From Actinoplanes lobatus (GTDB lineage Bacteria; Actinomycetota; Actinomycetes; Mycobacteriales; Micromonosporaceae), in the NCBI RefSeq assembly GCF_014205215.1, contig NZ_JACHNC010000001.1, forward strand, positions 2,795,001-2,859,000: DNA of 64,000 bases, read 5' to 3'. The notes under the pieces were generated by a model. It ran no database searches, had not been told where the DNA came from, and saw only the letters and a list, made by a program, of their open reading frames with translations. Shown here piece by piece: positions 1 to 64,000 of this stretch. The translations under genes and the position numbers were made by a program. The stretch's first letter is position 1, and each line of letters starts with the position of its first letter.

Positions 1-932
1 GCGAACCTCTCCCGCAGGATCGCGTGGCGGGTCATCTCCCCGTACGGCGAAGGGGTTGGATTGCCTTTGAGCTGCGCCGCGATGTCGTGGTGGCAGCACG
101 GGGCGGCCAGCACCCACCGGGCCTCCCAGCCGACCGCCCGGGCCAGCGCCTGGTCGGTGGCCGTGTCGCAGGCGTGCAGGGCGAGCACCAGGTCCGGCTG
201 GAACGGCAGCTCGGCCTCCTCGATCGTCCCGGCCACGAACGCCACCTCGGCGGAGCAGCCGAGTTCGGCGGCGACGGCGCTGTTGCGTACCCGCTGATCC
301 TCTCGGACATCGACCCCCACGACCTGGACGTGCGCGCCCCGGCCGGACAGATATCGATAGGCCGCGAAGGTGAGGTAGGCGTTGCCGCAGCCGAGGTCGA
401 CGACGCGCAGCGGGCTCGGCAGCTCGTCGGGCAGGGTCGCGGCGAGCGCGCGCAGGAAGGCGTCGATCTGGCGGCGCTTCGCCGCGGTGCCGCCGACCAC
501 CGAGAACAGCGGGTCGCCCGGATCGAGCAGCCACTGCTTGGCCCGGTCGTGGCCCTCGGCGGCGCGCGGCGCGGCGACGGTTCCGGCCCGGTGCACCTGC
601 GCGTCGCCCTTCTTGGTGATCCGCACCTGCACGGTGGCCGAATCGGTCTCCACGTGCCAGTTGCCGAACGGCTCGGCCAGCAGCTCGTCGACCGCCGCGG
701 CGGCCTCCGGGCCGGGCGCGACGTTCCGCGTGTACGGCCGAGCACCGTCATCGGTGACGATCTGTAGTTTCCGCCCGTGCTTGAGAGTTACCGGCCGTAC
801 CTGGGCCCTGGTCACCGACGGTACGTGCCCGCGGCGCCGGCCGGCCGCGACGGCCCGGGTGAGGCCCGGTGCGAGCAGGAGCTCCCGCACCTCGGCGAGG
901 ACTGTTTCGAGCGGTTCTGGCATGGAATCCAT
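1..932 (-). CDS. Class I SAM-dependent methyltransferase (Methyltransf_32-like), partial
   Basis: The minus-strand frame is open from about 932 to the window edge, so the C-terminus is missing. The last 130 or so visible residues hold a SAM-binding motif I (DLGCGNAYLTFA), an acidic loop (VVGVDVRED), and HACDTATD followed by APCCHHDI. The paired Cys/His after the Rossmann core is typical of the METTL25/Methyltransf_32 type of methyltransferase. Two in-frame ATGs (932 and 923) are possible starts, and neither has a strong ribosome binding site. The roughly 150-residue N-terminal region is probably for substrate recognition. The substrate cannot be told from sequence. It is divergent from the heme oxygenase gene. 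Confidence 0.82.
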   Translation of the reverse strand, partial: MDSMPEPLETVLAEVRELLLAPGLTRAVAAGRRRGHVPSVTRAQVRPVTLKHGRKLQIVTDDGARPYTRNVAPGPEAAAAVDELLAEPFGNWHVETDSATVQVRITKKGDAQVHRAGTVAAPRAAEGHDRAKQWLLDPGDPLFSVVGGTAAKRRQIDAFLRALAATLPDELPSPLRVVDLGCGNAYLTFAAYRYLSGRGAHVQVVGVDVREDQRVRNSAVAAELGCSAEVAFVAGTIEEAELPFQPDLVLALHACDTATDQALARAVGWEARWVLAAPCCHHDIAAQLKGNPTPSPYGEMTRHAILRERF

Positions 933-1028
933 TCTGCCCGGCGCCCGGGATGTCTCCGCGGGGCTGTGGATCTCGCGCGACGCGGTTAGGTTGATCGATG
1001 TAGAAGAAGAAGACGAGGTGCCCCCCAC

Positions 1029-1685
1029 ATGTCGTTCCTCGCCGATTCCTCCGCGCCCACGCTGCTCACCGCCCGCCTGCGGGAGGCCACCAGACAGGAG
1101 CACGCCGCGGCGCGGCACAGCCCGTTCATCGACGGGATAGCCTCCGGGCGCCTGCCGATGGCCGCGTACGCCGAACTGCTGGCCCAGTACTGGTTCATCT
1201 ACGAGTCACTGGAGTTGGCCGCCGGCGCGATGGCCGACGACCCGGTGGCCCGGCGGTTCGTCTACCCGGAGCTGTACCGGATGCCGTCGCTCGGGTCCGA
1301 CCTGCGGTTCCTGTTCGGGCCGCGCTGGCAGAGCCGGATCACCGCGCTGCCGGCCACGACCACCTACTGCACGCGGATCCGCACTGCCGCGTTCGACCGG
1401 GCCACCGGATATGTGGCCCATCACTGCACCCGCTACCTGGGCGACCTCTCCGGCGGGCAGTGGCTGGGGCAGGCGGTCGTCGGGGCGTACGGGTTCCGCC
1501 GCCACGGATACCGGTTCTTCGTGTTCGAGGGCGTCGACCCGGCGTTGTTCCGGGCCCGCTACCGGGAGCGGCTCAACGCCGTCCCGTGGAGCCGGCCCGA
1601 GCAGGACGCCTTCGTGAGCGAGGTGTCCGCTGCGTTCCGCCTGAACATCGACCTGCTGGCCGAGTTGTGGGAGGGCTGGACCTGA
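1029..1685 (+). CDS. hmuO: Heme oxygenase (biliverdin-producing)
   Basis: 218 residues, the usual size for bacterial heme oxygenases, which open heme to biliverdin, CO and iron in the cytosol. His25 in TRQEHAAAR is the expected proximal heme ligand. GDLSGGQ at residues 138-144 is the glycine-rich distal-helix signature. A GAGG element lies upstream of the ATG. No transporter or siderophore gene is adjacent, so whether it serves iron acquisition or heme turnover is open. It ends just before a strong bidirectional hairpin shared with the convergent helicase gene. Confidence 0.93.
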   Translation: MSFLADSSAPTLLTARLREATRQEHAAARHSPFIDGIASGRLPMAAYAELLAQYWFIYESLELAAGAMADDPVARRFVYPELYRMPSLGSDLRFLFGPRWQSRITALPATTTYCTRIRTAAFDRATGYVAHHCTRYLGDLSGGQWLGQAVVGAYGFRRHGYRFFVFEGVDPALFRARYRERLNAVPWSRPEQDAFVSEVSAAFRLNIDLLAELWEGWT

Positions 1686-1689
1686 CAGT

Positions 1690-1739
1690 GGATCTTGGAC
1701 GACCAGCCACCGCATCCGGTGGTCAATCGTCCAAGATCC
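1690..1739. terminator. Bidirectional terminator between hmuO and helicase
   Basis: A 13-bp perfect inverted repeat (GGATCTTGGACGA at 1690-1702, its complement at 1727-1739) encloses a second inner stem CCACCG/CGGTGG. It lies between two convergent stop codons, as expected for a shared terminator. Confidence 0.8.
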
Positions 1740-1752
1740 GCACAAAAAGGGG

Positions 1753-3558
1753 TCAGGCGTCCGAGGCGGTGCGGGTGGTGCGGCGACGGCGCCGCCGGGG
1801 AGCGTCGGCCTCGTCCGGTGAGTCCGCGGCGGTGGGCTCGGACGCCGGAGCGGAATCGGACGCCGGAGCCGAGTCGGGCGCCGGAGCGGAGTCGGGCGCC
1901 GGAGCGGAGTCGGGCGCCGGAGCCGAGTCGGACGCCGGAGCGTCGCCCTCGGAGAAGACCAGTGAGGTGGCGGTCGTCCGGCGACGACGGGTCCGGGCAC
2001 GAGGAGCGGCCTCGTCCGAGCCGGTGACCGCGCCCTGCGCCTCGGAAGCGCCGGATTGCGCCTCGGAAGCGCCGGAGGGCGTACCGGACTGGGTCTCGGA
2101 GTCCTCGACCACCCGCCGCCGGCGACGCTGCCGCTGAGGCCGCTCAGCCTCGTCCGAAGGAGCCGCGGAAGCGGAGGTGGACGGCCCGGAGTCGCCTCCA
2201 CGTGAGCGCCCGCGCCCGCGCCCGCGGCCGTTACCGCGCCGCCCACCGACGCCGCCGAGATCCTCCTCGACCTCGGCCGACAGCCCGGCCCGGCTCCGCT
2301 CGGCGGTCGGCAGCGTGCCCGAGACGTCGGTCGGGATCTCCAGGTCGGCGTAGAGCGCGGGCGACGTGTGGTACGTCTCCGGCGGCTCCGGCATGCTGAG
2401 GCCGAGCGACTTGTCGATCAGCACCCAGCGCGGCATGTCCTCCCAGTCCACGAAGGTGACCGCGACACCGGTGGCGCCCGCCCGGCCGGTGCGGCCGATG
2501 CGGTGCGTGTAGGTCTCCGGGTCCTCCGGGCAGTCGTAGTTGATCACGTGGGTGACGCCCGAGACGTCCAGCCCGCGGGCCGCCACGTCGGTCGCCACCA
2601 GCACGTCGATCTTGCCGCTGCGGAACGCCCGCAGAGCACGCTCGCGCGCGCCCTGGCCCAGGTCACCGTGGACGGCGGCGACCGCGAACCCGCGGAAGTC
2701 GAGGTCCTCGGCCACCCGGTCGGCGGCCCGCTTGGTACGGGTGAAGATCATCGTGAGGGACCGCTCGCGCGCCTGGAGGATGCGCGCCACCATCTCCAGC
2801 TTGTTCAGCGGGTGGGTGCGGTAGACGACCTGCTTGGTGAGCGGCGACGGGCCGCTCTCGGTGGTGTGCCCGGCGTGGATGGTGACCGGGTTGCGCAGGA
2901 ACCGCCGGGACAGGGCGACGATCGGGTCCGGCATGGTGGCCGAGAACAGCATGGTCTGCCGGTGCTCCGGGATCATCGCCAGGATCTTCTCGACGTCCTC
3001 CAGGAAGCCCAGGTCGAGCATCCGGTCGGCCTCGTCGAGCACCAGGGCCTGGATCGAGCTCAGCTTCAGCTGCTTCTGCTTGCACAGGTCGAGCAGGCGG
3101 CCGGGGGTGCCGACCAGGATCTCGACGCCCTTCTTGAGCGCCTCGACCTGAGGCTCGTATGCCACCCCGCCGTAGATCGGCAGAACCCGGACACCCCGGG
3201 TGCTGCCCGCCGCGGCGAGGTCGCGGGCCACCTGAATGCCCAGCTCACGGGTGGGGACGACGATCAGGGCCTGGGGCTGCCCGGTGGCGCCCTCGACAGG
3301 GGAGGTGACCCGCTCCAGCAGTGGCAGACCGAAGCCGAGGGTCTTGCCGGTGCCGGTGGGCGCCTGGCCGATGAGGTCGGTGCCGCGCAGCGCGATCGGA
3401 AGTGCGTACTCCTGGATCGCGAACGCGTGAGTGATGCCCGCCTTGGCCAGAGCCTCCACCGTCTCGGCGCGAACGCCCAGCTCAGCGAAGGTGGGGCTGT
3501 CGGGACGGACCGGCGCGCGGGTAGTTACGGGGACTAGAGCTTGCTCGTTGTCGGTCAT
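1753..3558 (-). CDS. rhlE: DEAD-box ATP-dependent RNA helicase, RhlE-like
   Basis: 601 residues. The helicase core spans about residues 20-400: Q-motif with FAIQEYALPIAL, Walker A APTGTGKT, DEAD in VLDEADRM, SAT, and motif VI HRIGRTGRAG. It is predicted to unwind structured RNA in ribosome assembly or mRNA decay. The last 180 or so residues are low-complexity: a Gly/Arg-rich stretch (GRGRGRGRSRGG), acidic/Ala-Pro runs, 18-bp-periodic APDSAP repeats and a final RRRRRTTRT basic tail, typical of RNA-binding, disordered helicase tails in actinobacteria. Gene order with DUF3107 and TetR matches Rv3211-Rv3208A-Rv3208. Confidence 0.95.
   Translation of the reverse strand: MTDNEQALVPVTTRAPVRPDSPTFAELGVRAETVEALAKAGITHAFAIQEYALPIALRGTDLIGQAPTGTGKTLGFGLPLLERVTSPVEGATGQPQALIVVPTRELGIQVARDLAAAGSTRGVRVLPIYGGVAYEPQVEALKKGVEILVGTPGRLLDLCKQKQLKLSSIQALVLDEADRMLDLGFLEDVEKILAMIPEHRQTMLFSATMPDPIVALSRRFLRNPVTIHAGHTTESGPSPLTKQVVYRTHPLNKLEMVARILQARERSLTMIFTRTKRAADRVAEDLDFRGFAVAAVHGDLGQGARERALRAFRSGKIDVLVATDVAARGLDVSGVTHVINYDCPEDPETYTHRIGRTGRAGATGVAVTFVDWEDMPRWVLIDKSLGLSMPEPPETYHTSPALYADLEIPTDVSGTLPTAERSRAGLSAEVEEDLGGVGGRRGNGRGRGRGRSRGGDSGPSTSASAAPSDEAERPQRQRRRRRVVEDSETQSGTPSGASEAQSGASEAQGAVTGSDEAAPRARTRRRRTTATSLVFSEGDAPASDSAPAPDSAPAPDSAPAPDSAPASDSAPASEPTAADSPDEADAPRRRRRRTTRTASDA
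1841..1942 (-). repeat. 18-bp tandem repeat in helicase tail
   Basis: About 5.7 copies of an 18-bp unit (gacgccggagcggaatcg and close variants, read on +) encode a hexapeptide repeat of Ala, Pro, Asp and Ser in the helicase C-terminal tail. The unit is a multiple of three, so copy-number changes would keep the frame. Confidence 0.85.
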
Positions 3559-3736
3559 GAAGTTTTACGGGTGCCCTCTCGTGGTGCGCCCGTCGAAAAG
3601 CTCTGGGGCGCGGTCTCGTATAGGCGCGGGCCGCACGCTCGAAAGCGGGCCACACGCTGGCCGTCGACTCGACAGATCGACGGCGACTCAGGCCACTCTA
3701 CCCGACCTGCTAGCAGACGCATCCAAGAGAGAGTTA

Positions 3737-3770
3737 CGGGAGGGCACCCTGAGACCAGGGTGCCCTCCCG
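3737..3770 (-). terminator. Terminator after the DUF3107 gene
   Basis: A 15-bp perfect stem, CGGGAGGGCACCCTG paired with its complement around a 4-base AGAC loop, 22 bp past the DUF3107 stop codon. The roughly 165 bp between this hairpin and the helicase start is expected to hold the helicase promoter. I see no other structure in it. Confidence 0.8.
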
Positions 3771-3791
3771 TGATGAAACTCAGCGAGCGTT

Positions 3792-4016
3792 TCAGCGTGT
3801 GGTGAAGCCGAACGGGCGGTGCGACGCCTCGGCGATCTCCACGTAGGCCACCTTGGTGATCGGAATGATCACCTTGCGGCCCTTCTCGTCGGTGAGTGTC
3901 AGGACACCGTCCTTGGCCAGAGCCTCCGTTACGGCCTGCTCGACCTCCGCCGGAGTCTGAGCGCTCTCCAGCACAAGCTCACGCGGCGACTGTTGCACGC
4001 CGATCTTGACCTCCAC
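3792..4016 (-). CDS. DUF3107 family small protein
   Basis: 74 residues, conserved in actinobacteria (M. tuberculosis TB9.4/Rv3208A family). I place the start at GTG 4016 (VEVKIGVQ), since AGGAGG sits six bases upstream. A longer TTG reading from 4031 would run through that ribosome binding site. No catalytic motif is visible. The sequence KIGVQ...REL and KVAYVEIA fits a compact alpha/beta fold. It sits between a helicase and a TetR regulator on the same strand. Function unknown. Confidence 0.88.
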   Translation of the reverse strand: MEVKIGVQQSPRELVLESAQTPAEVEQAVTEALAKDGVLTLTDEKGRKVIIPITKVAYVEIAEASHRPFGFTTR

Positions 4017-4056
4017 GGAGCCCCTCCTCAAGAAATCCGTCTACCCGATCGAAAGG

Positions 4057-4716
4057 CTATCCGATTTCCGCAGCCGTACCGGCCGTTGAACCACCCTGCA
4101 GCGGGAAGCTGGCGATCCCACGCCAGATCAGCGCAGCTACGAGCGCTTCGGCTTCAGCTTTGGGCGTACGCCGGCCGTTGGCGAGCCAGAACTGCGCCGC
4201 CTGCCCGGCCGCCCCGGCGAGGCCGGAGGCGAGCAGTTCGGCCTGGTCCGGCCGGAGGCCGGTGTCCGAGATGATGGTGTCGGTCACGGCCGCGATGCAG
4301 CCCTGCTCGACCCGCTCCACCCGCTGGCGGACCTGGGGGTCGTTGCGCAGGTCCGACTCGAAGACGAGCCGGAACGCCTCGCTCTCGTGATCCATGAAGT
4401 CGAAGTACGCCCGGACGGCGCCCTTCACCCGGTCCTTGTTGTCGGGGGACGCCAGCATGGCCCCGCGCACCTTGGCGATTATCGCGTCGCAGTGCGTGTC
4501 CAGCAGGGCCAGGTAGAGCTCCAGCTTGCCAGGGAAGTGTTGGTAGAGAACGGGCTTCGAGACGCCCGCCCGCTCCGCGATGTCGTCCATCGCGGCGGCG
4601 TGGTAGCCGTGCGCGACGAAGATCTGCTGCGCGGCGGCGAGCAACTGCTTGCGTCGCGCCGATCGGGGCAGGCGGGTGGGTCGTGCGGTCTGTTGCCCGC
4701 CGGACGCAGCGGTCAT
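4057..4716 (-). CDS. TetR family transcriptional regulator
   Basis: 219 residues. The N-terminal HTH covers about residues 22-65 with the typical IAERAGVSKPVLYQHFPGKLELY recognition-helix sequence. The C-terminal ligand-binding part contains DHESEAFRLVFESDL. The start at 4716 is chosen because GGAGG lies eight bases upstream; a longer frame to 4800 has no such site. It is the counterpart of Rv3208. It is divergent from the proline-rich protein gene across about 157 bp, so control of that gene and of itself is plausible. The ligand is unknown. Confidence 0.93.
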   Translation of the reverse strand: MTAASGGQQTARPTRLPRSARRKQLLAAAQQIFVAHGYHAAAMDDIAERAGVSKPVLYQHFPGKLELYLALLDTHCDAIIAKVRGAMLASPDNKDRVKGAVRAYFDFMDHESEAFRLVFESDLRNDPQVRQRVERVEQGCIAAVTDTIISDTGLRPDQAELLASGLAGAAGQAAQFWLANGRRTPKAEAEALVAALIWRGIASFPLQGGSTAGTAAEIG

Positions 4717-4873
4717 TTCTGTGAACCTCCAGGGGGTCGGTCCCCGCGGTTTGGCTTCCTGGATTGCCCGGATCGGCTCATGTCGCGGTCGTGCGGGCAA
4801 TTGTCGCGACGCTGCAACTTATCGCCACTGCAACGACACGGTAGCCTCAGCGGGGGCGAGCGAGGAGCACGCG

Positions 4874-6625
4874 GTGGATGAATCAGGGCATTCCGGAGAA
4901 GCCGGAGCCTCAACGGGTGGCAACGGCGCCGACTCGCATGACCGCAACCGGGTGAACGGCTGGGCGAGCACCGACAGTCCGTGGTCCAGCAATGGAGCTG
5001 CATTGGAGCAGGGAGTGGACACGCCACCATGGCGGCGTCCGTCGGATGGGCGAACCTTCGGCCGGCAGCAGTTCCCACCGGAACGACCCTTCGGGGCCGC
5101 GCCGTCGTCGGCTGTTCCGGCGCCCCAGCCGGGCTCCGAGATTCCCCCGCCAGGGGACACCGCTCCGTGGCCGGACCGCAACCGCCTCGCCGACATCCTC
5201 GGCCACCGGCGGCCTCCCGCGCCGTCGTCCGGGGCGCCCGCCCCGAGCAGCGCACCCCCGTATCCGTACGAGGGTGATCTCGACGACTCGTACCGCGATC
5301 CGGGACCGCAGCGCGGCTCGGCGCCGCTGACCCGGCCCGACTGGGCTCCCGACTCGCCCGCGCCGGTCTCCTCCGAGCCGATCCGCTCCCGGCACGCCCT
5401 GGTCACCGACACGCTCGCCCAGGGACTGCCCCAGTTCGACGCCCCGCCGGCCGACGGGGACCCGGCGACGGCCCGTTCGGCGTACGATGCGTCGAGCTTC
5501 CCGCATCACCCGTCCTATGCACCGCCCCCCGCGTTCCCGGGTCTCCCGGAGCCGGCCCCCACGGCCGGCACCGAGGGTGAGCCGAGCGGGACACTGCCCC
5601 AGCGCGTCCCGGCCCAGCCGGACGTCCCGAGAGTTCCGGAGCCGCCCTCCGTGGAGCCATCGGCCGAAGCGCCCGCCCTGGCGCGCATCGCGACGCACCT
5701 GCGTCGCGGTGACGTCGTGCCGGCGCAGGAGCGTCAGGAGGGCTTCGACGTCCAGGACATCCTCGCCGCGGTCCGCGAGGTCGACGGTGTGCGTGACGCC
5801 TCGCTGCGGGCCACCCCGGCGGGGGCGCACAGCCTCCGGCTGGACCTGTCCGACGGCGCCGACCCGGCCGAGGTGAGCCGCCAGGTGGCCCGCCTCCTCC
5901 AGGACCGGATGGGCCTCGACGCGGCCATGCCCGGTGACCCGCCGGCCGCCCTGCGCCCGCCGTCGAACCCGTCCCGGACCCCGCTGCTGCCCACCCAGCC
6001 GACCCGGCCGGGCCGGGCCGCGGCCCCGGTCGCCCCGGTGTCGTCGATGCCCGTGCCCGCACCGATCCCGGTCGCTCCGGTGCCCCCGGTCGCGCCGGTG
6101 TCCGCCATGCCGCGGATCCCGGTCGAGGAACCCCGGCCGCGGATGGTGAACGCGGGCGCCTCGCTGGTGCCGGCCGACGCCTCCAGGCCACGCCCACTGG
6201 ACCCGGGCGACAACCCGGGCCCCCGCGTGATCATCGAGAACGTGCACGTCAACACGTTCGGTGCGGACGCCACCGTCGAGGTGCGGCTGCGCGCCGGCGG
6301 GCGGACCGCCTCCGGCGTGGCGACCGGCCCGGCCGTCGACGGCTACCTGCTGCGCCTCTGCGCCACGGCCACCGCCGGCGCGGTCGACGACCTGCTCTCC
6401 GCCTCCCAGCACCAGGACGGCCCGGCCCGCTGCTTCGTCGAACACGCCTCCGCCGTCTCGTTCGGCCCGATGCAGGTCGCCGTGGTGGTGCTGCTGTTGT
6501 CCTGCGGCGGCGGCTGGGTCGAGCAACTGGCCGGTTCCGCCGTGGTCACCGGCGATGACCGGCACGCCATGGTCCGCGCCACACTGGCGGCGGTCAATCG
6601 GCGGCTTGAGGCACTCTTGGCTTGA
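4874..6625 (+). CDS. Proline-rich actinobacterial protein with conserved C-terminal domain
   Basis: 583 residues from GTG 4874, which has GAGGAG six bases upstream; a longer frame to 4649 would overlap the divergent TetR gene. Residues 1-230 and 330-430 are Pro/Ala/Ser-rich and probably disordered. A short ordered segment (VQDILAAVREVDGVRDASLR...) lies near 280-340. The final 130 residues (from VIIENVHVN through GPAVDGYLLRLCA to AVNRRLEALLA) look like a folded alpha/beta domain. No signal peptide or clear membrane segment. It is translationally coupled to the following hydrolase (TGATG). I do not recognise a function. Confidence 0.85.
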   Translation: MDESGHSGEAGASTGGNGADSHDRNRVNGWASTDSPWSSNGAALEQGVDTPPWRRPSDGRTFGRQQFPPERPFGAAPSSAVPAPQPGSEIPPPGDTAPWPDRNRLADILGHRRPPAPSSGAPAPSSAPPYPYEGDLDDSYRDPGPQRGSAPLTRPDWAPDSPAPVSSEPIRSRHALVTDTLAQGLPQFDAPPADGDPATARSAYDASSFPHHPSYAPPPAFPGLPEPAPTAGTEGEPSGTLPQRVPAQPDVPRVPEPPSVEPSAEAPALARIATHLRRGDVVPAQERQEGFDVQDILAAVREVDGVRDASLRATPAGAHSLRLDLSDGADPAEVSRQVARLLQDRMGLDAAMPGDPPAALRPPSNPSRTPLLPTQPTRPGRAAAPVAPVSSMPVPAPIPVAPVPPVAPVSAMPRIPVEEPRPRMVNAGASLVPADASRPRPLDPGDNPGPRVIIENVHVNTFGADATVEVRLRAGGRTASGVATGPAVDGYLLRLCATATAGAVDDLLSASQHQDGPARCFVEHASAVSFGPMQVAVVVLLLSCGGGWVEQLAGSAVVTGDDRHAMVRATLAAVNRRLEALLA

Positions 6626-7572
6626 TGAAGGGTGCGGTTCTGGCCGACGACAGTGCGCTGTTGCCGGCGGATGTGGTTCCGCCTCCGTGGCCCGCGCGCC
6701 GGGTCACGGTCGGCGGCGCGATGCTGCATGTCCGCGACACACCGGCACAGAGCCCCGGCGCCGAGCCCGCCGTCTACGTGCACGGGCTCGGCGGCTCCGC
6801 ACAGAACTTCACCGATCTCGCCGGGCTGCTCGCCGACCGGCTCGACGGCCAGGCGATCGACCTACCCGGTTTCGGCTACAGCGACCCGAGCCCGCGCTAC
6901 TCCATCGCGGCCTTCGCGGCCACCGTGATCGACTACCTGGAGCACGCCGGCCGCGGCCCGGTCCACCTGATCGGCAATTCGCTCGGCGGCTCCATCTCGG
7001 TGCGGGTCGCGGCCCTGCGGCCCGACCTGGTGCGCACGCTCACGCTGATCTCCCCGGCCATGCCGTTCCTGGACCCCCGGCGGACCGCGCAGGGCCCGGT
7101 GCTGCCGCTGCTCGCGATGCCCGCCGCCGATCGCCTGATGGCCTGGGCGCTCACCCGGGTCACCGCCGAGCAGATGGCCGAGCAGGTTCTGGCCGCCTGC
7201 TTCGGCGACACCACGAGGGTGCATCCGCAGCGCCGCGCCGAGGCGCTGGAGGAGATCCAGCTCCGCTACACGGTCGCCCACTACCCGAAGGCCTATCTGG
7301 GCACGCTGCGCGGCCTGGTCAGCAGCTTCCTCCGGGCGTACCTTCCGGGAGCCGACTCGCAGTGGCGCCTCGCCGCCCGCATCCAGGCGCCCACCCTGGT
7401 CATCGGCGGCCTCAACGACCGCCTGGTCGACCCCCGCGTACCCGCCCAGGTCGCCAGGGTCATTCCGGACGGCCGCCTGCTGATCCTCCCCGGCGTCGGC
7501 CACGTCGCCCAGATGGAGGTCCCGCGTCTGGTCGCCCGCGGCATCATCGGCCTGCTCGACGACACCCGATGA
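6625..7572 (+). CDS. Alpha/beta hydrolase
   Basis: 315 residues. Oxyanion region HGLGGSAQNF, nucleophile elbow GNSLGGS, acid in GGLNDRLVDP and catalytic His in GVGHVAQME make a complete Ser-Asp-His triad. ATG 6625 overlaps the upstream stop by one base, so the two genes are coupled. No signal peptide. The substrate (ester, lipid or epoxide-type) cannot be predicted. Confidence 0.93.
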   Translation: MKGAVLADDSALLPADVVPPPWPARRVTVGGAMLHVRDTPAQSPGAEPAVYVHGLGGSAQNFTDLAGLLADRLDGQAIDLPGFGYSDPSPRYSIAAFAATVIDYLEHAGRGPVHLIGNSLGGSISVRVAALRPDLVRTLTLISPAMPFLDPRRTAQGPVLPLLAMPAADRLMAWALTRVTAEQMAEQVLAACFGDTTRVHPQRRAEALEEIQLRYTVAHYPKAYLGTLRGLVSSFLRAYLPGADSQWRLAARIQAPTLVIGGLNDRLVDPRVPAQVARVIPDGRLLILPGVGHVAQMEVPRLVARGIIGLLDDTR

Positions 7573-7757
7573 CCCTCCCGGCCGTCCTTCCGGCCTGCTG
7601 AGCCCTCCCTTCCTCCCGGCGACGACTTCTCCGGTACGGGCTACCCGCTCTCGATCGTGTATTTCCGGATCGCCTGCCCGGTCCGGGCCGCGGAGCGCCC
7701 GCCGGGCTGATGCGGTGGTCCGGGTCCTTTCCGGCACGTAGGCACGCCCCGGGACGA

Positions 7758-8744
7758 ATGAGGTTGCATGTTGTAACAAAGGGCACAAGATCTTCGATGG
7801 GTGGGAAGCGGAAGCCCGGTGTGGGAATCTGGGAGCCGATGATTTCGCCTGCCGCCCCGCCCCGTGAGTCGCGGACCTCGTCCGGCACGGACCGTTGGCG
7901 GCAGTCCTGGCTGATCGTCCTGCTCGCCACCGCGGTGCTGTTCGCGGCCGTCGCGATCGGCCGGCAGTTCCTCGCCGGCGCCGCCCCGCCCGGCAACCCG
8001 GTGGCCGCGGCCTCTCCCGCCGAGGCGGCCGTTCCCGCACCGTCCGAGGTTCCGTCGATCGCGCCGGGCAGCCCGTCCCCGGCCGTCCCGGCCGATTCCA
8101 CCGCGGCCGAGACACCGGTGTTCCCGGCCGACGGCGTGATGCAGATCGACGGCGCGGTCCCGGCCGAGGGGTCCGGTGATTTCGAGTACGCGGGCGGTCG
8201 CAGCCCCGTCTACGGCACGCGGGGCCCGGTGCTCCGCTTCAAGGTCGCGGTGGAGAAGGGCAGCGGCGAGGACGTGCCCGCCTTCGCCGCGCAGGTGGTC
8301 GCCACCCTCTCCGACGAGCGCGGCTGGACCGGTTCCGGCGGGCTGCGGATGCAGATGGTCGACAGCGCCGAGAAGGCGGACTTCACGATCTACCTCGCCA
8401 CCCGGGAGACCGCGGGGCTGATGTGCGAGCGGGGCGGCACCAACATCCGGATCGGCGGGGTGCCGTTCACGTCGTGCCGGGCCACCGGGAAGGTCATCCT
8501 CAATCTGGACCGCTGGCGTAAGTCGGCCCGTCCCTACGTGGAGTCGGGTGCCGGTCTGGCCGCGTACCGGCAGTACGTGATCAACCATGAGGTCGGGCAC
8601 GAGCTGGGCCACCGGCACGAGGGCTGTCCCAAGGCGGGCGGCCCGGCCCCGGTGATGGTCCAGCAGACCCTCACGCTTCGTGGCTGCAAGCCCTACTCGT
8701 GGCCGCGCCGCAACGACGAGAACCTGACCGGCCCGTCACTCTGA
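7758..8744 (+). CDS. DUF3152 membrane-anchored zincin-like protein (copy 1)
   Basis: About 328 residues. The start is uncertain: ATGs at 7710, 7758 and 7797 are all in frame and none has a strong ribosome binding site. A single membrane segment (WLIVLLATAVLFAAVAIG) follows a short cytoplasmic N-terminus. A Pro/Ala linker leads to the DUF3152 domain, which has FKVAVEKGSGEDVPAFA and the zinc-protease-like HEVGHELGHRHEGC near the end. The HExxHxxxxxH-type spacing suggests a metzincin-like site, which is inferred. It is the counterpart of Rv3207c. Cys pairs around the motif may form disulfides outside the membrane. Confidence 0.88.
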   Translation: MRLHVVTKGTRSSMGGKRKPGVGIWEPMISPAAPPRESRTSSGTDRWRQSWLIVLLATAVLFAAVAIGRQFLAGAAPPGNPVAAASPAEAAVPAPSEVPSIAPGSPSPAVPADSTAAETPVFPADGVMQIDGAVPAEGSGDFEYAGGRSPVYGTRGPVLRFKVAVEKGSGEDVPAFAAQVVATLSDERGWTGSGGLRMQMVDSAEKADFTIYLATRETAGLMCERGGTNIRIGGVPFTSCRATGKVILNLDRWRKSARPYVESGAGLAAYRQYVINHEVGHELGHRHEGCPKAGGPAPVMVQQTLTLRGCKPYSWPRRNDENLTGPSL

Positions 8745-8785
8745 CGCTGTTCCGGTACGGAAATCCGAAAGTCCTGTGACAGACG

Positions 8786-10690
8786 GTGAGTCATGGCAGG
8801 CTGGCGCTTGCTATGGCAAACGCGACAAATGGCCCCAATGATCCGGACGCCGGCACCGGTCGGCGTGGCCGGGCCGAGCGTTCCCGCGCCGAGGCGGATC
8901 CCGCGGCGCCCCCGGCCATGCCCGCACCCACCCCCGCCCGCCGGACACGCTCCGTGGCCGCCACCGCCAAGCCCGCCGAAGACCGGCCCACCAGGACCCG
9001 CCGTACCCCGCCACTGCCCGCCATGCCGGAGCCGGCGGAAGCGGGAGCGCCGGAACCCACGGAACCCGGAATGCCGGAACCGCCGGCCATGACCCGCGGC
9101 ATCGTCGAGCTCGCCGCCTCACGGGCGGCCCTCGAACCCGAGCCGGAGCCGGCCACCCCCGCCGGCGGCGAACCGATGGCGGCGCCCGGCGCCTACCCGA
9201 ATTCGCGGGCCACCGGAACCCGCCGATCGAGCCGGTCGACCGGTCCCGCCATCCGTGCCGTTCCCGGCGGCACCCGGCCCGGCACGGGCAACCGGCCACC
9301 GCCGGCCTCCCGCCCACCCACCGGCCCGCCGGAAGCCCTCCGCCCGCAGCCAGGACCGTCCGGCGAGGACGGCCGGCTCGAGACGCCCGGCGCCCCGGCG
9401 CGACCCGAGCGGGAGGACGGACCCGCGATCGTCGAGCGCCCCGGCGCCCATCGGGCCGAGACTCCGCCCGGCACCGTCGGCTCCGGCCTGGAACCGCATG
9501 CCGGCCTCGCCGGTGCGGAGTCGCACGCCGAGCAGAACCTGCGGTACCCGCCGACGCGGAACCGCCCCGGGCTGCCGCCCAGCGTCCGCCTGCCCGCGGA
9601 ACTGCCGGACAACCTGTGGCCCCCGCCCGCCCTGATGGACCCGGGTCTCGCCGGGAACCTCCATGTGCCGGTGCTGGTGCCCCCGCGGGCGGAGGAGCCG
9701 TCCCCGGACGAGCGGCGCCGGCCGACGGCCGAGGCGCTCCGGGAGGAGGAACCCGACTTCCTGCCGTCCGTGCTGGCGCGCGGCGGCCACGACACCGAAA
9801 CCGAATACGTGCCCGTGCACTCCCGGGACGACGAGGCTCCGCCCCGGCATGCGGCACCGCCCCGGATCCGGCGCCGCCGGAGGGCCGTGCTCGTCGCGTA
9901 CCTCCTGATCGTCGCCCTGGTGTTGATCGTCGGCCATCAGCTTCGCGACCGGCCGGACCCACTCGTCCCCGGGCAGGAGGCCGCGCAGCGGGCGGCCGAA
10001 CCGGCGGGTATCGGCCCGGCGGCCGGTCCGGTGCTGCCGGAGACCAGGCTGGAGCCGGCCGAACCGGCCGCACCGACGACAGGGGCGGTCGAACCGGTCA
10101 CCGGGGAGGACGACGAGCCGATGGCGAAGGCGGGCGATTTCCGGTACGCGCGTGGCCGCGGCCCGATGCTGGGCACCGACGGCGAGTTGTACCGCTTCCG
10201 GGTGGCGGTCGAGAAGATCGTCGACGACACGTCGGCCAGGGAGTTCGCCGAGGCCGTCGACGGGACGCTGGGCGATGACCGGAGCTGGGTCAACGACGGG
10301 CGGCTGCGGCTGCGGCGGGTGGCGAACGGCGGTGACGACGTGGACTTCACGATCTTCCTGGCGTCGGGGCCCACCTCGGAGGAGATGTGCGCGGCAGGCG
10401 GCCTGGCCACCGAGGGGTACACCTCGTGCCGGATCCCCGGTCAGGTGATCATCAACGCGGACCGGTGGGCCGACGCGATACCGGACTACGAGGGCCGGCT
10501 GGAGCAGTACCGGGAGTACACGATCAACCATGAGGTCGGCCACGAGCTCGGGCACGGGCACGAGAAGTGCCCCGGTGACGGCGAGAAGGCCCCGGTGATG
10601 ATGCAGCAGACCTTCGGTTTGAAGGGCTGTACCCCGAACTCCTGGCCCTACCTGGACGGCGAGCGGTACGCCGGTGAGCCGGTAGCCTGA
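8786..10690 (+). CDS. DUF3152 membrane-anchored zincin-like protein (copy 2)
   Basis: 634 residues from GTG 8786; ATG 8813 is an alternative. It is a tandem paralogue of the preceding gene, with a roughly 360-residue Pro/Ala/Glu-rich N-terminal region, a basic RRRRR stretch, one membrane helix (VLVAYLLIVALVLIVG), a linker and a C-terminal DUF3152 domain. The domain keeps FRVAVEKI, DFTIFLASG, SCRIPGQVIINADRW and HEVGHELGHGHEKC. The very long N-terminus would be cytoplasmic and the domain extracellular. Only 41 bp separate it from copy 1, so they are probably co-transcribed. Confidence 0.88.
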   Translation: MSHGRLALAMANATNGPNDPDAGTGRRGRAERSRAEADPAAPPAMPAPTPARRTRSVAATAKPAEDRPTRTRRTPPLPAMPEPAEAGAPEPTEPGMPEPPAMTRGIVELAASRAALEPEPEPATPAGGEPMAAPGAYPNSRATGTRRSSRSTGPAIRAVPGGTRPGTGNRPPPASRPPTGPPEALRPQPGPSGEDGRLETPGAPARPEREDGPAIVERPGAHRAETPPGTVGSGLEPHAGLAGAESHAEQNLRYPPTRNRPGLPPSVRLPAELPDNLWPPPALMDPGLAGNLHVPVLVPPRAEEPSPDERRRPTAEALREEEPDFLPSVLARGGHDTETEYVPVHSRDDEAPPRHAAPPRIRRRRRAVLVAYLLIVALVLIVGHQLRDRPDPLVPGQEAAQRAAEPAGIGPAAGPVLPETRLEPAEPAAPTTGAVEPVTGEDDEPMAKAGDFRYARGRGPMLGTDGELYRFRVAVEKIVDDTSAREFAEAVDGTLGDDRSWVNDGRLRLRRVANGGDDVDFTIFLASGPTSEEMCAAGGLATEGYTSCRIPGQVIINADRWADAIPDYEGRLEQYREYTINHEVGHELGHGHEKCPGDGEKAPVMMQQTFGLKGCTPNSWPYLDGERYAGEPVA

Positions 10691-10799
10691 GTTATTCCGC
10701 GATCCCGCATGTCGGGCCCGTGTCCAACGTCATGGATCAGCGCCCGCGAATCGAGCAACAATGGGCGGCGATCCTTACCACCGAACCCGGGGAGTGAAT

Positions 10800-11981
10800 G
10801 TGGCTCTGCCCCCGCTCGTCGAGCCGGCCGCCGAGCTGAGCGTCGACGAGATCCGCCGCTATTCGCGACACCTGATCATCCCCGATGTCGGGATGGACGG
10901 GCAGAAGCGGCTGAAGAACGCCAAGGTCCTCGCCGTGGGCGCGGGCGGCCTCGGCTCGCCGACGTTGCTCTACCTGGCCGCGGCCGGTGTGGGCACGCTC
11001 GGCATCATCGACTTCGACACGGTCGACGAGTCGAACCTCCAGCGTCAGATCATCCACGGCGTCTCCGACGTCGGCACGCCGAAGGCCGAGTCCGCGGCCC
11101 GCAGCATCGCCGAGGTCAACCCGCTGGTGAACGTGATCATTCACAACACCGCGCTGGACCGCGACAACGTCAAGGAGATCTTCTCCCAGTACGACCTGAT
11201 CGTCGACGGCACCGACAACTTCGCGACCCGTTACATGGTCAACGACGCCGCGGTGCTGCTCGGTAAGCCGTACGTCTGGGGTTCGATCTACCGCTTCGAC
11301 GGCCAGGCCTCGGTGTTCTGGGAGGAGCACGGTCCCTGCTACCGCTGCCTCTACCCGGAGCCCCCGCCGCCCGGCATGGTGCCGAGCTGCGCCGAGGGCG
11401 GCGTCCTCGGCGTGCTGTGCGCGTCGATCGGCTCGATCCAGGTCAACGAGGCGATCAAGCTGATCACCGGCATCGGTGAGCCGCTCGTCGGCCGGCTGAT
11501 GGTCTACGACGCCCTGGAGATGGAGTACCGCAAGATCAAGGTTCGTAAGGACCCGAACTGCGCGCTCTGCGGTGAGAACCCGACGGTCACCGACCTGCTC
11601 GAGGACTACGAGGACTTCTGCGGCGCGGTCTCCGAGGAGGCCGTGGAGGCGATCACCGGCTCCACGATCAGCGTCCGCGAGCTCAAGGACTGGCAGGACA
11701 GCGGCAAGGACATCTTCCTGGTGGACGTCCGCGAGCCGGCCGAGTGGGAGATCAACCGCATCCCCGGCGCGGTGCTGATCCCGAAGGGCGAGATCCTCTC
11801 CGGCGAGTCGCTGGCGAAGTTCCCGCAGGACAAGCAGATCGTCCTGCACTGCAAGTCGGGCGTGCGCTCGGCCGAGGCCCTCGCCGCGCTCAAGGCGGCC
11901 GGCTTCAAGGACGCCGTGCACGTCCAGGGCGGCATCGTCTCCTGGGTCAACACGATCGACCCGTCGCTGCCGTCGTACTGA
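10800..11981 (+). CDS. moeZ: Adenylyltransferase/sulfurtransferase MoeZ
   Basis: 393 residues from GTG 10800 (GGGGAG five bases upstream), matching mycobacterial MoeZ length. The N-terminal ThiF/MoeB domain has GAGGLGSP, a DFDTVDESNLQRQ segment and the zinc-type pairs CYRC and CALC. The C-terminal rhodanese domain has the active Cys351 in HCKSGVRS. Such proteins adenylate the C-terminal glycine of ubiquitin-like sulfur carriers (MoaD, CysO, ThiS types) and convert it to thiocarboxylate. It follows DUF3152 as in Rv3207c-Rv3206c. Confidence 0.96.
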   Translation: MALPPLVEPAAELSVDEIRRYSRHLIIPDVGMDGQKRLKNAKVLAVGAGGLGSPTLLYLAAAGVGTLGIIDFDTVDESNLQRQIIHGVSDVGTPKAESAARSIAEVNPLVNVIIHNTALDRDNVKEIFSQYDLIVDGTDNFATRYMVNDAAVLLGKPYVWGSIYRFDGQASVFWEEHGPCYRCLYPEPPPPGMVPSCAEGGVLGVLCASIGSIQVNEAIKLITGIGEPLVGRLMVYDALEMEYRKIKVRKDPNCALCGENPTVTDLLEDYEDFCGAVSEEAVEAITGSTISVRELKDWQDSGKDIFLVDVREPAEWEINRIPGAVLIPKGEILSGESLAKFPQDKQIVLHCKSGVRSAEALAALKAAGFKDAVHVQGGIVSWVNTIDPSLPSY

Positions 11982-11993
11982 GCGGACATCCGT

Positions 11994-12029
11994 CACACTG
12001 AGGAGTCATGATCTTGGCTCCTCAGTGTG
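11994..12029 (+). terminator. Terminator after moeZ
   Basis: A 12-bp perfect stem (CACACTGAGGAG with its complement) around a 12-base loop, starting 13 bp after the moeZ stop. It lacks a clear T-run, as is common in actinobacteria. Confidence 0.75.
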
Positions 12030-12107
12030 AGGCTGCAGTGACAGAAACGGACCATTGCGACAGATGGTCGAAGGCGTCAGCGAATCACAGATTCGGCGGG
12101 TAGTTTC

Positions 12108-12920
12108 GTGACCGTGGTCGATATCGATGCCGCGATCGGTTACGTCATGGCTCATGGTGACCCGGTCGAGCGCGCGCGCCTGTCATATCTGCGGACCGGT
12201 CAGCCGGCTACCCCGGAGATCATCGACCGGCTGTCCGACGGGCAGATGGTGGAAGGCGGCTGGCCGGCGTCAGCCGACGGCCAGGTCCCCTCGGTCGATG
12301 CCAGCTGTTTCCGTCTCAGCGAGCTCGACGACCTCGGTGGCCTGCGGGCCGGCCCGGTCGCGGAGCGCGCGTTGCACTGGCTCGCCGGAGCCCAGCGTCC
12401 CGACGGCACCTGGCAGGAGCACGAGTCGCTGGCCGGCGAGGCCCCGGCCTGGGCGATGCCCGGCGACCCGGAGGCCACTCTCTACCTGACCTCGGTGGCC
12501 GGCTTCTGGCTGACCGCGGCGGCTGTCGAGACCGACCCCTACCAGACGCGCGGGCACTACAACGAGGTGCTCGCCCGCGCGGCCGGCTTCGTCGCCTCCC
12601 AGTTGCGGCCGGACGGCTCCTGGCCGTCGTTCCTGGCGGCCGGCTGGCACACCGCCGGCCTGCTTCACCAGCAGCAGTATTTCTACGAGTCGTCCCGGGT
12701 GCAGATCGTCCTCGGCGAGCGGCTGCCCGACATGGCCCCGGCCGATGTCGCCGCGATGGCGGCCGCTCTGCGCCGGGTCAACCTGGGCGACGACTGGCTG
12801 CTGCGGAACGCGCGCAAGCGCCTGGGGGAGACTCAGCGGCCGGACGGCGGCTGGGACAGCAACGAGGGCCCGATCTTCGACGTCAACGTCACCCTGACCG
12901 CCCTGCGCGCCTGCCGCTGA
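12108..12920 (+). CDS. Short prenyltransferase/squalene-oxidase repeat protein
   Basis: 270 residues from GTG 12108. It contains QW-type repeats found in alpha-barrel triterpene cyclases and prenyltransferases: QRPDGTW (about 105), RPDGSWPSF (about 165) and QRPDGGWDS (about 245). At 270 residues it is less than half a squalene-hopene cyclase and I find no DxDD catalytic motif. It could be a single toroid domain without cyclase activity. No membrane segment. It stands alone after the moeZ terminator; no terpene genes are nearby. Confidence 0.82.
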   Translation: MTVVDIDAAIGYVMAHGDPVERARLSYLRTGQPATPEIIDRLSDGQMVEGGWPASADGQVPSVDASCFRLSELDDLGGLRAGPVAERALHWLAGAQRPDGTWQEHESLAGEAPAWAMPGDPEATLYLTSVAGFWLTAAAVETDPYQTRGHYNEVLARAAGFVASQLRPDGSWPSFLAAGWHTAGLLHQQQYFYESSRVQIVLGERLPDMAPADVAAMAAALRRVNLGDDWLLRNARKRLGETQRPDGGWDSNEGPIFDVNVTLTALRACR

Positions 12921-12935
12921 GCCCTCTCGGAGCGA

Positions 12936-14138
12936 TCACTGCCGGCGCCGGCTGGATTTCGTCCGCTTGCTCGTGCTGGGCTGGGGCGCGGGAACGATCC
13001 GCGCGTCGTACAGGCTCAGCGTGGCGCCCTGCTCGTTCAGCTCGTGGGCGAACTGGACGAACATCGAGGTGTAGACCGACTCCGCCGGATTGCCCGCCGC
13101 CCAGTAGGACCAGTCGATGCCCTCCGGCCGGTTCGTCTTGTTCTCGGCGAAGACGTTCACCAGGACGTCGTAGCCGTTCCTGCGGAGTGTCGTCACCTGA
13201 TCGGTGATGCTCTGCAGCGTGGCCTGGCGCTCACGTGCGTCGACCGCGATCTCGCCACCGTTCCTGGTCAGCTTGTGCCGGTAGCTACCGACATTCAGCA
13301 GCACCTTCTGGGTGCCGAGTGACTGCGCCACCTGCTCTGCCGCGGCCGCGGACGCGAATTCACTGGCGGAGATCACGGCCGGTCGGCTGTCGGAAGAGTC
13401 CGACGGGTGCCAGGGGAAACCCTGCACGCCTGCGAAATCAACGAGCGAATCGTCGATCAGGCGGGTGTAGGCAAGCAGTTTCGGTGTCTGGTCGGTGCCT
13501 GCCTGGGTGCCCAGCAGCACGCCGGTCTGGACCTTCGGGAAGATGGAACGCTGCAGTCGGAAGTACCGGTTCACGTTGTTGGCGAAGTCGTCGGGGTCGC
13601 CGTTGTTGTTCCAGTACGGCTGCTCGGGCTCCGGGAACGGGATCCAGAGACCCATCTGACGGTCGGAGACGCCGCGGTTCTTGAGGCGATTGAAGTACTT
13701 GGCGGTCCAGCCGTCGTACATGCCGGTCGTGTACTCGTGGAAGTCGACGAGTCCCCATTCGGACTCCGGCTCGACGATCACGATGGGCGTGATGCCCTGA
13801 GCGCTGAACTCCTTGAGCCGGGCGGCCATCGCGTCGGCCATCTCGACGGCGCTCGGCTCGGAGATCGGCATCTGGGTGAAGATCATCATGCTGTCGGCGA
13901 CAGCGGACCCGCACACCTTCTCGTACTCGGGCAACGCCAGCAGCTGCGCATCGGCCGTCGGCTGCCTCTTCGGAGCCGGCTCGCCGGTGCACGCCGTCGC
14001 CGCGCTGGCCAGGGCGAGGCTCTGCCGCGATCGCTCGAACAGGCCGCTGCCGGTCAGATGCGTTATCACGATGTTGAACGTGCCCATCACCAGTGCCAGG
14101 AACAGGCACGTGGAGATCATTACGTCACGCTTCCGCAT
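12936..14138 (-). CDS. Membrane-anchored glycosidase-like protein of polysaccharide locus
   Basis: 400 residues: N-terminal signal anchor (MISTCLFLALVMGTFNIVI), then about 330 residues with TIM-barrel-like spacing. Strand-end acidic residues such as VIVEPESEW, WIPFPEPEQPYWN and VNVFAENKTNRPEG could be catalytic. A basic tail (SKRTKSSRRRQ) ends the protein. The glycoside-hydrolase-like assignment is inference from these motifs, the membrane anchor and the neighbouring synthase. It is last in a four-gene coupled operon (start overlaps the GT2 stop as TGATG). A role in trimming or releasing the polymer would fit. Confidence 0.75.
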   Translation of the reverse strand: MRKRDVMISTCLFLALVMGTFNIVITHLTGSGLFERSRQSLALASAATACTGEPAPKRQPTADAQLLALPEYEKVCGSAVADSMMIFTQMPISEPSAVEMADAMAARLKEFSAQGITPIVIVEPESEWGLVDFHEYTTGMYDGWTAKYFNRLKNRGVSDRQMGLWIPFPEPEQPYWNNNGDPDDFANNVNRYFRLQRSIFPKVQTGVLLGTQAGTDQTPKLLAYTRLIDDSLVDFAGVQGFPWHPSDSSDSRPAVISASEFASAAAAEQVAQSLGTQKVLLNVGSYRHKLTRNGGEIAVDARERQATLQSITDQVTTLRRNGYDVLVNVFAENKTNRPEGIDWSYWAAGNPAESVYTSMFVQFAHELNEQGATLSLYDARIVPAPQPSTSKRTKSSRRRQ

Positions 14139-15433
14139 CAGACAGTCTCCCTAACAGGCTGGGCCGGCCGCACGGTGATGCCTTTTCGCTGCCACTTCTG
14201 CCACTCGACGCCGCGTGCGCGGATGCTGTTGGAGATGGATTTGAGGAGCGCGATGTACTCGATCCACACCAGGGCGTAGAAGATGATCCAGGTGAACGGG
14301 AACAGCGGAATGATCCACCAGTTCCTCGCCCGTTCGGTGAACAGCCCGACGACCACATAGAGGATGCCGATGAAGAGCGCGCCCAACAGCAGTGAGCTGT
14401 AGTCACCGGTGACGTAGCTGTAGAGCGCGAGCAGGGTCAGTCCGACGGGTTCGAACAGAAGCTGCAACTCCGCGAGCATCGCGAACGGCAGAGCGAACCA
14501 GGTGAGCCACATGCTGTGCTGCGCCCGCGTGGAGAAGAAGAGCTTCTTGTACTTCCCGAACGCCTCGAAGCGCCCCTTCTTCCACCGCAGCCGCTGCTTG
14601 AGAAGGCCCATGACCGTGCCGGCGCCCTCGGTGTAGCAGATGGCGTCGTCGGCATAGACCGCCTTGAGGCCGTGGAAACGCGTCCGCAGCGACATCTCGA
14701 TGTCCTCCGTGATGCTGGACGTGTCGAACACGCCGATCGCATCGAAGACGGTGGACCTCCGGAAGGCGGCACAGGCGCCCCCGTAGATGTACTCGGCCCC
14801 CAGCAGGGACTGGGCTCGCTTGGAGTAGAAGCCGAAGAGGTACTCCAGCTTCTGCAGGAGGTTCAGGAACCCCACCTCGCCGGCGACCTTGACATTGCCG
14901 ACCACGGCGTCGACCGTGTCGTCCGCAAAATAGGAGACCAGGTTCCGCACCATGTGCGGGTGCGCGATGGAGTCCGCGTCGACGGAGACCAGGATCTCGC
15001 CGCGGGCGTTCTCGACGGCGTAGTTCAGGGCCGTGCCCTTGCCGCCCTTCGCCTTGCTGAGGAACCGGATCGACTTGGTGCTGTTCGGATGGTCCGCCTC
15101 ATAGGCGGCCACCAGTGCCCTGACCAGCTCAGGCGTGCTGTCGGTCGAGCCGTCGTCCACCACCACGATCTCGATGTTGCGGTAGTCGTTCTCCAGGATC
15201 GAGTTGATGGTGGCGGTGATGCCCATCTCCTCGTTCCAGGCGGGCACCAGGAGGGAAACCAGGGGCTCGTAGGCGACTCCACGCCTCTTCCTGGCGACGC
15301 GCAGTCTCCGCATCGCCTCTTTCGTGTGGTGAAACGGTGAGACCAGCAGGAAGAGGGTGTACTTGACGAGCATCAGGACGGCGAACAGCCGAGTGGTGTT
15401 GCGAATGACTTCGTAAAGGGTCGCCGAATCCAT
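14138..15433 (-). CDS. Processive family 2 glycosyltransferase (polysaccharide synthase)
   Basis: 431 residues. An N-terminal membrane helix (about 15-33), cytoplasmic GT-A domain and C-terminal helices from about 305 onward match the PgaC/NodC/hyaluronan synthase layout. Catalytic markers are all present: DDGS (93-96), DAD (152-154), TED (242-244) and the processivity motif QRLRW (280-284). It should polymerise a nucleotide-sugar and export the chain through its own membrane domain. The product sugar is unknown. It is coupled on both sides by one-base overlaps. Confidence 0.92.
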   Translation of the reverse strand: MDSATLYEVIRNTTRLFAVLMLVKYTLFLLVSPFHHTKEAMRRLRVARKRRGVAYEPLVSLLVPAWNEEMGITATINSILENDYRNIEIVVVDDGSTDSTPELVRALVAAYEADHPNSTKSIRFLSKAKGGKGTALNYAVENARGEILVSVDADSIAHPHMVRNLVSYFADDTVDAVVGNVKVAGEVGFLNLLQKLEYLFGFYSKRAQSLLGAEYIYGGACAAFRRSTVFDAIGVFDTSSITEDIEMSLRTRFHGLKAVYADDAICYTEGAGTVMGLLKQRLRWKKGRFEAFGKYKKLFFSTRAQHSMWLTWFALPFAMLAELQLLFEPVGLTLLALYSYVTGDYSSLLLGALFIGILYVVVGLFTERARNWWIIPLFPFTWIIFYALVWIEYIALLKSISNSIRARGVEWQKWQRKGITVRPAQPVRETV

Positions 15434-16080
15434 CAGGTGCGGTCTCCGACCTTCGAAAGGTGGGCGATGAAACAGGAGACGGCACCCGTTTTGTCATCGA
15501 TGAAGGTGACCACGATCGCCGAGTCAGAGGCGTCGTCAAAGGGCTTCAACTGCGATACGTCCGTGCCGACCGTGGTCACCCGGTAACCCAGCTGCCAGCC
15601 CTGGGTCGTGACGATGTTCACCAGGTCACCCGGGTACACCTGACCCAGATTCTTCGTGGTCAGCGTGTTCAGGCGCATGTAGATGAAGGCGCTGCCGAAT
15701 ACCTTCTGGCGCGGGCCGGCGTTCAGAAAGGTGTGGGCGATGCCTTTGGTCGCCTTCCAGTGCCCACCCTGATATGTGGCCGGTGTGATGCGGATGTGCT
15801 TGCCGGCCTCGGGGAGCTTGATCATCTCGGGGGTTCCGAACATGCCCGGGCTGTACGTCGCGCGATATGCGCTGACCAGCTGATCGTCCGTAGCGTCGTC
15901 GGACGTGAAGCGGACGCTCTCGACGACGTCGGACACCGGGATGTCTCGGTTGGCCATGGCTTCGTATGTGTTCGCCGAGGCGTACGCGGAGAAGAGGCCG
16001 CTGGTGACCATGACGAGAGCGAGCGCTGAAATGCTCGTCATTCGAGCGCGGAATCGGCCCGTGCGTGACGTCTTACCCAT
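15433..16080 (-). CDS. Sortase-fold protein lacking catalytic residues
   Basis: 215 residues with an N-terminal signal/anchor (ISALALVMVTSGLFSAYA). Residues 85-210 follow sortase strand order (IKLPEAG ... GSAFIYMRL ... PGDLVNIVTTQGW..YRVTTV ... AIVVTFIDDKTGAVSCFIAHL). The positions expected for the catalytic His (GH motif), Cys (TC motif) and Arg hold Met135, Phe193 and non-Arg residues. Family assignment is my reading of the pattern, not a search. If right, it is a pseudo-sortase serving a structural or binding role beside the synthase. It overlaps the upstream small gene by eight bases. Confidence 0.6.
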   Translation of the reverse strand: MGKTSRTGRFRARMTSISALALVMVTSGLFSAYASANTYEAMANRDIPVSDVVESVRFTSDDATDDQLVSAYRATYSPGMFGTPEMIKLPEAGKHIRITPATYQGGHWKATKGIAHTFLNAGPRQKVFGSAFIYMRLNTLTTKNLGQVYPGDLVNIVTTQGWQLGYRVTTVGTDVSQLKPFDDASDSAIVVTFIDDKTGAVSCFIAHLSKVGDRT

Positions 16081-16243
16081 GGTGGCTCCCGAAGCGCTCG
16101 ATCATTCGTTTCGTCCGGCGGTCTATCAGGTGACTCGTCGTCGCGGCGACGATGTTCGAAAGAACGGTCAACCCGAAGACGATCAATACCAACAGGAAGA
16201 GGACGCGAAACGGTGACGCCCCGAAGTTCAAAAGGCTGAGCAT
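16073..16243 (-). CDS. Small single-pass membrane protein, first gene of polysaccharide locus
   Basis: 56 residues from ATG 16243 (MLSLLNFGASP); a longer frame to 16396 lacks support. One hydrophobic helix (VLFLLVLIVFGLTVLSNIVA) is followed by a basic cytoplasmic tail (RRTKRMIERFG). Its stop overlaps the next gene's ATG. Small membrane subunits beside processive GT2 enzymes (PgaD-like in position, not in sequence) often regulate the synthase, so that is a reasonable but unproven role. Confidence 0.7.
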   Translation of the reverse strand: MLSLLNFGASPFRVLFLLVLIVFGLTVLSNIVAATTSHLIDRRTKRMIERFGSHHG

Positions 16244-16721
16244 GATCCTTCGAAACTGGATCGGGCCGGCCCACTGATTTGCGCCGCATTTGGGCAGGGC
16301 GCATCCAGGGTGCCGACGTTGGCTGGAAGGAAACGGGATAACGACAGCCCACGCACCGTACCGGGAGGGTCCCTTGGCGGCGCAACACTGAGTCATCCGG
16401 CCGTTGTCACCCTATGTAGTGATCGAGTCCCGGATATTGCTAGCCCTCTGTATTTGCCGCGATCGCATCGTCACTCGCCAGTTGGCCTGAGAGGCGACGC
16501 CGGGCTCCGTGGAAGCGTTGGGCCGCAACAAACTTCCATCATCGACTTTGGATCGTGAGTGCACTGTCGAGGCGGGATCGAGGGTGAGGCGTTAGGCAAG
16601 CTTTGCGGTAGAAGCCTCGATTGCCCGTGATGCACATCATGGCCGACTTGCCGGATTTCGGCGTCGGTCGGCAGGCGTGGCAGCGGAGAGTAGTCACGCT
16701 GTGGTGGCAGAGCGTTTACCT
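16244..16721. other. AT-richer intergenic region upstream of polysaccharide operon
   Basis: 478 bp between the first gene of the polysaccharide operon and the proA terminator. By eye it is less GC-rich than its surroundings. It should carry the operon's promoter on the minus strand. I looked for known riboswitch cores on that strand and found no convincing match. No supported gene. Confidence 0.5.
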
Positions 16722-16754
16722 GGACGGACCGGCTGCTGTGCAGCCGGTCCGTCC
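16722..16754 (-). terminator. Terminator after proA
   Basis: A 14-bp perfect stem (GGACGGACCGGCTG and complement) around CTGTG, 11 bp past the proA stop on the minus strand. Confidence 0.8.
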
Positions 16755-16764
16755 GCGACCGGGC

Positions 16765-18009
16765 TCAGCCCCGGATGTGACCGTTGCCGGTGACGATGTA
16801 CTTCGTCGAGGTCAGCTCCGGCAGCCCCATCGGGCCACGGGCGTGCAGCTTCTGCGTGCTGATGCCGATCTCCGCGCCGAACCCGAACTCGCCGCCGTCG
16901 GTGAACCGGGTCGACGCGTTCACCATCACGGCCGCCGCGTCGACACCGGCCACGAACCGCCTGGTCGCGGCGACCGACTCGCTGACGATGGCCTCGGTGT
17001 GGCCGGTGCCGTACCGGCGGATGTGGTCGAGCGCGTCCTCCAGCGTGTCGACCACGGCGACCGACATGTCCAGGGACAGGAACTCCGTACCCCAGTCCTC
17101 CTCGGTGGCCGGGACCACCGCGTCGCTGTAGCCGGCCACGCGCGGGTCTCCGTGCACGGTGACGCCGGCGGCGGCCAACTCGTCCAGGACCAGGGGCAGG
17201 AACGAGTCGGCGATCTCGGCGTTCACCAGCAGCGACTCCGCCGAGTTGCACACCGAGCAGCGGTGCACCTTCGAGTTGAGCACGATGGCGAGAGCCTTCT
17301 CCAGGTCGGCGGCGGCGTCCACGTACACATGGCAGTTGCCCACCCCGGTCTCGATCACCGGCACCGTCGACTGCTCCACCACCGTCTTGATCAGCGAGGC
17401 GCCACCGCGCGGGATCAGCACGTCGACCAGGCCGCGGGCGCGCATCAGCTCCTTCACCGAGTCGCGGCTGGTGGCGTCGAGCAGCTGGATGGTGTCGGCC
17501 GGCAGACCCGCGTCGGCGACCGCCTTGCGCAGCACCGAGACGATCGCCGCGTTCGACGAGAAGGCCGAGCCGGAGCCGCGCAGCAGGGCCGCGTTGCCGG
17601 ACTTCAGGCAGATGCCGGCGGCGTCGGCCGTCACGTTCGGCCGGCCCTCGTAGATCATGCCGACCACGCCGAACGGCACCCGGACCTGCCGCAGCTCCAG
17701 GCCGTTCGCCAGGGTCGAGCCGCGCACCACGTCACCGATCGGGTCCGGCAGGGCGGCGAGCTGGCGCAGGCCGTCGGCCATCGCGGCGATCCGCTCCGGC
17801 GTCAGCACCAGCCGGTCGATCATCGCCTCGGACGTGCCGTTCTCCCGCGCGGTCGCCACGTCGACACCGTTGGCGTGCACGATGTCGTCGGTCCGCTCGA
17901 CCAGCCGGTCCGCCATCAGCAGCAGGGCCCGGTCCTTCTCCGCACGGGTGGCCGCGGCTAGGTCGAATGAGGCGATCCGGGCCGCGGAGGCCTGCTCCAG
18001 CACGCTCAT
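16765..18009 (-). CDS. proA: Gamma-glutamyl phosphate reductase
   Basis: 414 residues, standard length. It makes glutamate-5-semialdehyde with NADPH in proline synthesis. The aldehyde-dehydrogenase fold shows [16 protein letters not shown], a nucleotide-binding GSGSAFSSN and the catalytic Cys in [10 protein letters not shown]. It lies 39 bp after proB on the same strand, with a terminator just behind it, so proBA forms a compact operon. Confidence 0.97.
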
Positions 18010-18048
18010 GGCAAACCTTTCAGAGATCAGACCCGATGAGGGGTATGG

Positions 18049-19170
18049 CTAAAGCAGCACCAGATCGTCCCGGTGCACGACTTCTCGTTCATATCCCGGC
18101 CCGAGCTCCGCGGCCAACTCGGGTGTGGACCGTCCGAGCAGCGCCGGAAGCTCGACGGCGTCGTAGTTGACCAGCCCGCGCGCGACCGGTGTCCCGGATC
18201 CGGCGTCCACCAGATCCACCGGGTCGCCGGCCGCGAAGGACCCGTCGACCGCGGTGATGCCGGCCGGCAGCAGCGACTTGCGGCGGGCCACCACGGCCGC
18301 GACCGCGCCCTCGTCGAGGTGTAGGCGGCCGCGTGGCGCGGTGGCGTGGGCCAGCCAGAACAGGCGGGCCGCCGGACGTTTGCCGGCCGCCTGGAAAAGC
18401 GTGCCGACCTCCTCGCCGGCAAGTGCCGCCCCGGCCAGCGGCGCCGCGGTCAGGACCACCGGGATGCCGAATCCGGTAGCTATCCGGGCGGCCTCGACCT
18501 TGGTGACCATGCCGCCGGTGCCGACACCGGATCGACCCGGCGTCGCGATGTTGATATCGGACAAGTCGGATTCGTCGGCAACATAGGAGATGCGGCGTGA
18601 CAGGGGGTCCGAAGGGTTGCCGGTGTAGAGGGCGTCCACGTCGGAGAGCAGCACCAGCAGGTCGGCGTGGGCCAGCGCGGCGACCAGGGCGGCGAGCCGG
18701 TCGTTGTCGCCGAACCGGATCTCTTCGGTGGCGACCGTGTCGTTCTCGTTGACGATCGGCAGCGCACCCAGGTCGAGCAGTTTGCGCAACGTCCGGTACG
18801 CGTTGCGATAGTGCGCCCGCCGGGTCACGTCGTCGACGGTGAGCAGCACCTGCCCGACGGTCAGCCCGTGGCGGGCGAACCCCGCCGTGTACCGCCCGAT
18901 CAGCAGACCCTGGCCGACCGATGCGGCGGCCTGCTGGGTGGCCAGGTCACGCGGTCGGCGGCGCAGTTGCAGCGGAGCCAGCCCGGCGGCGATCGCGCCG
19001 CTGGACACCAGAACCACCTCACGCCCACCGGTCGCCAGCGCGCCCAGCACGTCGACCAGGGCGTCGACCCGTTGCTCGTCGATGCCGCCCGTCGCGGTGG
19101 TCAGCGAGGACGACCCCACCTTCACCACGATCCGGCGCGCACCGGTCACCACTTCCCGCACCCGGCCCAT
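18049..19170 (-). CDS. proB: Glutamate 5-kinase
   Basis: 373 residues from ATG 19170; a longer frame to 19230 would overlap the divergent gene's start. The amino-acid kinase domain shows VVKVGSSSLTT, SSGAIAAG, NENDTVATEEIRFGDND and a GTGGMVTKVEAA substrate loop. The last roughly 100 residues form a PUA domain (GRLHLDEGAVAAV). It catalyses the first, proline-inhibited step of proline synthesis. Confidence 0.96.
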   Translation of the reverse strand: MGRVREVVTGARRIVVKVGSSSLTTATGGIDEQRVDALVDVLGALATGGREVVLVSSGAIAAGLAPLQLRRRPRDLATQQAAASVGQGLLIGRYTAGFARHGLTVGQVLLTVDDVTRRAHYRNAYRTLRKLLDLGALPIVNENDTVATEEIRFGDNDRLAALVAALAHADLLVLLSDVDALYTGNPSDPLSRRISYVADESDLSDINIATPGRSGVGTGGMVTKVEAARIATGFGIPVVLTAAPLAGAALAGEEVGTLFQAAGKRPAARLFWLAHATAPRGRLHLDEGAVAAVVARRKSLLPAGITAVDGSFAAGDPVDLVDAGSGTPVARGLVNYDAVELPALLGRSTPELAAELGPGYEREVVHRDDLVLL

Positions 19171-19223
19171 TGTGCTCGGCAGGCCGGTGTCGATCGTTGT
19201 CAGATCCCATATCGTGGCGGGTG

Positions 19224-19529
19224 ATGACACCGCAGGAGTACGTCGAAGAGGTCCTGACCCTGGTGGAGAGCATCCCCGAGGGACGGGTCATGTCGTACGG
19301 AGCGATCGCCGAGGCCCTGGCCGACCGGTCCGGCCGCAACTCGCCCCGCCAGGTCGGCCGGATCATGGCGCTGCACGGCGGCGGCGTCCCGTGGCATCGG
19401 GTGTGCAGCGGTGGCGGGCGGCTCCCACCCGGTCACGAGGCGCGGGCCAAGGCGCTGCTGACGGCCGAGGGCGTGCCGATGCGCGGCGACCGGGTGCTGA
19501 TGGCCGACGCCGGCTGGATGCCCTGGTGA
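19224..19529 (+). CDS. Alkyltransferase-like protein (ATL, MGMT family without the acceptor Cys)
   Basis: 101 residues. It is the C-terminal MGMT fold only, with GRVMSYGAIAE and SPRQVGRIM (helix-turn-helix). The methyl-acceptor motif PCHRV is replaced by PWHRV (Trp57), the hallmark of alkyltransferase-like proteins. These bind O6-alkylguanine, flip the base and recruit nucleotide excision repair rather than repairing it directly. The position matches Rv3204 in the conserved block. It is divergent from proB with about 53 bp between starts. Confidence 0.93.
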   Translation: MTPQEYVEEVLTLVESIPEGRVMSYGAIAEALADRSGRNSPRQVGRIMALHGGGVPWHRVCSGGGRLPPGHEARAKALLTAEGVPMRGDRVLMADAGWMPW

Positions 19530-19572
19530 CGGGCCGGTCCACGCCGGGTGCGCCGGTGCGGCGGGGTGCGCG

Positions 19573-20364
19573 GTGAAAGCGGGTTCGCCGAGCCGTACAG
19601 CGTGGAGCGCGGCCCGCTATCGCGCCGCCCATCAGCTGCTCGAAGGCGGTTCGATCTTCGCGGACGCGCTGGCCGTACCGATGCTGGGTGAAGCGGAAGC
19701 GGATCTCCTGGCCGATGCCCCGCGCCGCGGCATGCGGCTGTTCATCGCGGCCCGGCACCGGTTCGCGGAGGACGCGCTGGCCGCTGCCGTGGATCGTGGC
19801 GTGCGGCAGGTGGTGGTGCTGGGCGCGGGCCTGGACACGTTCGCCTACCGCAACCCGCACCCGGGCGTGTCGGTGATCGAAGTGGATCATCCGGATACGC
19901 GGGAGTGGAAGCGGGAACGGCTGGCCGCGGCGGGTATCGCCGTGCCGGACACGGTGCGTCACATCGGCGTCGACTTCGAGAAGGAGTCGCTGGCCGGCCG
20001 GCTGCCGCTGGACGGACCGGCCTTCTTCCTCTGGCTGGGCGTGGTGCCCTACCTGACCGCCGAGGCTTTCGCCGCGACGCTGGACGTCACGGCCGGGCAC
20101 GAGGTGGTCTTCGACTACGCGCAGTCACCCGATCGGGCGGTCGGTGAGCGGCGTGCCCATCTGGAGGCCCGCGCCGAACGGGTGGCACGGCTGGGCGAGC
20201 CGTGGCTCAACTGCTTCGAGCCCGAGGAGATCGCCGCTGACCTGCGCGGGCGCGGTTTCACGCGAATCGAGGACCTGGGCCCGGCGGTGCTGGCGGCACG
20301 GTATTTCGGCCGTCCGGACGTGCCGCCGGAGACGCCCGGCGGGCACGTCCTGCACGCCTCATAG
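19573..20364 (+). CDS. SAM-dependent methyltransferase, leucine carboxyl methyltransferase-like
   Basis: 263 residues from GTG 19573. Features of the TIGR00027/LCMT-like family: R-x-R-rich start (SAARYRAAHQLLEGG), VVLGAGLDTFAYR SAM loop, and VIEVDHPDTREWKRERL. These actinobacterial enzymes methylate carboxyl or hydroxyl groups of small molecules, and the substrate is unknown here. It is convergent with the TetR gene, two bases between stops. Confidence 0.9.
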   Translation: MKAGSPSRTAWSAARYRAAHQLLEGGSIFADALAVPMLGEAEADLLADAPRRGMRLFIAARHRFAEDALAAAVDRGVRQVVVLGAGLDTFAYRNPHPGVSVIEVDHPDTREWKRERLAAAGIAVPDTVRHIGVDFEKESLAGRLPLDGPAFFLWLGVVPYLTAEAFAATLDVTAGHEVVFDYAQSPDRAVGERRAHLEARAERVARLGEPWLNCFEPEEIAADLRGRGFTRIEDLGPAVLAARYFGRPDVPPETPGGHVLHAS

Positions 20365-20366
20365 CC

Positions 20367-21050
20367 TTATGGCGTGAGTCCGGCCAGGGTCGCCGCGGCG
20401 CGCAGCTGGTAGTCGAAGAAGCCCTTGCGGTCCTCCTCGACCGAGTTCTTCAGCTGGCCGAACAGCTCGAAGCTGATGGCGCCGCAGATCTGGAAGAACG
20501 CGGCGATGGTGTCGGCGATGACACGCGGCGGCATCCCGGGCTGGTAGGCGGCCGCGATCGGCTCGAGCTCTTCGGCGAAACGCCCGGTCAGCGGGGGTCG
20601 CTCGACGATCACCCCGCTCTCGTACGCCTCCGCGATCGTCCTGCCCAGAAGCAGCAGCACCCGGGTCGCCGGCGCGACGGTGTCCGTGGGCGCGGCGTAT
20701 CCCGGCACCGGGCTGCCGTAGATCAGCGCCCACTCGTGCGGGTTGGCCACCGCCCATTCCCGTGCCGCGTGCCCGGCGGCCAGCCACCTCTCCAGCGGGC
20801 TGTCCGCGCCGGCCGCCGCCTGCTCGGCCGCGTCGCCGACCGCGTCGTACGCGTCGATGATCAGTGCCGTGAGCAGGTCGTCCCGGCTTGCGAAGTACCG
20901 ATAGACGGCCGACGAGGCCATGCCGAGGTCGCGGGCGACCGCACGCAACGACAGGTTGGCCCCGTCGGTGGCCAGGTGGCGGCGGGCCACCGACTTGATC
21001 TCTTCGGTCATCTCGGCCCGGACCCGGGCCCGCAGGTTGGCGGCGCTCAT
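20367..21050 (-). CDS. TetR family transcriptional regulator
   Basis: 227 residues from ATG 21050; the frame extends to 21140 but that would cover the operator region. The HTH spans about 14-58 (LSLRAVARDLGMASSAVYRYFASRDDLL), with a TetR_C-like ligand domain (GRTIAEAYESG...). It is divergent from the dehydrogenase gene, and the shared 101-bp region has two near-identical inverted repeats, the likely binding sites for this protein. Confidence 0.93.
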   Translation of the reverse strand: MSAANLRARVRAEMTEEIKSVARRHLATDGANLSLRAVARDLGMASSAVYRYFASRDDLLTALIIDAYDAVGDAAEQAAAGADSPLERWLAAGHAAREWAVANPHEWALIYGSPVPGYAAPTDTVAPATRVLLLLGRTIAEAYESGVIVERPPLTGRFAEELEPIAAAYQPGMPPRVIADTIAAFFQICGAISFELFGQLKNSVEEDRKGFFDYQLRAAATLAGLTP

Positions 21051-21071
21051 GCGGACCAGTGTGCCACAACG

Positions 21072-21136
21072 AGAGCAGTGCTCTTGCATTTCACCGAATC
21101 CCGTGCGACTGTTGTTCTCGACAGAGAGCACTGCTC
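21072..21136. promoter_or_regulatory. Paired TetR operator candidates
   Basis: AGAGCA-G-TGCTCT at 21072-21084 is a perfect 6+1+6 inverted repeat. GAGCA-C-TGCTC lies at 21126-21136 as a second copy, centres 53 bp apart. One is close to the regulator's own start and one close to the dehydrogenase ribosome binding site, so both autoregulation and repression of the target are expected. Confidence 0.7.
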
Positions 21137-21151
21137 GCAAAGGAGAACGCC

Positions 21152-22075
21152 ATGCACCTCGTCGTCGGTTCCGGCCCCATCGGCTCCTCGGTCGCCCGCC
21201 TGCTGGCCGAGCGCGGCGAGACCGTCCGGATCGTCACCCGCGGCGGCGGTGGCCCGGAGCATCCGCTGATCGAGCGGGTCGCCGCCGACGCGTCGGACGC
21301 GCACCGCCTCACCGAGCTGGCCGCCGGTGCCGCGGTCGTCTACAACTGCGCCAACCCGAAATACACCGAGTGGGCCACCAAGTGGTTCCCGCTGAACAAC
21401 GCGATGATCGCCGCGGCCGAGTCGGCCGGCGCGGTCTACGCCATCACCGGCAACCTGTACGGCTACGGCCCGCAGCCCGGCGGCCTGATGACCGAGAGCA
21501 CCCCGCCGGCCGCGACCGGTCGCAAGGGCCGGATCCGCAGCCGCATGTGGCAGGACGCGCTGGCTTCCGGGGTCCGCGCCGTCGAGGCCCGCGGCTCCGA
21601 CTACCTCGGCGCGGGCGCGGCGGGCATCTTCTCCGCCGTCCTGCTCCCGGCCATGAACGCGGGCCGCACCGCCTGGGCGCCGGCCGACGTCGACGTGCCG
21701 CACACCTTCACCTACACCGGCGACATGGCCCGCGCCCTGGTCGAGCTGGCCGCCGACGAGCGGGCGTGGGGTAAAGCGTGGCACGTGCCGTCCCCGGCCG
21801 CGATCACCATCCGTGACCTGGCCGACCGCTACGCCGTGATGACCGGCCAGTCCAAGATCAAGATCCGCAGGCTGCCGCGCTTCGTGATGCGCACCGCCGG
21901 CCTGGCCGTCCCGATCGCCCGCGAGCTGGCCGAGATGGACTACCAGTTCTACGCGCCGTTCATCCTCGACTCGTCCCTCACCGAGCGCACCTTCGGCCTG
22001 ACCGCCACCCCGATCGAGGTGGCCCTCCGCGAAACAGCCGCCGACGCCGAAGCCATCGCCGCCCGCCGCATGTGA
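21152..22075 (+). CDS. NAD(P)-dependent epimerase/dehydratase family protein
   Basis: 307 residues from ATG 21152 with AGGAGA seven bases upstream. The Rossmann motif GSGPIGSSVA is at the N-terminus. It is an atypical extended SDR: NLYGYGPQ follows AVYAITG where a YxxxK would be expected, and LPRFVMRTAGL lies late. The likely role is reduction or isomerisation of a small molecule that also acts as the TetR ligand. It is the only gene under the paired operators. Confidence 0.88.
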   Translation: MHLVVGSGPIGSSVARLLAERGETVRIVTRGGGGPEHPLIERVAADASDAHRLTELAAGAAVVYNCANPKYTEWATKWFPLNNAMIAAAESAGAVYAITGNLYGYGPQPGGLMTESTPPAATGRKGRIRSRMWQDALASGVRAVEARGSDYLGAGAAGIFSAVLLPAMNAGRTAWAPADVDVPHTFTYTGDMARALVELAADERAWGKAWHVPSPAAITIRDLADRYAVMTGQSKIKIRRLPRFVMRTAGLAVPIARELAEMDYQFYAPFILDSSLTERTFGLTATPIEVALRETAADAEAIAARRM

Positions 22076-22100
22076 CCACGGCAGCCCACCGCCACCCCGC

Positions 22101-22274
22101 CGCCGTTCCCGCGCGGCCGTCCCGCTGCCCGCGACCGGCCGCCCTACCGCCGTTCCCGCGCGGCCGTCCCGCTACTCGCGACCGGCCGCCCTACCGCCGT
22201 TCCCGCGCGGCCGTCCCGCTGCCCGCGACCGGCCGCCCCGCCGCCGCTCCCGCGCGGCCGTCCCGCTGCCCTAC
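22101..22274. repeat. 47-bp tandem repeat, about 3.7 copies
   Basis: Units begin at 22101, 22148, 22195 and 22242 with cgccgttcccgcgcggccgt. Copies 1-3 are 47 bp with a few substitutions; copy 4 is truncated. The length is not a multiple of three. The array fills the gap between the convergent dehydrogenase and gamma-glutamyltransferase genes. An open frame across it is a by-product of its composition. Confidence 0.88.
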
Positions 22275-22289
22275 CGCCGGGATGCCCGG

Positions 22290-23681
22290 TCAGAGCAGTA
22301 GGCCCACTCCGCCGCGGCGTGGATCGCCGGCCGCCCCGGCCCGGCCCACCGCCGTCACCCCGCCGAAGTAGTGGTTGATCTCCGGCCACTCGACGATCTG
22401 CCAGCCGGCGTCCGCCAGCGCCGCGAGTTCCGCGGGCGGGCAGCCGGCTTCGGCGTGCACGGTGTCCTCGACGACGTGGAACCGCGGCCGGGCGATCGCC
22501 TCCGGCACACTCAGCCCGTCGACCAGCACCCCGAGCAGCGTGTCGACCAGCGCGGTACGGATCCGCGACGCCCCCGCCGACCCCGCCGCCACGGTCAGCC
22601 CACCGTCCGGGGCGATCACCACGAGCGGGCACATGTACGACGACATCCGCCGCCCCGGCACCAGATCGTCGGTGAGCAGCTCACCCTCCCCGAGCATCGA
22701 GTTCAGGTTGATGCCGAGGCCGGGCAGCCACACGCCGGCGCCGAGGCCCAGCGTCGTGGTGATGACGCAGGCGTTCCCCTCGGGATCCACCACCGACACG
22801 TTGGTGGTGTCACCGAGCCGCTGCTTACCCCGGTTGAGCAGTGCGGACGCCACCCCGGGGGCACGTCCCGGGCGGGACAGGTCGTCCGGTAGCGCCCCGA
22901 TCGTGTCGACCGTCCGGTTCAGGTCGTGCCGGGCGTGCACGCGGTACCCGGCCATCGTGGCGTGGTCCACCGGCGTCTCGTGCACCCGGTACTCGGCCAG
23001 GTCGGCCGGCCCGATCGTGCCGCCGGCCGCCCGGACCGTCTCCACCAGCACGTCGGCGTACGCCCCGGTGTAGAACACCGCCGGCCCGTCACTGGCGAGA
23101 GCGTCCATCGCGGTCGCCAGCCCCGGGTGGAAGAGCAGTTCGTCGCCCTGGAGCAGCCGTCCACCCGGCTGGTAGAGCGCCGCCCCCTCGCCGTACGCCA
23201 GCGCCGGCGCACACGACTCCAGCGTGCGTGCGTGCGCGGCGGGCAGCAGCACCCCGGTCCGCGCCAGCCCTGCGGCCGGCGCCACCACCTCCGGCCACGG
23301 CAACCGGCCCCAGCGCCGGTGCACCTCGCCCAGCCCGGCCGGAATCCCGGGGACCGCCACGCTCGCCCCGCCGATCGAGTAGGTCTGTGGCAGCCCACCG
23401 AAGAACACGTCGACCGCCACCATCGACTCCGGCTTCCGGTCACCGTCCAGGCCGGGCACCGCGACGAAGAAGTCGAGGCAGGTGACCGCGCCGGTGCTCG
23501 CCTCGAAATAGGTGGCGAAGCCGCCGCCGCCGAGCCCCGTGTAGACCGTTTCGGCGACACAACAGGCCAGGACGGCACCCACCGCCGCGTCGGCGGCGGA
23601 CCCTCCGGCCTGCAGAATCCGGACCCCCGTGCGTGCGGTCGCCGGGTGACTGGCGGCGACGCCGGCCGCAACGCTTTTCAT
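22290..23681 (-). CDS. Gamma-glutamyltransferase family protein
   Basis: 463 residues, shorter than classical GGT, and without a signal peptide, so probably cytosolic. It is an Ntn-hydrolase: the N-terminal substrate region is AGGSAADAAVGAVLACCVAE..YTGLGGGGF, and self-cleavage before the conserved Thr of GDTTNVSVVD would create the small subunit and nucleophile. Late glycine-rich segments (AAGSAGASRI) fit the small subunit. The substrate could be glutathione, a gamma-glutamyl amide or a cephalosporin-type acyl group. Confidence 0.9.
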   Translation of the reverse strand: MKSVAAGVAASHPATARTGVRILQAGGSAADAAVGAVLACCVAETVYTGLGGGGFATYFEASTGAVTCLDFFVAVPGLDGDRKPESMVAVDVFFGGLPQTYSIGGASVAVPGIPAGLGEVHRRWGRLPWPEVVAPAAGLARTGVLLPAAHARTLESCAPALAYGEGAALYQPGGRLLQGDELLFHPGLATAMDALASDGPAVFYTGAYADVLVETVRAAGGTIGPADLAEYRVHETPVDHATMAGYRVHARHDLNRTVDTIGALPDDLSRPGRAPGVASALLNRGKQRLGDTTNVSVVDPEGNACVITTTLGLGAGVWLPGLGINLNSMLGEGELLTDDLVPGRRMSSYMCPLVVIAPDGGLTVAAGSAGASRIRTALVDTLLGVLVDGLSVPEAIARPRFHVVEDTVHAEAGCPPAELAALADAGWQIVEWPEINHYFGGVTAVGRAGAAGDPRRGGVGLLL

Positions 23682-23729
23682 GCGGCGAGCGTAGGAGAAA
23701 CCGCCCGATCTTGGTTACGATGCGCGTCG

Positions 23730-25124
23730 ATGACGACCAGTGGTCCCCCTCCCGAGGTAACCCGGACGAGTGTTCTGCCCCGCGACGTTTTGGCTGGGTA
23801 TGCGCTCGGATCGGTGGTCACGGGCGCCTTCGGCACGGTGCCCGGTTTGCTTCTTCTGCCTTATCTGACCGACACGCTGGGTGTTGCTGCGGGTGTCGCC
23901 GGATTGTTGGTCCTCCTTCCGAAGGCTTGGGACGTCATCGTCAACCCGGTGGCCGGCCGGATCTCCGACCGCACCGGCGCCCGTCGGCCGTTCATGCTCG
24001 TGGCCGGCCTGCTGCTGGGCCTCCTCTTCGCGGCGATCTTCGCGGCGCCGTTCCCCGGCGGGGCCGCTTCCGGCGGCTACGTCGCCTTCGCCTTCCTCGC
24101 GGCGGCCACCGCCTTCGCCTTTTTCCAGGTGCCCTACGTGGCGATGCCGGCCGAACTGACCGACGGCTACGCCGAACGCACCCGGCTGATGACCTGGCGG
24201 GTCGCCGTCCTGGCGCTGACCATCCTGGTCTCCGGCGCACTCGCGCCGCTGGTGGTCGACCTGACCGGCGGCGGACGCGAGGGCCACCGGTGGTCCGGCG
24301 CGTTCATCGGCTCACTCATCGTCGCGGGCACGCTCGCCACCTTCTTCGGTACGCGTGGAGCACTCACCCACACGGCCACCGCCGCCGAGCCGAGTCTCCG
24401 TGCCCAACTGCGCGTGGCGGCCGGCAACGCCCCCTTCCTCGCTCTGCTGATCTGCTGGGTCGTGCAGGCGGCCGGCATCGGCACCATGCTGGCCGGCGTC
24501 AAGTACTTCGCCGACCACGTGATCGTCCAGGAGGCCGGAGCGACCTTCCTCTTCGCCGCCTTCGTCGGCCCGGCCCTGCTGGTCATGCCCCTCTGGACGG
24601 CGGTCGGGAAGCGGCACGGCAAACTCCGCTCGCTGGTGGCCGCGTCGTTGCTCTTCGCCACCGGCGCCCTGCTCCTGCTCGCCGCCCCGGCTCTGCCCGG
24701 CGTCGCGGTCTATCTCATCGTCGCGCTGGTCGGCGCCGGTTACGCGGGTCAGCAGGTGTTCGCCATGGCGATGCTGCCGGACTGCATCGCCCACGACACC
24801 GAGCGCACCGGCCGCCGCCAGGCCGGCGTCTTCACCGGCCTGTGGACCGCGGGGGAGACCCTCGGGCTGGCGCTCGGCCCCGGTATCTACGCATTGATCC
24901 TCCAGATCTTCGGCTACGTCTCGTCGGCCACCGGTGAGTCGGCCGTGCAGAGCGACACGGCACGGCTCGGGGTGCTGCTGGGTTTCACGGTCGTCCCGGC
25001 CCTGCTGGTCGGCGCGGCCGTGCTGTTGCTGCGACGCTACGACGACCGGACCGGCGCCGCCGGTGGGCCTGTGGACAACCCGGCGGTGTGGACAACCGAG
25101 AACCGGACGCCCGGGGAGGGGTAG
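23730..25124 (+). CDS. GPH-type/MFS sugar transporter
   Basis: 464 residues with about 12 hydrophobic segments. The signature KAWDVIVNPVAGRISDRTGARRPFM is typical of the glycoside-pentoside-hexuronide cation symporter family (MelB-like). It lies 10 bp before the PLP enzyme gene on the same strand, so the two are probably co-transcribed. The substrate is unknown. Confidence 0.9.
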   Translation: MTTSGPPPEVTRTSVLPRDVLAGYALGSVVTGAFGTVPGLLLLPYLTDTLGVAAGVAGLLVLLPKAWDVIVNPVAGRISDRTGARRPFMLVAGLLLGLLFAAIFAAPFPGGAASGGYVAFAFLAAATAFAFFQVPYVAMPAELTDGYAERTRLMTWRVAVLALTILVSGALAPLVVDLTGGGREGHRWSGAFIGSLIVAGTLATFFGTRGALTHTATAAEPSLRAQLRVAAGNAPFLALLICWVVQAAGIGTMLAGVKYFADHVIVQEAGATFLFAAFVGPALLVMPLWTAVGKRHGKLRSLVAASLLFATGALLLLAAPALPGVAVYLIVALVGAGYAGQQVFAMAMLPDCIAHDTERTGRRQAGVFTGLWTAGETLGLALGPGIYALILQIFGYVSSATGESAVQSDTARLGVLLGFTVVPALLVGAAVLLLRRYDDRTGAAGGPVDNPAVWTTENRTPGEG

Positions 25125-25134
25125 CGTCGCGGGC

Positions 25135-26553
25135 ATGATCAATGCGCTGCCGGAGAAGGGCGTGCCGGGCGAGCAGATCCTCGCCGAGCTGCGTGAGCTG
25201 CGCGGCGGTGACCTGCCGACACACGGCGGGCGCCTCTTCGCCTATGTCTACGACCCCGCTCTGGACGGCCTGGACGACCTGGCCCGGGCCGCCCACGCCA
25301 CGTCGGCACACGTCAACGGCCTCGACCCGACCGCCTTCCCCTCCCTGCTGGCGATGGAGAACGCCCTGGTCGCCGCGGCCGCCACGGTGCTGCACGGCGG
25401 CCCGGCGACGGTCGGCAGCGTGACCAGCGGCGGGACGGAGTCGCTGATCCTGGCGGTCAAGGCGGCCCGTGACGCCCACCCCGAGATCGCCAGGCCACGC
25501 CTGGTCGTCCCGGCCACGGCACACGCCGCCTTCGCGAAGGCGGCGCACTACCTGCGGGTGGAGCTCGACACCGTGCCGGTGAAGGGTCTGCGGGCCGACC
25601 CGGTGGCGATGGCCGCCGCGATCACCCCGGAGACCGTGCTGGTCGCGGCCTCCGCCCCGAGCTATGCGCACGGCGTGGTCGATCCGATCCCCGAGCTGGC
25701 GGCCATCGCCGCCGGGCGTGGCGTGCGATTCCACGTGGACGCGTGCTTCGGCGGCTGGATCCTGCCCTATCTGCGACGGCTCGGCGCCGACCTGCCCGAT
25801 TTCGACCTCTCCGTGCCCGGCGTCACGAGCATCTCGGTCGACCTGCACAAATACGCGTATGCGCCGAAGGGCGTCTCGATCCTGCTGCACCGGGACGAGG
25901 AGCTGCGCCGCCCGCAGTATTTCGCCTACGCCGACTGGCCCGGCTACACCATGATCAACCCGGTGATCTCGTCCACCCGCTCGGGCGGCCCGATCGCCGC
26001 GGCCTTCGCCACGCTGCGCTCCATCGGCGACACCGGCTATCTGGAGCTGGCCACCCGCACCCGCGAGGCGGTCGCGATGCTGGCCGCCGCGGTCGAGGCG
26101 ACCGACGGCGTCCGCCTCTACGCCCCACCCGAGACCAGCGTGGTCTGCCTGGCCGCCGACGGCGTCGATCTGTTCGTCCTGGCCGACGAGCTGGCGGCCC
26201 GAGGTTGGCACACCCAGCCCCAGATGGCCTACGCCGATCTCCCACCGACCATCCATCTCACGGTGACCGCAGCCGTCCGCGCGACCGCCGCCGACTTCGC
26301 CCCCGACCTGACTGCGGCCGTGGCCGCGGCGAAGGCCCGCGGCCCGGTCGACCTGCCACCGCTGCCCCCGCTGACGCCCGAGATGATCACCCCCGAGCTG
26401 ATCGCCTCCCTGGCCGAGGGGCTGGGCCTGGCCGGCGGCGACTTCACCCAGATGGCCACGGTGAATTCCATCCTGAACGCCGCCCCACCCGCGCTCCGCG
26501 AGGCCCTCCTGACCGGCTTCCTGAGCCTCCTCCAACACCCGCCGACGCAATGA
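25135..26553 (+). CDS. PLP-dependent decarboxylase/lyase (sphingosine-1-phosphate lyase-like)
   Basis: 472 residues. Fold-type I PLP enzyme of the group II decarboxylase family: SVTSGGTESLILAVKAAR (phosphate loop), HVDACFGGW (Asp for the pyridine nitrogen) and SVDLHKYAYAPKG (Schiff-base Lys). The PTAFPSLLAMENALV start and overall layout resemble sphingosine-1-phosphate lyases and related bacterial aldolases/decarboxylases rather than glutamate decarboxylase. It is downstream of and close to the GPH transporter. Confidence 0.88.
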   Translation: MINALPEKGVPGEQILAELRELRGGDLPTHGGRLFAYVYDPALDGLDDLARAAHATSAHVNGLDPTAFPSLLAMENALVAAAATVLHGGPATVGSVTSGGTESLILAVKAARDAHPEIARPRLVVPATAHAAFAKAAHYLRVELDTVPVKGLRADPVAMAAAITPETVLVAASAPSYAHGVVDPIPELAAIAAGRGVRFHVDACFGGWILPYLRRLGADLPDFDLSVPGVTSISVDLHKYAYAPKGVSILLHRDEELRRPQYFAYADWPGYTMINPVISSTRSGGPIAAAFATLRSIGDTGYLELATRTREAVAMLAAAVEATDGVRLYAPPETSVVCLAADGVDLFVLADELAARGWHTQPQMAYADLPPTIHLTVTAAVRATAADFAPDLTAAVAAAKARGPVDLPPLPPLTPEMITPELIASLAEGLGLAGGDFTQMATVNSILNAAPPALREALLTGFLSLLQHPPTQ

Positions 26554-26587
26554 CGCAATGTTTACGTCAGGTAGGTAGGCTGGTGGG

Positions 26588-27733
26588 ATGCTTTACCCAT
26601 CCCCGCCGCTGACCACCGTCGACCAGAAGGTTCTGGTCGACATCGAGGCGATGCGGCAGGGGCTGCGGCACCAGATCCAGGCCAACCCGGCGAAATGGAC
26701 GCTCGGTCTGCGTAAGTACCTGACAGCCGACACCATCGCCGCGTCGAACTCCATCGAGGGTTTCCGCGTCTCAACCATCGACGTCCAGGACCTCATGGAT
26801 GGTGAGAAGGATGTCGAGGTCTCCGACGAGAACCGCGAGGAGACCCTCGCCTACCAGCGCATGATGACCTATGTGCAGACGCTGCACGACGTCACCGACT
26901 TCGTCTACAGCAAGGGCTTGCTGAACGCGCTGCACTGGATGCTTCAGGGCCACCGGCATGCCCAGCGGAAGCCCGCCGGCCAGTGGCGTAGCGGCCCGGT
27001 CTACGTCACCGATCCGCGTGATGCGAGCATCGCCGCCTACACCGCCCCGCCCGCCGACGAGGTCGCGGGGTTGATGGGTGAGCTGGTCGACTGGCTCAAC
27101 AGCGACGACGGCAGTCACCCGCTGGTCCGGGCGGCGTTGGCGCACCTGCATCTGGTGTCGATCCACCCGTGGGCCGACGGCAACGGCCGGATGTCCCGAT
27201 CACTACAGACTCTGCTGATCGCCCGGGAGGGTGTGCTCGCCCCGGAGTTCTCCTCGATCGAGGCGTGGTTGGGGCGCCCCGGCAATACCTGGGAGTACTA
27301 CAAGGAACTCCAGCGCCGCGGCGCAACCTACCGGCCTGACCAGGACGTTTCCAGCTGGATCCGGTTCAACCTCACCGCGTACCACCAGCAGGCGCAGACC
27401 GTGCGCGGGCGGATGGACCGCTCGGCGGCGGTCTGGCGATCGCTGTTGTCCTTCGCCGGCCGGGCCGGTCTGGAGGAGCGGGTTCTGTCCGCCCTGCACG
27501 ACGTCGCCGTGATCGGGCGGGTCCGCCGGTCCCACTACGAACAGGCCGAGGGGCTGACCTTGCAGCAGGCGCAGCGCGATCTTCGCGACCTGGTCGCCGC
27601 CGGGCTGTTGGCGCCGGTCGGGCGCACACGGGCGCGGTATTACACCGAGGGGCCGAGTTTTCCGGAGCCGGTGCTGGAGGTGGCTCGCACGCCGATGACG
27701 CTCAGCGAGCCGTACCAGGATGCAGTAGGTTGA
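26588..27733 (+). CDS. Fic domain protein, class II (N-terminal inhibitory helix)
   Basis: 381 residues. The Fic motif [12 protein letters not shown] (about residue 197) keeps the catalytic His and the GNGR nucleotide loop; Phe of the consensus is Trp. Upstream SNSIEG matches the [S/T]xxxE[G/N] inhibitory motif of class II Fic proteins, which blocks the ATP gamma-phosphate. A C-terminal winged-helix-like segment ([19 protein letters not shown]) may bind DNA. The expected activity is AMP transfer to a protein hydroxyl, self-inhibited. No antitoxin gene is adjacent, as expected for this class. Confidence 0.92.
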
Positions 27734-27737
27734 CGCC

Positions 27738-28268
27738 GTGGCCCTTCCTGGAGTGCTCGGAGAACCCATCCGGTTCGTGCTGAACTGGGGGCGCCGCTAT
27801 TCGCTCTGGGTGTTCAACTTCGGGCTCGCCTGCTGTGCGATCGAGTTCATCGCGTCCAGCATGGCCCGGCACGACTTCATGCGGCTCGGGGTGATCCCGT
27901 TCGCGCACGGGCCGCGTCAGGCCGACCTCATGGTGGTCTCCGGCACGGTCACCGACAAGATGGCGCCGGCCATCAAGCGGCTCTACGACCAGATGCCCGA
28001 GCCGAAGTACGTGATCTCCTTCGGCTCCTGCTCGAACTGCGGCGGGCCGTACTGGGATTCGTATTCGGTCACCAAGGGCGTCGACCAGATCATCCCGGTC
28101 GACGTCTACGTGCCCGGCTGCCCGCCCCGGCCGGAGGCGCTGCTGCACGGCATCCTGCGCCTCCAGGAGAAGATCGCCGCCGAGCGGTCCGGCCCGGGTG
28201 GCGTGCACCGGCCCGATCCGCTGGCGCTGACCGCCCCGGTGGTCCGCCCACCGCAAGACCCGCGGTAA
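27738..28268 (+). CDS. nuoB: NADH-quinone oxidoreductase subunit B (second-set copy)
   Basis: 176 residues from GTG 27738. The N2 cluster ligands are complete: [18 protein letters not shown] and [11 protein letters not shown]. NuoB carries the last iron-sulfur centre before quinone. It lies 4 bp after the Fic gene and 5.3 kb before the other nuo genes of this window, which lack a B subunit, so it probably serves that set. Confidence 0.95.
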
Positions 28269-28402
28269 GGCCGCGGCGGACTCCGTTGTGAGGCCGCGGC
28301 CGTAAACGGCATAGCAAGAAGTCTGTCAATGCCTTGCCGTGGGTCGGGTCCAGGCTGGAAGGCTGAACCCCGTTCGTGTGGAAGCACCGATCGGGGGGTT
28401 CA

Positions 28403-29758
28403 ATGGCACGCATTCTCCGCAGCACGCTGGGCGCGATCATCGCGACCGTACTGGCGCTGACCTCACCCGACTGGGCCACACCGGCCGCGGCGCGGGGCGC
28501 CGCGACACCCAATGCCGTCGTCACCTGGCACATCCACGCCCAGACCGCCATCTACGACGTCGGCCGGCAGACGCCTAACGCGGCGGCCCGAAGTTTCGCG
28601 ATGGTCCAGGGTGCCGTCTTCGACGCGGTCAACGCGATCAGCGGTGCCCCTTACGAGCCGTACCTGGTGGCGCCCCGGAGCCGTCGCGGCGATTCGGTTC
28701 CCGCGGCGGTCGCGGCCTCGGCGTACCGGGTGCTGGTCTCGCTCTTCCCGGCCCAGGCCGACGCGTTGCGCGCGCGGTACGACGAAGAGCTCGCCAAGAT
28801 CCCGGATGGTCGCGCGAAGCGCGGCGGGACAGCCGTCGGCGAGGCCACGGCGGCCGCGATGGTCGCCGACCGCGCCGGTGACGGCGCCTTCGACACCAGC
28901 GTGACCTGGCCGGTCAGCGAGGTTCCGGGCGAATACCGGCTCACCCCGCCGGGCTACGTGCAGTCCGGCGCCTGGTACCCCTACCTCAAGCCGTTCGTGG
29001 TCCGCGATCCCACCCGCTACCGGGTCTCCGGTCCGCCCTCGTTGACCAGCGCCGACTACGCCCGTCAGTTGAACGAGGTGAAGTCTCTCGGCTCGGTCGC
29101 CAGTACGGCCCGCACACCGGACCAGACCGAGGCCGCGATCTGGTGGGACGACTTCCACATGGTCGAGTGGGAGATGCGGCGGGTGCTGGCCACCGGACAG
29201 CGGCTCGGCAACCTGGCGACAGCCCGCCTGTTCGCCCAGACCGACATGGCCACCGTCGACGCGCTGATCTCCTGCTACCAGCAGAAACGCCACTGGAATC
29301 TGTGGCGGCCGGTGACCGCGATCCCGCTGGCCGACACCGACGGCAACCCGGCCACGGTCGCCGACCCGGCGTGGCGGCCGCTGCGGGTGACCGCGCCGTC
29401 GCCGGAGTGGCCTTCCGGGCACGCCTGCTACACCTCGGCGACCATGGTCAGTTTCCGGACCTTCTTCGGCCGGGACGGGCTTCCGTTCCACGCCTACAGC
29501 CCGGACTCCGGCACCACCCGCTACTTCGACAGTTTCGCGAAGGCGCAGGCCGAGGTGCAGCTGGCCAGGATCTGGGCGGGCGTGCACTATCGCGGCGCCA
29601 CCGTCCTCGGCGATCAACTGGGCACGACCGTCACCCGCGAGGTGATCCGGAACTTCGCCCCGACGAAGAGCCCGACGAAGAGCCCGGCGAAGAGCCCGGC
29701 GAAGAGCCCGGCGAAGAGCCCGGCGAAGAGCCCGGCGAAGAGCCCGATGGGGAACTAA
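28403..29758 (+). CDS. Secreted vanadium haloperoxidase/PAP2 superfamily protein
   Basis: 451 residues from ATG 28403, with GGGGGG four bases upstream. Signal peptide ([26 protein letters not shown]). The vanadate/phosphate-binding motif is present in three parts: [18 protein letters not shown] and [10 protein letters not shown]. This fits vanadium chloroperoxidase-like enzymes, with phosphatase activity as the alternative. The C-terminus has seven tetrapeptides (T/A)KSP from a 12-bp DNA repeat. Its stop overlaps the convergent hemC stop by four bases. Confidence 0.88.
29663..29746 (+). repeat. 12-bp tandem repeat (seven copies) coding KSP tail
   Basis: Seven units of acgaagagcccg/gcgaagagcccg in frame at the 3' end of the haloperoxidase-like gene give a Lys-Ser-Pro repeat tail, likely unstructured and cationic. 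Confidence 0.9.
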
Positions 29759-30672
29759 CCGAGGATCTCCCGCGCGCCCTGGCGCAGCAGCGAGGCGGCC
29801 ACCGACGTCCCGAGGACCACCGGGTCGGCGGCCCACTCGTGCGCGTCCAGCACGGTCTTGCCGTCCAGGCTGATCACCCGGGCCCGCAGGCTGATCCGCC
29901 CGTCCGGCTCGGTGCGCGCGTAGCCGCCGATCGGCGAATGGCAGCTGCCCTGGAGGATGTGCAGCATGGTCCGCTCGGCCTCGGTCTCCCGCCCGGTCCG
30001 CGGGTCGGCGAGAAGCTCCGCGATCTCCAGCGCCGCCTCGTCGTCCTGCCGGCATTGCAGCACGAGAGTCCCGCTCCCGACGGCGGGCACGAACGTGTCG
30101 ACGTCGATCGTGTGCCCGACACGTGAGGGCATGCCGATCCGGTGCAGGCCGGAGACCGCGAGGAGCAGCGCGTCGTACTCTCCCGCGTCGAGCCGGGCCA
30201 GGCGGGAGTTGGCGTTCCCGCGGATCGGCACCGGGGTCAGGTGCGGCCAGTGCAGGGCGAGCTGGGCGATGCGGCGGACGGCCGACGTGCCGACACGCGC
30301 CCCGGCCGGCAGTTCGTCGAGGCTCAGCCCTCCGGGGTGGACCAGGCAGTCGCGTACGTCGTCCCGGCTCAGGTAGGCGGCGAACACGGTGCCCGCGGGC
30401 GCCGGCCGGTCGCCCGGGACGTCCTTGACGCAGTGCACGGCCAGGTCGGCCCGCCCGTCCAGCAGCGCCTGGTCGACCTCCTTGGTGAAGGCGCCCTTGC
30501 CGCCCAGTTCGGAGAGCGCCCCCTGCCATCGATCGCCGCTGGTGGTGAGGGACACCACCTCGACGGTCACCTCCGGCCGCCGCTCGGCGAGCATCCGGCG
30601 GACTCGCTCGACCTGAGCGAGCGCCATCGGTGAGGATCGGGTGCCGATACGCAGCAGGCGTGATGCGGGCAT
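29755..30672 (-). CDS. hemC: Hydroxymethylbilane synthase, divergent copy
   Basis: 305 residues from ATG 30672 ([20 protein letters not shown]). It makes hydroxymethylbilane from four porphobilinogens. Conserved parts: [38 protein letters not shown] and the dipyrromethane Cys in [11 protein letters not shown]. Departures from the family include HCVKDVP where HSLKDVP is usual and [10 protein letters not shown] where GQGALA.E is usual. No other heme gene is adjacent, so this may be a second copy. Confidence 0.88.
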
Positions 30673-30721
30673 AGCGGAAAGGGTAGCGGCTGACGGCGGA
30701 TCAGTGAGTAGCGTGACCCGC

Positions 30722-32023
30722 ATGGGTTCCCAGTCACGAGCCGACTTCATCATCGATGTCCTCACCCGCGAGTTCGGTGAGCTGATGGCGCTCGATCCGC
30801 TCGCGTTCCGCCGCAAGTTCCGGAAGATGGCGGCCTCGCCGTTCGCGTTCTACCGCGGCAGCGCCTCGCTGTTCTACGCCGACCTGACCGGTGACCACCG
30901 GGACGACAGCTTCCTCGACGAGCGGACCAGCCGGGTCTGGATCCATGGTGACCTGCATGCCGAGAACTTCGGCACCTACATGAACTCGTCCGGCCGCCTG
31001 GTCTTCAACGTCAACGACTTCGACGAGGCGTACGTCGGCCCGTACAGCTGGGATCTGAAGCGCTTCGCGGCCAGTGTCGCGCTGATCGGGTATTCGAAGG
31101 CGCTGTCCGACGACGCCATCACGGCGCTGGTGACCACGTTCGCGCGGGCGTACCTGATCGAGCTACGCGCGATCGCCCAGGGGGGTGACGACGCGATCGG
31201 CTCGATCACCCTGGAGAACGCGACAGGTGTGCTGCGGCGGGTGCTCCAGCAGGCGCGGCTCAACACCCGGGTGGATCTGCTCGGCCAGCAGACCACGATC
31301 GACGACTTCGACCGCCGGTTCTCGCTGGGCGACGGCGTGTACGAGGTGGACACGGTCACCCACGCCAAGGTCCGGGAGGCGTTCGACCGCTATCTGGGCA
31401 CGCTGCCGCAGGGCACCCGGCCGGTGGCGATGCGCATCAAGGACATCAAGCTGCGCAAGGGCGTCGGGATCGGCTCGGCCGGGCTTCCGTCGTACAACCT
31501 GCTGCTCGAAGGGAACACCGAGGCCCTCGAGAACGACGTGATCATCTACATGAAGCAGGCCCAGGTCCCGGCCGTCGCCCGGTGGATCGACGACGAGCGG
31601 GTGCGCGGCTACTTCCAGCATCAGGGCCACCGGACGAGTGAGTCGCAGCGGGCCCTCCAGGCGCACGCCGACCCGTGGCTGGGCTTCACCGAGCTGGACG
31701 GGGTGGGGCAGTTGGTCGCCGAGGTCTCCCCGTACGCCGCGGATCTCGACTGGTCCGATGTGAGCGAGCCGGAGGAGCTGACCGGGGTGGTCGCCGACCT
31801 GGGCCGTGCGGTGGCCCGGATGCATTCGGTCGCCGACGACGAGTCCAGCCACGACCTGGTCGACTTCTCCACCGAGGAGGCGATCGTCGCGGTCGTCGAC
31901 AAGGACGAGGCCGGGTTCGTCCGGCACCTGGTGGAGTTCGCGCACCGGTACGGTGACCAGGCCCGCGAGGACCACCAGGACTTCGTCGACGTGTTCCGCA
32001 ACGGCCGCCTCCCCGGCCTGTAG
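30722..32023 (+). CDS. DUF2252 family protein
   Basis: 433 residues from ATG 30722. DUF2252 hallmarks: [25 protein letters not shown] and [36 protein letters not shown] resembles the catalytic loop of aminoglycoside phosphotransferase-like kinases, so a kinase-like fold is likely though no activity is established. It is divergent from hemC with 49 bp between starts. Confidence 0.9.
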
Positions 32024-32027
32024 ACGG

Positions 32028-32975
32028 CTACTTCGGGACGAACTGCACGGCGAAGTCGGTCGAGGGCATCGTGATGTGCTTGTACGAGATCCGGTAGTAG
32101 AGATCTCCGGTGCCCCGGGCCGGTTCGAAGTCGTACCGTTTCGGCGGCCAGTGACACGGCACCCGCACCGTGTCGACCACCTTCCCGGACTTCTTCAGGA
32201 TCTCCACAACGAGCGTGCCGTCCCCGGTGCAGGCGGCGAGTATCCGGAAGTCACCGCCGACGTGGCTGGGAAGGTCATCCTTCCAGCCAGGTCGGCGGGC
32301 GCTGAGGCTGCCGCCGGTCCCGAAACCTTCGTCGGACGTCAGGTGCAGCGCGGCCGTCGGGTTCGCCTGGTCGTCTCCCATGGCGAACGGCTTACCGGTG
32401 TCGCTGGTGAGCCTGTAGGCGAACCCGGCGGAGCGGGAAGCGATCGTGCTTTCCACGATCTTGTAGTCGAGGTTGATGGCGCCGCTCGGCTCGAACGCGG
32501 TCTCCACCGGTTCCGGCCGTTGCGAGCAGGGCACCTTGAGCCGGGCCAGCTCGAAGGGCTCGGTCTGCGAGCTTTCGCTGCCCGGATTGCCTATGACGGC
32601 GAGCGTGATCTCGCCAGCCCCGGCGCAGGCGGCACGCAGGGTCAGCTCACCGTGGTAGACGGGGCTCGACGACGACCAGTTCGGCGTCACCTCGGCGGCC
32701 TTCTCCACGGCGGCCGGCAGGGTGGACGTGCCCAGCGCGACCTTCGCGGTCTGCGTCAGCCGCACCGGGTCGGCGGGAAGCGACGGCCCGGGAGCCGGCT
32801 TCCGGACGAGTACCCCACCGACGACGGCGAGCACCAGGACGGCGGCGAGGCCCACGGCCCGTCGCCGGCGGCGGATCCGTACCGTGCGGCGGGCCGCCTC
32901 GGCGCCCGGCGGGCGGATCGCCTGGACCGCCGTCGGGCGGGTCCGCGCGAAGATCTCCTCCAGCTGGTCAGACAT
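32028..32975 (-). CDS. Membrane-anchored partner of SigE-family sigma factor
   Basis: 315 residues. A short cytoplasmic N-terminus (LEEIFARTRPTAVQAIRPPG) and RIRRRRR stretch precede one membrane helix (VGLAAVLVLAVVGGVLV). About 250 extracellular residues follow, in two related halves each with a single Cys pair (e.g. LRAACAGAGE, RILAACTGDG). Its ATG overlaps the sigma-factor stop by eight bases. Position and topology suggest an anti-sigma or sensor; no zinc-binding anti-sigma motif is seen. Confidence 0.8.
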   Translation of the reverse strand: MSDQLEEIFARTRPTAVQAIRPPGAEAARRTVRIRRRRRAVGLAAVLVLAVVGGVLVRKPAPGPSLPADPVRLTQTAKVALGTSTLPAAVEKAAEVTPNWSSSSPVYHGELTLRAACAGAGEITLAVIGNPGSESSQTEPFELARLKVPCSQRPEPVETAFEPSGAINLDYKIVESTIASRSAGFAYRLTSDTGKPFAMGDDQANPTAALHLTSDEGFGTGGSLSARRPGWKDDLPSHVGGDFRILAACTGDGTLVVEILKKSGKVVDTVRVPCHWPPKRYDFEPARGTGDLYYRISYKHITMPSTDFAVQFVPK

Positions 32976-33513
32976 GGGTCACCCCCTCCGCATCGGTGCC
33001 GAGCAACACGGCGAGCGTGCCGCGCGCCCGGTGCAGCCAGGACTTGACCGTCCCCTGGGCCACGCCCTCCCGCTCGGCGATCTCCGCGATCGTCAGGTCG
33101 CCCAGGTAGTGCAGCACCATGGCGCGCCGCTGGGTGGCCGGCAGCTCGGCCAGGGCGGCGACCACCGCCGTCCACTCACCGGTCGGCCCCTCCAGCCGGG
33201 GTTCCTCGGTGCGCTGCTTACGCAGGAAGTTCAGGGCGGTACGGGCCCGGCGCCACCGGCTCACCGCCAGGTTCCAGGCGGTACGGCGGACCCAGGCGGC
33301 CGGATCGTCGTACCGGGAGATCGTGGACCACCGGGGCAGGGCCCGGCAGAACGCCTCCTGCACGACGTCCTGGGCCTCCTGGCGGTCACCGAAGTACGCG
33401 TACAACTGCACGGTCAGCCGTGCGTAGTGCGCGGCGTAGACCTCATCGAACGTCGGTGGATCGTGGTGCACGGCGGCCGGCGTCTCCGATCGTTGGTCGG
33501 CGATGGCTGTCAC
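32968..33513 (-). CDS. SigE-family ECF RNA polymerase sigma factor
   Basis: 181 residues. Region 2 (FDEVYAAHYARLTVQLYAYFGDRQEAQDVVQEAF) and region 4 (LPATQRRAMVLHYLGDLTIAEIAEREGVAQGTVKSWLHRARG) are complete, with no extra domains. It is coupled to the downstream membrane protein. It is divergent from nuoC, about 64 bp apart, so it could affect the nuo promoter, though nothing in the sequence proves that. Confidence 0.94.
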   Translation of the reverse strand: MTAIADQRSETPAAVHHDPPTFDEVYAAHYARLTVQLYAYFGDRQEAQDVVQEAFCRALPRWSTISRYDDPAAWVRRTAWNLAVSRWRRARTALNFLRKQRTEEPRLEGPTGEWTAVVAALAELPATQRRAMVLHYLGDLTIAEIAEREGVAQGTVKSWLHRARGTLAVLLGTDAEGVTHV

Positions 33514-33577
33514 GGCGACTACACGCGCGTGCCCGGCGGAAGGTTGCGGAAGCCGCCCGGATCATAGGATGAGCGGC

Positions 33578-34198
33578 ATGACGCCCGAAGAGGTCGGTGA
33601 GCGCCTGGTCGCCCTGCTGGCGACGGACGATCCGGAGACGGGCCCGGTGACGGCCGAAATCTCCGGCGGCGGCCCGGGCCACGCCCGTGCGGTGGTGGAC
33701 GTGCCGGCCGCCCGGTGGTGGTTCGCGGCCGAGACCGCCCGCGACGCCGGGGCGCTGGGCTGTGACTTCTTCGACTGGCTCTCGGCCGTGGACGAGGTGG
33801 ACGGCGGCTTCTCGGTGCTGGCCCACCTGTGGTCCACCCGCCGCCGGCACGGGCTGCTGCTGCGCACCCGGGTGCCGCGGGAGCATCCGGAGGTGGAGTC
33901 CCTGGTGGACCTCTATCCGGGCGCCGCGTGGCACGAGCGGGAGACGTACGAGATGTTCGGCATCTCCTTCGCCCGGCATCCCGGCCTGCGCCCGCTGCTG
34001 CTGCCCCCGGAGTTCGAGGGGCACCCGCTGCGCAAGGAGTTCGTGCTGGCCGCCCGGGTGGCCAAGCCGTGGCCGGGCGCCAAGGAGCCGGGCGAGTCGG
34101 AGGGCGGTACGGCCAAGCGCGCCCCGATGCGCCCACCCGGCGTCCCCGCGCCGAACGAGTGGGGCCCGCAGAAGAGCGAGAAGGAGGAGAAGCCGTGA
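33578..34198 (+). CDS. nuoC: NADH-quinone oxidoreductase subunit C
   Basis: 206 residues from ATG 33578 (AGGA eight bases upstream; ATG 33569 is an alternative). 30-kDa subunit signature [20 protein letters not shown] and [14 protein letters not shown]. The tail after residue 170 is Pro/Lys-rich. It starts an eight-gene run with one- to four-base overlaps at nearly every junction. It is a separate C subunit, not a CD fusion. Confidence 0.95.
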
Positions 34199-35142
34199 TG
34201 GAGCTCCTCCTCCGGGTCGGCGCCGTGATGGCCGCCTTCCTGGTCCTGCCGCTGGTCATCGGCCAGGCCGAGCACAAGGTGATGGCACACATGCAGGGAC
34301 GGGTCGGCCCGATGTACGCCGGCGCCTTCCACGGCTGGGCCCAGCTCGTCGCCGACGGGGTGAAATTCGTCCAGAAAGAGGACATCACTCCGCGCGAGGC
34401 GGATCGGACCGTGTTCCGGCTGGCCCCGATCGTGGCGCTTTTCCCGTACCTCATCGTGATTTTGACTTTGCCGCTCGGCCCGGACCTGGTCGCGCAGAGC
34501 TTGGACATCGGGTTGTTCCTGGTCCTGGCCGTGCTCGGGATCGGCGTGGTGGCCGTGCTGATGTCCGCGTGGGCCTCGGCGAACAAGTACAGCCTGCTCG
34601 GCGGCGTCCGCGGCGCCGCCCAGCTGCTCGGCTACGAGCTGCCGCTGGTCCTGGCCGCGGCGAGCGTCGCGATGGCGGCCGGCACGCTGAGCCTGCCCGG
34701 CATCGTCGAGGCCTGGCGGCCCTGGTGGCTGATCTGGCAGGCGCCGGCCGCGCTGGTGTTCTTCATCGCCGGGCTGGCCGAGATCCGGCGCCCACCCTTC
34801 GACATGCCGATCGCCGACTCCGAGCTGGTCTTCGGCTACATGACCGAGTACACCGGGCTGCGCTTCGCGTTCTTCCTGCTGGCGGAGTACGTCGGCATCG
34901 TGGTGATCGCCGGTCTCACCACGGTCCTGTTCCTGGGCGGCTGGCACGGGCCCTTCGCGGAGCAGCTGGGCTGGCTGTGGACGCTGCTGAAGGTCGCCGC
35001 CCTCTCCTTCGTGATCATCTGGTTCCGGGTCACCTACCCCCGCCTGCGCGAGGACCAGTTGCAGCGCCTCTGCTGGCTGATCCTGGTCCCCGTCGCGCTC
35101 GCCCAGCTTGTCCTGACCGTCGCGGTGAAGTCCCTGCTTTAA
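34198..35142 (+). CDS. nuoH: NADH-quinone oxidoreductase subunit H
   Basis: 314 residues, about eight membrane helices. Quinone-tunnel signatures [45 protein letters not shown] and [11 protein letters not shown] are present. The ATG overlaps the nuoC stop by one base. Confidence 0.96.
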
Positions 35143-35204
35143 AAGGATCTGAAACGCCGGGGCAAGGTCGCGCCGAATTGGCCGAGCGGGCAGGATGTTC
35201 CCTT

Positions 35205-35810
35205 GTGAGTGAGAACGGCGACCGCAACGTGCCCGGCAAGGGCCTGCTCGACGGGCTCGCCGTAACGCTGAAGACCCTGACACGGCGATCCGGCACCCAG
35301 CAGTACCCGGACGTGCAACCCGATCTGCCGCCGCGCTCCCGCGGCGTGATCGCGCTGTCCGAGGAGAACTGCACGGTTTGCATGCTCTGCGCCCGCGAGT
35401 GCCCCGACTGGTGCATCTACATCGACTCGCACAAGGAGGAGGTCGTCGTCCCGGGCGCCGCGCGCGCCCGCCAGCGCAACGTGCTGGACCGGTTCGACAT
35501 CGACTTCTCCCTCTGCATGTACTGCGGGATCTGCATCGAGGTCTGCCCGTTCGACGCGCTGCACTGGACCCCCGAGTTCGAGTACGCGGAGACCGACGTC
35601 CTCTCCCTGCTGCACGACAAGACCCGGCTGGGGGAGTGGATGCGCACGGTGCCCCCGCCGCCGGCCCACGACGTGCTCGGCGAGCCGTCCAAGGAGGAGG
35701 CCACGGCGGCGCGCAAGGCCGCGGGCCCGGGCGCGGCCACTGCCGCCAAGACCGCAAGACCGGCGACGGTACGCCCACCGCGCGCCGAAACCACGGAGGA
35801 CGGGAAGTGA
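35205..35810 (+). CDS. nuoI: NADH-quinone oxidoreductase subunit I
   Basis: 201 residues from GTG 35205. Two 4Fe-4S motifs are intact: [12 protein letters not shown] and [12 protein letters not shown]. The C-terminal 60 residues are an Ala/Lys/Thr-rich extension with no known role. It links the iron-sulfur chain to NuoB in the peripheral arm. Confidence 0.96.
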
Positions 35811-36322
35811 CCGTCGCCGACGTGCTGCTGCTGGCCCTCGGCACGGTCGCTGTCGGGTCCGGCGCGCTCGTCGTCACCAGCGCCCACCTGGTCCGCTCCG
35901 GCCTCTACCTGGTGGTGAGCCTGGGCGCGATCGCCGGCCTCTACCTGGTCCTCGGCGCCGAACTGGTGGCCTGGGTGCAGGTCCTGGTCTACGTCGGCGC
36001 GGTCGTGGTGCTGCTGCTGTTCGCGGTGATGCTGACCCGCGCCCCGATCGGCCCGTCCGCCGACCTGGACCGGCCCGCCCTCCCGGCCGTCCTGATCGGG
36101 GGCGGCCTCGGCGCCGGCCTGGCGGTGCTGTTCGCCGACGCGTTCCGCTGGGTCCGCTACCCGGAGGTGGATCCGGGCACCGCCGAGCGGGTCGGCGAGC
36201 GGATCTTCGGCGCCTGGGTGCTGCCCTTCGAGGTGATCTCGATCCTGCTGCTGTCCGCCCTGGTCGGCGCGATCGTCCTGTCCCGGCCGGACGTCGGCGC
36301 CCGCCCCACCCCGGAGGCCTGA
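35807..36322 (+). CDS. nuoJ: NADH-quinone oxidoreductase subunit J
   Basis: 171 residues from GTG 35807 with GGAGGA upstream; GTGA overlap with nuoI. Five hydrophobic segments, including the conserved [21 protein letters not shown] helix with the membrane pi-bulge region. Confidence 0.95.
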
Positions 36323-36648
36323 TGCACGTCGTCATCCCGTACGTGGTGGCCGCCCTGCTGTTCGGACTGGGCGTCTACGGCGTGCTCCGCAGGCGCAACG
36401 CGATCCTGGTGCTGATGGCCGTCGAGCTGATGCTCAACGCGGTCAACCTGATCCTGGTCACCGCGGACGTCTCGCTACGGTCGGCGTCACCCGGCACCGG
36501 TGGGGTCCTGGCCCTGTTCGTGATCGTGCTGGCCGCCGCCGAGGTGGGCGTCGGGCTGGCGATCGTCCTCCAGTTCTACCGGATGCGTAAGGCGGTCGTG
36601 GTCGACGAGGTGCGGCTGGACGGCGACGAGGAGCGGGTGGCCGGGTGA
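36322..36648 (+). CDS. nuoK: NADH-quinone oxidoreductase subunit K
   Basis: 108 residues, three membrane helices. Conserved acidic helix positions are seen in [15 protein letters not shown] and [17 protein letters not shown] coupling with nuoJ. Confidence 0.96.
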
Positions 36649-38552
36649 GCATCGACGTTGCCGGGCCGCTGCTTCCCCTCGTACCCCTGATCGTGGGTTT
36701 GATCGGTCTTGTCCTGCCGCCGGGCGACGGTGGCGCGACCCGGAGGCGGCTCGCCGCCGGTCTCGGTGTCACCGGCGCCGCGGTGGCCCTCCTCCTCGCG
36801 GTCCGTCTGGTCCTCGACCCGGCGGACGACCCCCAGAACAGCGGCCTCACCCTGGCGAACTTCGGCTATCTGGAGGTGCGGTTCGGCACCTTCGTCGACG
36901 CCGCGGCCGGTTATGTGGCACTCGCCGTCACGGTGGTCGCCCTGTTCGTCCAGATCTACTCGATCGCCTACCTGCACGACGACCGCCGGTACGCGCCCTA
37001 CGCCGCGCAGGTCAGCCTCTTCACCGGCGCGATGCTGCTGGTCGTCGCCAGCAGCGACCTGATCCTCATGCTGGTCGGCTGGGAGGTGATGGGCGCCTGC
37101 TCCTACCTGCTGATCGGCCACGACCGGCGGCTGCCGGAGGCGCCGGCCGCCGCGGTGAAGGCCTTCCTGGTCACCCGGGTCGGTGACGTCGGCTTCCTGC
37201 TCGGCATCGCCGTCCTGATCGCCGAGGCCGACAGCACCTACCTCGGCGACGTGCTCACCCACGACCATCCGGCCGGCACCCTGACCGCCGCCCTGCTGCT
37301 GATCCTGGCCGGGGTGGCCGGCAAGAGCGCCCAGTTCCCGCTGCACACCTGGCTCCCGGACGCGATGGCCGGCCCCACCCCGATCTCCGCGCTGATCCAC
37401 GCCGCCACCATGGTCGCGGCCGGCGTCTACGTGGTGTTCCGGCTCTACCCGCTCTACCGGCAGTCCCCGGCCGCACTGGCCACCCTCGCCGTGCTGGCCG
37501 CGATCACCATCCTGCTCGGCGCGCTGTCGGCGATGGCCCAGGACGACCTGAAACGGGTGCTGGCCTGGTCGACCGTGTCGCAGATCGGGTACATGACCGG
37601 CGCCCTGGCCGTCGGCTCGCCTGCCGCCGCCCTGTTCCACCTGCTCACCCACGCCGCGTTCAAGGCGCTGCTGTTCCTCGCGGCGGGCGCGGTGATCCAC
37701 GCGGTCGGCACCAACCTGATGTCCCGGATGGGCGGCCTGCGCACCCACATGCCGGTCACCTTCTGGTCGTTCGTGATCGGCCTGGGCGCGCTCGCCGGCC
37801 TGCCGCCGCTCTCCGGCTTCTGGTCGAAGGAGAACGTGCTGACCGCCGCCGCCCACGCCACCGAGGGCGGCGAGACGGCGCCCGCCTGGGCCGCGTGGAT
37901 GGTCTGGCTGGCCGCGATGCTCTCGGTCGGCCTCACCGCGTGGTACGCGACCCGCCTCCTGCTGCGCACGTTCTTCGGCGTCTCCCGAGCGTACGGACCG
38001 GACGGCCCGGACTGGGAGATCGGTTTCGCCGACGGCGCCCACCGGACCCCGGCCGCCCCGCACGATCCGCCGGCGCTGATGCGCTGGCCGCTGATCCTGC
38101 TCGCGATCCCGGCCGCGCTGCTCGGGCTGGCCGCCTTCGCTCCCGGCTTCCGGACCGCCCTGGAGTTGGAGGATCCGCACCTCGGCGTGGCCGTGGCCCT
38201 GCCGATGCTGCTGCTCGCGGCCGGCGCCGGGACCGCGTGGTGGCTCTGGCGGGCGGCGCCCGGCGCCGACCCGGCTCTCGTCCTCGGCCGTGCCGGGCCG
38301 CTCCTGGCCGCCGGGTTCCGCCTCGACGAGGTCCAGGACCGTTTCGTGGTCCGCCCGGTCAAGGCGCTCGCCCGCGTGGTAACCGCGTTCGACACGAACG
38401 ACGTGGACGCCGTCGTCATGGCCACCGGCACCGGCACGTCACGTGCCGGTGCCGCACTCAAGGCAGCGCACCGGCTGCCACTGCCCGCCGCCGCGGTCGC
38501 CGTCTGCGCGGCCGCCCTGCTGCTCGGCGCCATCGCCTGGTGGGGAGCCTGA
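36645..38552 (+). CDS. nuoL: NADH-quinone oxidoreductase subunit L
   Basis: 635 residues from GTG 36645 (GTGA overlap). Antiporter-like subunit with [38 protein letters not shown] and the C-terminal lateral-helix region. It is one of three proton-pumping subunits at the distal end of the membrane arm. Confidence 0.97.
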
Positions 38553-38553
38553 C

Positions 38554-40074
38554 ATGTACCGCTACGACGTGGAACCGGCCTGGTTCGCCGGGCAGATCCT
38601 GCTTCTCGCCCTGCTTCTCGTGCCGGCGGTGGGCGCGGCCGTCGTCGCGTTGCTCCCGGACCGGCGTGCCCGGCTCGTCTCCACCGGCTTCGCCGCCGTC
38701 ACGTTCGTACTCTCGGTGCTGCCGGCCCTGGTCCGCCCGACCGAGTACGGCTGGTTCGACTACGGGCCCGGCGACGGCCCGCCGATGCTGCCCTGGGCCG
38801 AGGTGAACCTGCCCTGGGTGCCCGCCCTCGGGCTGGAGTTCCACCTCGGTGTGGACGGGATCTCCTACCCCCTGATCGTCCTGACCGGGCTGCTCACCCT
38901 GCTCTGCTGCGCGTACAACCGGAAGGGCCGCGCCCTGGCCGCGCTCCTGCTGGTTCTGGAGGTCGGCGTCCTCGGCACCTTCCTGGCCCTGGACCTGATC
39001 CTGTTCTTCCTGTTCTTCGAGGTCGTCCTCCTGCCGATGTACGCGGTGATCGCCGGTTGGGGCGGCCCGAACCGCCGGGCGGCGGCCCGCAAGTTCGTCC
39101 TCTACACGCTGGCCGGCTCGGTCCTGCTGCTGCTCGGCGTGCTGCTCGTGGTGACGTCGGCCGGCACCGGCGACCTGGTCACCCTGAGCGCCGCCGCCGA
39201 ACTCAGCCAGGACACCCAGCACGTGGCCTTCGTCCTGCTGGCCCTCGCGTTCGCGGTGAAGGCCCCGCTCTGGCCGCTGCACACCTGGCTGCCCGACGCG
39301 CACACCGAGGCCCCCACGGTCGGTTCGGTGATCCTGGCCGGCGTGCTGCTCAAGATGGGCACGTACGGGATGATCCGGGTCGGGGTCGGCGCGACCCCGG
39401 AGGGCGCCGCCTGGGCCTCGCCGGTCCTCGGCGGCCTGGCCGTGGTCGCGATCGTCGCCGGCGCGCTCATCTGCCTGCGCCAGACCGAGCTGAAACGCCT
39501 GATCGCCTACTCCAGCGTCGGCCACATGGGTTTCGTGCTGCTCGGCATCGCCACCCTGTCGATCACCGGCGTCCAGGCCGCCCTGGTCGGGAACGTCGCC
39601 CACGGCCTGATCACCGGCCTGCTGTTCTTCCTCGCCGGGACGATCAAGGACCGTACCGGGACGGGCTCCCTCGACCTGATCGGCGGCCTCCGGGAGACCG
39701 CCCCGCGCCTGGCCGGGCTGCTCGGTTTCGCCGCCATCGCCTCGCTCGGCCTGCCCGGCCTGGCCGGGTTCTGGGGCGAGGCGTTCGCGGTGGTCGCCGC
39801 GGTCAAGCGCGGCGGCCCGTTCTGGCTCGTCCTGGCGGCGATCGCCGCGGTCGGCGGGGCCCTGACCGCCGCCTACTTCCTGCGCCTGCTGCGCCGGGTG
39901 ACGCACGGCCCGGCCACCCCGGCGGTGGCCGCGGCGAGCCCGGCCGTCACCCGGATCGAGTGGCTGGCCTGGACCCCGCTGATCCTGCTGACACTGGCCG
40001 TCGGCGTGGTCCCGGCCCTGGTCCTGAACGACACCGTCGAGCCGCTCGCCAACCTGCTGGGAGTGAAGCTGTGA
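38554..40074 (+). CDS. nuoM: NADH-quinone oxidoreductase subunit M
   Basis: 506 residues from ATG 38554. Antiporter-like subunit: FLFFEVVLLPMYAVIAGWGG, HTWLPDAHTEAPTVGSVILAG (with the conserved Lys-Glu pair) and AYSSVGHMGFVLLG. It starts just after nuoL. Confidence 0.97.
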   Translation: MYRYDVEPAWFAGQILLLALLLVPAVGAAVVALLPDRRARLVSTGFAAVTFVLSVLPALVRPTEYGWFDYGPGDGPPMLPWAEVNLPWVPALGLEFHLGVDGISYPLIVLTGLLTLLCCAYNRKGRALAALLLVLEVGVLGTFLALDLILFFLFFEVVLLPMYAVIAGWGGPNRRAAARKFVLYTLAGSVLLLLGVLLVVTSAGTGDLVTLSAAAELSQDTQHVAFVLLALAFAVKAPLWPLHTWLPDAHTEAPTVGSVILAGVLLKMGTYGMIRVGVGATPEGAAWASPVLGGLAVVAIVAGALICLRQTELKRLIAYSSVGHMGFVLLGIATLSITGVQAALVGNVAHGLITGLLFFLAGTIKDRTGTGSLDLIGGLRETAPRLAGLLGFAAIASLGLPGLAGFWGEAFAVVAAVKRGGPFWLVLAAIAAVGGALTAAYFLRLLRRVTHGPATPAVAAASPAVTRIEWLAWTPLILLTLAVGVVPALVLNDTVEPLANLLGVKL

Positions 40075-41477
40075 CCAGCCAGGCCGTCGACCACGTCGCC
40101 CTGCTGCCGCTGTACGCCGCGGCCGCCACCGCGATCCTGGCCCTGCTCGCCGACCTGTTCGCCGGCAGGCGCGCGGTGACGATCACGGCCACCCTGCTCG
40201 GCGCCCTCGCCACCGGGGTGACGGCCCTGGCCGTGGGCCCGTGGGACCCCACCTTCTGCGTCCCGGGCGGCTGCTCCTGGGTGCCGTCCTGGCCGGCCGC
40301 GGTGACCGCCGCGCTGTTCGCCGGCCTGACCGCCGGGGTCCTCGCCCTGTCGGTCCCCGCGCTGCGCCTCGGCACCGCCCCGGCCGGCGAGTTCTGCTTC
40401 CTGCTGGCCTGCTCGATGACCGGCGGCGTCACCGTCGCCTACGCGGGTGACCTGCTCACCCTGATCGTCGGCCTGGAGACCCTCACCCTCCCGCTGTACG
40501 TGCTGGTCGGCCTCCGCAGGTTCGCCCCCGGGGAGCGGACCACCACCGACGCGGCGTCCGCCTCGGTCACGTTCTTCCTGATCAGCGTCATCTCGACGGC
40601 GATCGCCCTGCTCGGGATCGCCCTCAACTACGCCGCCACCGGCGCCGTGCACCTGGCCCTGCTGGGTCCCGCCCCGGCCCCGTTCGCCGCCCTGGCCGGG
40701 GTCGGCGCCGCGCTGCTGGTGATCGGCCTGTCCTTCAAGGTGGCCGCCGTGCCGCTGCACGCCTGGGCGCCGGCCACCTACGACGGCGCCCCGGTGCCGA
40801 TCGCCGCGTACCTGTCGACCGCCTCCAAGCTGGGTGGTGTGCTGGCCCTGGCCGCGGTGGCCGCCCGGCTGGACACCAGCGTCGTGGTCGCGGTCCTGGC
40901 CGTACTGACCATGACCGTCGGCAACCTGGTGGCGCTGCGCCAGACCCGCATGGTGCGGCTGCTCGCCTGGTCGTCGATGGCCCAGGCCGGCTACATCCTG
41001 GCGGCCCTGGCTCTCGGCGCCCCCGGTGTTCCGGCGGCCCTGGCGTACGCCGTGTTCTTAATGGTCCTGGAGTTGATCGCCTTCGGTGTGGTGGTGGCGT
41101 TGCGCCCGGCCGCGGCGGACGGCGGCACCCTCGACGACTTCCGTGGCGCGGCCCGCCGGCACCCGTGGCTGGGCGCGGCTCTCGTGCTGGCGCTGGCCGG
41201 TCTGGCCGGTCTCCCGCCGGGCCTGGCCGGCCTGTTCGCCAAGGTGTCCGTGGTCGAGGCCCTGGTGGCCGAGGGCTGGATCTGGCTGGCCGGGGTGGTC
41301 GTGGTCAACGCGGTGATCGCCCTGGCCTACTACGTACGGGTCGGCGCCCTGCTCTACGCCCCCGGCGCTCCGGTGGCCCGTCCGGTGGCCCGCCCGGTGG
41401 CCGCCGCGCTGGTCGCCACCACGATCGTGGCCGTCGTTCTCGGCTTCGCCCCGCAGTTGCTTCTTGGCGCCTTCTGA
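40071..41477 (+). CDS. nuoN: NADH-quinone oxidoreductase subunit N
   Basis: 468 residues from GTG 40071 (GTGA overlap with nuoM). Antiporter-like subunit with LIVGLETLTLPLYVLVGL, HAWAPATYDGAPVPIAAYLS and LAWSSMAQAGYILAAL. It ends the nuo run; about 100 bp follow before htpX. Confidence 0.96.
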   Translation: MTSQAVDHVALLPLYAAAATAILALLADLFAGRRAVTITATLLGALATGVTALAVGPWDPTFCVPGGCSWVPSWPAAVTAALFAGLTAGVLALSVPALRLGTAPAGEFCFLLACSMTGGVTVAYAGDLLTLIVGLETLTLPLYVLVGLRRFAPGERTTTDAASASVTFFLISVISTAIALLGIALNYAATGAVHLALLGPAPAPFAALAGVGAALLVIGLSFKVAAVPLHAWAPATYDGAPVPIAAYLSTASKLGGVLALAAVAARLDTSVVVAVLAVLTMTVGNLVALRQTRMVRLLAWSSMAQAGYILAALALGAPGVPAALAYAVFLMVLELIAFGVVVALRPAAADGGTLDDFRGAARRHPWLGAALVLALAGLAGLPPGLAGLFAKVSVVEALVAEGWIWLAGVVVVNAVIALAYYVRVGALLYAPGAPVARPVARPVAAALVATTIVAVVLGFAPQLLLGAF

Positions 41478-41580
41478 GAACCGGGTTCAGCGAACTCACA
41501 GCGTCTACACGGATGAACGCCCTGGTCAACGTTGTTCTCTGGAGTGCGGGCCACAAGTTCGCCAGCCGAAGGAGTGAACG

Positions 41581-42450
41581 TTGCACAGCCACCACAACGG
41601 CCTCAAGACCGCCGCCCTGCTCGGACTGCTCACCAGCCTGATCCTCGCTGTGGGCTACTGGCTGGGCGGCAGCGCCGGCCTCGTCATCGCCGTGATGATC
41701 TCGCTGGCGACGAATGCCGTCAGCTACTTCTACTCCGACCGGATCGCCCTGCGGGCCATGGGCGCACGCCCGGTGACCGAGGCGGAGCTGCCCGGCCTCT
41801 ACCGGATCGTCCGGGAGCTGGCCACCGAGGCGGGCCAGCCGATGCCCCGCCTCTACGTCTCGCCGGCGCTCCAGCCCAACGCGTTCGCGACCGGCCGCGA
41901 CCCGGAGCACGCCGCGGTCGCGGTGACCGTCGGCATCCTGAACCTGCTGGAGCCGCGTGAGCTGCGCGGTGTCATCGGGCACGAGCTGTCGCACGTCTAC
42001 AACCGCGACATCCTGATCTCCAGCGTCGCCGCCGGCCTGGCCGGGATCGTCACGATGCTGGCCAACCTGGCGATCTTCCTGCCGCTCGGCGGCTCGGACG
42101 ACGACGACAGCCCGAACCCGGCCGGCCTGCTGCTGATGATGATCCTGGGCCCGCTGGCCGCGTCGATCATCCAACTGGCGATCAGCCGGAACCGGGAGTT
42201 CGAGGCGGACGCCTCCGGGGCCGCGCTCACCGGTGACCCGCTCGCTCTCGCGAGCGCCCTCGAGAAGATCCATTACGGTACGGCCCGCGCGCCCCTGCCG
42301 GCCGGGGGACAGCTGACCAGCGCCGCCCACCTGATGATCGCCAACCCGTTCTCCGGTGGCGGGATCGCCGGGCTGTTCTCCACCCACCCGCCGATGGCCG
42401 AGCGGATCCGCCGCCTCCAGGAGCAGGCCGCGCTGACCCGTCACTGGTGA
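41581..42450 (+). CDS. htpX: Membrane zinc metalloprotease HtpX
   Basis: 289 residues from TTG 41581, chosen because AAGGAG lies six bases upstream. Two N-terminal helices, zinc site HELSHVYNRD and the third ligand in NREFEADASGA. It degrades misfolded membrane proteins. An htpX gene also follows the second nuo set in Streptomyces coelicolor (from memory), so this neighbour is probably conserved. Confidence 0.95.
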   Translation: MHSHHNGLKTAALLGLLTSLILAVGYWLGGSAGLVIAVMISLATNAVSYFYSDRIALRAMGARPVTEAELPGLYRIVRELATEAGQPMPRLYVSPALQPNAFATGRDPEHAAVAVTVGILNLLEPRELRGVIGHELSHVYNRDILISSVAAGLAGIVTMLANLAIFLPLGGSDDDDSPNPAGLLLMMILGPLAASIIQLAISRNREFEADASGAALTGDPLALASALEKIHYGTARAPLPAGGQLTSAAHLMIANPFSGGGIAGLFSTHPPMAERIRRLQEQAALTRHW

Positions 42451-42551
42451 CGCGCGCGACAACGGCCGATCTTTCAGGTCTGTCGACCGACCGCCGACGT
42501 TAGCCTCGAAACTCGTTTCGCTCGTTACCGTCGGCAGTCGGAGGCCAGCTC

Positions 42552-43808
42552 GTGACCGCATTGCGTCAGTACCTTGGCGTATGGCACCTACCGGGCGCGA
42601 AGGTCCTTCTGCTGGTCGGCATCCTGGCCCGCCTCGGTATCGGGATGACCCCGCTGGCCCTGCTCCTGCTCGTCGAGCAGGCCACCGGACGGTATGCGGC
42701 GGCCGGTCTCGCCGGTGGCGTCTACGCGCTGGCCGGCGCCGCGGTCAGCCCGTTCGCCGGCCGCCTCGCCGACCGGATCGGCCCGGCCCCGATCCTGCTG
42801 ACCACCGCGATCCTGCACCCGCTGGCGCTGGCCGCCCTGCTGCTGGCCAGCCGGGGCGGCGCCGGCGCCCTGGAGTGGATCTTCGTGGCCTCGGCGGCAG
42901 CCGGCGCCACCTACCCGCCGCTGACCGCGGCGATCCGCCGCGCCTGGACCGACATGACGTCACCCGGCACCGGCCGGCACCAGCTGCGCTCGGCCGCCAT
43001 CGCCGCCGAGACCTCGCTGTTCGAGCTGGTCTTCGTGCTCGGCCCGATGCTGGTGGCGGTCCTCATGGTGATCTCCGGGCAGCCCGAGGCGGCGCTGATC
43101 AGCGCCGCCGTCGCCACCCTCGCCGGTACGGCGTGGATCGCCCGCCTCCCGGTGATGCGGCACCGCGGCGGCCACGATCCGGAGGCCGCCGCGAAGGGCC
43201 TGGGCCCGCTGCGGACCGGCGGTTTCCCGGCGCTGCTGCTGTGCGTCGGCGCGCTCGGCGTCGCGTTCGGGGCGGCCGGCGTGATCCTCCCGGCGTACGC
43301 CGCACAGCACGGCGGCGGCGAGTCCCTCGGCGGGGTGCTGCTCGGCGTCTGGGGCATCGGCAGCGCGATCGGCGGCATCTGGTTCGGCACCCGCCGCCCG
43401 GCGATGGCCCTGTCCCGCCAGTTCGCCTGGCTGCTGGCCGCCGTGTCGATGAGCTTCCTGCTGCTGGCGTTGATGCCGAGCCCGCTCTGGCTGGGCACGG
43501 CCCTGGTCTTCGGCGGCGCCACTGTCGCGCCCGCCCTGACCGTGGAGAACAGCCTGGTCGGCCGGATCGCCCCGGCCGGGATGATGAACGAGGCGTACAC
43601 CTGGATGATCACCGTCTCGGTCGGCGGCAGCGCGGCCGGCGGCGCCGTGGCCGGTGCGATCGTCGACCAGCCGGGCGGTCTGCCCTGGTCGTTCGTGTTC
43701 GCCGCGGTGGTTCTGCTGCTCGCCGCCGGGGTCGCAGCGATCCCCGAAGGGTCGATGGCCCGCGCCGACCGGCACGCCACCGAGCGACTCGCCGCCGAAC
43801 CGGTGTGA
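42552..43808 (+). CDS. MFS transporter
   Basis: 418 residues from GTG 42552 with GGAGG seven bases upstream. Twelve predicted helices; [11 protein letters not shown] is the loop 2-3 motif. It is similar in layout to small-molecule exporters (drug-efflux type). The substrate is unknown. It stands alone between htpX and the DUF1707 gene. Confidence 0.9.
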
Positions 43809-43858
43809 GCGTCGCGCGATAGCCTGGCGACAGGCTTGGTGTGGCGAGGGGGGCGGCT

Positions 43859-44293
43859 GTGTCCAAAGAGGTCGAGAGCATGCGAGCGGCGGATTCGGAC
43901 CGCCAGCAGATCGCCGACCAGCTGAAGGCCGCGCTCGACGTGGGCCGCCTCTCCCTGCACGAGTACGACGAGCGCATCGGCGCCGCCTACGCCGCCCGCA
44001 CGTACGCGGAGCTGCTCGTGCTCGTCGAGGATCTGCCGCGCCCCGGCCTCAGCGCCACCGAGGTGCGCGCGCAGGCGCGGAAGGCCGCCCGTCGCCTGCC
44101 GACCGCTCTGCTCGTTCTCTGGACCATCTGGGGTGCTCTCGCCGCGGTCAACGTGGTGATCTACGCCCTGGTCGCGGTCTCGATCACCGAGTTCGTCTAC
44201 CCGTGGCCGATCTGGCTGCTGGTTCCGGGTGTCGCGCTCGGTGCGGTGACCGTCGGAGTGCAAGTGATCCGCAATCAGAAACGGGGAGACTGA
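43859..44293 (+). CDS. DUF1707 membrane protein
   Basis: 144 residues from GTG 43859 (GGGGGG upstream; GTG 43841 and ATG 43880 are alternatives). N-terminal DUF1707 domain (MRAADSDRQQIADQLKAAL..GRLSLHEYDERI), then two membrane helices (about 88-112 and 116-136). The domain is common in actinobacterial membrane proteins and its role is unknown. Confidence 0.9.
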   Translation: MSKEVESMRAADSDRQQIADQLKAALDVGRLSLHEYDERIGAAYAARTYAELLVLVEDLPRPGLSATEVRAQARKAARRLPTALLVLWTIWGALAAVNVVIYALVAVSITEFVYPWPIWLLVPGVALGAVTVGVQVIRNQKRGD

Positions 44294-44300
44294 GTCCCGC

Positions 44301-45320
44301 ATGACCGCACCGACCCGCGTTCCGCTCTCCGTGCTCGACCTGGCCACGGTCCGCGAAGGGCACGGCAGCGCCGACGCGCTGCGCGGCACCATCGAGATCG
44401 CCAAGGCCGCCGACGAACTCGGCTACCGCCGGTTCTGGGTCGCCGAGCACCACAACATGCCGGCCGTCGCCTCCACCTCGCCGCCGGTGCTGATCGGCGC
44501 CGTGGCCGCGCACACCCGGCAGATCCGGGTCGGTTCCGGCGGCGTGATGCTGCCCAACCACATGCCGTTCGTGGTGGCCGAGCAGTTCGCCCTGCTGGAG
44601 GCGCTCTACCCGGGCCGGGTCGACCTGGGCATCGGCCGCGCGCCCGGCACCGACCAGGCGACCGCGGCGGCCCTGCGCGGGGTCTCGCCCTACCTGACGG
44701 TCGAGCAGTTCCCGGAGCATCTGCGCACCCTGCTGGGTCTGCTCGGCGACGAGCGGGTGCCGACCGAGCGGCTCACCGCCACGCCCGCCGCGGAGAGCTT
44801 CCCCGAGGTGTGGATGCTCGGCTCGTCGACCTATGGGGCCCAGGTGGCGGCCGCGCTCGGGCTGCCGTTCTGCTACGCGTACCACTTCGCCGCGAGCTCG
44901 GACGTCGACGGCGCCCTCCGCCTCTACCGCAACGGGTTCCAGCCGTCGCCGCGCCACCCCCGGCCGTGGGTGATGGTCAGTGCCTCCGTGCTGGCGGCAG
45001 AAACAGGCGAGGAGGCCCGCTTCCTGGCCGGTCCCAGCCGGGTGATGGCCCTCAGCCTGCGCACCGGCCGGCTCGGCCCGATGATCTCCCCGGAGGCGGC
45101 GGCCGAACGCGAACTGTCCGACCTGGACCGCGCCGTGCTCGAGTCGCTGCCCGGCACCCAGTACGCGGGCACCGTCGAGGAGGTCGTCTCCGGCCTCGAC
45201 ACGCTGGTCGCCCGGACCGGCGCCGACGAACTGATCCTGGCCGGAGCGGTTCACGACCCGGCCACCCGCGTCGACAGCCTGGCCCGGATCGCCAAGGCCT
45301 GGGGCCCGGTCGCCGGATGA
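44301..45320 (+). CDS. LLM class flavin-dependent oxidoreductase
   Basis: 339 residues. Luciferase-like TIM barrel of the MsnO8/YhbW-type subgroup: LDLATVREGHGSADALRGTIEIA, RFWVAEHHNMPAVASTSPPVLIG, and RVDLGIGRAPGTDQ. It would use reduced flavin. It is followed at a four-base overlap by the acetyltransferase gene, so they form an operon with the MOSC gene. Confidence 0.93.
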   Translation: MTAPTRVPLSVLDLATVREGHGSADALRGTIEIAKAADELGYRRFWVAEHHNMPAVASTSPPVLIGAVAAHTRQIRVGSGGVMLPNHMPFVVAEQFALLEALYPGRVDLGIGRAPGTDQATAAALRGVSPYLTVEQFPEHLRTLLGLLGDERVPTERLTATPAAESFPEVWMLGSSTYGAQVAAALGLPFCYAYHFAASSDVDGALRLYRNGFQPSPRHPRPWVMVSASVLAAETGEEARFLAGPSRVMALSLRTGRLGPMISPEAAAERELSDLDRAVLESLPGTQYAGTVEEVVSGLDTLVARTGADELILAGAVHDPATRVDSLARIAKAWGPVAG

Positions 45321-46159
45321 CCTGGCACCTGACCTCCGACGTGGAGACCTTCGCCGCCACGGCGGGCACATTCCTCAGCTCGTCGCCGGTCCGGCACACC
45401 GTCCTTCTCACGGTGGTCGCCGCGTTGCGCTTCAAGGGCCCGCACGCGTACGGGGAAAGCGATCCGATCCTGGGCTGGTGGACGACCCCGTCCGGGGAGG
45501 TGTCCGGCGCCCTGGTGCGGACCCCGCCCTACCCGCTCACCCTCACCGGGACACCACCCGAGGCCGTCCCCGCAGCGGCCGAGGCCCTGGCCACCACCCC
45601 GCTGACCGCGGTGAACCTGCCGGCCGAGGCCGTCCCCGCCTTCATCGAGGCCTGGACGTCCCTGGTGGGCGGCACGGCCCGCCTCGGCCGCCGAACCCGC
45701 CTGTTCCGCCTGGAGCGACTCACCCCACCGGCCGAGTTCCCACCCGGCACCGCCCGCCTCGCGACCGCCGCCGACCGTCCACTGTTGCTGGACTGGTTCC
45801 AGGCCTTCCACGACTACATCGGCGAGCAGCCCCCCGACCTCACCGCCCTGGTCGACGACCGCATCGAGTCCCGCGGTGTCACCCTGTGGGAACGCGACGG
45901 AACCCCGGTGTCGATGGCCGCCCGCTCCCGCCCCGAGGCCGGCATGACCCGCATCCAGTTCGTCTACACCCCACCACCGCATCGCCGGCACGGCTACGGC
46001 GCCGCCGCCACCACCGAGGCGACCCGATATGCGCTGGACGCCGGAGCCACCGAGGTGGTCCTCTTCACCGACCTGGCGAACCCGGCCAGCAACGCCCTCT
46101 ATCCCAGGCTGGGCTACCGGCCGACAGAAGACCGAGCGGTGGTGGAATTCTCCCCATGA
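45317..46159 (+). CDS. GNAT family N-acetyltransferase
   Basis: 280 residues from ATG 45317. The C-terminal GNAT domain shows RIQFVYTPPPHRRHGYGAAAT (CoA pyrophosphate loop) and FTDLANPASNALYPRLGYRP. The N-terminal 130 residues form a second, degenerate GNAT-like half, as in double-GNAT proteins. The substrate is unknown. Confidence 0.92.
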   Translation: MTWHLTSDVETFAATAGTFLSSSPVRHTVLLTVVAALRFKGPHAYGESDPILGWWTTPSGEVSGALVRTPPYPLTLTGTPPEAVPAAAEALATTPLTAVNLPAEAVPAFIEAWTSLVGGTARLGRRTRLFRLERLTPPAEFPPGTARLATAADRPLLLDWFQAFHDYIGEQPPDLTALVDDRIESRGVTLWERDGTPVSMAARSRPEAGMTRIQFVYTPPPHRRHGYGAAATTEATRYALDAGATEVVLFTDLANPASNALYPRLGYRPTEDRAVVEFSP

Positions 46160-46830
46160 CCAGTGGCATCGTCCTCTCCCTGAACGTCGGCGGCTCCGAA
46201 CCCAACCCGGCGAAGAAGGACTCCGGCCGGACCGGCATAGGCAAGCGCCCGGTGGACCACCCGATAACGGTCCGCCGCCCCGGCCCGAAGACCACCGGCC
46301 TGCACAGCGGCGTGGTGGGCGACTTCATCGGCGACATCCAACATCACGGCGGCGACGACCAGGCGGTGTACGCGTACGCCGTGGAGGACTACGCCTGGTG
46401 GTCCGCAGAGCTGTCCCGAGACCTGGCCCCCGGCCTGTTCGGCGAGAACCTGACCACCCAGGGCCTGGACCTCTACAACGCCGTACTGGGCGAACAGTGG
46501 CGAGTAGGCGACACGGTGATCCTGGAGACCACCTTCGGCCGCATCCCGTGCTCCACTTTCCAGCACCGCATGGCCGAGCCCCGCTGGATCAAGCGCTTCG
46601 CCGACTCCAACCGCACCGGCGCCTACCTCCGCATCCTCCAGGAGGGCGAAATCCACCCGGGCGCCCCCATCGAGGTGATCCACCGCCCCACCCACGGCCT
46701 GACCCTCGCCGAGGCCTTCGACATCTACATGCACACCCCGGAAAACCTGTCCCGCCTCCTGGTGGCCGAAGCCCTGCCCCCCGATCTCCGAGCCGAGATC
46801 GAAAAGCGCCTGACCCCCTCACCCTCCTGA
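46156..46830 (+). CDS. MOSC domain protein, YiiM-like
   Basis: 224 residues from ATG 46156 (ATGA overlap). The MOSC fold shows GDFIGDIQHHGGDDQAVYAYA, FGENLTTQGLDL and the conserved Cys of GRIPCSTFQHRM, which ligates molybdenum cofactor in YiiM-type enzymes reducing N-hydroxylated compounds. A strong hairpin follows 17 bp after the stop. Confidence 0.93.
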   Translation: MTSGIVLSLNVGGSEPNPAKKDSGRTGIGKRPVDHPITVRRPGPKTTGLHSGVVGDFIGDIQHHGGDDQAVYAYAVEDYAWWSAELSRDLAPGLFGENLTTQGLDLYNAVLGEQWRVGDTVILETTFGRIPCSTFQHRMAEPRWIKRFADSNRTGAYLRILQEGEIHPGAPIEVIHRPTHGLTLAEAFDIYMHTPENLSRLLVAEALPPDLRAEIEKRLTPSPS

Positions 46831-46847
46831 CGGACCCCGGAACCGAG

Positions 46848-46879
46848 AACGGCCCCGGACCCGCGTCTCCGGGGCCGTT
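46848..46879. terminator. Terminator at left end of tRNA-Tyr island
   Basis: AACGGCCCCGG pairs with CCGGGGCCGTT, followed by T residues on the plus strand, so it can end the MOSC operon. The same stem sequence occurs behind the intact tRNA-Tyr at 52054-52093, which suggests it was once the tRNA's own terminator. Confidence 0.8.
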
Positions 46880-46910
46880 TCGAACCTCTGTAGCTTTCGT
46901 GTCGGATTCA
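46879..46910 (-). repeat. Left att site: tRNA-Tyr 3'-half fragment
   Basis: Read on minus, it runs from the anticodon-loop region through the variable arm to the T-loop (CGAAAGCTACAGAGGTTCGA core). 29 of 32 bases match the intact tRNA gene. It then joins directly to the terminator stem, missing the acceptor end. Confidence 0.8.
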
Positions 46911-47061
46911 CCGTGTGCCGATCATCTGCCTCTGACCAGCTCAAACGGCCCTGATAGTCGGTACGCCGACACGGATGCAACAACAGGCCCCGTAGCGGCT
47001 GCCGGTGGGTGAGACGACAGAGCGCTGAAACCCGGTTGCCGGGTGGCGGAGGATGTTGTCG

Positions 47062-48021
47062 ATGAGGAAAACACAGGCCGAACGTGATCGGGCTGACCTT
47101 GAGCGGCGGCTGGAGGTCTTGAAGCTGCCGGTCGTGCCGCTCGAACACCATGGGTTTCTGACGCCGTTGGACCGTGCGGCGATGGAGGGCGAGCCTGAGG
47201 CGGTCGGAGTTGGGCCTGATGGCACGGCCTTTGCCGTTTGGCGGCACCGAGAGGAGTCCCGCCGCAAGCAGGTGACCTGGCACTTCGGTGGGAAGGAAGT
47301 TGCTGGTGCGATCGATGTGGAGACGGACCTTCGCGTGTCGTTCGTGCAACCGCTGCCGGAAGGGCGGGTCGTGCTGGTGGCGGCTCGCGCTCGGCGTGGC
47401 GCGCCCAACGGCGAGGTGTGGACGCGCGACGGCGGTTTGGAGCGTAGGGGCCACCTTGGTGATGCCATCGAGGAACTCCAGACGACGCCGTCGGGCAAGG
47501 TATGGGCCGGCTACTTCGACGAGGGTGCGCTGGGCGGAGCCGGGCCGGAGGGACATGGCCTTGCCCGGTTCAACCAAGACCTGACCGTCGACTGGCTCTA
47601 CCCGCGAGGTGCCGGGCTTCCCTACATCTCCGACTGCTACACCCTCAACCTTCAGGGCGAAACTGCCCATTTTTGCCCTTACACCGACTTCCACATCCAG
47701 TCGGTGTCAGGTGACAAGGTCACGGACTGGGGAGCGTCTCCCTACCAGTTCGCACACAGCATGCTGGTCAGTGGCGCAGACCGTGCGCAGCTAGGGGGAT
47801 TCGGCTCAGAGTACGACGCCGTGACTCTGCTGCGAATCGACAGAGACGGTGTGCGCCGCGTCGGCGGGCAGTGCCGCATCGTTCTGCCCAACGGCATCGA
47901 AGCGCAACGGCTTCGTTACACCTGCCGGGGCAGCGATCTGCACGCTTTCGGCAAGTGGGGAAAGTGGTACCGCACCAGCTTGGATGCACTGAGTGCGGTG
48001 GCTGGCGCTGCTGAGGTATGA
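47062..48021 (+). CDS. Hypothetical protein of the island
   Basis: 319 residues from ATG 47062 (GGAGG nine bases upstream; an in-frame ATG at 47053 is too close to that site). Starts with a charged helix (MRKTQAERDRADLERRLEVLKL). It then shows repeated blade-like segments such as GVGPDGTAFAVWRH, LQTTPSGKVWAGYFDEG and WLYPRGAG that suggest a beta-propeller. No catalytic motif or signal peptide. Codon use is less GC-biased than the flanking core genes. Function unknown. Confidence 0.8.
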   Translation: MRKTQAERDRADLERRLEVLKLPVVPLEHHGFLTPLDRAAMEGEPEAVGVGPDGTAFAVWRHREESRRKQVTWHFGGKEVAGAIDVETDLRVSFVQPLPEGRVVLVAARARRGAPNGEVWTRDGGLERRGHLGDAIEELQTTPSGKVWAGYFDEGALGGAGPEGHGLARFNQDLTVDWLYPRGAGLPYISDCYTLNLQGETAHFCPYTDFHIQSVSGDKVTDWGASPYQFAHSMLVSGADRAQLGGFGSEYDAVTLLRIDRDGVRRVGGQCRIVLPNGIEAQRLRYTCRGSDLHAFGKWGKWYRTSLDALSAVAGAAEV

Positions 48022-48022
48022 C

Positions 48023-48388
48023 GGTGATCCCGCAAGTGTGACCAGAGGCGCTTCGGGGACAGGCGTCGTCACTCGGCGCGGCCCCGGCGGTCGCTACGTG
48101 CCGACGCTCGGTCAGCCCATCCCGAGCAACTCCTACGGCAAGGCGTGGCGCGATGCCCGCGAGGCCACCCTCACGCCCGTGCAACTCCGGTCCCCGATGG
48201 CGAAGCGCCCGTACGACCTGCGGCACGCCGCCGTGTCGCTCTGGCTGAACGCGGGCGTCCCCGCGACCCAGGTCGCCGAGTGGGCCGGGCACAGCGTCCA
48301 CGTCCTTATGCGGGTGTACGCGAAGTGCAATCTACGGCCACGTCGCAGTGCACCCAGACCAGCGAAAGCGTGGCGTTTAGCGCGCTGA
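48023..48388 (+). pseudogene. Truncated tyrosine recombinase (phage-type integrase)
   Basis: Only the C-terminal catalytic part remains. PYDLRHAAVSLWLNAGV and VAEWAGHSVHVLMRVYAKC carry the box II Arg-His pair, the late His and the nucleophile Tyr. The N-terminal arm/core-binding domains and box I Arg are missing, and no start with a ribosome binding site exists. After VYAKC (about 48328) the frame leaves the family and runs into unrelated sequence. It is the remnant of the enzyme that inserted the island. Confidence 0.85.
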
Positions 48389-48661
48389 ACCGCTCGCGGG
48401 CGCGGTTGATCCAAGCCGTGTCGGTGTACTCCCGGATGAACGGCGCGGTAGCGATCACGCTGTTTCCGCACTCGACGTTCTCGACCATCGTCGCCATCAG
48501 CGCCTCGTACTCGCGTGGGCGGATGAGGGTCATGTACTGCTCGGACTCCCGGTCGTTGGGGGAGTGGCCGATCATCTCCAACGCGGCTTCGACGACCGGC
48601 CGCGTGATCGTGTCCTTGTCGATCATCGGCCACCCGGTCTCGCGGGTGAGGATGCGGCCTA

Positions 48662-49695
48662 GGCCGTGTTTCGTAACGGTTCGTGTTGTGGTGCGGTCGC
48701 GGCGTGGCGGTGATCGATAAAGGTTGAGGTCTCCGGTAGATCGGTTAGCGACCAAGCAAACCGAAGACCTTCCGGAGACCTCGTGCCGAGCGTAGCGGCA
48801 GCGAGGCGCTTCGACTTGACCGACTCGCAGTGGGCGGCGTTGCAGCCGCTGCTGCCTGCGGAAACAGGTCGTGGGCGGCCGCGCAGATGGGCCAGCAGAG
48901 ATGTCATCGACGGGATCCGGTGGCGGATCCGGACCGGGACGCCGTGGCGGGACGTGCCTGAGGCGTACGCGCCCTGGCAGACGTTGTATCGCTGGTTCCG
49001 ACGCTGGCAGCGCGACGGCACCTGGGCGAAGGTCTTGGCCGGGCTGCAAGCCGAGGCTGATGCCGAGGGACGCATCGACTGGAAGGTGAGTGTCGACTCG
49101 ACCATCAGCCGGGCTCACCAGCACGCCGCGGGCGCTCGCCGCGATGGTCATCTGCAGAGGGAACCGCCGGGTGGCGTACAGACCGAACCCGACGATCACG
49201 GGTTGGGACGCTCCCGGGGCGGGTTCACCACCAAGACGCATCTGGCCTGCGAACAGGGCCGCAAGACGCTCTCACTGGTGATCACCGCCGGGCAGCGCGG
49301 CGACAGCCCGCAGCTGGTCACGGTGCTGGAGCGGATCAAGGTCTACCGGGTCGGCGGCGGCCGGCCGCGGACCCGCCCGGACCTGCTGCTGGCGGACAAG
49401 GCGTACACCAGTCGGGGTAACCGCGGGTACGCCCGCCGACGCAAGATCCGGGTGTGCATCCCGAGCAAGAAGGACCAGGACGCCAACCGCAAGGCCAAGG
49501 GGTCCAAAGGCGGACGGCCACCCGCCTTCGACCCGCAGGAGTACCGGCTGCGTCATGCCGTGGAATGCGGTATCAACCAGCTCAAACAGCACCGGGCGAT
49601 GGCCACCCGCTACGACAAACTCGCCGTCCGCTACGAAGCCACCGTCACCATCGCCGCCATCAATCAATGGCTTCGACCCTTACGAAACACGGCCT
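48662..49695 (+). mobile_element. IS5-family insertion sequence (1.03 kb)
   Basis: Terminal inverted repeats GGCCGTGTTTCGTAA at 48662-48676 and its complement at 49680-49694. A TA or TAG target duplication flanks it (exact choice ambiguous by one base). One transposase gene fills the element. The insertion splits a P-loop kinase gene just behind its Walker A motif. Confidence 0.88.
48726..48782 (+). promoter_or_regulatory. Hairpin covering transposase ribosome binding site
   Basis: GAGGTCTCCGG (48726-48736) is perfectly complementary to CCGGAGACCTC (48772-48782), which contains the GGAG ribosome binding site and ends next to GTG 48783. In a transcript entering from outside, the stem would hide the start. 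This is a known strategy of insertion sequences. Confidence 0.7.
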
Positions 49696-49820
49696 TAGCT
49701 CGCTCTTGCCGCTTCCGGCGTAGCCACCGATCAGGATCACGTGCGGCGTTGTGGTGCGGACCTCGGTGCGCTGCCGCTGGTTGGGCGCGTTCACCGTGCG
49801 CTTGGAGCGGGATTCGCTGA
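48783..49820 (+). CDS. IS5-family DDE transposase
   Basis: Single frame from GTG 48783. An N-terminal DUF4096-type domain ([47 protein letters not shown]) is followed by a DDE domain with [30 protein letters not shown] and the late E in [22 protein letters not shown]. The natural end should be near the right inverted repeat (49695); no stop is there in this frame, so about 41 host-derived residues are added. No frameshift signal is needed. Confidence 0.92.
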
Positions 49821-49892
49821 CCACCAAGCCCTCCTCGATGAGCAGCTGCTGTCGTATTCGGCGACCAGGCGCGGGCTTACCGGACTCTCGGC

Positions 49893-50201
49893 TCAGAGGT
49901 CCTGATCGCCGTAGAGGCGTTTTTGCGTCTCCGTCACGAGCCGGGCTTGCTCTTCCTCGTCGACCTGCGACCGCCATCGTAGAAAGGCTTCTTGGGCTTT
50001 CAGCAGTGGTTCAGCGTAGGCGGAGCTGCGCGCGACGTCCCGGAAGCTGATCCGCCCTTCGAGTACGTCCCGGGCCATCTCAGCCAGTTCGGGGCCGGCG
50101 CTGCCGTCTCGCAGAGTGACCAGAGTCCGCTTCACTTCCTCGGCGGCCTCGCGGCTTCCGGCCATCCGCTCGAGTTCCTGGTCTACGGGATCGTCACTCA
50201 A
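49893..50201 (-). CDS. Small hypothetical protein in type VII-like cluster
   Basis: 102 residues, highly charged and predicted helical (EAAEEVKRTLVTLRDG..., AYAEPLLKAQEAFLRWRSQVDEEEQARLV). No known motif. It starts one base past the stop of the WxG gene upstream, so it is co-translated with it. It may be a chaperone or partner of the secreted proteins. Confidence 0.75.
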   Translation of the reverse strand: MSDDPVDQELERMAGSREAAEEVKRTLVTLRDGSAGPELAEMARDVLEGRISFRDVARSSAYAEPLLKAQEAFLRWRSQVDEEEQARLVTETQKRLYGDQDL

Positions 50202-50202
50202 C

Positions 50203-50922
50203 TCATGCCCCTGGGGTGGTGTACGCAGCGGCGGGAAGCTTGATGTCGGACAAGTCGCCGCTGCGGTAGGCGATGGTCATGGGCACAGCGAAGATGGCCA
50301 TGATGGCGGTTCCGCCAGAGTTGATTTTGAGCGAGGCATCGTTGATGAGCTTGACTATCCGAACCGCCTGTACGCCGGCGACGGCGTAGCCCGCGACTGC
50401 TCCGGCCCCGGTAGCTGATAGAGCCGCCCCGGCGCCCGCAGCGGCAAGGCCGATCAGCCAGGCATCGACGATTGCCTGGAGGATGTTGCCGAGCTGGTTG
50501 GCCAACTGCCACGCACCGAGTGCCGCCTTTTGGTAGTCATCCTCGATCTGGCGGAAGTCGTGCTGGGACCCACTGATGCCGGCGGCGAGGTTGGAGAAGT
50601 AGAGGTATGCGGCATCGGCGGCGTTGCCGTCCCAGCTGTCGTCGACCTGGAGCATTCCCTGCTGAACATCGATGCCGAGTTCGGCCATGCAGTCTGCGAG
50701 GTGGCCCATCGCCTCACCGAACTTCCAGACCGCTTCCCAATCCCCGCTGACCGCTTCCATGAACGAGCCGATGACGTCGAAGCCGGTAGCCGCTTCGATG
50801 CCCTTGTTGATCCATGCCGTCGGGCTGACGTAGTTCAAGAGGTCGATCGGGTTCAGGAACCCATTGCTCAAGCTCTCGTCCGGCAAACCAGGTGGGACGA
50901 GGTTGGCGCCCGGATCACTCAT
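50203..50922 (-). CDS. WxG-containing type VII secretion substrate-like protein
   Basis: 239 residues, no signal peptide. The helical N-terminal half has a WDG turn at 97-99 inside VDDSWDGNAADAAYLYFSNLA, the WxG arrangement of ESX/WXG100 proteins. The C-terminal half is hydrophobic and Ala/Gly-rich (LAAAGAGAALSATGAGAVAGYAVAG) with possible membrane-inserting helices. It lies 22 bp behind the YxxxD partner gene. Assignment as a secreted or membrane-targeted effector scaffold is inferred. Confidence 0.78.
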   Translation of the reverse strand: MSDPGANLVPPGLPDESLSNGFLNPIDLLNYVSPTAWINKGIEAATGFDVIGSFMEAVSGDWEAVWKFGEAMGHLADCMAELGIDVQQGMLQVDDSWDGNAADAAYLYFSNLAAGISGSQHDFRQIEDDYQKAALGAWQLANQLGNILQAIVDAWLIGLAAAGAGAALSATGAGAVAGYAVAGVQAVRIVKLINDASLKINSGGTAIMAIFAVPMTIAYRSGDLSDIKLPAAAYTTPGA

Positions 50923-50944
50923 CTTCCTGTCCTCTCATCGGCGA

Positions 50945-51277
50945 TCAGCCGCGGAACAGCGGGTCACGGTGTACCGGTGGATAAGACGCGTCCAGTTCGG
51001 CCGCCGAGCGCTCGTCGGTGTTCACGTAGGTGTCGGCGGCACTCCGCAGGGCTGCCTGCGAGCCGGCGCCGAGATCCCCGAGCCGGGCGAAGAGGTCATG
51101 TAGCTGGCCCATCAGCTGCCGATGGCCGGGAGCGACGAAGCCGATCAGCCCTTGGTCGAGGATCGTGAAGCTGCCGTGGGCCGAGACGTACCGGTCGGCC
51201 TCTTCGGCGACGCGTTCCACGTCGCCGAGCTTGCGCGCGTACTCCCGCACCTGGAAGGGATCAACTCGGAAGGTCAT
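50945..51277 (-). CDS. EspC/ESX-like small protein with YxxxD signal
   Basis: 110 residues: two long helices with a break near residues 45-52, then YVNTDE where Tyr84 to Asp88 match the YxxxD/E type VII secretion signal. It resembles the EspC/DUF2580 group of ESX-associated substrates. ATGA-type coupling with the upstream membrane protein gene and close spacing to the WxG gene suggest the two form a helical heterodimer. Confidence 0.8.
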   Translation of the reverse strand: MTFRVDPFQVREYARKLGDVERVAEEADRYVSAHGSFTILDQGLIGFVAPGHRQLMGQLHDLFARLGDLGAGSQAALRSAADTYVNTDERSAAELDASYPPVHRDPLFRG

Positions 51278-51591
51278 AGCGGCGTGATCCTGTTTGTGAT
51301 GACGACCGCCAGGACCATCAGGCCCGTTCCGACGACCGCGAGGAGCAGGCTTCGCCGCCAGAGCCGCGTGGTCTCGGCGATGTCGCTGCTCCGGTGCAGT
51401 TTGACCGCGTCGATGATCGAGTAGGTGAACGCGGCCGCCGGTAGGAGCAGGATCGGCCAGCCGATGAGCGGAATGGGGCTGCCCGAGGCAGTGGAGACCA
51501 CGACGCCGAACAGCACCAGCAGATAGATCCCGGCAAGGAAGATCGCCAGCTTGCCGGCGCTGCGCTGCATATCGAGTCTCGGACTGTCCAC
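51274..51591 (-). CDS. Small membrane protein, first gene of type VII-like cluster
   Basis: 105 residues from GTG 51591 (ATG 51570 is an alternative). Three hydrophobic segments at about 13-33, 41-60 and 79-98, with a basic loop (KLHRSSDIAETTRLWRRS). Its stop overlaps the next start by four bases. No recognised family. It could be an immunity or anchoring protein for the downstream products. Confidence 0.72.
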   Translation of the reverse strand: MDSPRLDMQRSAGKLAIFLAGIYLLVLFGVVVSTASGSPIPLIGWPILLLPAAAFTYSIIDAVKLHRSSDIAETTRLWRRSLLLAVVGTGLMVLAVVITNRITPL

Positions 51592-52053
51592 AGCCGTCCT
51601 CCGGTGACTACCTGGATCCGAGGGCTACCAACTTGGTCAGGCAAGTTGAGACCCGTGGCCGCCATCGATGCGACCGGCGTTGTTCTCATATACCGGCCGC
51701 ACTCGGTTTCGGTTCAACCGGCCGCAGGCTTCGGAAGAGAGTTGTGCCTGGTCAAGATCGAGGTACGCAGGGGTCTCGGGCAGGTCAGGGTGGTCCCGTT
51801 CGAGTGATTCCCGCGGGGCCGGCCCCCGCGTTGGCGGTCCGGCTTGCGTCCATGAGGCTGGGCCAGCCTGCCGCCGTACCCGTCCTATGTCTGTGGGGTG
51901 TTCGATGACGGTCGGCCGCCGGTGCGGATCGTCTCGGCGGGCGGTCAGGAGAGGGGCAGGAATGGCCTCTAAGGATCTCCGCGTGTTCCCGTCATGTTCC
52001 CGTGGAGGGTCGTAGACGGCCGGATCTTGCCGGACTCGCTAGATCACAACGAG
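51592..52053. other. Gene-poor stretch between type VII-like cluster and tRNA-Tyr
   Basis: About 460 bp with short open frames on the plus strand that have no recognisable motif, ribosome binding site or actinobacterial codon pattern. It should contain the promoter of the minus-strand cluster. I see no supported gene. Confidence 0.5.
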
Positions 52054-52093
52054 AACGGCCCCGGTCAGCGTTTCCGCTGGTACCGGGGCCGTT
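52054..52093 (-). terminator. Terminator after tRNA-Tyr
   Basis: AACGGCCCCGGT pairs with ACCGGGGCCGTT, with an inner CAGCG/CGCTG extension. It lies 12 bp past the tRNA 3' end on the minus strand. Its outer stem is shared with the hairpin at 46848-46879. Confidence 0.8.
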
Positions 52094-52104
52094 TCCCTAG
52101 CCTG

Positions 52105-52185
52105 TGGCGGGTAGAGGATTCGAACCTCTGTAGCTTTCGCGACGGATTTACAGTCCGCTCCCATTGGCCGCTCGGGCAACCCGCC
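52105..52185 (-). tRNA. tRNA-Tyr (GTA)
   Basis: 81 bases with a long variable arm (class II). The acceptor stem GGCGGGT pairs with ACCCGCC, anticodon GTA sits in the CTGTAAATC loop, T-arm GAGGTTCGAATCCTC. CCA is not encoded. It is intact and is the integration target of the neighbouring island. Confidence 0.95.
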
Positions 52186-52333
52186 TGGGCTACCACCGCG
52201 GCTTCCCGCGGCAGCGGACACAACAATAGCCGTACCGCGGACAGGTTCAACAACCGGGTACGGTCGGCATGTCGCGGGCTCTCCGGGGGTCCGCTGTAAG
52301 CATCGACAAGAATCCAGCCGCAGGAGTCTGATC

Positions 52334-52825
52334 ATGGCAGCCAACCCGTCGTTCGACATCGTCAGCAAGGTCGACCGGCAGGAGGTCGACAACGCTTTCA
52401 ACCAGGCGGAGAAGGAGCTCGGCACCCGGTTCGACTTCCGGGGCACCGGGACTGGTCTCGCCAAGTCGGGGGAGGCGTTCACGATCACCTCGGAGACGGA
52501 GGAGCGGGCGACCGCCGCGCTCGATGTCTTCAAGGAGAAGCTGGTGAAGCGGAACATCTCGCTGAAGAGCCTGGACGCCGGTGAGCCGCGCCAGTCCGGC
52601 AAGACCTTCAAGATCGACCTCAAGGTGGTCGAGGGCATCGAGACCGAGAAGGCCAAGGCGATCAGCAAGAAGATCCGGGACGAGGGCCCGAAGGGTGTGC
52701 AGGCCCAGATCCAGGGTGACCAGCTTCGGGTGACCGGTAAGAAGCGGGACGATCTGCAGGCGGTCATCGCTCTGCTGAAGCAGGAGGACTTCGGCGTCGC
52801 GTTGCAGTTCACGAACTACCGCTGA
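52334..52825 (+). CDS. yajQ: YajQ family nucleotide-binding protein
   Basis: 163 residues. Family signatures: [24 protein letters not shown] at the start, RFDFRG, and [34 protein letters not shown]. YajQ proteins have two RRM-like halves; the Xanthomonas and Pseudomonas relatives bind cyclic-di-GMP. A GGDEF-EAL enzyme lies 2.3 kb downstream, which makes a second-messenger role possible. Confidence 0.95.
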
Positions 52826-52868
52826 TCTCAGTGGCCGCCGAGCGGGGTCCGGGCCGAGAATCGCTGGC

Positions 52869-53504
52869 ATGGACCTGACCGACGCCGTTCTCTCGTTCGC
52901 CCTGCTCGGCGCGCTGTTGACGATTACTCCCGGCCTGGACACCGCGCTGGTTCTGCGGGCCGCGGTCACGATGGGCCGGGGTCCGGCGTTCGCGACCGCA
53001 CTGGGTATCGGTGCGGGGGCGCTGGCCTGGGGTGCGGCCGCCGCGGTGGGCGCGTCCGCGCTGTTGGCGGCGTCGAGTGTGGGCTACACGATCCTTCGGG
53101 TGGCCGGTGCCGCGTACATGATCTTCCTCGGGGTGCGGATGATCGCCGCCGCGTTGCGCCATGGCGATCGCATCGCGGAGGCCGGGACGGCGAGGACGGT
53201 TCCGACGTTCTGGAGCACTTTCGGCCGGGGTTTCCTGACCAACCTGCTGAACCCGAAGGTGGGCGCCTTCTATCTGGCGGTCATCCCGCAGTTCGTGCCG
53301 GAGGGTGCCGACCCGCTGGCGACCGGTCTGCTGCTGGCCCTGGTGCACGACGTGGAGGGCCTGCTCTGGTTCGCCGTCATCATCATGGGCGCTCAGGCGG
53401 CGCGTGGCTTCCTGGCCCGGCGCGCCGTCCGGCGTACCGTCGACGCCGGAACCGGCGCGGTCCTGCTCGGTTTCGGCTTGCGGCTGGGATTGTCCAGCCA
53501 GTAG
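52869..53504 (+). CDS. LysE family translocator
   Basis: 211 residues, six predicted helices. Typical RhtB/LysE motifs: LLTITPGLDTALVLRAAVTMG and NLLNPKVGAFYLAVIPQFVP. Probable amino-acid or metabolite exporter in the membrane. It is followed 18 bp later by the sulfurtransferase. Confidence 0.93.
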   Translation: MDLTDAVLSFALLGALLTITPGLDTALVLRAAVTMGRGPAFATALGIGAGALAWGAAAAVGASALLAASSVGYTILRVAGAAYMIFLGVRMIAAALRHGDRIAEAGTARTVPTFWSTFGRGFLTNLLNPKVGAFYLAVIPQFVPEGADPLATGLLLALVHDVEGLLWFAVIIMGAQAARGFLARRAVRRTVDAGTGAVLLGFGLRLGLSSQ

Positions 53505-53522
53505 AGAAAGTCCGGTGGGGAC

Positions 53523-54326
53523 GTGATCGACCCGGTAGTGGACGAGTCCTGGCTGCGGGATCACCGTGTGGTCCTGGCCGACGTGCGGTGGTATCTGGAC
53601 GGCCGTTCCGGCCGGGAGGCCTACGAGCGCGGCCATCTGCCGGGCGCGGTCTTCATCGATCTGGACACCGCGCTGGCCCGGCACGCGTCGCCGGCCGAGG
53701 GCCGGCATCCGCTTCCGGATCCGGAGACTTTCGCGGCTGCGATGGCGGCGGCCGGGATCGGCGATCAAGATCAAGTGATTGGGTACGACGACGCCGGCGG
53801 GGTCGTGGCGGCCCGGCTGGTGTGGCTGCTCCGGTCGATCGGGCACGACGCCGCACTGCTGGACGGGGGCCTGACCGCCTACCGGGGCGAGTTGACCACC
53901 GAGGTTCCGCGGCGCCCCGCCGCGACGTTCACCGCCCAACCGTGGCCCGCCGACCGGCTGGCCTCGCTGGAGGAGACGGTGGCGGCGCCCGGCGTGGTGC
54001 TGGACGCGCGGGACCGTTCCCGGTTCCGTGGCGATGCCGAGCCGGTGGATCCGCGTGCGGGTCACATCCCGGGCGCCCGCAGTCTGCCCTGCCGGGACAA
54101 TGTCGACGCGGAGGGCCGTTTCCTGCCGGTGGTGGCGTTGCGCGAGCGGTTCGCCGCGGTGGGTGTGGACGGCTCGGGTGACGTCATCTCCTACTGCGGC
54201 TCCGGTGTGACCGCCTGCCACAACCTGATCGCCCTGGAGCATGCCGGTCTGGGCGCCGGCCGTCTCTTCCCGGGTTCCTGGTCGCAGTACTCCCACACCG
54301 ATCGTCCCGCCGCCACCGGGGACTGA
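53523..54326 (+). CDS. Thiosulfate/3-mercaptopyruvate sulfurtransferase
   Basis: 267 residues from GTG 53523. Two rhodanese domains: the N-terminal one is inactive in the usual way (DAGGVVAARLVWLLRSIGH), the C-terminal one has the active loop CGSGVTA (Cys225). CGSGVTA is common in bacterial SseA-type enzymes. It transfers sulfane sulfur to thiols or cyanide. Confidence 0.95.
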   Translation: MIDPVVDESWLRDHRVVLADVRWYLDGRSGREAYERGHLPGAVFIDLDTALARHASPAEGRHPLPDPETFAAAMAAAGIGDQDQVIGYDDAGGVVAARLVWLLRSIGHDAALLDGGLTAYRGELTTEVPRRPAATFTAQPWPADRLASLEETVAAPGVVLDARDRSRFRGDAEPVDPRAGHIPGARSLPCRDNVDAEGRFLPVVALRERFAAVGVDGSGDVISYCGSGVTACHNLIALEHAGLGAGRLFPGSWSQYSHTDRPAATGD

Positions 54327-54327
54327 T

Positions 54328-54654
54328 TCAGGCCCGGTCGACGCCGGCCTGGTCGTCGATCCACCGTTGGTGTGACTCCCAGGCGGCCTGCTTGCTGGTG
54401 CCGAGGGCGGCGCCGATCCGGGTCCAGGAGGCGCCGGCGGCCCGGGCGGAGCGGACCATCGCCTGCCGCCCGTACCCCGCCTTACGAATGATCACCTCGC
54501 TGAGCGCGAGCATCTCGAGGGTCTCGTCGGGGGATAGGGCGGTTTCGTTGTCCGGGTCCATGGCGGCGAGGGCGTCGCGCATCCGGAGGGCGTCGTAACG
54601 ATCGGTCGCCGTGGTTAGTGTGTGCCGCCGTTCCAGTTCGTCGGGGGAGGCCAT
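54328..54654 (-). CDS. Small HTH-like protein
   Basis: 108 residues. The C-terminal half (RQAMVRSARAAGASWTRIGAALGTSKQAAWESHQRW) has the pattern of a helix-turn-helix seen in small actinobacterial DNA-binding proteins; the N-terminal half is helical (RYDALRMRDALAAMD). A strong palindrome lies 25 bp upstream of its ATG, suggesting autoregulation. It is convergent with the sulfurtransferase gene, one base between stops. Confidence 0.82.
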   Translation of the reverse strand: MASPDELERRHTLTTATDRYDALRMRDALAAMDPDNETALSPDETLEMLALSEVIIRKAGYGRQAMVRSARAAGASWTRIGAALGTSKQAAWESHQRWIDDQAGVDRA

Positions 54655-54673
54655 GAAGGCAGTCTTTCGTCAG

Positions 54674-54696
54674 GCTGTCTTGACGTCAAGCAGCCT
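54674..54696. promoter_or_regulatory. Palindromic operator candidate upstream of HTH-like gene
   Basis: CTTGACGTCAAG at 54679-54690 is a perfect 12-bp palindrome. With a single-base bulge it extends to GGCTG(T)CTTGAC/GTCAAGCAGCC. A further CTTGACG half-site follows at 54695-54701. It lies just upstream of the minus-strand gene and may also affect plus-strand transcription. Confidence 0.65.
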
Positions 54697-54914
54697 TGAC
54701 GCCCGAGTGCGAGTTTGCCTCACTTCTCCGCCTAAATGGGCTATAAAGCCGTCAATTCTTCAGCAGTAGGCGTGAGGGTCTGTTCAGCCGTTCGGCCAGG
54801 ATTTACCGGAGCGTCGCCACGACCCGCCGCTGAACGCTGCCTGTCGCACAACTGGTGTGGCACCATCATGTGACCCCCACCCTGATGCGATTCCCCGACT
54901 CGAGGAGCAGGACT

Positions 54915-55061
54915 ATGTCTGCAAAAAAGCTGGGCCGCTTCGCTGGCTTGGTTTTTGTGCTTGCCGTTGTCTTCGGTGGCGTCACCGTTGGGGCATCGAC
55001 AGCTGATGAGGCGACCAGCGCGGTCCAGGTTCAGAGCAACCCGGCGCTTGACTGGGCCTGA
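54915..55061 (+). CDS. 48-residue secreted peptide next to cyclic-di-GMP gene
   Basis: ATG 54915 has GAGGAG seven bases upstream. A Sec-type signal (KKLGRFAGLVFVLAVVFGGVTVG) ends near AST-A; cleavage there would release a peptide of about 18-20 residues ending NPALDWA. No lipobox Cys. 52 bp separate it from the GGDEF-EAL gene on the same strand. It could be an extracellular signal, a small envelope protein or a leader. No family recognised. Confidence 0.75.
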   Translation: MSAKKLGRFAGLVFVLAVVFGGVTVGASTADEATSAVQVQSNPALDWA

Positions 55062-55113
55062 TGGGTCAGACACGTTGACGGACTAGGGGCCGATCGGCTA
55101 GAGAGGATTCTCG

Positions 55114-57642
55114 ATGGTCGAGCGGTCCCCGGTCCGGCATGGTGGCGCGCAGCGGGCGTGGTTGATCACGTGGCCGCTGGTGGTGTTCGCCCTCGTTTGC
55201 ACGGCGGGCTTCTGGGTGGCGGAGCCTGGGTGGTATAGCGCTTGGCCGGCCGGCCTCGCGTTCTTCATCGCGTACCTGATCGCCTATCGGGACGTTTTCA
55301 ACGTCGTCATCTGGCGCAGCAGTTTCACGGTCGCGGTGACCGACGTGCCGCTCGTCCTGGCACTGTTCTACCTCCCACCGGTGATGGTGGTCCTGGTGGT
55401 GAGCGGCGCCAATCTGGTGCACCACTACCGGGCGAACTATCCGGTCACGAAACTCTCCTTCAACGTCGCCAAATCGGCCGCCGGCAACTGCGCGGCCCTG
55501 CTGCTGATCGCCTCCTTCGCGCCCATCGAGGACGCGGGCCCGCGCACCTGGGCCATCCTGGCCGCCGCGGTCGGCCTCAGCTATCTGGTCGAGCTCCTCA
55601 GCCTCGCCGGTGTGTTCACGCTCGTGCAGAGCCCGCGCACCGGCCGGGACGCGCTGCGCGCCGGCTTCTCGGCGATGACCGTCGACGGCATCAACATCGT
55701 GGTCGGCCTCATCTTCCTGGTCGCGCTCGAGGCGACCGCCTGGTCCGCCATCCTGCTCGCCATCCTGGTCGCCGCCCTGGTGATGGTCCTCCGGTCGTAC
55801 GCGGAGTTCTTCCGCCGCCACCGGACCCTGGCCGAGGTCTACGAGCTGACCCAGGCGGTCCGGGACGAGAGCGGCCGCAGCGGTCTGCCTGACGTGCTGC
55901 TGGGCCGGGTGCGCTCGCTGATGCAGTCGGAGTTCGCGACGCTCTGGCTCGCCCCGCAGGGCCGGCACCCGGAGGTGCTGCTGACCGCCCGGGTCGAGCA
56001 CCGCGGCCTGCTGGACATCGCACCCATACCGGAGGAGGTCCGCCAGCGGGCGGTCGAGATGAAGTCGGCGGTCGGTGTCGGCGCCCGCTTCGCCGAGACC
56101 GAGGACCTGCGGCCCTGCCTGCGGTCGGCGAAGGTCAAGGACGCCCTGGTCATCCCGTTGCGCTCGGGTCAGGCCATCATCGGCACGCTGGAGGTCGTCA
56201 ACCGGGTCGGCGACAACCGTACCTTCCGGGAAGCCGACGTGCAGGTGCTTGAGACGATCGCCGCGCACGCCGCGGTCGCGGTGGAGAATTCGCGGCTGGT
56301 CGACCGGCTGCGCTACGACGCGTACCACGATCGGCTGACCGGCCTGCCCAACCGGCGCCGGGTGATCGACGCGCTCGCCGAGTCGGTCAAGGTCCGCGCC
56401 GAGGACGAGGTCGTCGCGATCATGCTGTTCGACGTCGACGGCCAGCGGAACGTGAACGAGTCGATGGGCCATGCGGCCGGCGACAAACTGCTCGTCGAGG
56501 CCGCCGACCGGATCCGCGGTATCGCCGACCCGGGAGCGCTGGTCGGCCGGATCGGTGGGGACGAGTTCGTGGTCACCCTGCGGGCCGCGAGCATCGACGC
56601 CACGATCGAGATCGCCACCCGGATGCGGGAGCGCCTGCGCGGCCCGATGGCGGTGGGCTCGCTCACCCTGGACGTGAACACGGCGGTCGGCGTCTCGATC
56701 TATCCCGACCACGGCAGCGACCCGGAGACCCTGCTCCAGCGGGCCGAGCTGGCCGCCAACGCGGCCAAGGTCCTTCCGTACGGCGTGCAGCCCTTCCATC
56801 CGGCCCTGGAGTCCCGTGCGGTCCGTCGCCTGGGCATCGCCGCGGACCTGCGCCGGGCCCTCGACAACGAGCAGCTGGAGGTCTACTTCCAGCCCAAGGT
56901 GACGCTCGCCGACCGGCACGTGCTGGGCGTCGAGTGCCTGGCCCGCTGGGTGCACCCGGCGCACGGCGAGGTCGCCCCGGAGGACTTCGTGGCGGTCGCC
57001 GAGCACACCGGCCAGCTGGCCCGCCTCACCGAGGTGGTGCTCGTCGCCGGCCTGCGCCGCTGCCGGGCCTGGACCGACGCGGAGCGGCCGCTCGCCATCG
57101 CGGTCAACCTCTCCGCCCGCACCCTGCTCGACTCGCACTTCCCGGAGCTGGTCCGGGACCTGCTGGAGGAGCACGGGGTGGATCCCGGCCTGGTCACCTT
57201 CGAGGTGTCCGAGCCGGGCATGCTGGGCGACATCGAGCGGGTCCTGCCGTCCCTCTACCGGCTGCGCGACCTGGGGGTGCGCCTCAGTGTCGACGACTTC
57301 GGGACGGGCGCCTCGTCGCTGGCCTATCTGCGCCAGTGGCCGGTCCACGAGGTGAAGATCGACGACAGTTTCGTCCAGGGCATGGCCACCGATTCGGGTG
57401 ACCTCGCGATCGTCCGCGCGGTGATCGGCCTGTCCCGGGAGTTCGGCCTCACCGTGGTCGCCGAGGGTGTGGAGAGCGAACTGACCCTGGAGCTGCTCGA
57501 GGAGATGGGCTGCGAGATCGGTCAGGGCTATCTGTTCAGCCGGCCCCTGCCGTTCGAGCGTCTGGAGGCCTGGCTGAGCGCTCAGACCGAGCCGGAGTCC
57601 ACTCCCACCGGTGAGGTCCGCCGGCTTCGAGCAGTCATCTGA
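55114..57642 (+). CDS. Membrane-bound GAF-GGDEF-EAL cyclic-di-GMP enzyme
   Basis: 842 residues. About seven N-terminal helices (1-220) form an integral sensor, followed by a GAF domain (about 265-395), GGDEF (about 410-565; intact GGDEF at 481-485) and EAL (about 585-830). The EAL motif reads ECL (Glu607 kept), and DDFGTGASSL, KIDDSFV and VVAEGVES are intact, so both synthesis and breakdown of cyclic-di-GMP are possible. FDVDGQRNVNESMGH departs slightly from the usual GGDEF start. It lies downstream of the secreted-peptide gene. Confidence 0.94.
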   Translation: MVERSPVRHGGAQRAWLITWPLVVFALVCTAGFWVAEPGWYSAWPAGLAFFIAYLIAYRDVFNVVIWRSSFTVAVTDVPLVLALFYLPPVMVVLVVSGANLVHHYRANYPVTKLSFNVAKSAAGNCAALLLIASFAPIEDAGPRTWAILAAAVGLSYLVELLSLAGVFTLVQSPRTGRDALRAGFSAMTVDGINIVVGLIFLVALEATAWSAILLAILVAALVMVLRSYAEFFRRHRTLAEVYELTQAVRDESGRSGLPDVLLGRVRSLMQSEFATLWLAPQGRHPEVLLTARVEHRGLLDIAPIPEEVRQRAVEMKSAVGVGARFAETEDLRPCLRSAKVKDALVIPLRSGQAIIGTLEVVNRVGDNRTFREADVQVLETIAAHAAVAVENSRLVDRLRYDAYHDRLTGLPNRRRVIDALAESVKVRAEDEVVAIMLFDVDGQRNVNESMGHAAGDKLLVEAADRIRGIADPGALVGRIGGDEFVVTLRAASIDATIEIATRMRERLRGPMAVGSLTLDVNTAVGVSIYPDHGSDPETLLQRAELAANAAKVLPYGVQPFHPALESRAVRRLGIAADLRRALDNEQLEVYFQPKVTLADRHVLGVECLARWVHPAHGEVAPEDFVAVAEHTGQLARLTEVVLVAGLRRCRAWTDAERPLAIAVNLSARTLLDSHFPELVRDLLEEHGVDPGLVTFEVSEPGMLGDIERVLPSLYRLRDLGVRLSVDDFGTGASSLAYLRQWPVHEVKIDDSFVQGMATDSGDLAIVRAVIGLSREFGLTVVAEGVESELTLELLEEMGCEIGQGYLFSRPLPFERLEAWLSAQTEPESTPTGEVRRLRAVI

Positions 57643-57737
57643 CCAGGCGATTCCCGGTAATGGGGATACTGATTTCACCCCCGCCGACAGGCCGTGTAGT
57701 CTTACTCCAGCAGCGAGCGAGAGATCGCAAGCAGCAA

Positions 57738-57810
57738 GCCCCCTTAGCTCAGTCGGCAGAGCGTCTCCATGGTAAGGAGAAGGTCTACGGTTCGATTCCG
57801 TAAGGGGGCT
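57738..57810 (+). tRNA. tRNA-Thr (GGT)
   Basis: 73 bases: acceptor GCCCCCT/AGGGGGC, D-arm GCTCAGTCGGCAGAGC, anticodon stem TCTCC/GGAGA with GGT in the loop ATGGTAA, T-arm TACGGTTCGATTCCGTA. CCA not encoded. Confidence 0.95.
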
Positions 57811-57860
57811 CTACCGGGTTCGTTCCGCCTCGCCAGGCGCTGAACTGATGAGCCTGGCTC

Positions 57861-57933
57861 GGCGGTGTAGCTCAGTCGGTAGAGCAAACGACTCATAATC
57901 GTTGTGTCGCCGGTTCAAGTCCGGCCATCGCTA
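57861..57933 (+). tRNA. tRNA-Met (CAT, elongator type)
   Basis: 73 bases: D-arm GCTCAGTCGGTAGAGC, anticodon stem AACGA/TCGTT with CAT in loop CTCATAA, T-arm CCGGTTCAAGTCCGG. The acceptor has a terminal G-T pair. It precedes rpmG as part of the same cluster. Confidence 0.93.
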
Positions 57934-58040
57934 CTCTTCTGTGGTGCCCCAACCGGGGCCCCACTTTGCGAAGCGGCTGACCGAGCGTCTACGCTGGTTC
58001 GTCGTCAGTAAGAAATCCGTTAGCAGGAAGGCACCCCGCC

Positions 58041-58208
58041 GTGGCCAAGGCGACCGACGTCCGTCCGAAGATCACCCTGGCGTGCACGGAGTGCAAGGAC
58101 CGGAACTACATCACCAAGAAGAACCGGCGTAACGACCCGGACCGCGTCGAGCTGAAGAAGTTCTGCCCGCGCGACGGGAAGCACACCCTGCACCGCGAGA
58201 CCCGTTGA
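58041..58208 (+). CDS. rpmG: 50S ribosomal protein L33
   Basis: 55 residues from GTG 58041: [17 protein letters not shown] ... [18 protein letters not shown]. The zinc-type form normally has two CxxC pairs. Here the second pair reads CPRD, so one Cys ligand is lost and the protein is intermediate between zinc-binding and zinc-free types. It precedes hadA as in M. tuberculosis rpmG2. Confidence 0.95.
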
Positions 58209-58231
58209 TCTCTCGCAACATCTGATCTTCA

Positions 58232-58268
58232 CACTGCGCCGCCCGGAGTCACTCCGGGCGGCGCAGTG
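58232..58268 (+). terminator. Terminator after rpmG
   Basis: A 17-bp perfect stem (CACTGCGCCGCCCGGAG and complement) around TCA, followed by a short T-containing stretch, 24 bp past the rpmG stop. Confidence 0.85.
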
Positions 58269-58339
58269 CTGTTTCCGCAGCATCCTCGATATTTTTGCAC
58301 TGACAGTGCTATTTCTGGGATGGCCCCGGAGGGTAGTTT

Positions 58340-58795
58340 GTGGGCATGCCTCTGGACCAATCGTTCGTCGGCCGTAGCTGGCCGCCCACCGAGCCGTACC
58401 TGGTCGGTCGGGAGAAGATCCGTGAGTTCGCCCGGGCGATCGGCGCCACCGACGCGGCGTACCACGACCCCGCGGCCGCGCGCGCCCTCGGCTATCCGGA
58501 CGTGGTGGCCCCGCCCACCTTCCCGGTCGCGATCACCATGGCGGCCAGCCGTCAGGTCATCGCCGATCCCGCCCTGGGCCTCGACTACACCCGGGTGGTG
58601 CACGGCGACCAGCGGTTCGCCTACACCCGTCCGGTGGTCGCCGGGGACGCTCTGATCTGCGTCAACTCGGTGGACGAGATCACCAGCCGGGGTGGCCACG
58701 AGTTCATCACCACCCGGACCGAGGTGACCACCGAGGCCGGCGAGCCGGTGGTCACGGTCTGGTCGAAGCTGGTCCAGCGCGGTGAGGAGCACTGA
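58340..58795 (+). CDS. hadA: (3R)-hydroxyacyl-ACP dehydratase subunit HadA-like
   Basis: 151 residues from GTG 58340, six bases after GGAGGG (ATG 58346 is an alternative). MaoC N-terminal hot-dog fold: VGREKIREFARAIGATDAAYHD, VVAPPTFPVAI and VVHGDQRFAYTRPVVAGD. It lacks the catalytic His and pairs with HadB as a heterodimer in fatty-acid elongation. One-base overlap with hadB. Confidence 0.92.
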   Translation: MGMPLDQSFVGRSWPPTEPYLVGREKIREFARAIGATDAAYHDPAAARALGYPDVVAPPTFPVAITMAASRQVIADPALGLDYTRVVHGDQRFAYTRPVVAGDALICVNSVDEITSRGGHEFITTRTEVTTEAGEPVVTVWSKLVQRGEEH

Positions 58796-59190
58796 TGGCC
58801 GACGCATTGGAGCCGAAGACCTTTCGGGTGACCCGGGCCGATCTGGTCCGCTACGCGGGCGCCTCGGGCGACTTCAACCCCATCCACTGGAGTGACCGGT
58901 TCGCCACCGGCGTCGGGCTGCCCGGCGTCATCGCGCACGGCATGTTCACGATGGCTCTGGTGGGCCGTGCCGTCACCGAGTGGGCCGGCGCTCCGGACGC
59001 GGTGGTCGAGTTCAGCGTGCGTTTCAGCCGCCCCGTCCCGGTGCCCGACACCGACGAGGGGACCGAGGTCGTGGTGTCCGCCACGGTCAAGGAGGTCACC
59101 GATGAGGGGCACACTCGGCTGAGCCTGACTGCGACATGCAATGGGGACAAGGTACTGTCCTTGGCACAGGCGCTCATCAGTAAGCGGTAG
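58795..59190 (+). CDS. hadB: (3R)-hydroxyacyl-ACP dehydratase catalytic subunit HadB-like
   Basis: 131 residues. MaoC hot-dog fold with the hydratase motif YAGASGDFNPIHWSDRFA (catalytic Asp and His) and GLPGVIAHGMFTMAL. Together with HadA it dehydrates 3-hydroxyacyl-ACP. No HadC gene follows; tRNA-Trp comes next. Confidence 0.93.
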   Translation: MADALEPKTFRVTRADLVRYAGASGDFNPIHWSDRFATGVGLPGVIAHGMFTMALVGRAVTEWAGAPDAVVEFSVRFSRPVPVPDTDEGTEVVVSATVKEVTDEGHTRLSLTATCNGDKVLSLAQALISKR

Positions 59191-59269
59191 CCCGGGTTGG
59201 GGTAATGCCCGGCGTACCGGTACAGTGATGCGCCGTGGGGCTGTGATTCGAAAGACAGCAGCTCCGCAA

Positions 59270-59342
<73 letters not shown>

Positions 59343-59447
59343 CGCATTTCTCCTAGACGTGCCCGCCCGGTGCGCGGTTCGCACAAATTCCGCGTCCGGT
59401 CGAGCGCTGACAGGATTCAAGACCACCGACGACGGAAGTAGGGCGAA

Positions 59448-59822
59448 GTGGCCGAGAAGGACCGGCCCGGTGACGACGTCCCGGGCGACGACGAGCTGCT
59501 CGCCGCCGCCGCCGGTGGCGATGTTCCGGACGACAACGCCGATGACGCGCTGGTGACCGCCGGCGGTGGCACCGCCGTCGCCGAGCGGAGCGACTCGGAA
59601 AGCCCCAAGACCAAGAAGTCGGGTCGGCGTTCGGGTCTTTTCGGCCGGGTGGGCGGCTTCTTCCGTGAGGTCGTCAGCGAGCTTCGCAAGGTCATCTGGC
59701 CGACCCGTAAAGAGCTGCTCACCTACACCGCTGTGGTGATCGTCTTCGTGGTGATCATGACCACCATCGTGGCCGGCCTGGACTACGCGTTCGGTAAAGC
59801 GATGCTATGGGCGCTGGGCTGA
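59448..59822 (+). CDS. secE: Preprotein translocase subunit SecE
   Basis: 124 residues from GTG 59448. An acidic, low-complexity N-terminal extension of about 60 residues precedes the conserved GGFFREVVSELRKVIWPTRKELLTYT amphipathic helix. One membrane helix follows (VVIVFVVIMTTIVAGLDYAF). Confidence 0.95.
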   Translation: MAEKDRPGDDVPGDDELLAAAAGGDVPDDNADDALVTAGGGTAVAERSDSESPKTKKSGRRSGLFGRVGGFFREVVSELRKVIWPTRKELLTYTAVVIVFVVIMTTIVAGLDYAFGKAMLWALG

Positions 59823-59866
59823 CGTCCGGCGATCCGCGAACCGAAGACTTTTGGAAGTGAGCGAGC

Positions 59867-60577
59867 GTGCCTGAGTACGACGACGAGACCGCGCAGTTTG
59901 CTGACGAGCAGTCGTCGCTGGAGACCGAAGAGCCGGTCGAGGCCGCCGAGCCGGTCGAGGCTCAGGCGCCCGAGGCTGACGAGGACTACGACCCGGTCAA
60001 GGAGCTGCGGCAGAAGCTGCGCTACGCCCCCGGCGACTGGTATGTCGTGCACTCCTACGCGGGCTACGAGAACAAGGTCAAGACCAACCTCGAGACCCGG
60101 ATCACGAGCCTCGACATGGAGGAGTTCATCTTCCAGGTCGAGGTGCCGACCCGCGAAGAGGTCGAGGTCAAGAACGGCAAGCGCAACCAGGTGCAGGCCA
60201 AGGTCTTCCCCGGCTACATCCTGGTCCGGATGGACCTGAGCCCGGAGTCCTACTCCTGCGTGCGCAACACGCCCGGTGTGACCGGCTTCGTGGGCGCCAC
60301 CGACCGGGTCGACCGGCCGGCCCCGCTCTCCCTCGACGAGGTGCTGAAGTGGCTGGCCCCGGCTGTCCAGGCCGAGGAGAAGAAGGCGAAGCCCGAGGTC
60401 AAGGTGCTCGACTTCGAGGTGGGCGACTCGGTCACGGTGACCGACGGCGCGTTCGCCTCGCTGCCGGCCTCGATCAGCGAGATCAACGCCGACCAGCAGA
60501 AGCTCAAGGTCCTGGTGTCGATCTTCGGCCGGGAGACCCCGGTCGAGCTGAACTTCAACCAGGTCACCAAGATCTGA
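59867..60577 (+). CDS. nusG: Transcription termination/antitermination factor NusG
   Basis: 236 residues from GTG 59867. An acidic N-terminal extension of about 55 residues, then the NGN domain ([22 protein letters not shown]) and C-terminal KOW domain ([24 protein letters not shown]). It contacts RNA polymerase, Rho and S10. Instead of rplK, rplA follows after 79 bp. Confidence 0.96.
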
Positions 60578-60631
60578 TCGCCGGATCCCCGGCGATATCA
60601 GTGGGAGGGGCCGCGCATCCGAAGCGGCCCC
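60577..60631 (+). promoter_or_regulatory. Two hairpins between nusG and rplA (rplK absent)
   Basis: ATCGCCGG/CCGGCGAT at 60577-60596 (4-base loop) and GGGGCCGC/GCGGCCCC at 60607-60631 (9-base loop). They could form an attenuator or an L1-binding leader for rplA. No T-run follows either. Confidence 0.55.
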
Positions 60632-60656
60632 GCCATCTACCACAGGAGTAAGTGAA

Positions 60657-61376
60657 ATGGCACAGCGCAGCAAGGTGTACCGCGCCGCCGTCGAGAAGAT
60701 CGACGTCAACAAGCTCTACGAGCCGAAGGACGCGGTCGTCCTCGCCAAGGAGACCGGCTCCGCCAAGTTCGACGCCACCGTCGAGGTCGCGATGCGCCTC
60801 GGTGTCGACCCGCGTAAGGCCGACCAGATGGTCCGCGGCACCGTCAACCTGCCGCACGGCACCGGTAAGACCGCCCGCGTCATCGTGTTCGCCCAGGGCG
60901 CGAAGGCCGAGGAGGCCGTCGCGGCCGGCGCCGACGAGGTCGGCACCGACGAGCTCGTCGCCCGGATCCAGGGTGGCTGGCTGGACTTCGACGCCGCGAT
61001 CGCGACGCCGGACCAGATGGCCAAGATCGGCCGGATCGCCCGGATCCTCGGCCCGCGTGGCCTCATGCCGAACCCGAAGACCGGCACCGTGACCATGGAC
61101 GTCACCAAGGCCGTCAACGAGATCAAGGGCGGCAAGATCACCTTCCGGGTGGACAAGCACTCCAACCTGCACCTGATCATCGGCAAGGCGTCCTTCTCGC
61201 CGGAGCAGCTGATCGACAACTACGGCGCGGTCCTCGACGAGGTCCTGCGCTCGAAGCCGTCCGCCGCCAAGGGCAAGTACCTGAAGAAGGTCACCATCAC
61301 CACCACGATGGGCCCCGGCATCCAGGTCGACCCGAACGTGCACAAGAACCTGCGCGGCTCGGACGCCACCGCCTGA
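60657..61376 (+). CDS. rplA: 50S ribosomal protein L1
   Basis: 239 residues with AGGAG upstream. Family motifs: [34 protein letters not shown], and [16 protein letters not shown]. It binds 23S rRNA at the L1 stalk and often its own mRNA leader. In nearly all bacteria it follows rplK, which is not here. Confidence 0.97.
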
Positions 61377-61390
61377 CGGTCGCATCTCTC

Positions 61391-61422
61391 GAAATCCCCC
61401 GGGGACTTCCCCGGGGGATTTC
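61391..61422 (+). terminator. Terminator after rplA
   Basis: A 14-bp perfect stem (GAAATCCCCCGGGG and complement) around ACTT, 14 bp past the rplA stop. Confidence 0.88.
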
Positions 61423-61472
61423 GTGTTTCCCGGGCCTGCGTCGAAGGCGGTCTCTGTGGCAGGCTTCCGGCC

Positions 61473-62305
<833 letters not shown>

Positions 62306-62309
<4 letters not shown>

Positions 62310-63004
62310 TCGCGCTGACCCGGATGCGCCTCGCCGGTTTTCTGCGCGGTGGCCGCGCTGTGGCGCCCCTGATCACCCTGCTGGTGATCTTCTCCATCCT
62401 CCACGGTGGCGGGCCGTCGCTCGCCATGCACGCCTACGCCTACTCGGCGGTCTGCCTGTTCCCGGTGCTGGCCTGGCTCACCAAACTGTTGCTGGACACC
62501 GAACCGGACGCTCAGCGCCGGCTGGCCCGCCTCGCCGTCGGCCCGTTGCGGGAGGGCGCCGGCGGCCTGCTCGCCGCCGTGTTCCTCGCCGCGGTGGTGT
62601 GCCTGGTCGCGATGCTGGTCCCGTGGCCGCTCGGCGCGATCGCTCCACCGCGACCCGATAGCGCCGAGCCGTCGACGCAGACCGGCATCCTGCTCGGGAT
62701 CCTGGCGCACGTGCTGTCGATGGCCGCCGCCGTGACGCTCGGCGCCCTGTCCGGACGAGCGGTCACCCGGCGGCTCCTGCCCGGTGTCGTGGTCCTGGTG
62801 AGCGGCTCGATCCTGGTCATCGTGCTCGGCCTGACCGGCTCGATCGCCCCGTGGCTGGTGCCGCCGGTGATGGCCACCGCCCGGGAGATGGGCGGGGATC
62901 ACCCGCCGGACGCCGCCACCCTGCTGGTCCTGGTCGTCTGGACGGTCCTGTGGTGTGCCGCGGCCCTCGCCGGGTACGCCGGCCTGCGGCGCGCACGCTC
63001 GTAG
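62306..63004 (+). CDS. ABC transporter permease-like membrane protein
   Basis: 232 residues, six predicted helices, no periplasmic domain. Arg-rich C-terminus (YAGLRRARS). It is the partner of the preceding ATPase by overlap. Substrate unknown. This two-gene unit splits rplA from rplJ. Confidence 0.85.
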
Positions 63005-63060
63005 TCCCGGCCCCGATTTGGCGTTCCGTGACAGGTCCGCGTAGTGTTGCATCTCGAAGT

Positions 63061-63235
63061 TCCACCCATAGACCGCTGGTCGCCGCAGCAGCCGTCATCT
63101 CGACGGAGGCCGCGGCCGAAGGTCCCGCTGAAAGCGGGCGACCCGCGTAGGGAGAACGGTTCGTGATCGTCGACCGCGTGTGAGCGTGTGTTCGAGTCCG
63201 CCCCGTGCCCTGCGCCGGGGCGTTTTGCTTTGTAC
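63061..63235 (+). ncRNA. Ribosomal protein L10 leader with attenuator
   Basis: The leader between the permease and rplJ has the elements of the L10 leader. A structured segment GACCGCTGGTCG...GACGGAGGCCGCGG, a hairpin CCCGCT-GAAA-GCGGG, and the sequence ACCCGCGTAGGGAGA lie upstream of a terminator. L8 complex (L10-L7/L12) binding would favour termination. Exact limits are approximate. Confidence 0.75.
63199..63230 (+). terminator. Attenuator terminator before rplJ
   Basis: CGCCCCG (63199-63205) pairs with CGGGGCG (63216-63222), followed by TTTTGCTTTG. It is an intrinsic terminator 56 bp before rplJ and fits attenuation control of the L10-L7/L12 operon. Confidence 0.85.
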
Positions 63236-63278
63236 GGACCCTCTCGACCAGTGGCTGAAGCACTGAGAGAGGAGGGAC

Positions 63279-63824
63279 ATGGCGGACAAGCCGGTCCGGG
63301 CCGACAAGGCTTCGGCTGTTTCCGAGCTCACGGATCACTTCCGTGGTTCGGCGGCCACCGTGTTGACCGAATACCGCGGCCTCACCGTGAAGGAGCTCAC
63401 CGAGCTCCGGCGGTCGCTGGGCGGCGAGAACAAGTACGCCGTCGCCAAGAACACGCTCGCGAAGCGTGCCGCGGCTGACGCGGGTATCGAGGGCCTCGAC
63501 GCGCTGTTCACCGGTCCTACCGCGCTCGCCTTCGTGAACGGTGATGTGGTCGAGGCGGCCAAGGGCCTCCGTGCCTTCGCCAAGGCCCACCCCGTTCTCG
63601 TCATCAAGGGCGGTGTCTTCGAGGGCAAGGCCATCACGGCGGACGAGGTCAACAAGCTTGCTGACCTCGAGTCCCGTGAGGTTCTGCTGGCCAAGCTGGC
63701 CGGCGCCATGAAGGCCAACCTGAGCAAGGCCGCTGCCACGTTCCAGGCGCCCCTCACCAAGACGGTGCGCACGGTCGAGGCTCTGCGGGCGCAGCGCGAA
63801 CAGGCTGGTTCCGCCGAGGCCTGA
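63279..63824 (+). CDS. rplJ: 50S ribosomal protein L10
   Basis: 181 residues, AGGAGG upstream of the ATG. Family motifs: [25 protein letters not shown] and [16 protein letters not shown]. It forms the stalk base with L11 and anchors L7/L12 dimers. The absence of rplK nearby makes its partner L11 a point of interest. Confidence 0.97.
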
Positions 63825-63875
63825 TGCCTCGCGGAAACCGTTAAACGTCAGATTTCTTAGGAAAGGTTGCCTCAC

Positions 63876-64000
63876 ATGGCGAAGATCAGCACCGAAGACC
63901 TGCTCGAGGCCTTCAAGGAGATGACCCTCATCGAGCTCTCCGAGTTCGTGAAGCAGTTCGAGGACGTCTTCGACGTCAAGGCTGCCGCTCCGGTCGCCGT
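63876..64000 (+). CDS. rplL: 50S ribosomal protein L7/L12, partial
   Basis: ATG 63876 with AAAGG upstream. The visible 41 residues ([27 protein letters not shown]...) are the N-terminal dimerisation domain and start of the hinge. Cut by the window end. Confidence 0.96.

Follow-up and report, generated by a model that had tools for sequence, protein, structure and literature searches.

We find that Actinoplanes lobatus has no rplK between nusG and rplA, although the gene order secE-nusG-rplK-rplA is a widely conserved landmark, and that the only L11 gene of its genome, located 1.1 Mb from rplA, encodes a deeply divergent type of the protein, which we name uL11-D here. L11 is located at the centre of the ribosome where the factors bind. 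In Actinoplanes and its sampled relatives this core part of the ribosome appears to have been exchanged permanently. Our preferred reading, to which we assign a probability of roughly 0.7, is that a drug-inducible alternative L11 became constitutive and displaced the native rplK both in the Actinoplanes lineage and among some Pseudonocardiaceae.

The window (the whole stretch of DNA analysed, 64,000 nucleotides, G000:C1:2795001-2859000) belongs to an A. lobatus genome of 10.4 Mb, assembled in two contigs and listed as 100% complete. The junction comprises the following features, in window positions:

59867-60577, plus strand: nusG, upstream neighbour of the gap (NCBIfam TIGR00922, 198.3 bits)
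60578-60656, plus strand: spacer at the expected rplK site, 79 bp between nusG and rplA
60578-60595, plus strand: first hairpin, TCGCCGG-ATCC-CCGGCGA, read in the sequence
60601-60648, plus strand: retained rplA leader element, GTGGGAGG..hairpin..CCACAGGAG, with the hairpin stem at 60607-60614 and 60624-60631
60657-61376, plus strand: rplA (L1 by NCBIfam), downstream neighbour of the gap

The spacer holds two inverted repeats (60578-60595 and 60607-60631), and no L11 reading frame is present among the ORFs of its 79 bp; coordinates, gap, hairpins and missing frame all agree with a preliminary description of this DNA, which had reported rplK missing from the junction, two hairpins and no coding remnant. 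The comparison with related genomes that it proposed gave the same picture: L11 is absent from all 30 nusG-rplA junctions read from the genus, A. lobatus included (30 delivered as loci out of the 60 genus genomes searched), with gaps of 60-135 bp. In other genera of the family we chose 25 junctions, and rplK is at its standard place in 24 of them; the exception is one genome (G087) without rplK. For 19 of these 24 relatives keeping rplK, the rplK-rplA spacer contains GTGGGAG ahead of rplA, followed by a hairpin and mostly then by CCACAGGAG; this GTGGGAG-hairpin-CCACAGGAG element is the one that fills the Actinoplanes nusG-rplA gap, which suggests that rplK was deleted together with the region upstream of it and that the rplA leader was left intact. 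Ribosomal protein L1 binds or acts on such rplA leaders.

Profile searches of the whole A. lobatus genome returned one match each for PF00298 and PF03946, both in a single gene (each search was positive in 14 of 14 control genomes):

G000:C1:3975325-3975750 (L003:9326-9751), outside the window: uL11-D gene, 141 aa, assigned by its PF00298 and PF03946 matches

This gene excludes a loss of L11, which the preliminary description had considered: it scores above both Pfam cut-offs (51.6 vs. 32.9 bits for PF03946, and 90.5 vs. 21.4 bits for PF00298). It falls below the cut-off of the NCBIfam equivalog TIGR01632 (133.7 vs. 141.85 bits), and by that score would be at most a divergent member of bacterial uL11; by position, too, it departs from uL11, lying outside the nusG-rplK-rplA cluster. 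An AlphaFold2 model (mean pLDDT 75.2) has the two-domain L11 fold, with a best TM score of 0.88 to a ribosomal L11 chain, and native L11 and uL11-D align well over the C-terminal RNA-binding domain. The neighbouring genes read as those of UvrB, a TerC-like protein and BipA (by eye), and of a lytic transglycosylase and a ClpP-like protein (by Pfam). The last of these, a ClpP-family protein (PF00574) at L003:9781-10470 on the minus strand, adjoins uL11-D and apparently lacks the catalytic serine and histidine, as judged by eye. We considered it as a partner of uL11-D; since the catalytic pattern seems to be missing, and since the adjacent ClpP lies on the opposite side of uL11-D in one Allokutzneria genome, the adjacency is treated as chance.

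The divergence of uL11-D includes the region that contacts thiopeptides. Native actinobacterial L11 has the motif (T/N)PAPP(V/I)GxALG, and the A. lobatus uL11-D has NAAMV-DLGKMLG, with the prolines gone, one residue deleted and a lysine at the last proline. The pattern PxPP[VI]G is found in 0 of 110 D-types vs. 59 of 67 native-type genes, and all 110 D-types contain GKxL; the scanned stretch has no proline in any of the 73 sole copies, and 14 of the 37 accessory D-types (those beside a native-type L11) retain one somewhere. The proline-rich L11 helix is reported to contact thiostrepton, and the substitutions P22S, P23L and G25V to have made Bacillus megaterium resistant (PMC9769715); according to a review, L11 mutations left thiostrepton binding in place in one study (PMC3917276). 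Because the N-terminal domain of uL11-D is without the proline-rich thiopeptide surface, ribosomes with uL11-D should bind such drugs poorly, and uL11-D may confer drug resistance. The link to thiopeptide-type antibiotics hinted at in the preliminary description is plausible; the L11 loss (relC) to which it had been tied is not supported.

We also observed an L11 with NPASVGQALG at the native nusG-rplA place in eight loci (L292, L295, L296, L298, L299, L300, L303, and L304, from genomes G725, G704, G744, G777, G791, G632, G675, and G761). This motif is shorter and has lost the double proline, the rest of the protein being native-like; this is apparently another change of the thiopeptide-contact motif.

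Each of the 60 genus genomes has one L11 match, which is uL11-D (86-100% identity), and one rplA, and in all 60 the L11 gene is either over 1 Mb from rplA or on a different contig (match lists compared by eye). Being the sole L11 in 60 of 60 genomes, uL11-D is likely present in the Actinoplanes ribosome. Named organisms with uL11-D include Actinoplanes, Paractinoplanes, Winogradskya, Couchioplanes, Pseudosporangium, and Spirilliplanes. A survey of 200 genomes of the family (198 with a match) identified a lone D-type in 36 genomes of the genus and in G087, and two L11s, a D-type at 55-71% identity and a native-type, in 16 genomes; the remaining 147 comprise two without a match, one (G121) with a weak partial match only, and others with one match of lower identity, which we take from that lower identity to be the native type (sequences were read for 24 junctions). 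The D-type is the sole L11 in Allokutzneria, Actinoalloteichus, Sciscionella, and Herbihabitans (7 genomes), as well as in Spirilliplanes, and two L11s are found in Planosporangium, Stackebrandtia, Microtetraspora, and Phytoactinopolyspora. Among 200 genomes of the Pseudonocardiaceae (the family of Allokutzneria), 12 have a lone D-type at an identity of at least 64%, and 41 have two matches, with the D-type read only where loci were given. None of the 12 with sole uL11-D has rplK at nusG-rplA (gaps of 76-186 bp); given these junctions and the sole D-type in a second family, native rplK has been lost in at least two families. In a class-wide survey 386 of 394 genomes matched, and among the matches listed only A. 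lobatus, G463, and G421 have clear D-types.

We built a tree of 108 sequences (143 columns; Actinoplanes-group rows thinned from 56 to 15; bootstrap unsettled and long branches flagged, L228 among them), in which the 41 actinobacterial D-types form one clade (100/100, stem 1.18) apart from native L11. Native Micromonosporaceae L11 form their own clade (100/99), and one Bacilli row (L066), a D-type by the motif rule, is placed among other phyla. One D subclade (99/89) unites the sole copies of Actinoplanes, the sole copies of Pseudonocardiaceae and an operator-free accessory copy from Planosporangium, so that transfer between families is possible; the confinement of operator absence (see below) and sole status to one D subclade suggests few events rather than many. 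Judged by tree and distribution, uL11-D in Actinoplanes is a replacement of native rplK, not a moved ancestral gene.

Upstream of accessory uL11-D genes we found sequences like TTGACcCTCCAGttaCTGGAGttccTAGCGT, and most of these copies have a MerR-type promoter whose 19-bp spacer holds CTCCAG-N3-CTGGAG. We compared the upstreams of 193 distinct genes (identical protein-plus-upstream pairs counted once; 83 native-type, other phyla included) using an operator pattern composed from the accessory promoters, so that its presence there is by construction and the weight lies on controls and second sites: at least 16 of 19 letters match in 29 of 37 accessory upstreams (15 of them perfect). This score is reached by none of the 12 sole Pseudonocardiaceae genes, by 2 of the 61 sole genes of the Actinoplanes group and by none of the 83 native-type genes, whose best score is 14; shuffled upstreams score at most 15. 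TTGA at -35, 19 nucleotides and TA at -10 are found in 32 of the 37 accessory promoters; among the 35 with a TTGA -35, 24 have the start codon 6-8 bases past -10, and accessory uL11-D transcripts are apparently often leaderless. MerR-regulated promoters have a dyad in a 19-20-bp spacer, and those with a shortened spacer are unresponsive (PMC9909328). By strict patterns, the 37 accessory upstreams divide into 21 with the CCAG form, 7 with ACG..CGT half sites, which resemble the printed tipA, mta and skgA probes (PMC7762955), and 9 with neither exactly.

Scanning 52 genomes at up to one mismatch, we detected the operator in 32 of 37 genomes with accessory uL11-D, 3 of 7 with sole uL11-D, and 1 of 8 without uL11-D; at this threshold there is none in A. 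lobatus, nor in the other five accessory genomes. Accessory genomes gave 64 hits (palindromes counted on both strands), and the reversed pattern gave 12. Since the pattern was derived from uL11-D promoters, hits there were to be expected, and the other sites are an independent finding. Among 26 loci around second operator sites (a selection from all scan sites), 18 contain a MerR-family gene of one family, with the operator beginning about 20-40 bases before the homology-based start, and 5, from five genomes, have the operator 37-38 bases ahead of a stand-alone TipAS protein; the remaining sites are two uL11-D loci alone and one ahead of another ORF. Three of the five TipAS proteins match PF07739 at 1e-43 to 1e-44, and the other two are 81-89% identical to one of them. 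Two ORFs of about 300 aa that resemble each other (MTITVLDT..) start 38 bases past a uL11-D-type operator in two genomes (L334:1501-2400 and L353:4270-5249).

The main uL11-D-associated MerR regulator has the DNA-binding domain PF13411 (1.7e-18) and an operator in a 19-20-bp spacer, both as in the MerR family, and in Microtetraspora its gene adjoins uL11-D. Its C-domain gave a single, weak TipAS match (E 0.01, under the cut-off) and no PDB match by profile, the 25 most frequent families in 54 homologues of the regulator do not include TipAS, and the matches listed in PDB fold searches cover the DNA-binding part alone; a TipAS identity of the C-domain is therefore not established. The regulator is also present in a genome without uL11-D (G082), and so must have other uses. 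For one locus, L228, we identified a regulator of the complete TipA class (MerR plus TipAS domains):

L228:1495-1917, minus strand: uL11-D, divergent from the TipA-type regulator
L228:2035-2814, plus strand: TipA-type regulator (MerR_1 1.3e-17, TipAS 9.7e-27)

The PDB relatives of this regulator are SkgA (8.1e-28) and TipA (2mbz, 2.8e-13), and the 117-bp gap between the two genes contains a TipA-like site for each. Two side observations concern the surroundings of these systems. Some accessory uL11-D genes are followed or overlapped by a small same-strand ORF with CGNR zinc-finger features (L186:8026-8412, L198:7926-8384, and L337:816-1235), and one of the three scanned (L198) passed the CGNR Pfam cut-off. 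G028, of the Actinoplanes group, has two MerR proteins (L356:2869-3744 and L358:2751-3623) that are 48-52% identical to the uL11-D-associated regulator; both genes are beside operator-like sites, and the sole uL11-D of this genome is without an operator, so control of L11 may have been lost while the regulator itself persisted.

Sole uL11-D genes appear to have no such operator, an ordinary-looking promoter and housekeeping-like codon usage. The Actinoplanes-group upstreams of sole copies share a conserved TACACT; many also have TTGACC..TAAGGT, the two parts being 18 bases apart. C/(C+G) at four-fold sites is 0.63 in sole Actinoplanes, 0.67 in sole Pseudonocardiaceae and 0.66 in native-type genes, vs. 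0.57 in accessory copies (Mann-Whitney against accessory, p = 4e-8, 2e-5, and 1e-8, respectively; sole Actinoplanes against native-type, p = 0.03; other phyla were set aside and the p values ignore relatedness). Nine of 61 Actinoplanes promoters score 15-16 of 19 for the operator, vs. 1 of 193 shuffled upstreams at 15; this possible relic is suggestive only, because part of the score is the ordinary -35 box. A strongly conserved uL11-D leader was observed at L005:4890-5003 and at the same place in 24 other Actinoplanes-group loci, with the sequence GTCGTGTGT..GCTGGCGAGCTGC..GCAGCTCACC..AAGGAGC. None of its 10 predicted pairs has a two-sided change among the 25 sequences, so we do not claim an RNA structure in this leader.

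On our preferred reading, uL11-D would have started as an accessory, drug-inducible L11 in genomes that also had a native-type L11, with promoters of the MerR/TipA type. A MerR-class protein would sense a thiopeptide or a drug like the TipA ligands and switch on its own gene together with uL11-D and, in some genomes, the gene of a TipAS drug-binding protein; uL11-D would then be built into newly made 50S subunits, leaving the drug without its proline-rich contact. Under constant exposure the promoter may have become unregulated and the native rplK dispensable, after which rplK and its upstream region would have been deleted from secE-nusG-rplK-rplA, with the rplA leader left and the unlinked uL11-D taking over. 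A wider proposal, for and against which we see about equal chances, is that of a drug-sensing ribosome swap in actinobacteria: MerR/TipA-type sensors would induce a drug-blind L11, at times with TipAS and often leaderless, and the Actinoplanes group and several Pseudonocardiaceae would have become locked on, lost rplK, and be living on the emergency form.

A different account accepts the replacement and supposes that uL11-D was kept for another molecule of the GTPase centre, for an altered stringent response, or as a neutral swap. L11 has functions for Rel and EF-G as well, the main MerR regulator has a C-domain that reaches TipAS only at that sub-threshold E of 0.01 and has no PDB match, and one weakly supported operator target is an ORF of no assigned family, all of which would suit a role apart from thiopeptides. 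We nevertheless consider such a role rather unlikely, since it is exactly the proline-rich thiopeptide-contact motif (for the contact, PMC9769715) that is lost in 110 of 110 D-types, and since the operator or its TipA-class form is common to uL11-D and TipAS proteins. Thiopeptides could also matter in another way, if uL11-D were part of a thiopeptide biosynthetic cluster in each host and served as self-immunity of the producer, as TclQ does (PMC12724294); Actinoplanes philippinensis indeed makes the thiopeptide philipimycin (PMC11406533, PMC3917276). This seems improbable in view of the neighbours in A. lobatus (uvrB, BipA, lytic transglycosylase and ClpP-like, mostly by eye), of the varied places of the accessory copies, with no thiopeptide cluster seen beside them or beside the A. 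lobatus gene (again mostly by eye), and of the presence of uL11-D in all 60 genus genomes, which is more than a rare cluster would explain.

The preliminary description had also allowed that L11 moved elsewhere. On such an account the ancestral rplK would have been relocated and then diverged fast, without takeover by a paralogue. A single L11 elsewhere in the genome fits this, and rapid divergence is able to mimic an old clade; but the L11 found here is of a divergent clade of its own, members of which occur together with native-type L11 elsewhere (16 of 200 family genomes), the coexisting D-types join the Actinoplanes gene at 100/100 with the stem of 1.18, and sole D-types are found in a second family too, so that plain relocation is already largely refuted and has very little credit left. 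For an assembly or annotation artefact at the junction, the former raised in the same description, we found no point in favour, and its chance is close to nil: the junction is alike in 30 of 30 genomes read, a lone remote L11 recurs in 60 of 60, and the Pfam L11 searches succeeded in every one of the 14 controls.

Several known systems resemble parts of this picture. TclQ, encoded in a thiopeptide cluster, is a paralogue of L11 in which a proline of the proline-rich motif is replaced by threonine; like uL11-D, TclQ/TclT (of the micrococcin P1/thiocillin clusters) are second L11s altered in this N-terminal motif, and they are proposed to replace native L11 and to shield the ribosome from the thiopeptide, as we suggest for uL11-D (PMC12724294). 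As described there, TclQ has the proline-to-threonine change, lies in a biosynthetic cluster and leaves the native L11 retained, whereas in uL11-D the entire motif is gone, and its gene mostly stands alone, has MerR/TipA-type operators and in some lineages encodes the sole L11. The TipA class consists of autoregulated MerR proteins with a TipAS domain, whose -35/-10 promoters have a long spacer containing a dyad (PMC7762955); uL11-D is like it in the complete TipA-type regulator facing uL11-D in L228 and in the five genomes with TipAS under the uL11-D operator, and unlike it in that the commoner uL11-D-associated MerR has the CTCCAG-N3-CTGGAG operator and a C-domain whose TipAS match is below the cut-off. 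A ribosomal protein as target is not mentioned in the accessible part of that source (PMC7762955). Zur-controlled alternative ribosomal proteins are, as we propose for uL11-D, stress-expressed paralogues able to stand in for the primary ones, but there the signal is zinc shortage and the proteins are zinc-free forms (PMC5912738); here the operator is of MerR type, L11 is the protein concerned, and some lineages no longer have the primary gene. In the WblC/WhiB7 response of Streptomyces coelicolor, antibiotics induce paralogues of translation genes, and ribosome-associated proteins change (PMC7157823); its regulator is unrelated, and the term L11 is absent from that paper. A psi-footprinting paper used rplK as a resistance indicator gene and marked Actinoplanes friuliensis minus for it (PMC9290621). 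The preliminary description had envisaged a known relocation in close relatives; relatives do share the rplK-less state, but we found no description of a replaced rplK in Actinoplanes, or of a MerR-controlled L11, in the open-access papers searched, and novelty is provisional because most subscription papers were outside the search.

If true, this lineage-wide replacement would show how a conditional ribosome variant turns permanent, its origin apparently being a resistance paralogue. It predicts that Actinoplanes is naturally insensitive to thiostrepton-type drugs, which is relevant where these drugs or tipA promoters are laboratory tools. The combination of operator, uL11-D and TipAS provides a sequence tag for new antibiotic-sensing systems, and the inducible swapping of a ribosomal protein becomes testable in culturable soil bacteria that are non-pathogenic.

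We also checked for a compensating change in the L11 site of 23S rRNA, using 58 E. coli bases that we take to represent this site and to place A1067 and A1095; both adenines are unaltered in the four full 23S copies of A. lobatus, and this candidate was rejected. Two further rRNA segments were observed: an rRNA operon across the first kilobases of a contig, with an interrupted 23S (L362:1-2576), and a 5′-truncated 23S plus 5S copy inside the chromosome (L363:4473-6398, G000:C1:5142472 onward), which is 99.4% identical to a full operon over 2084 bases.
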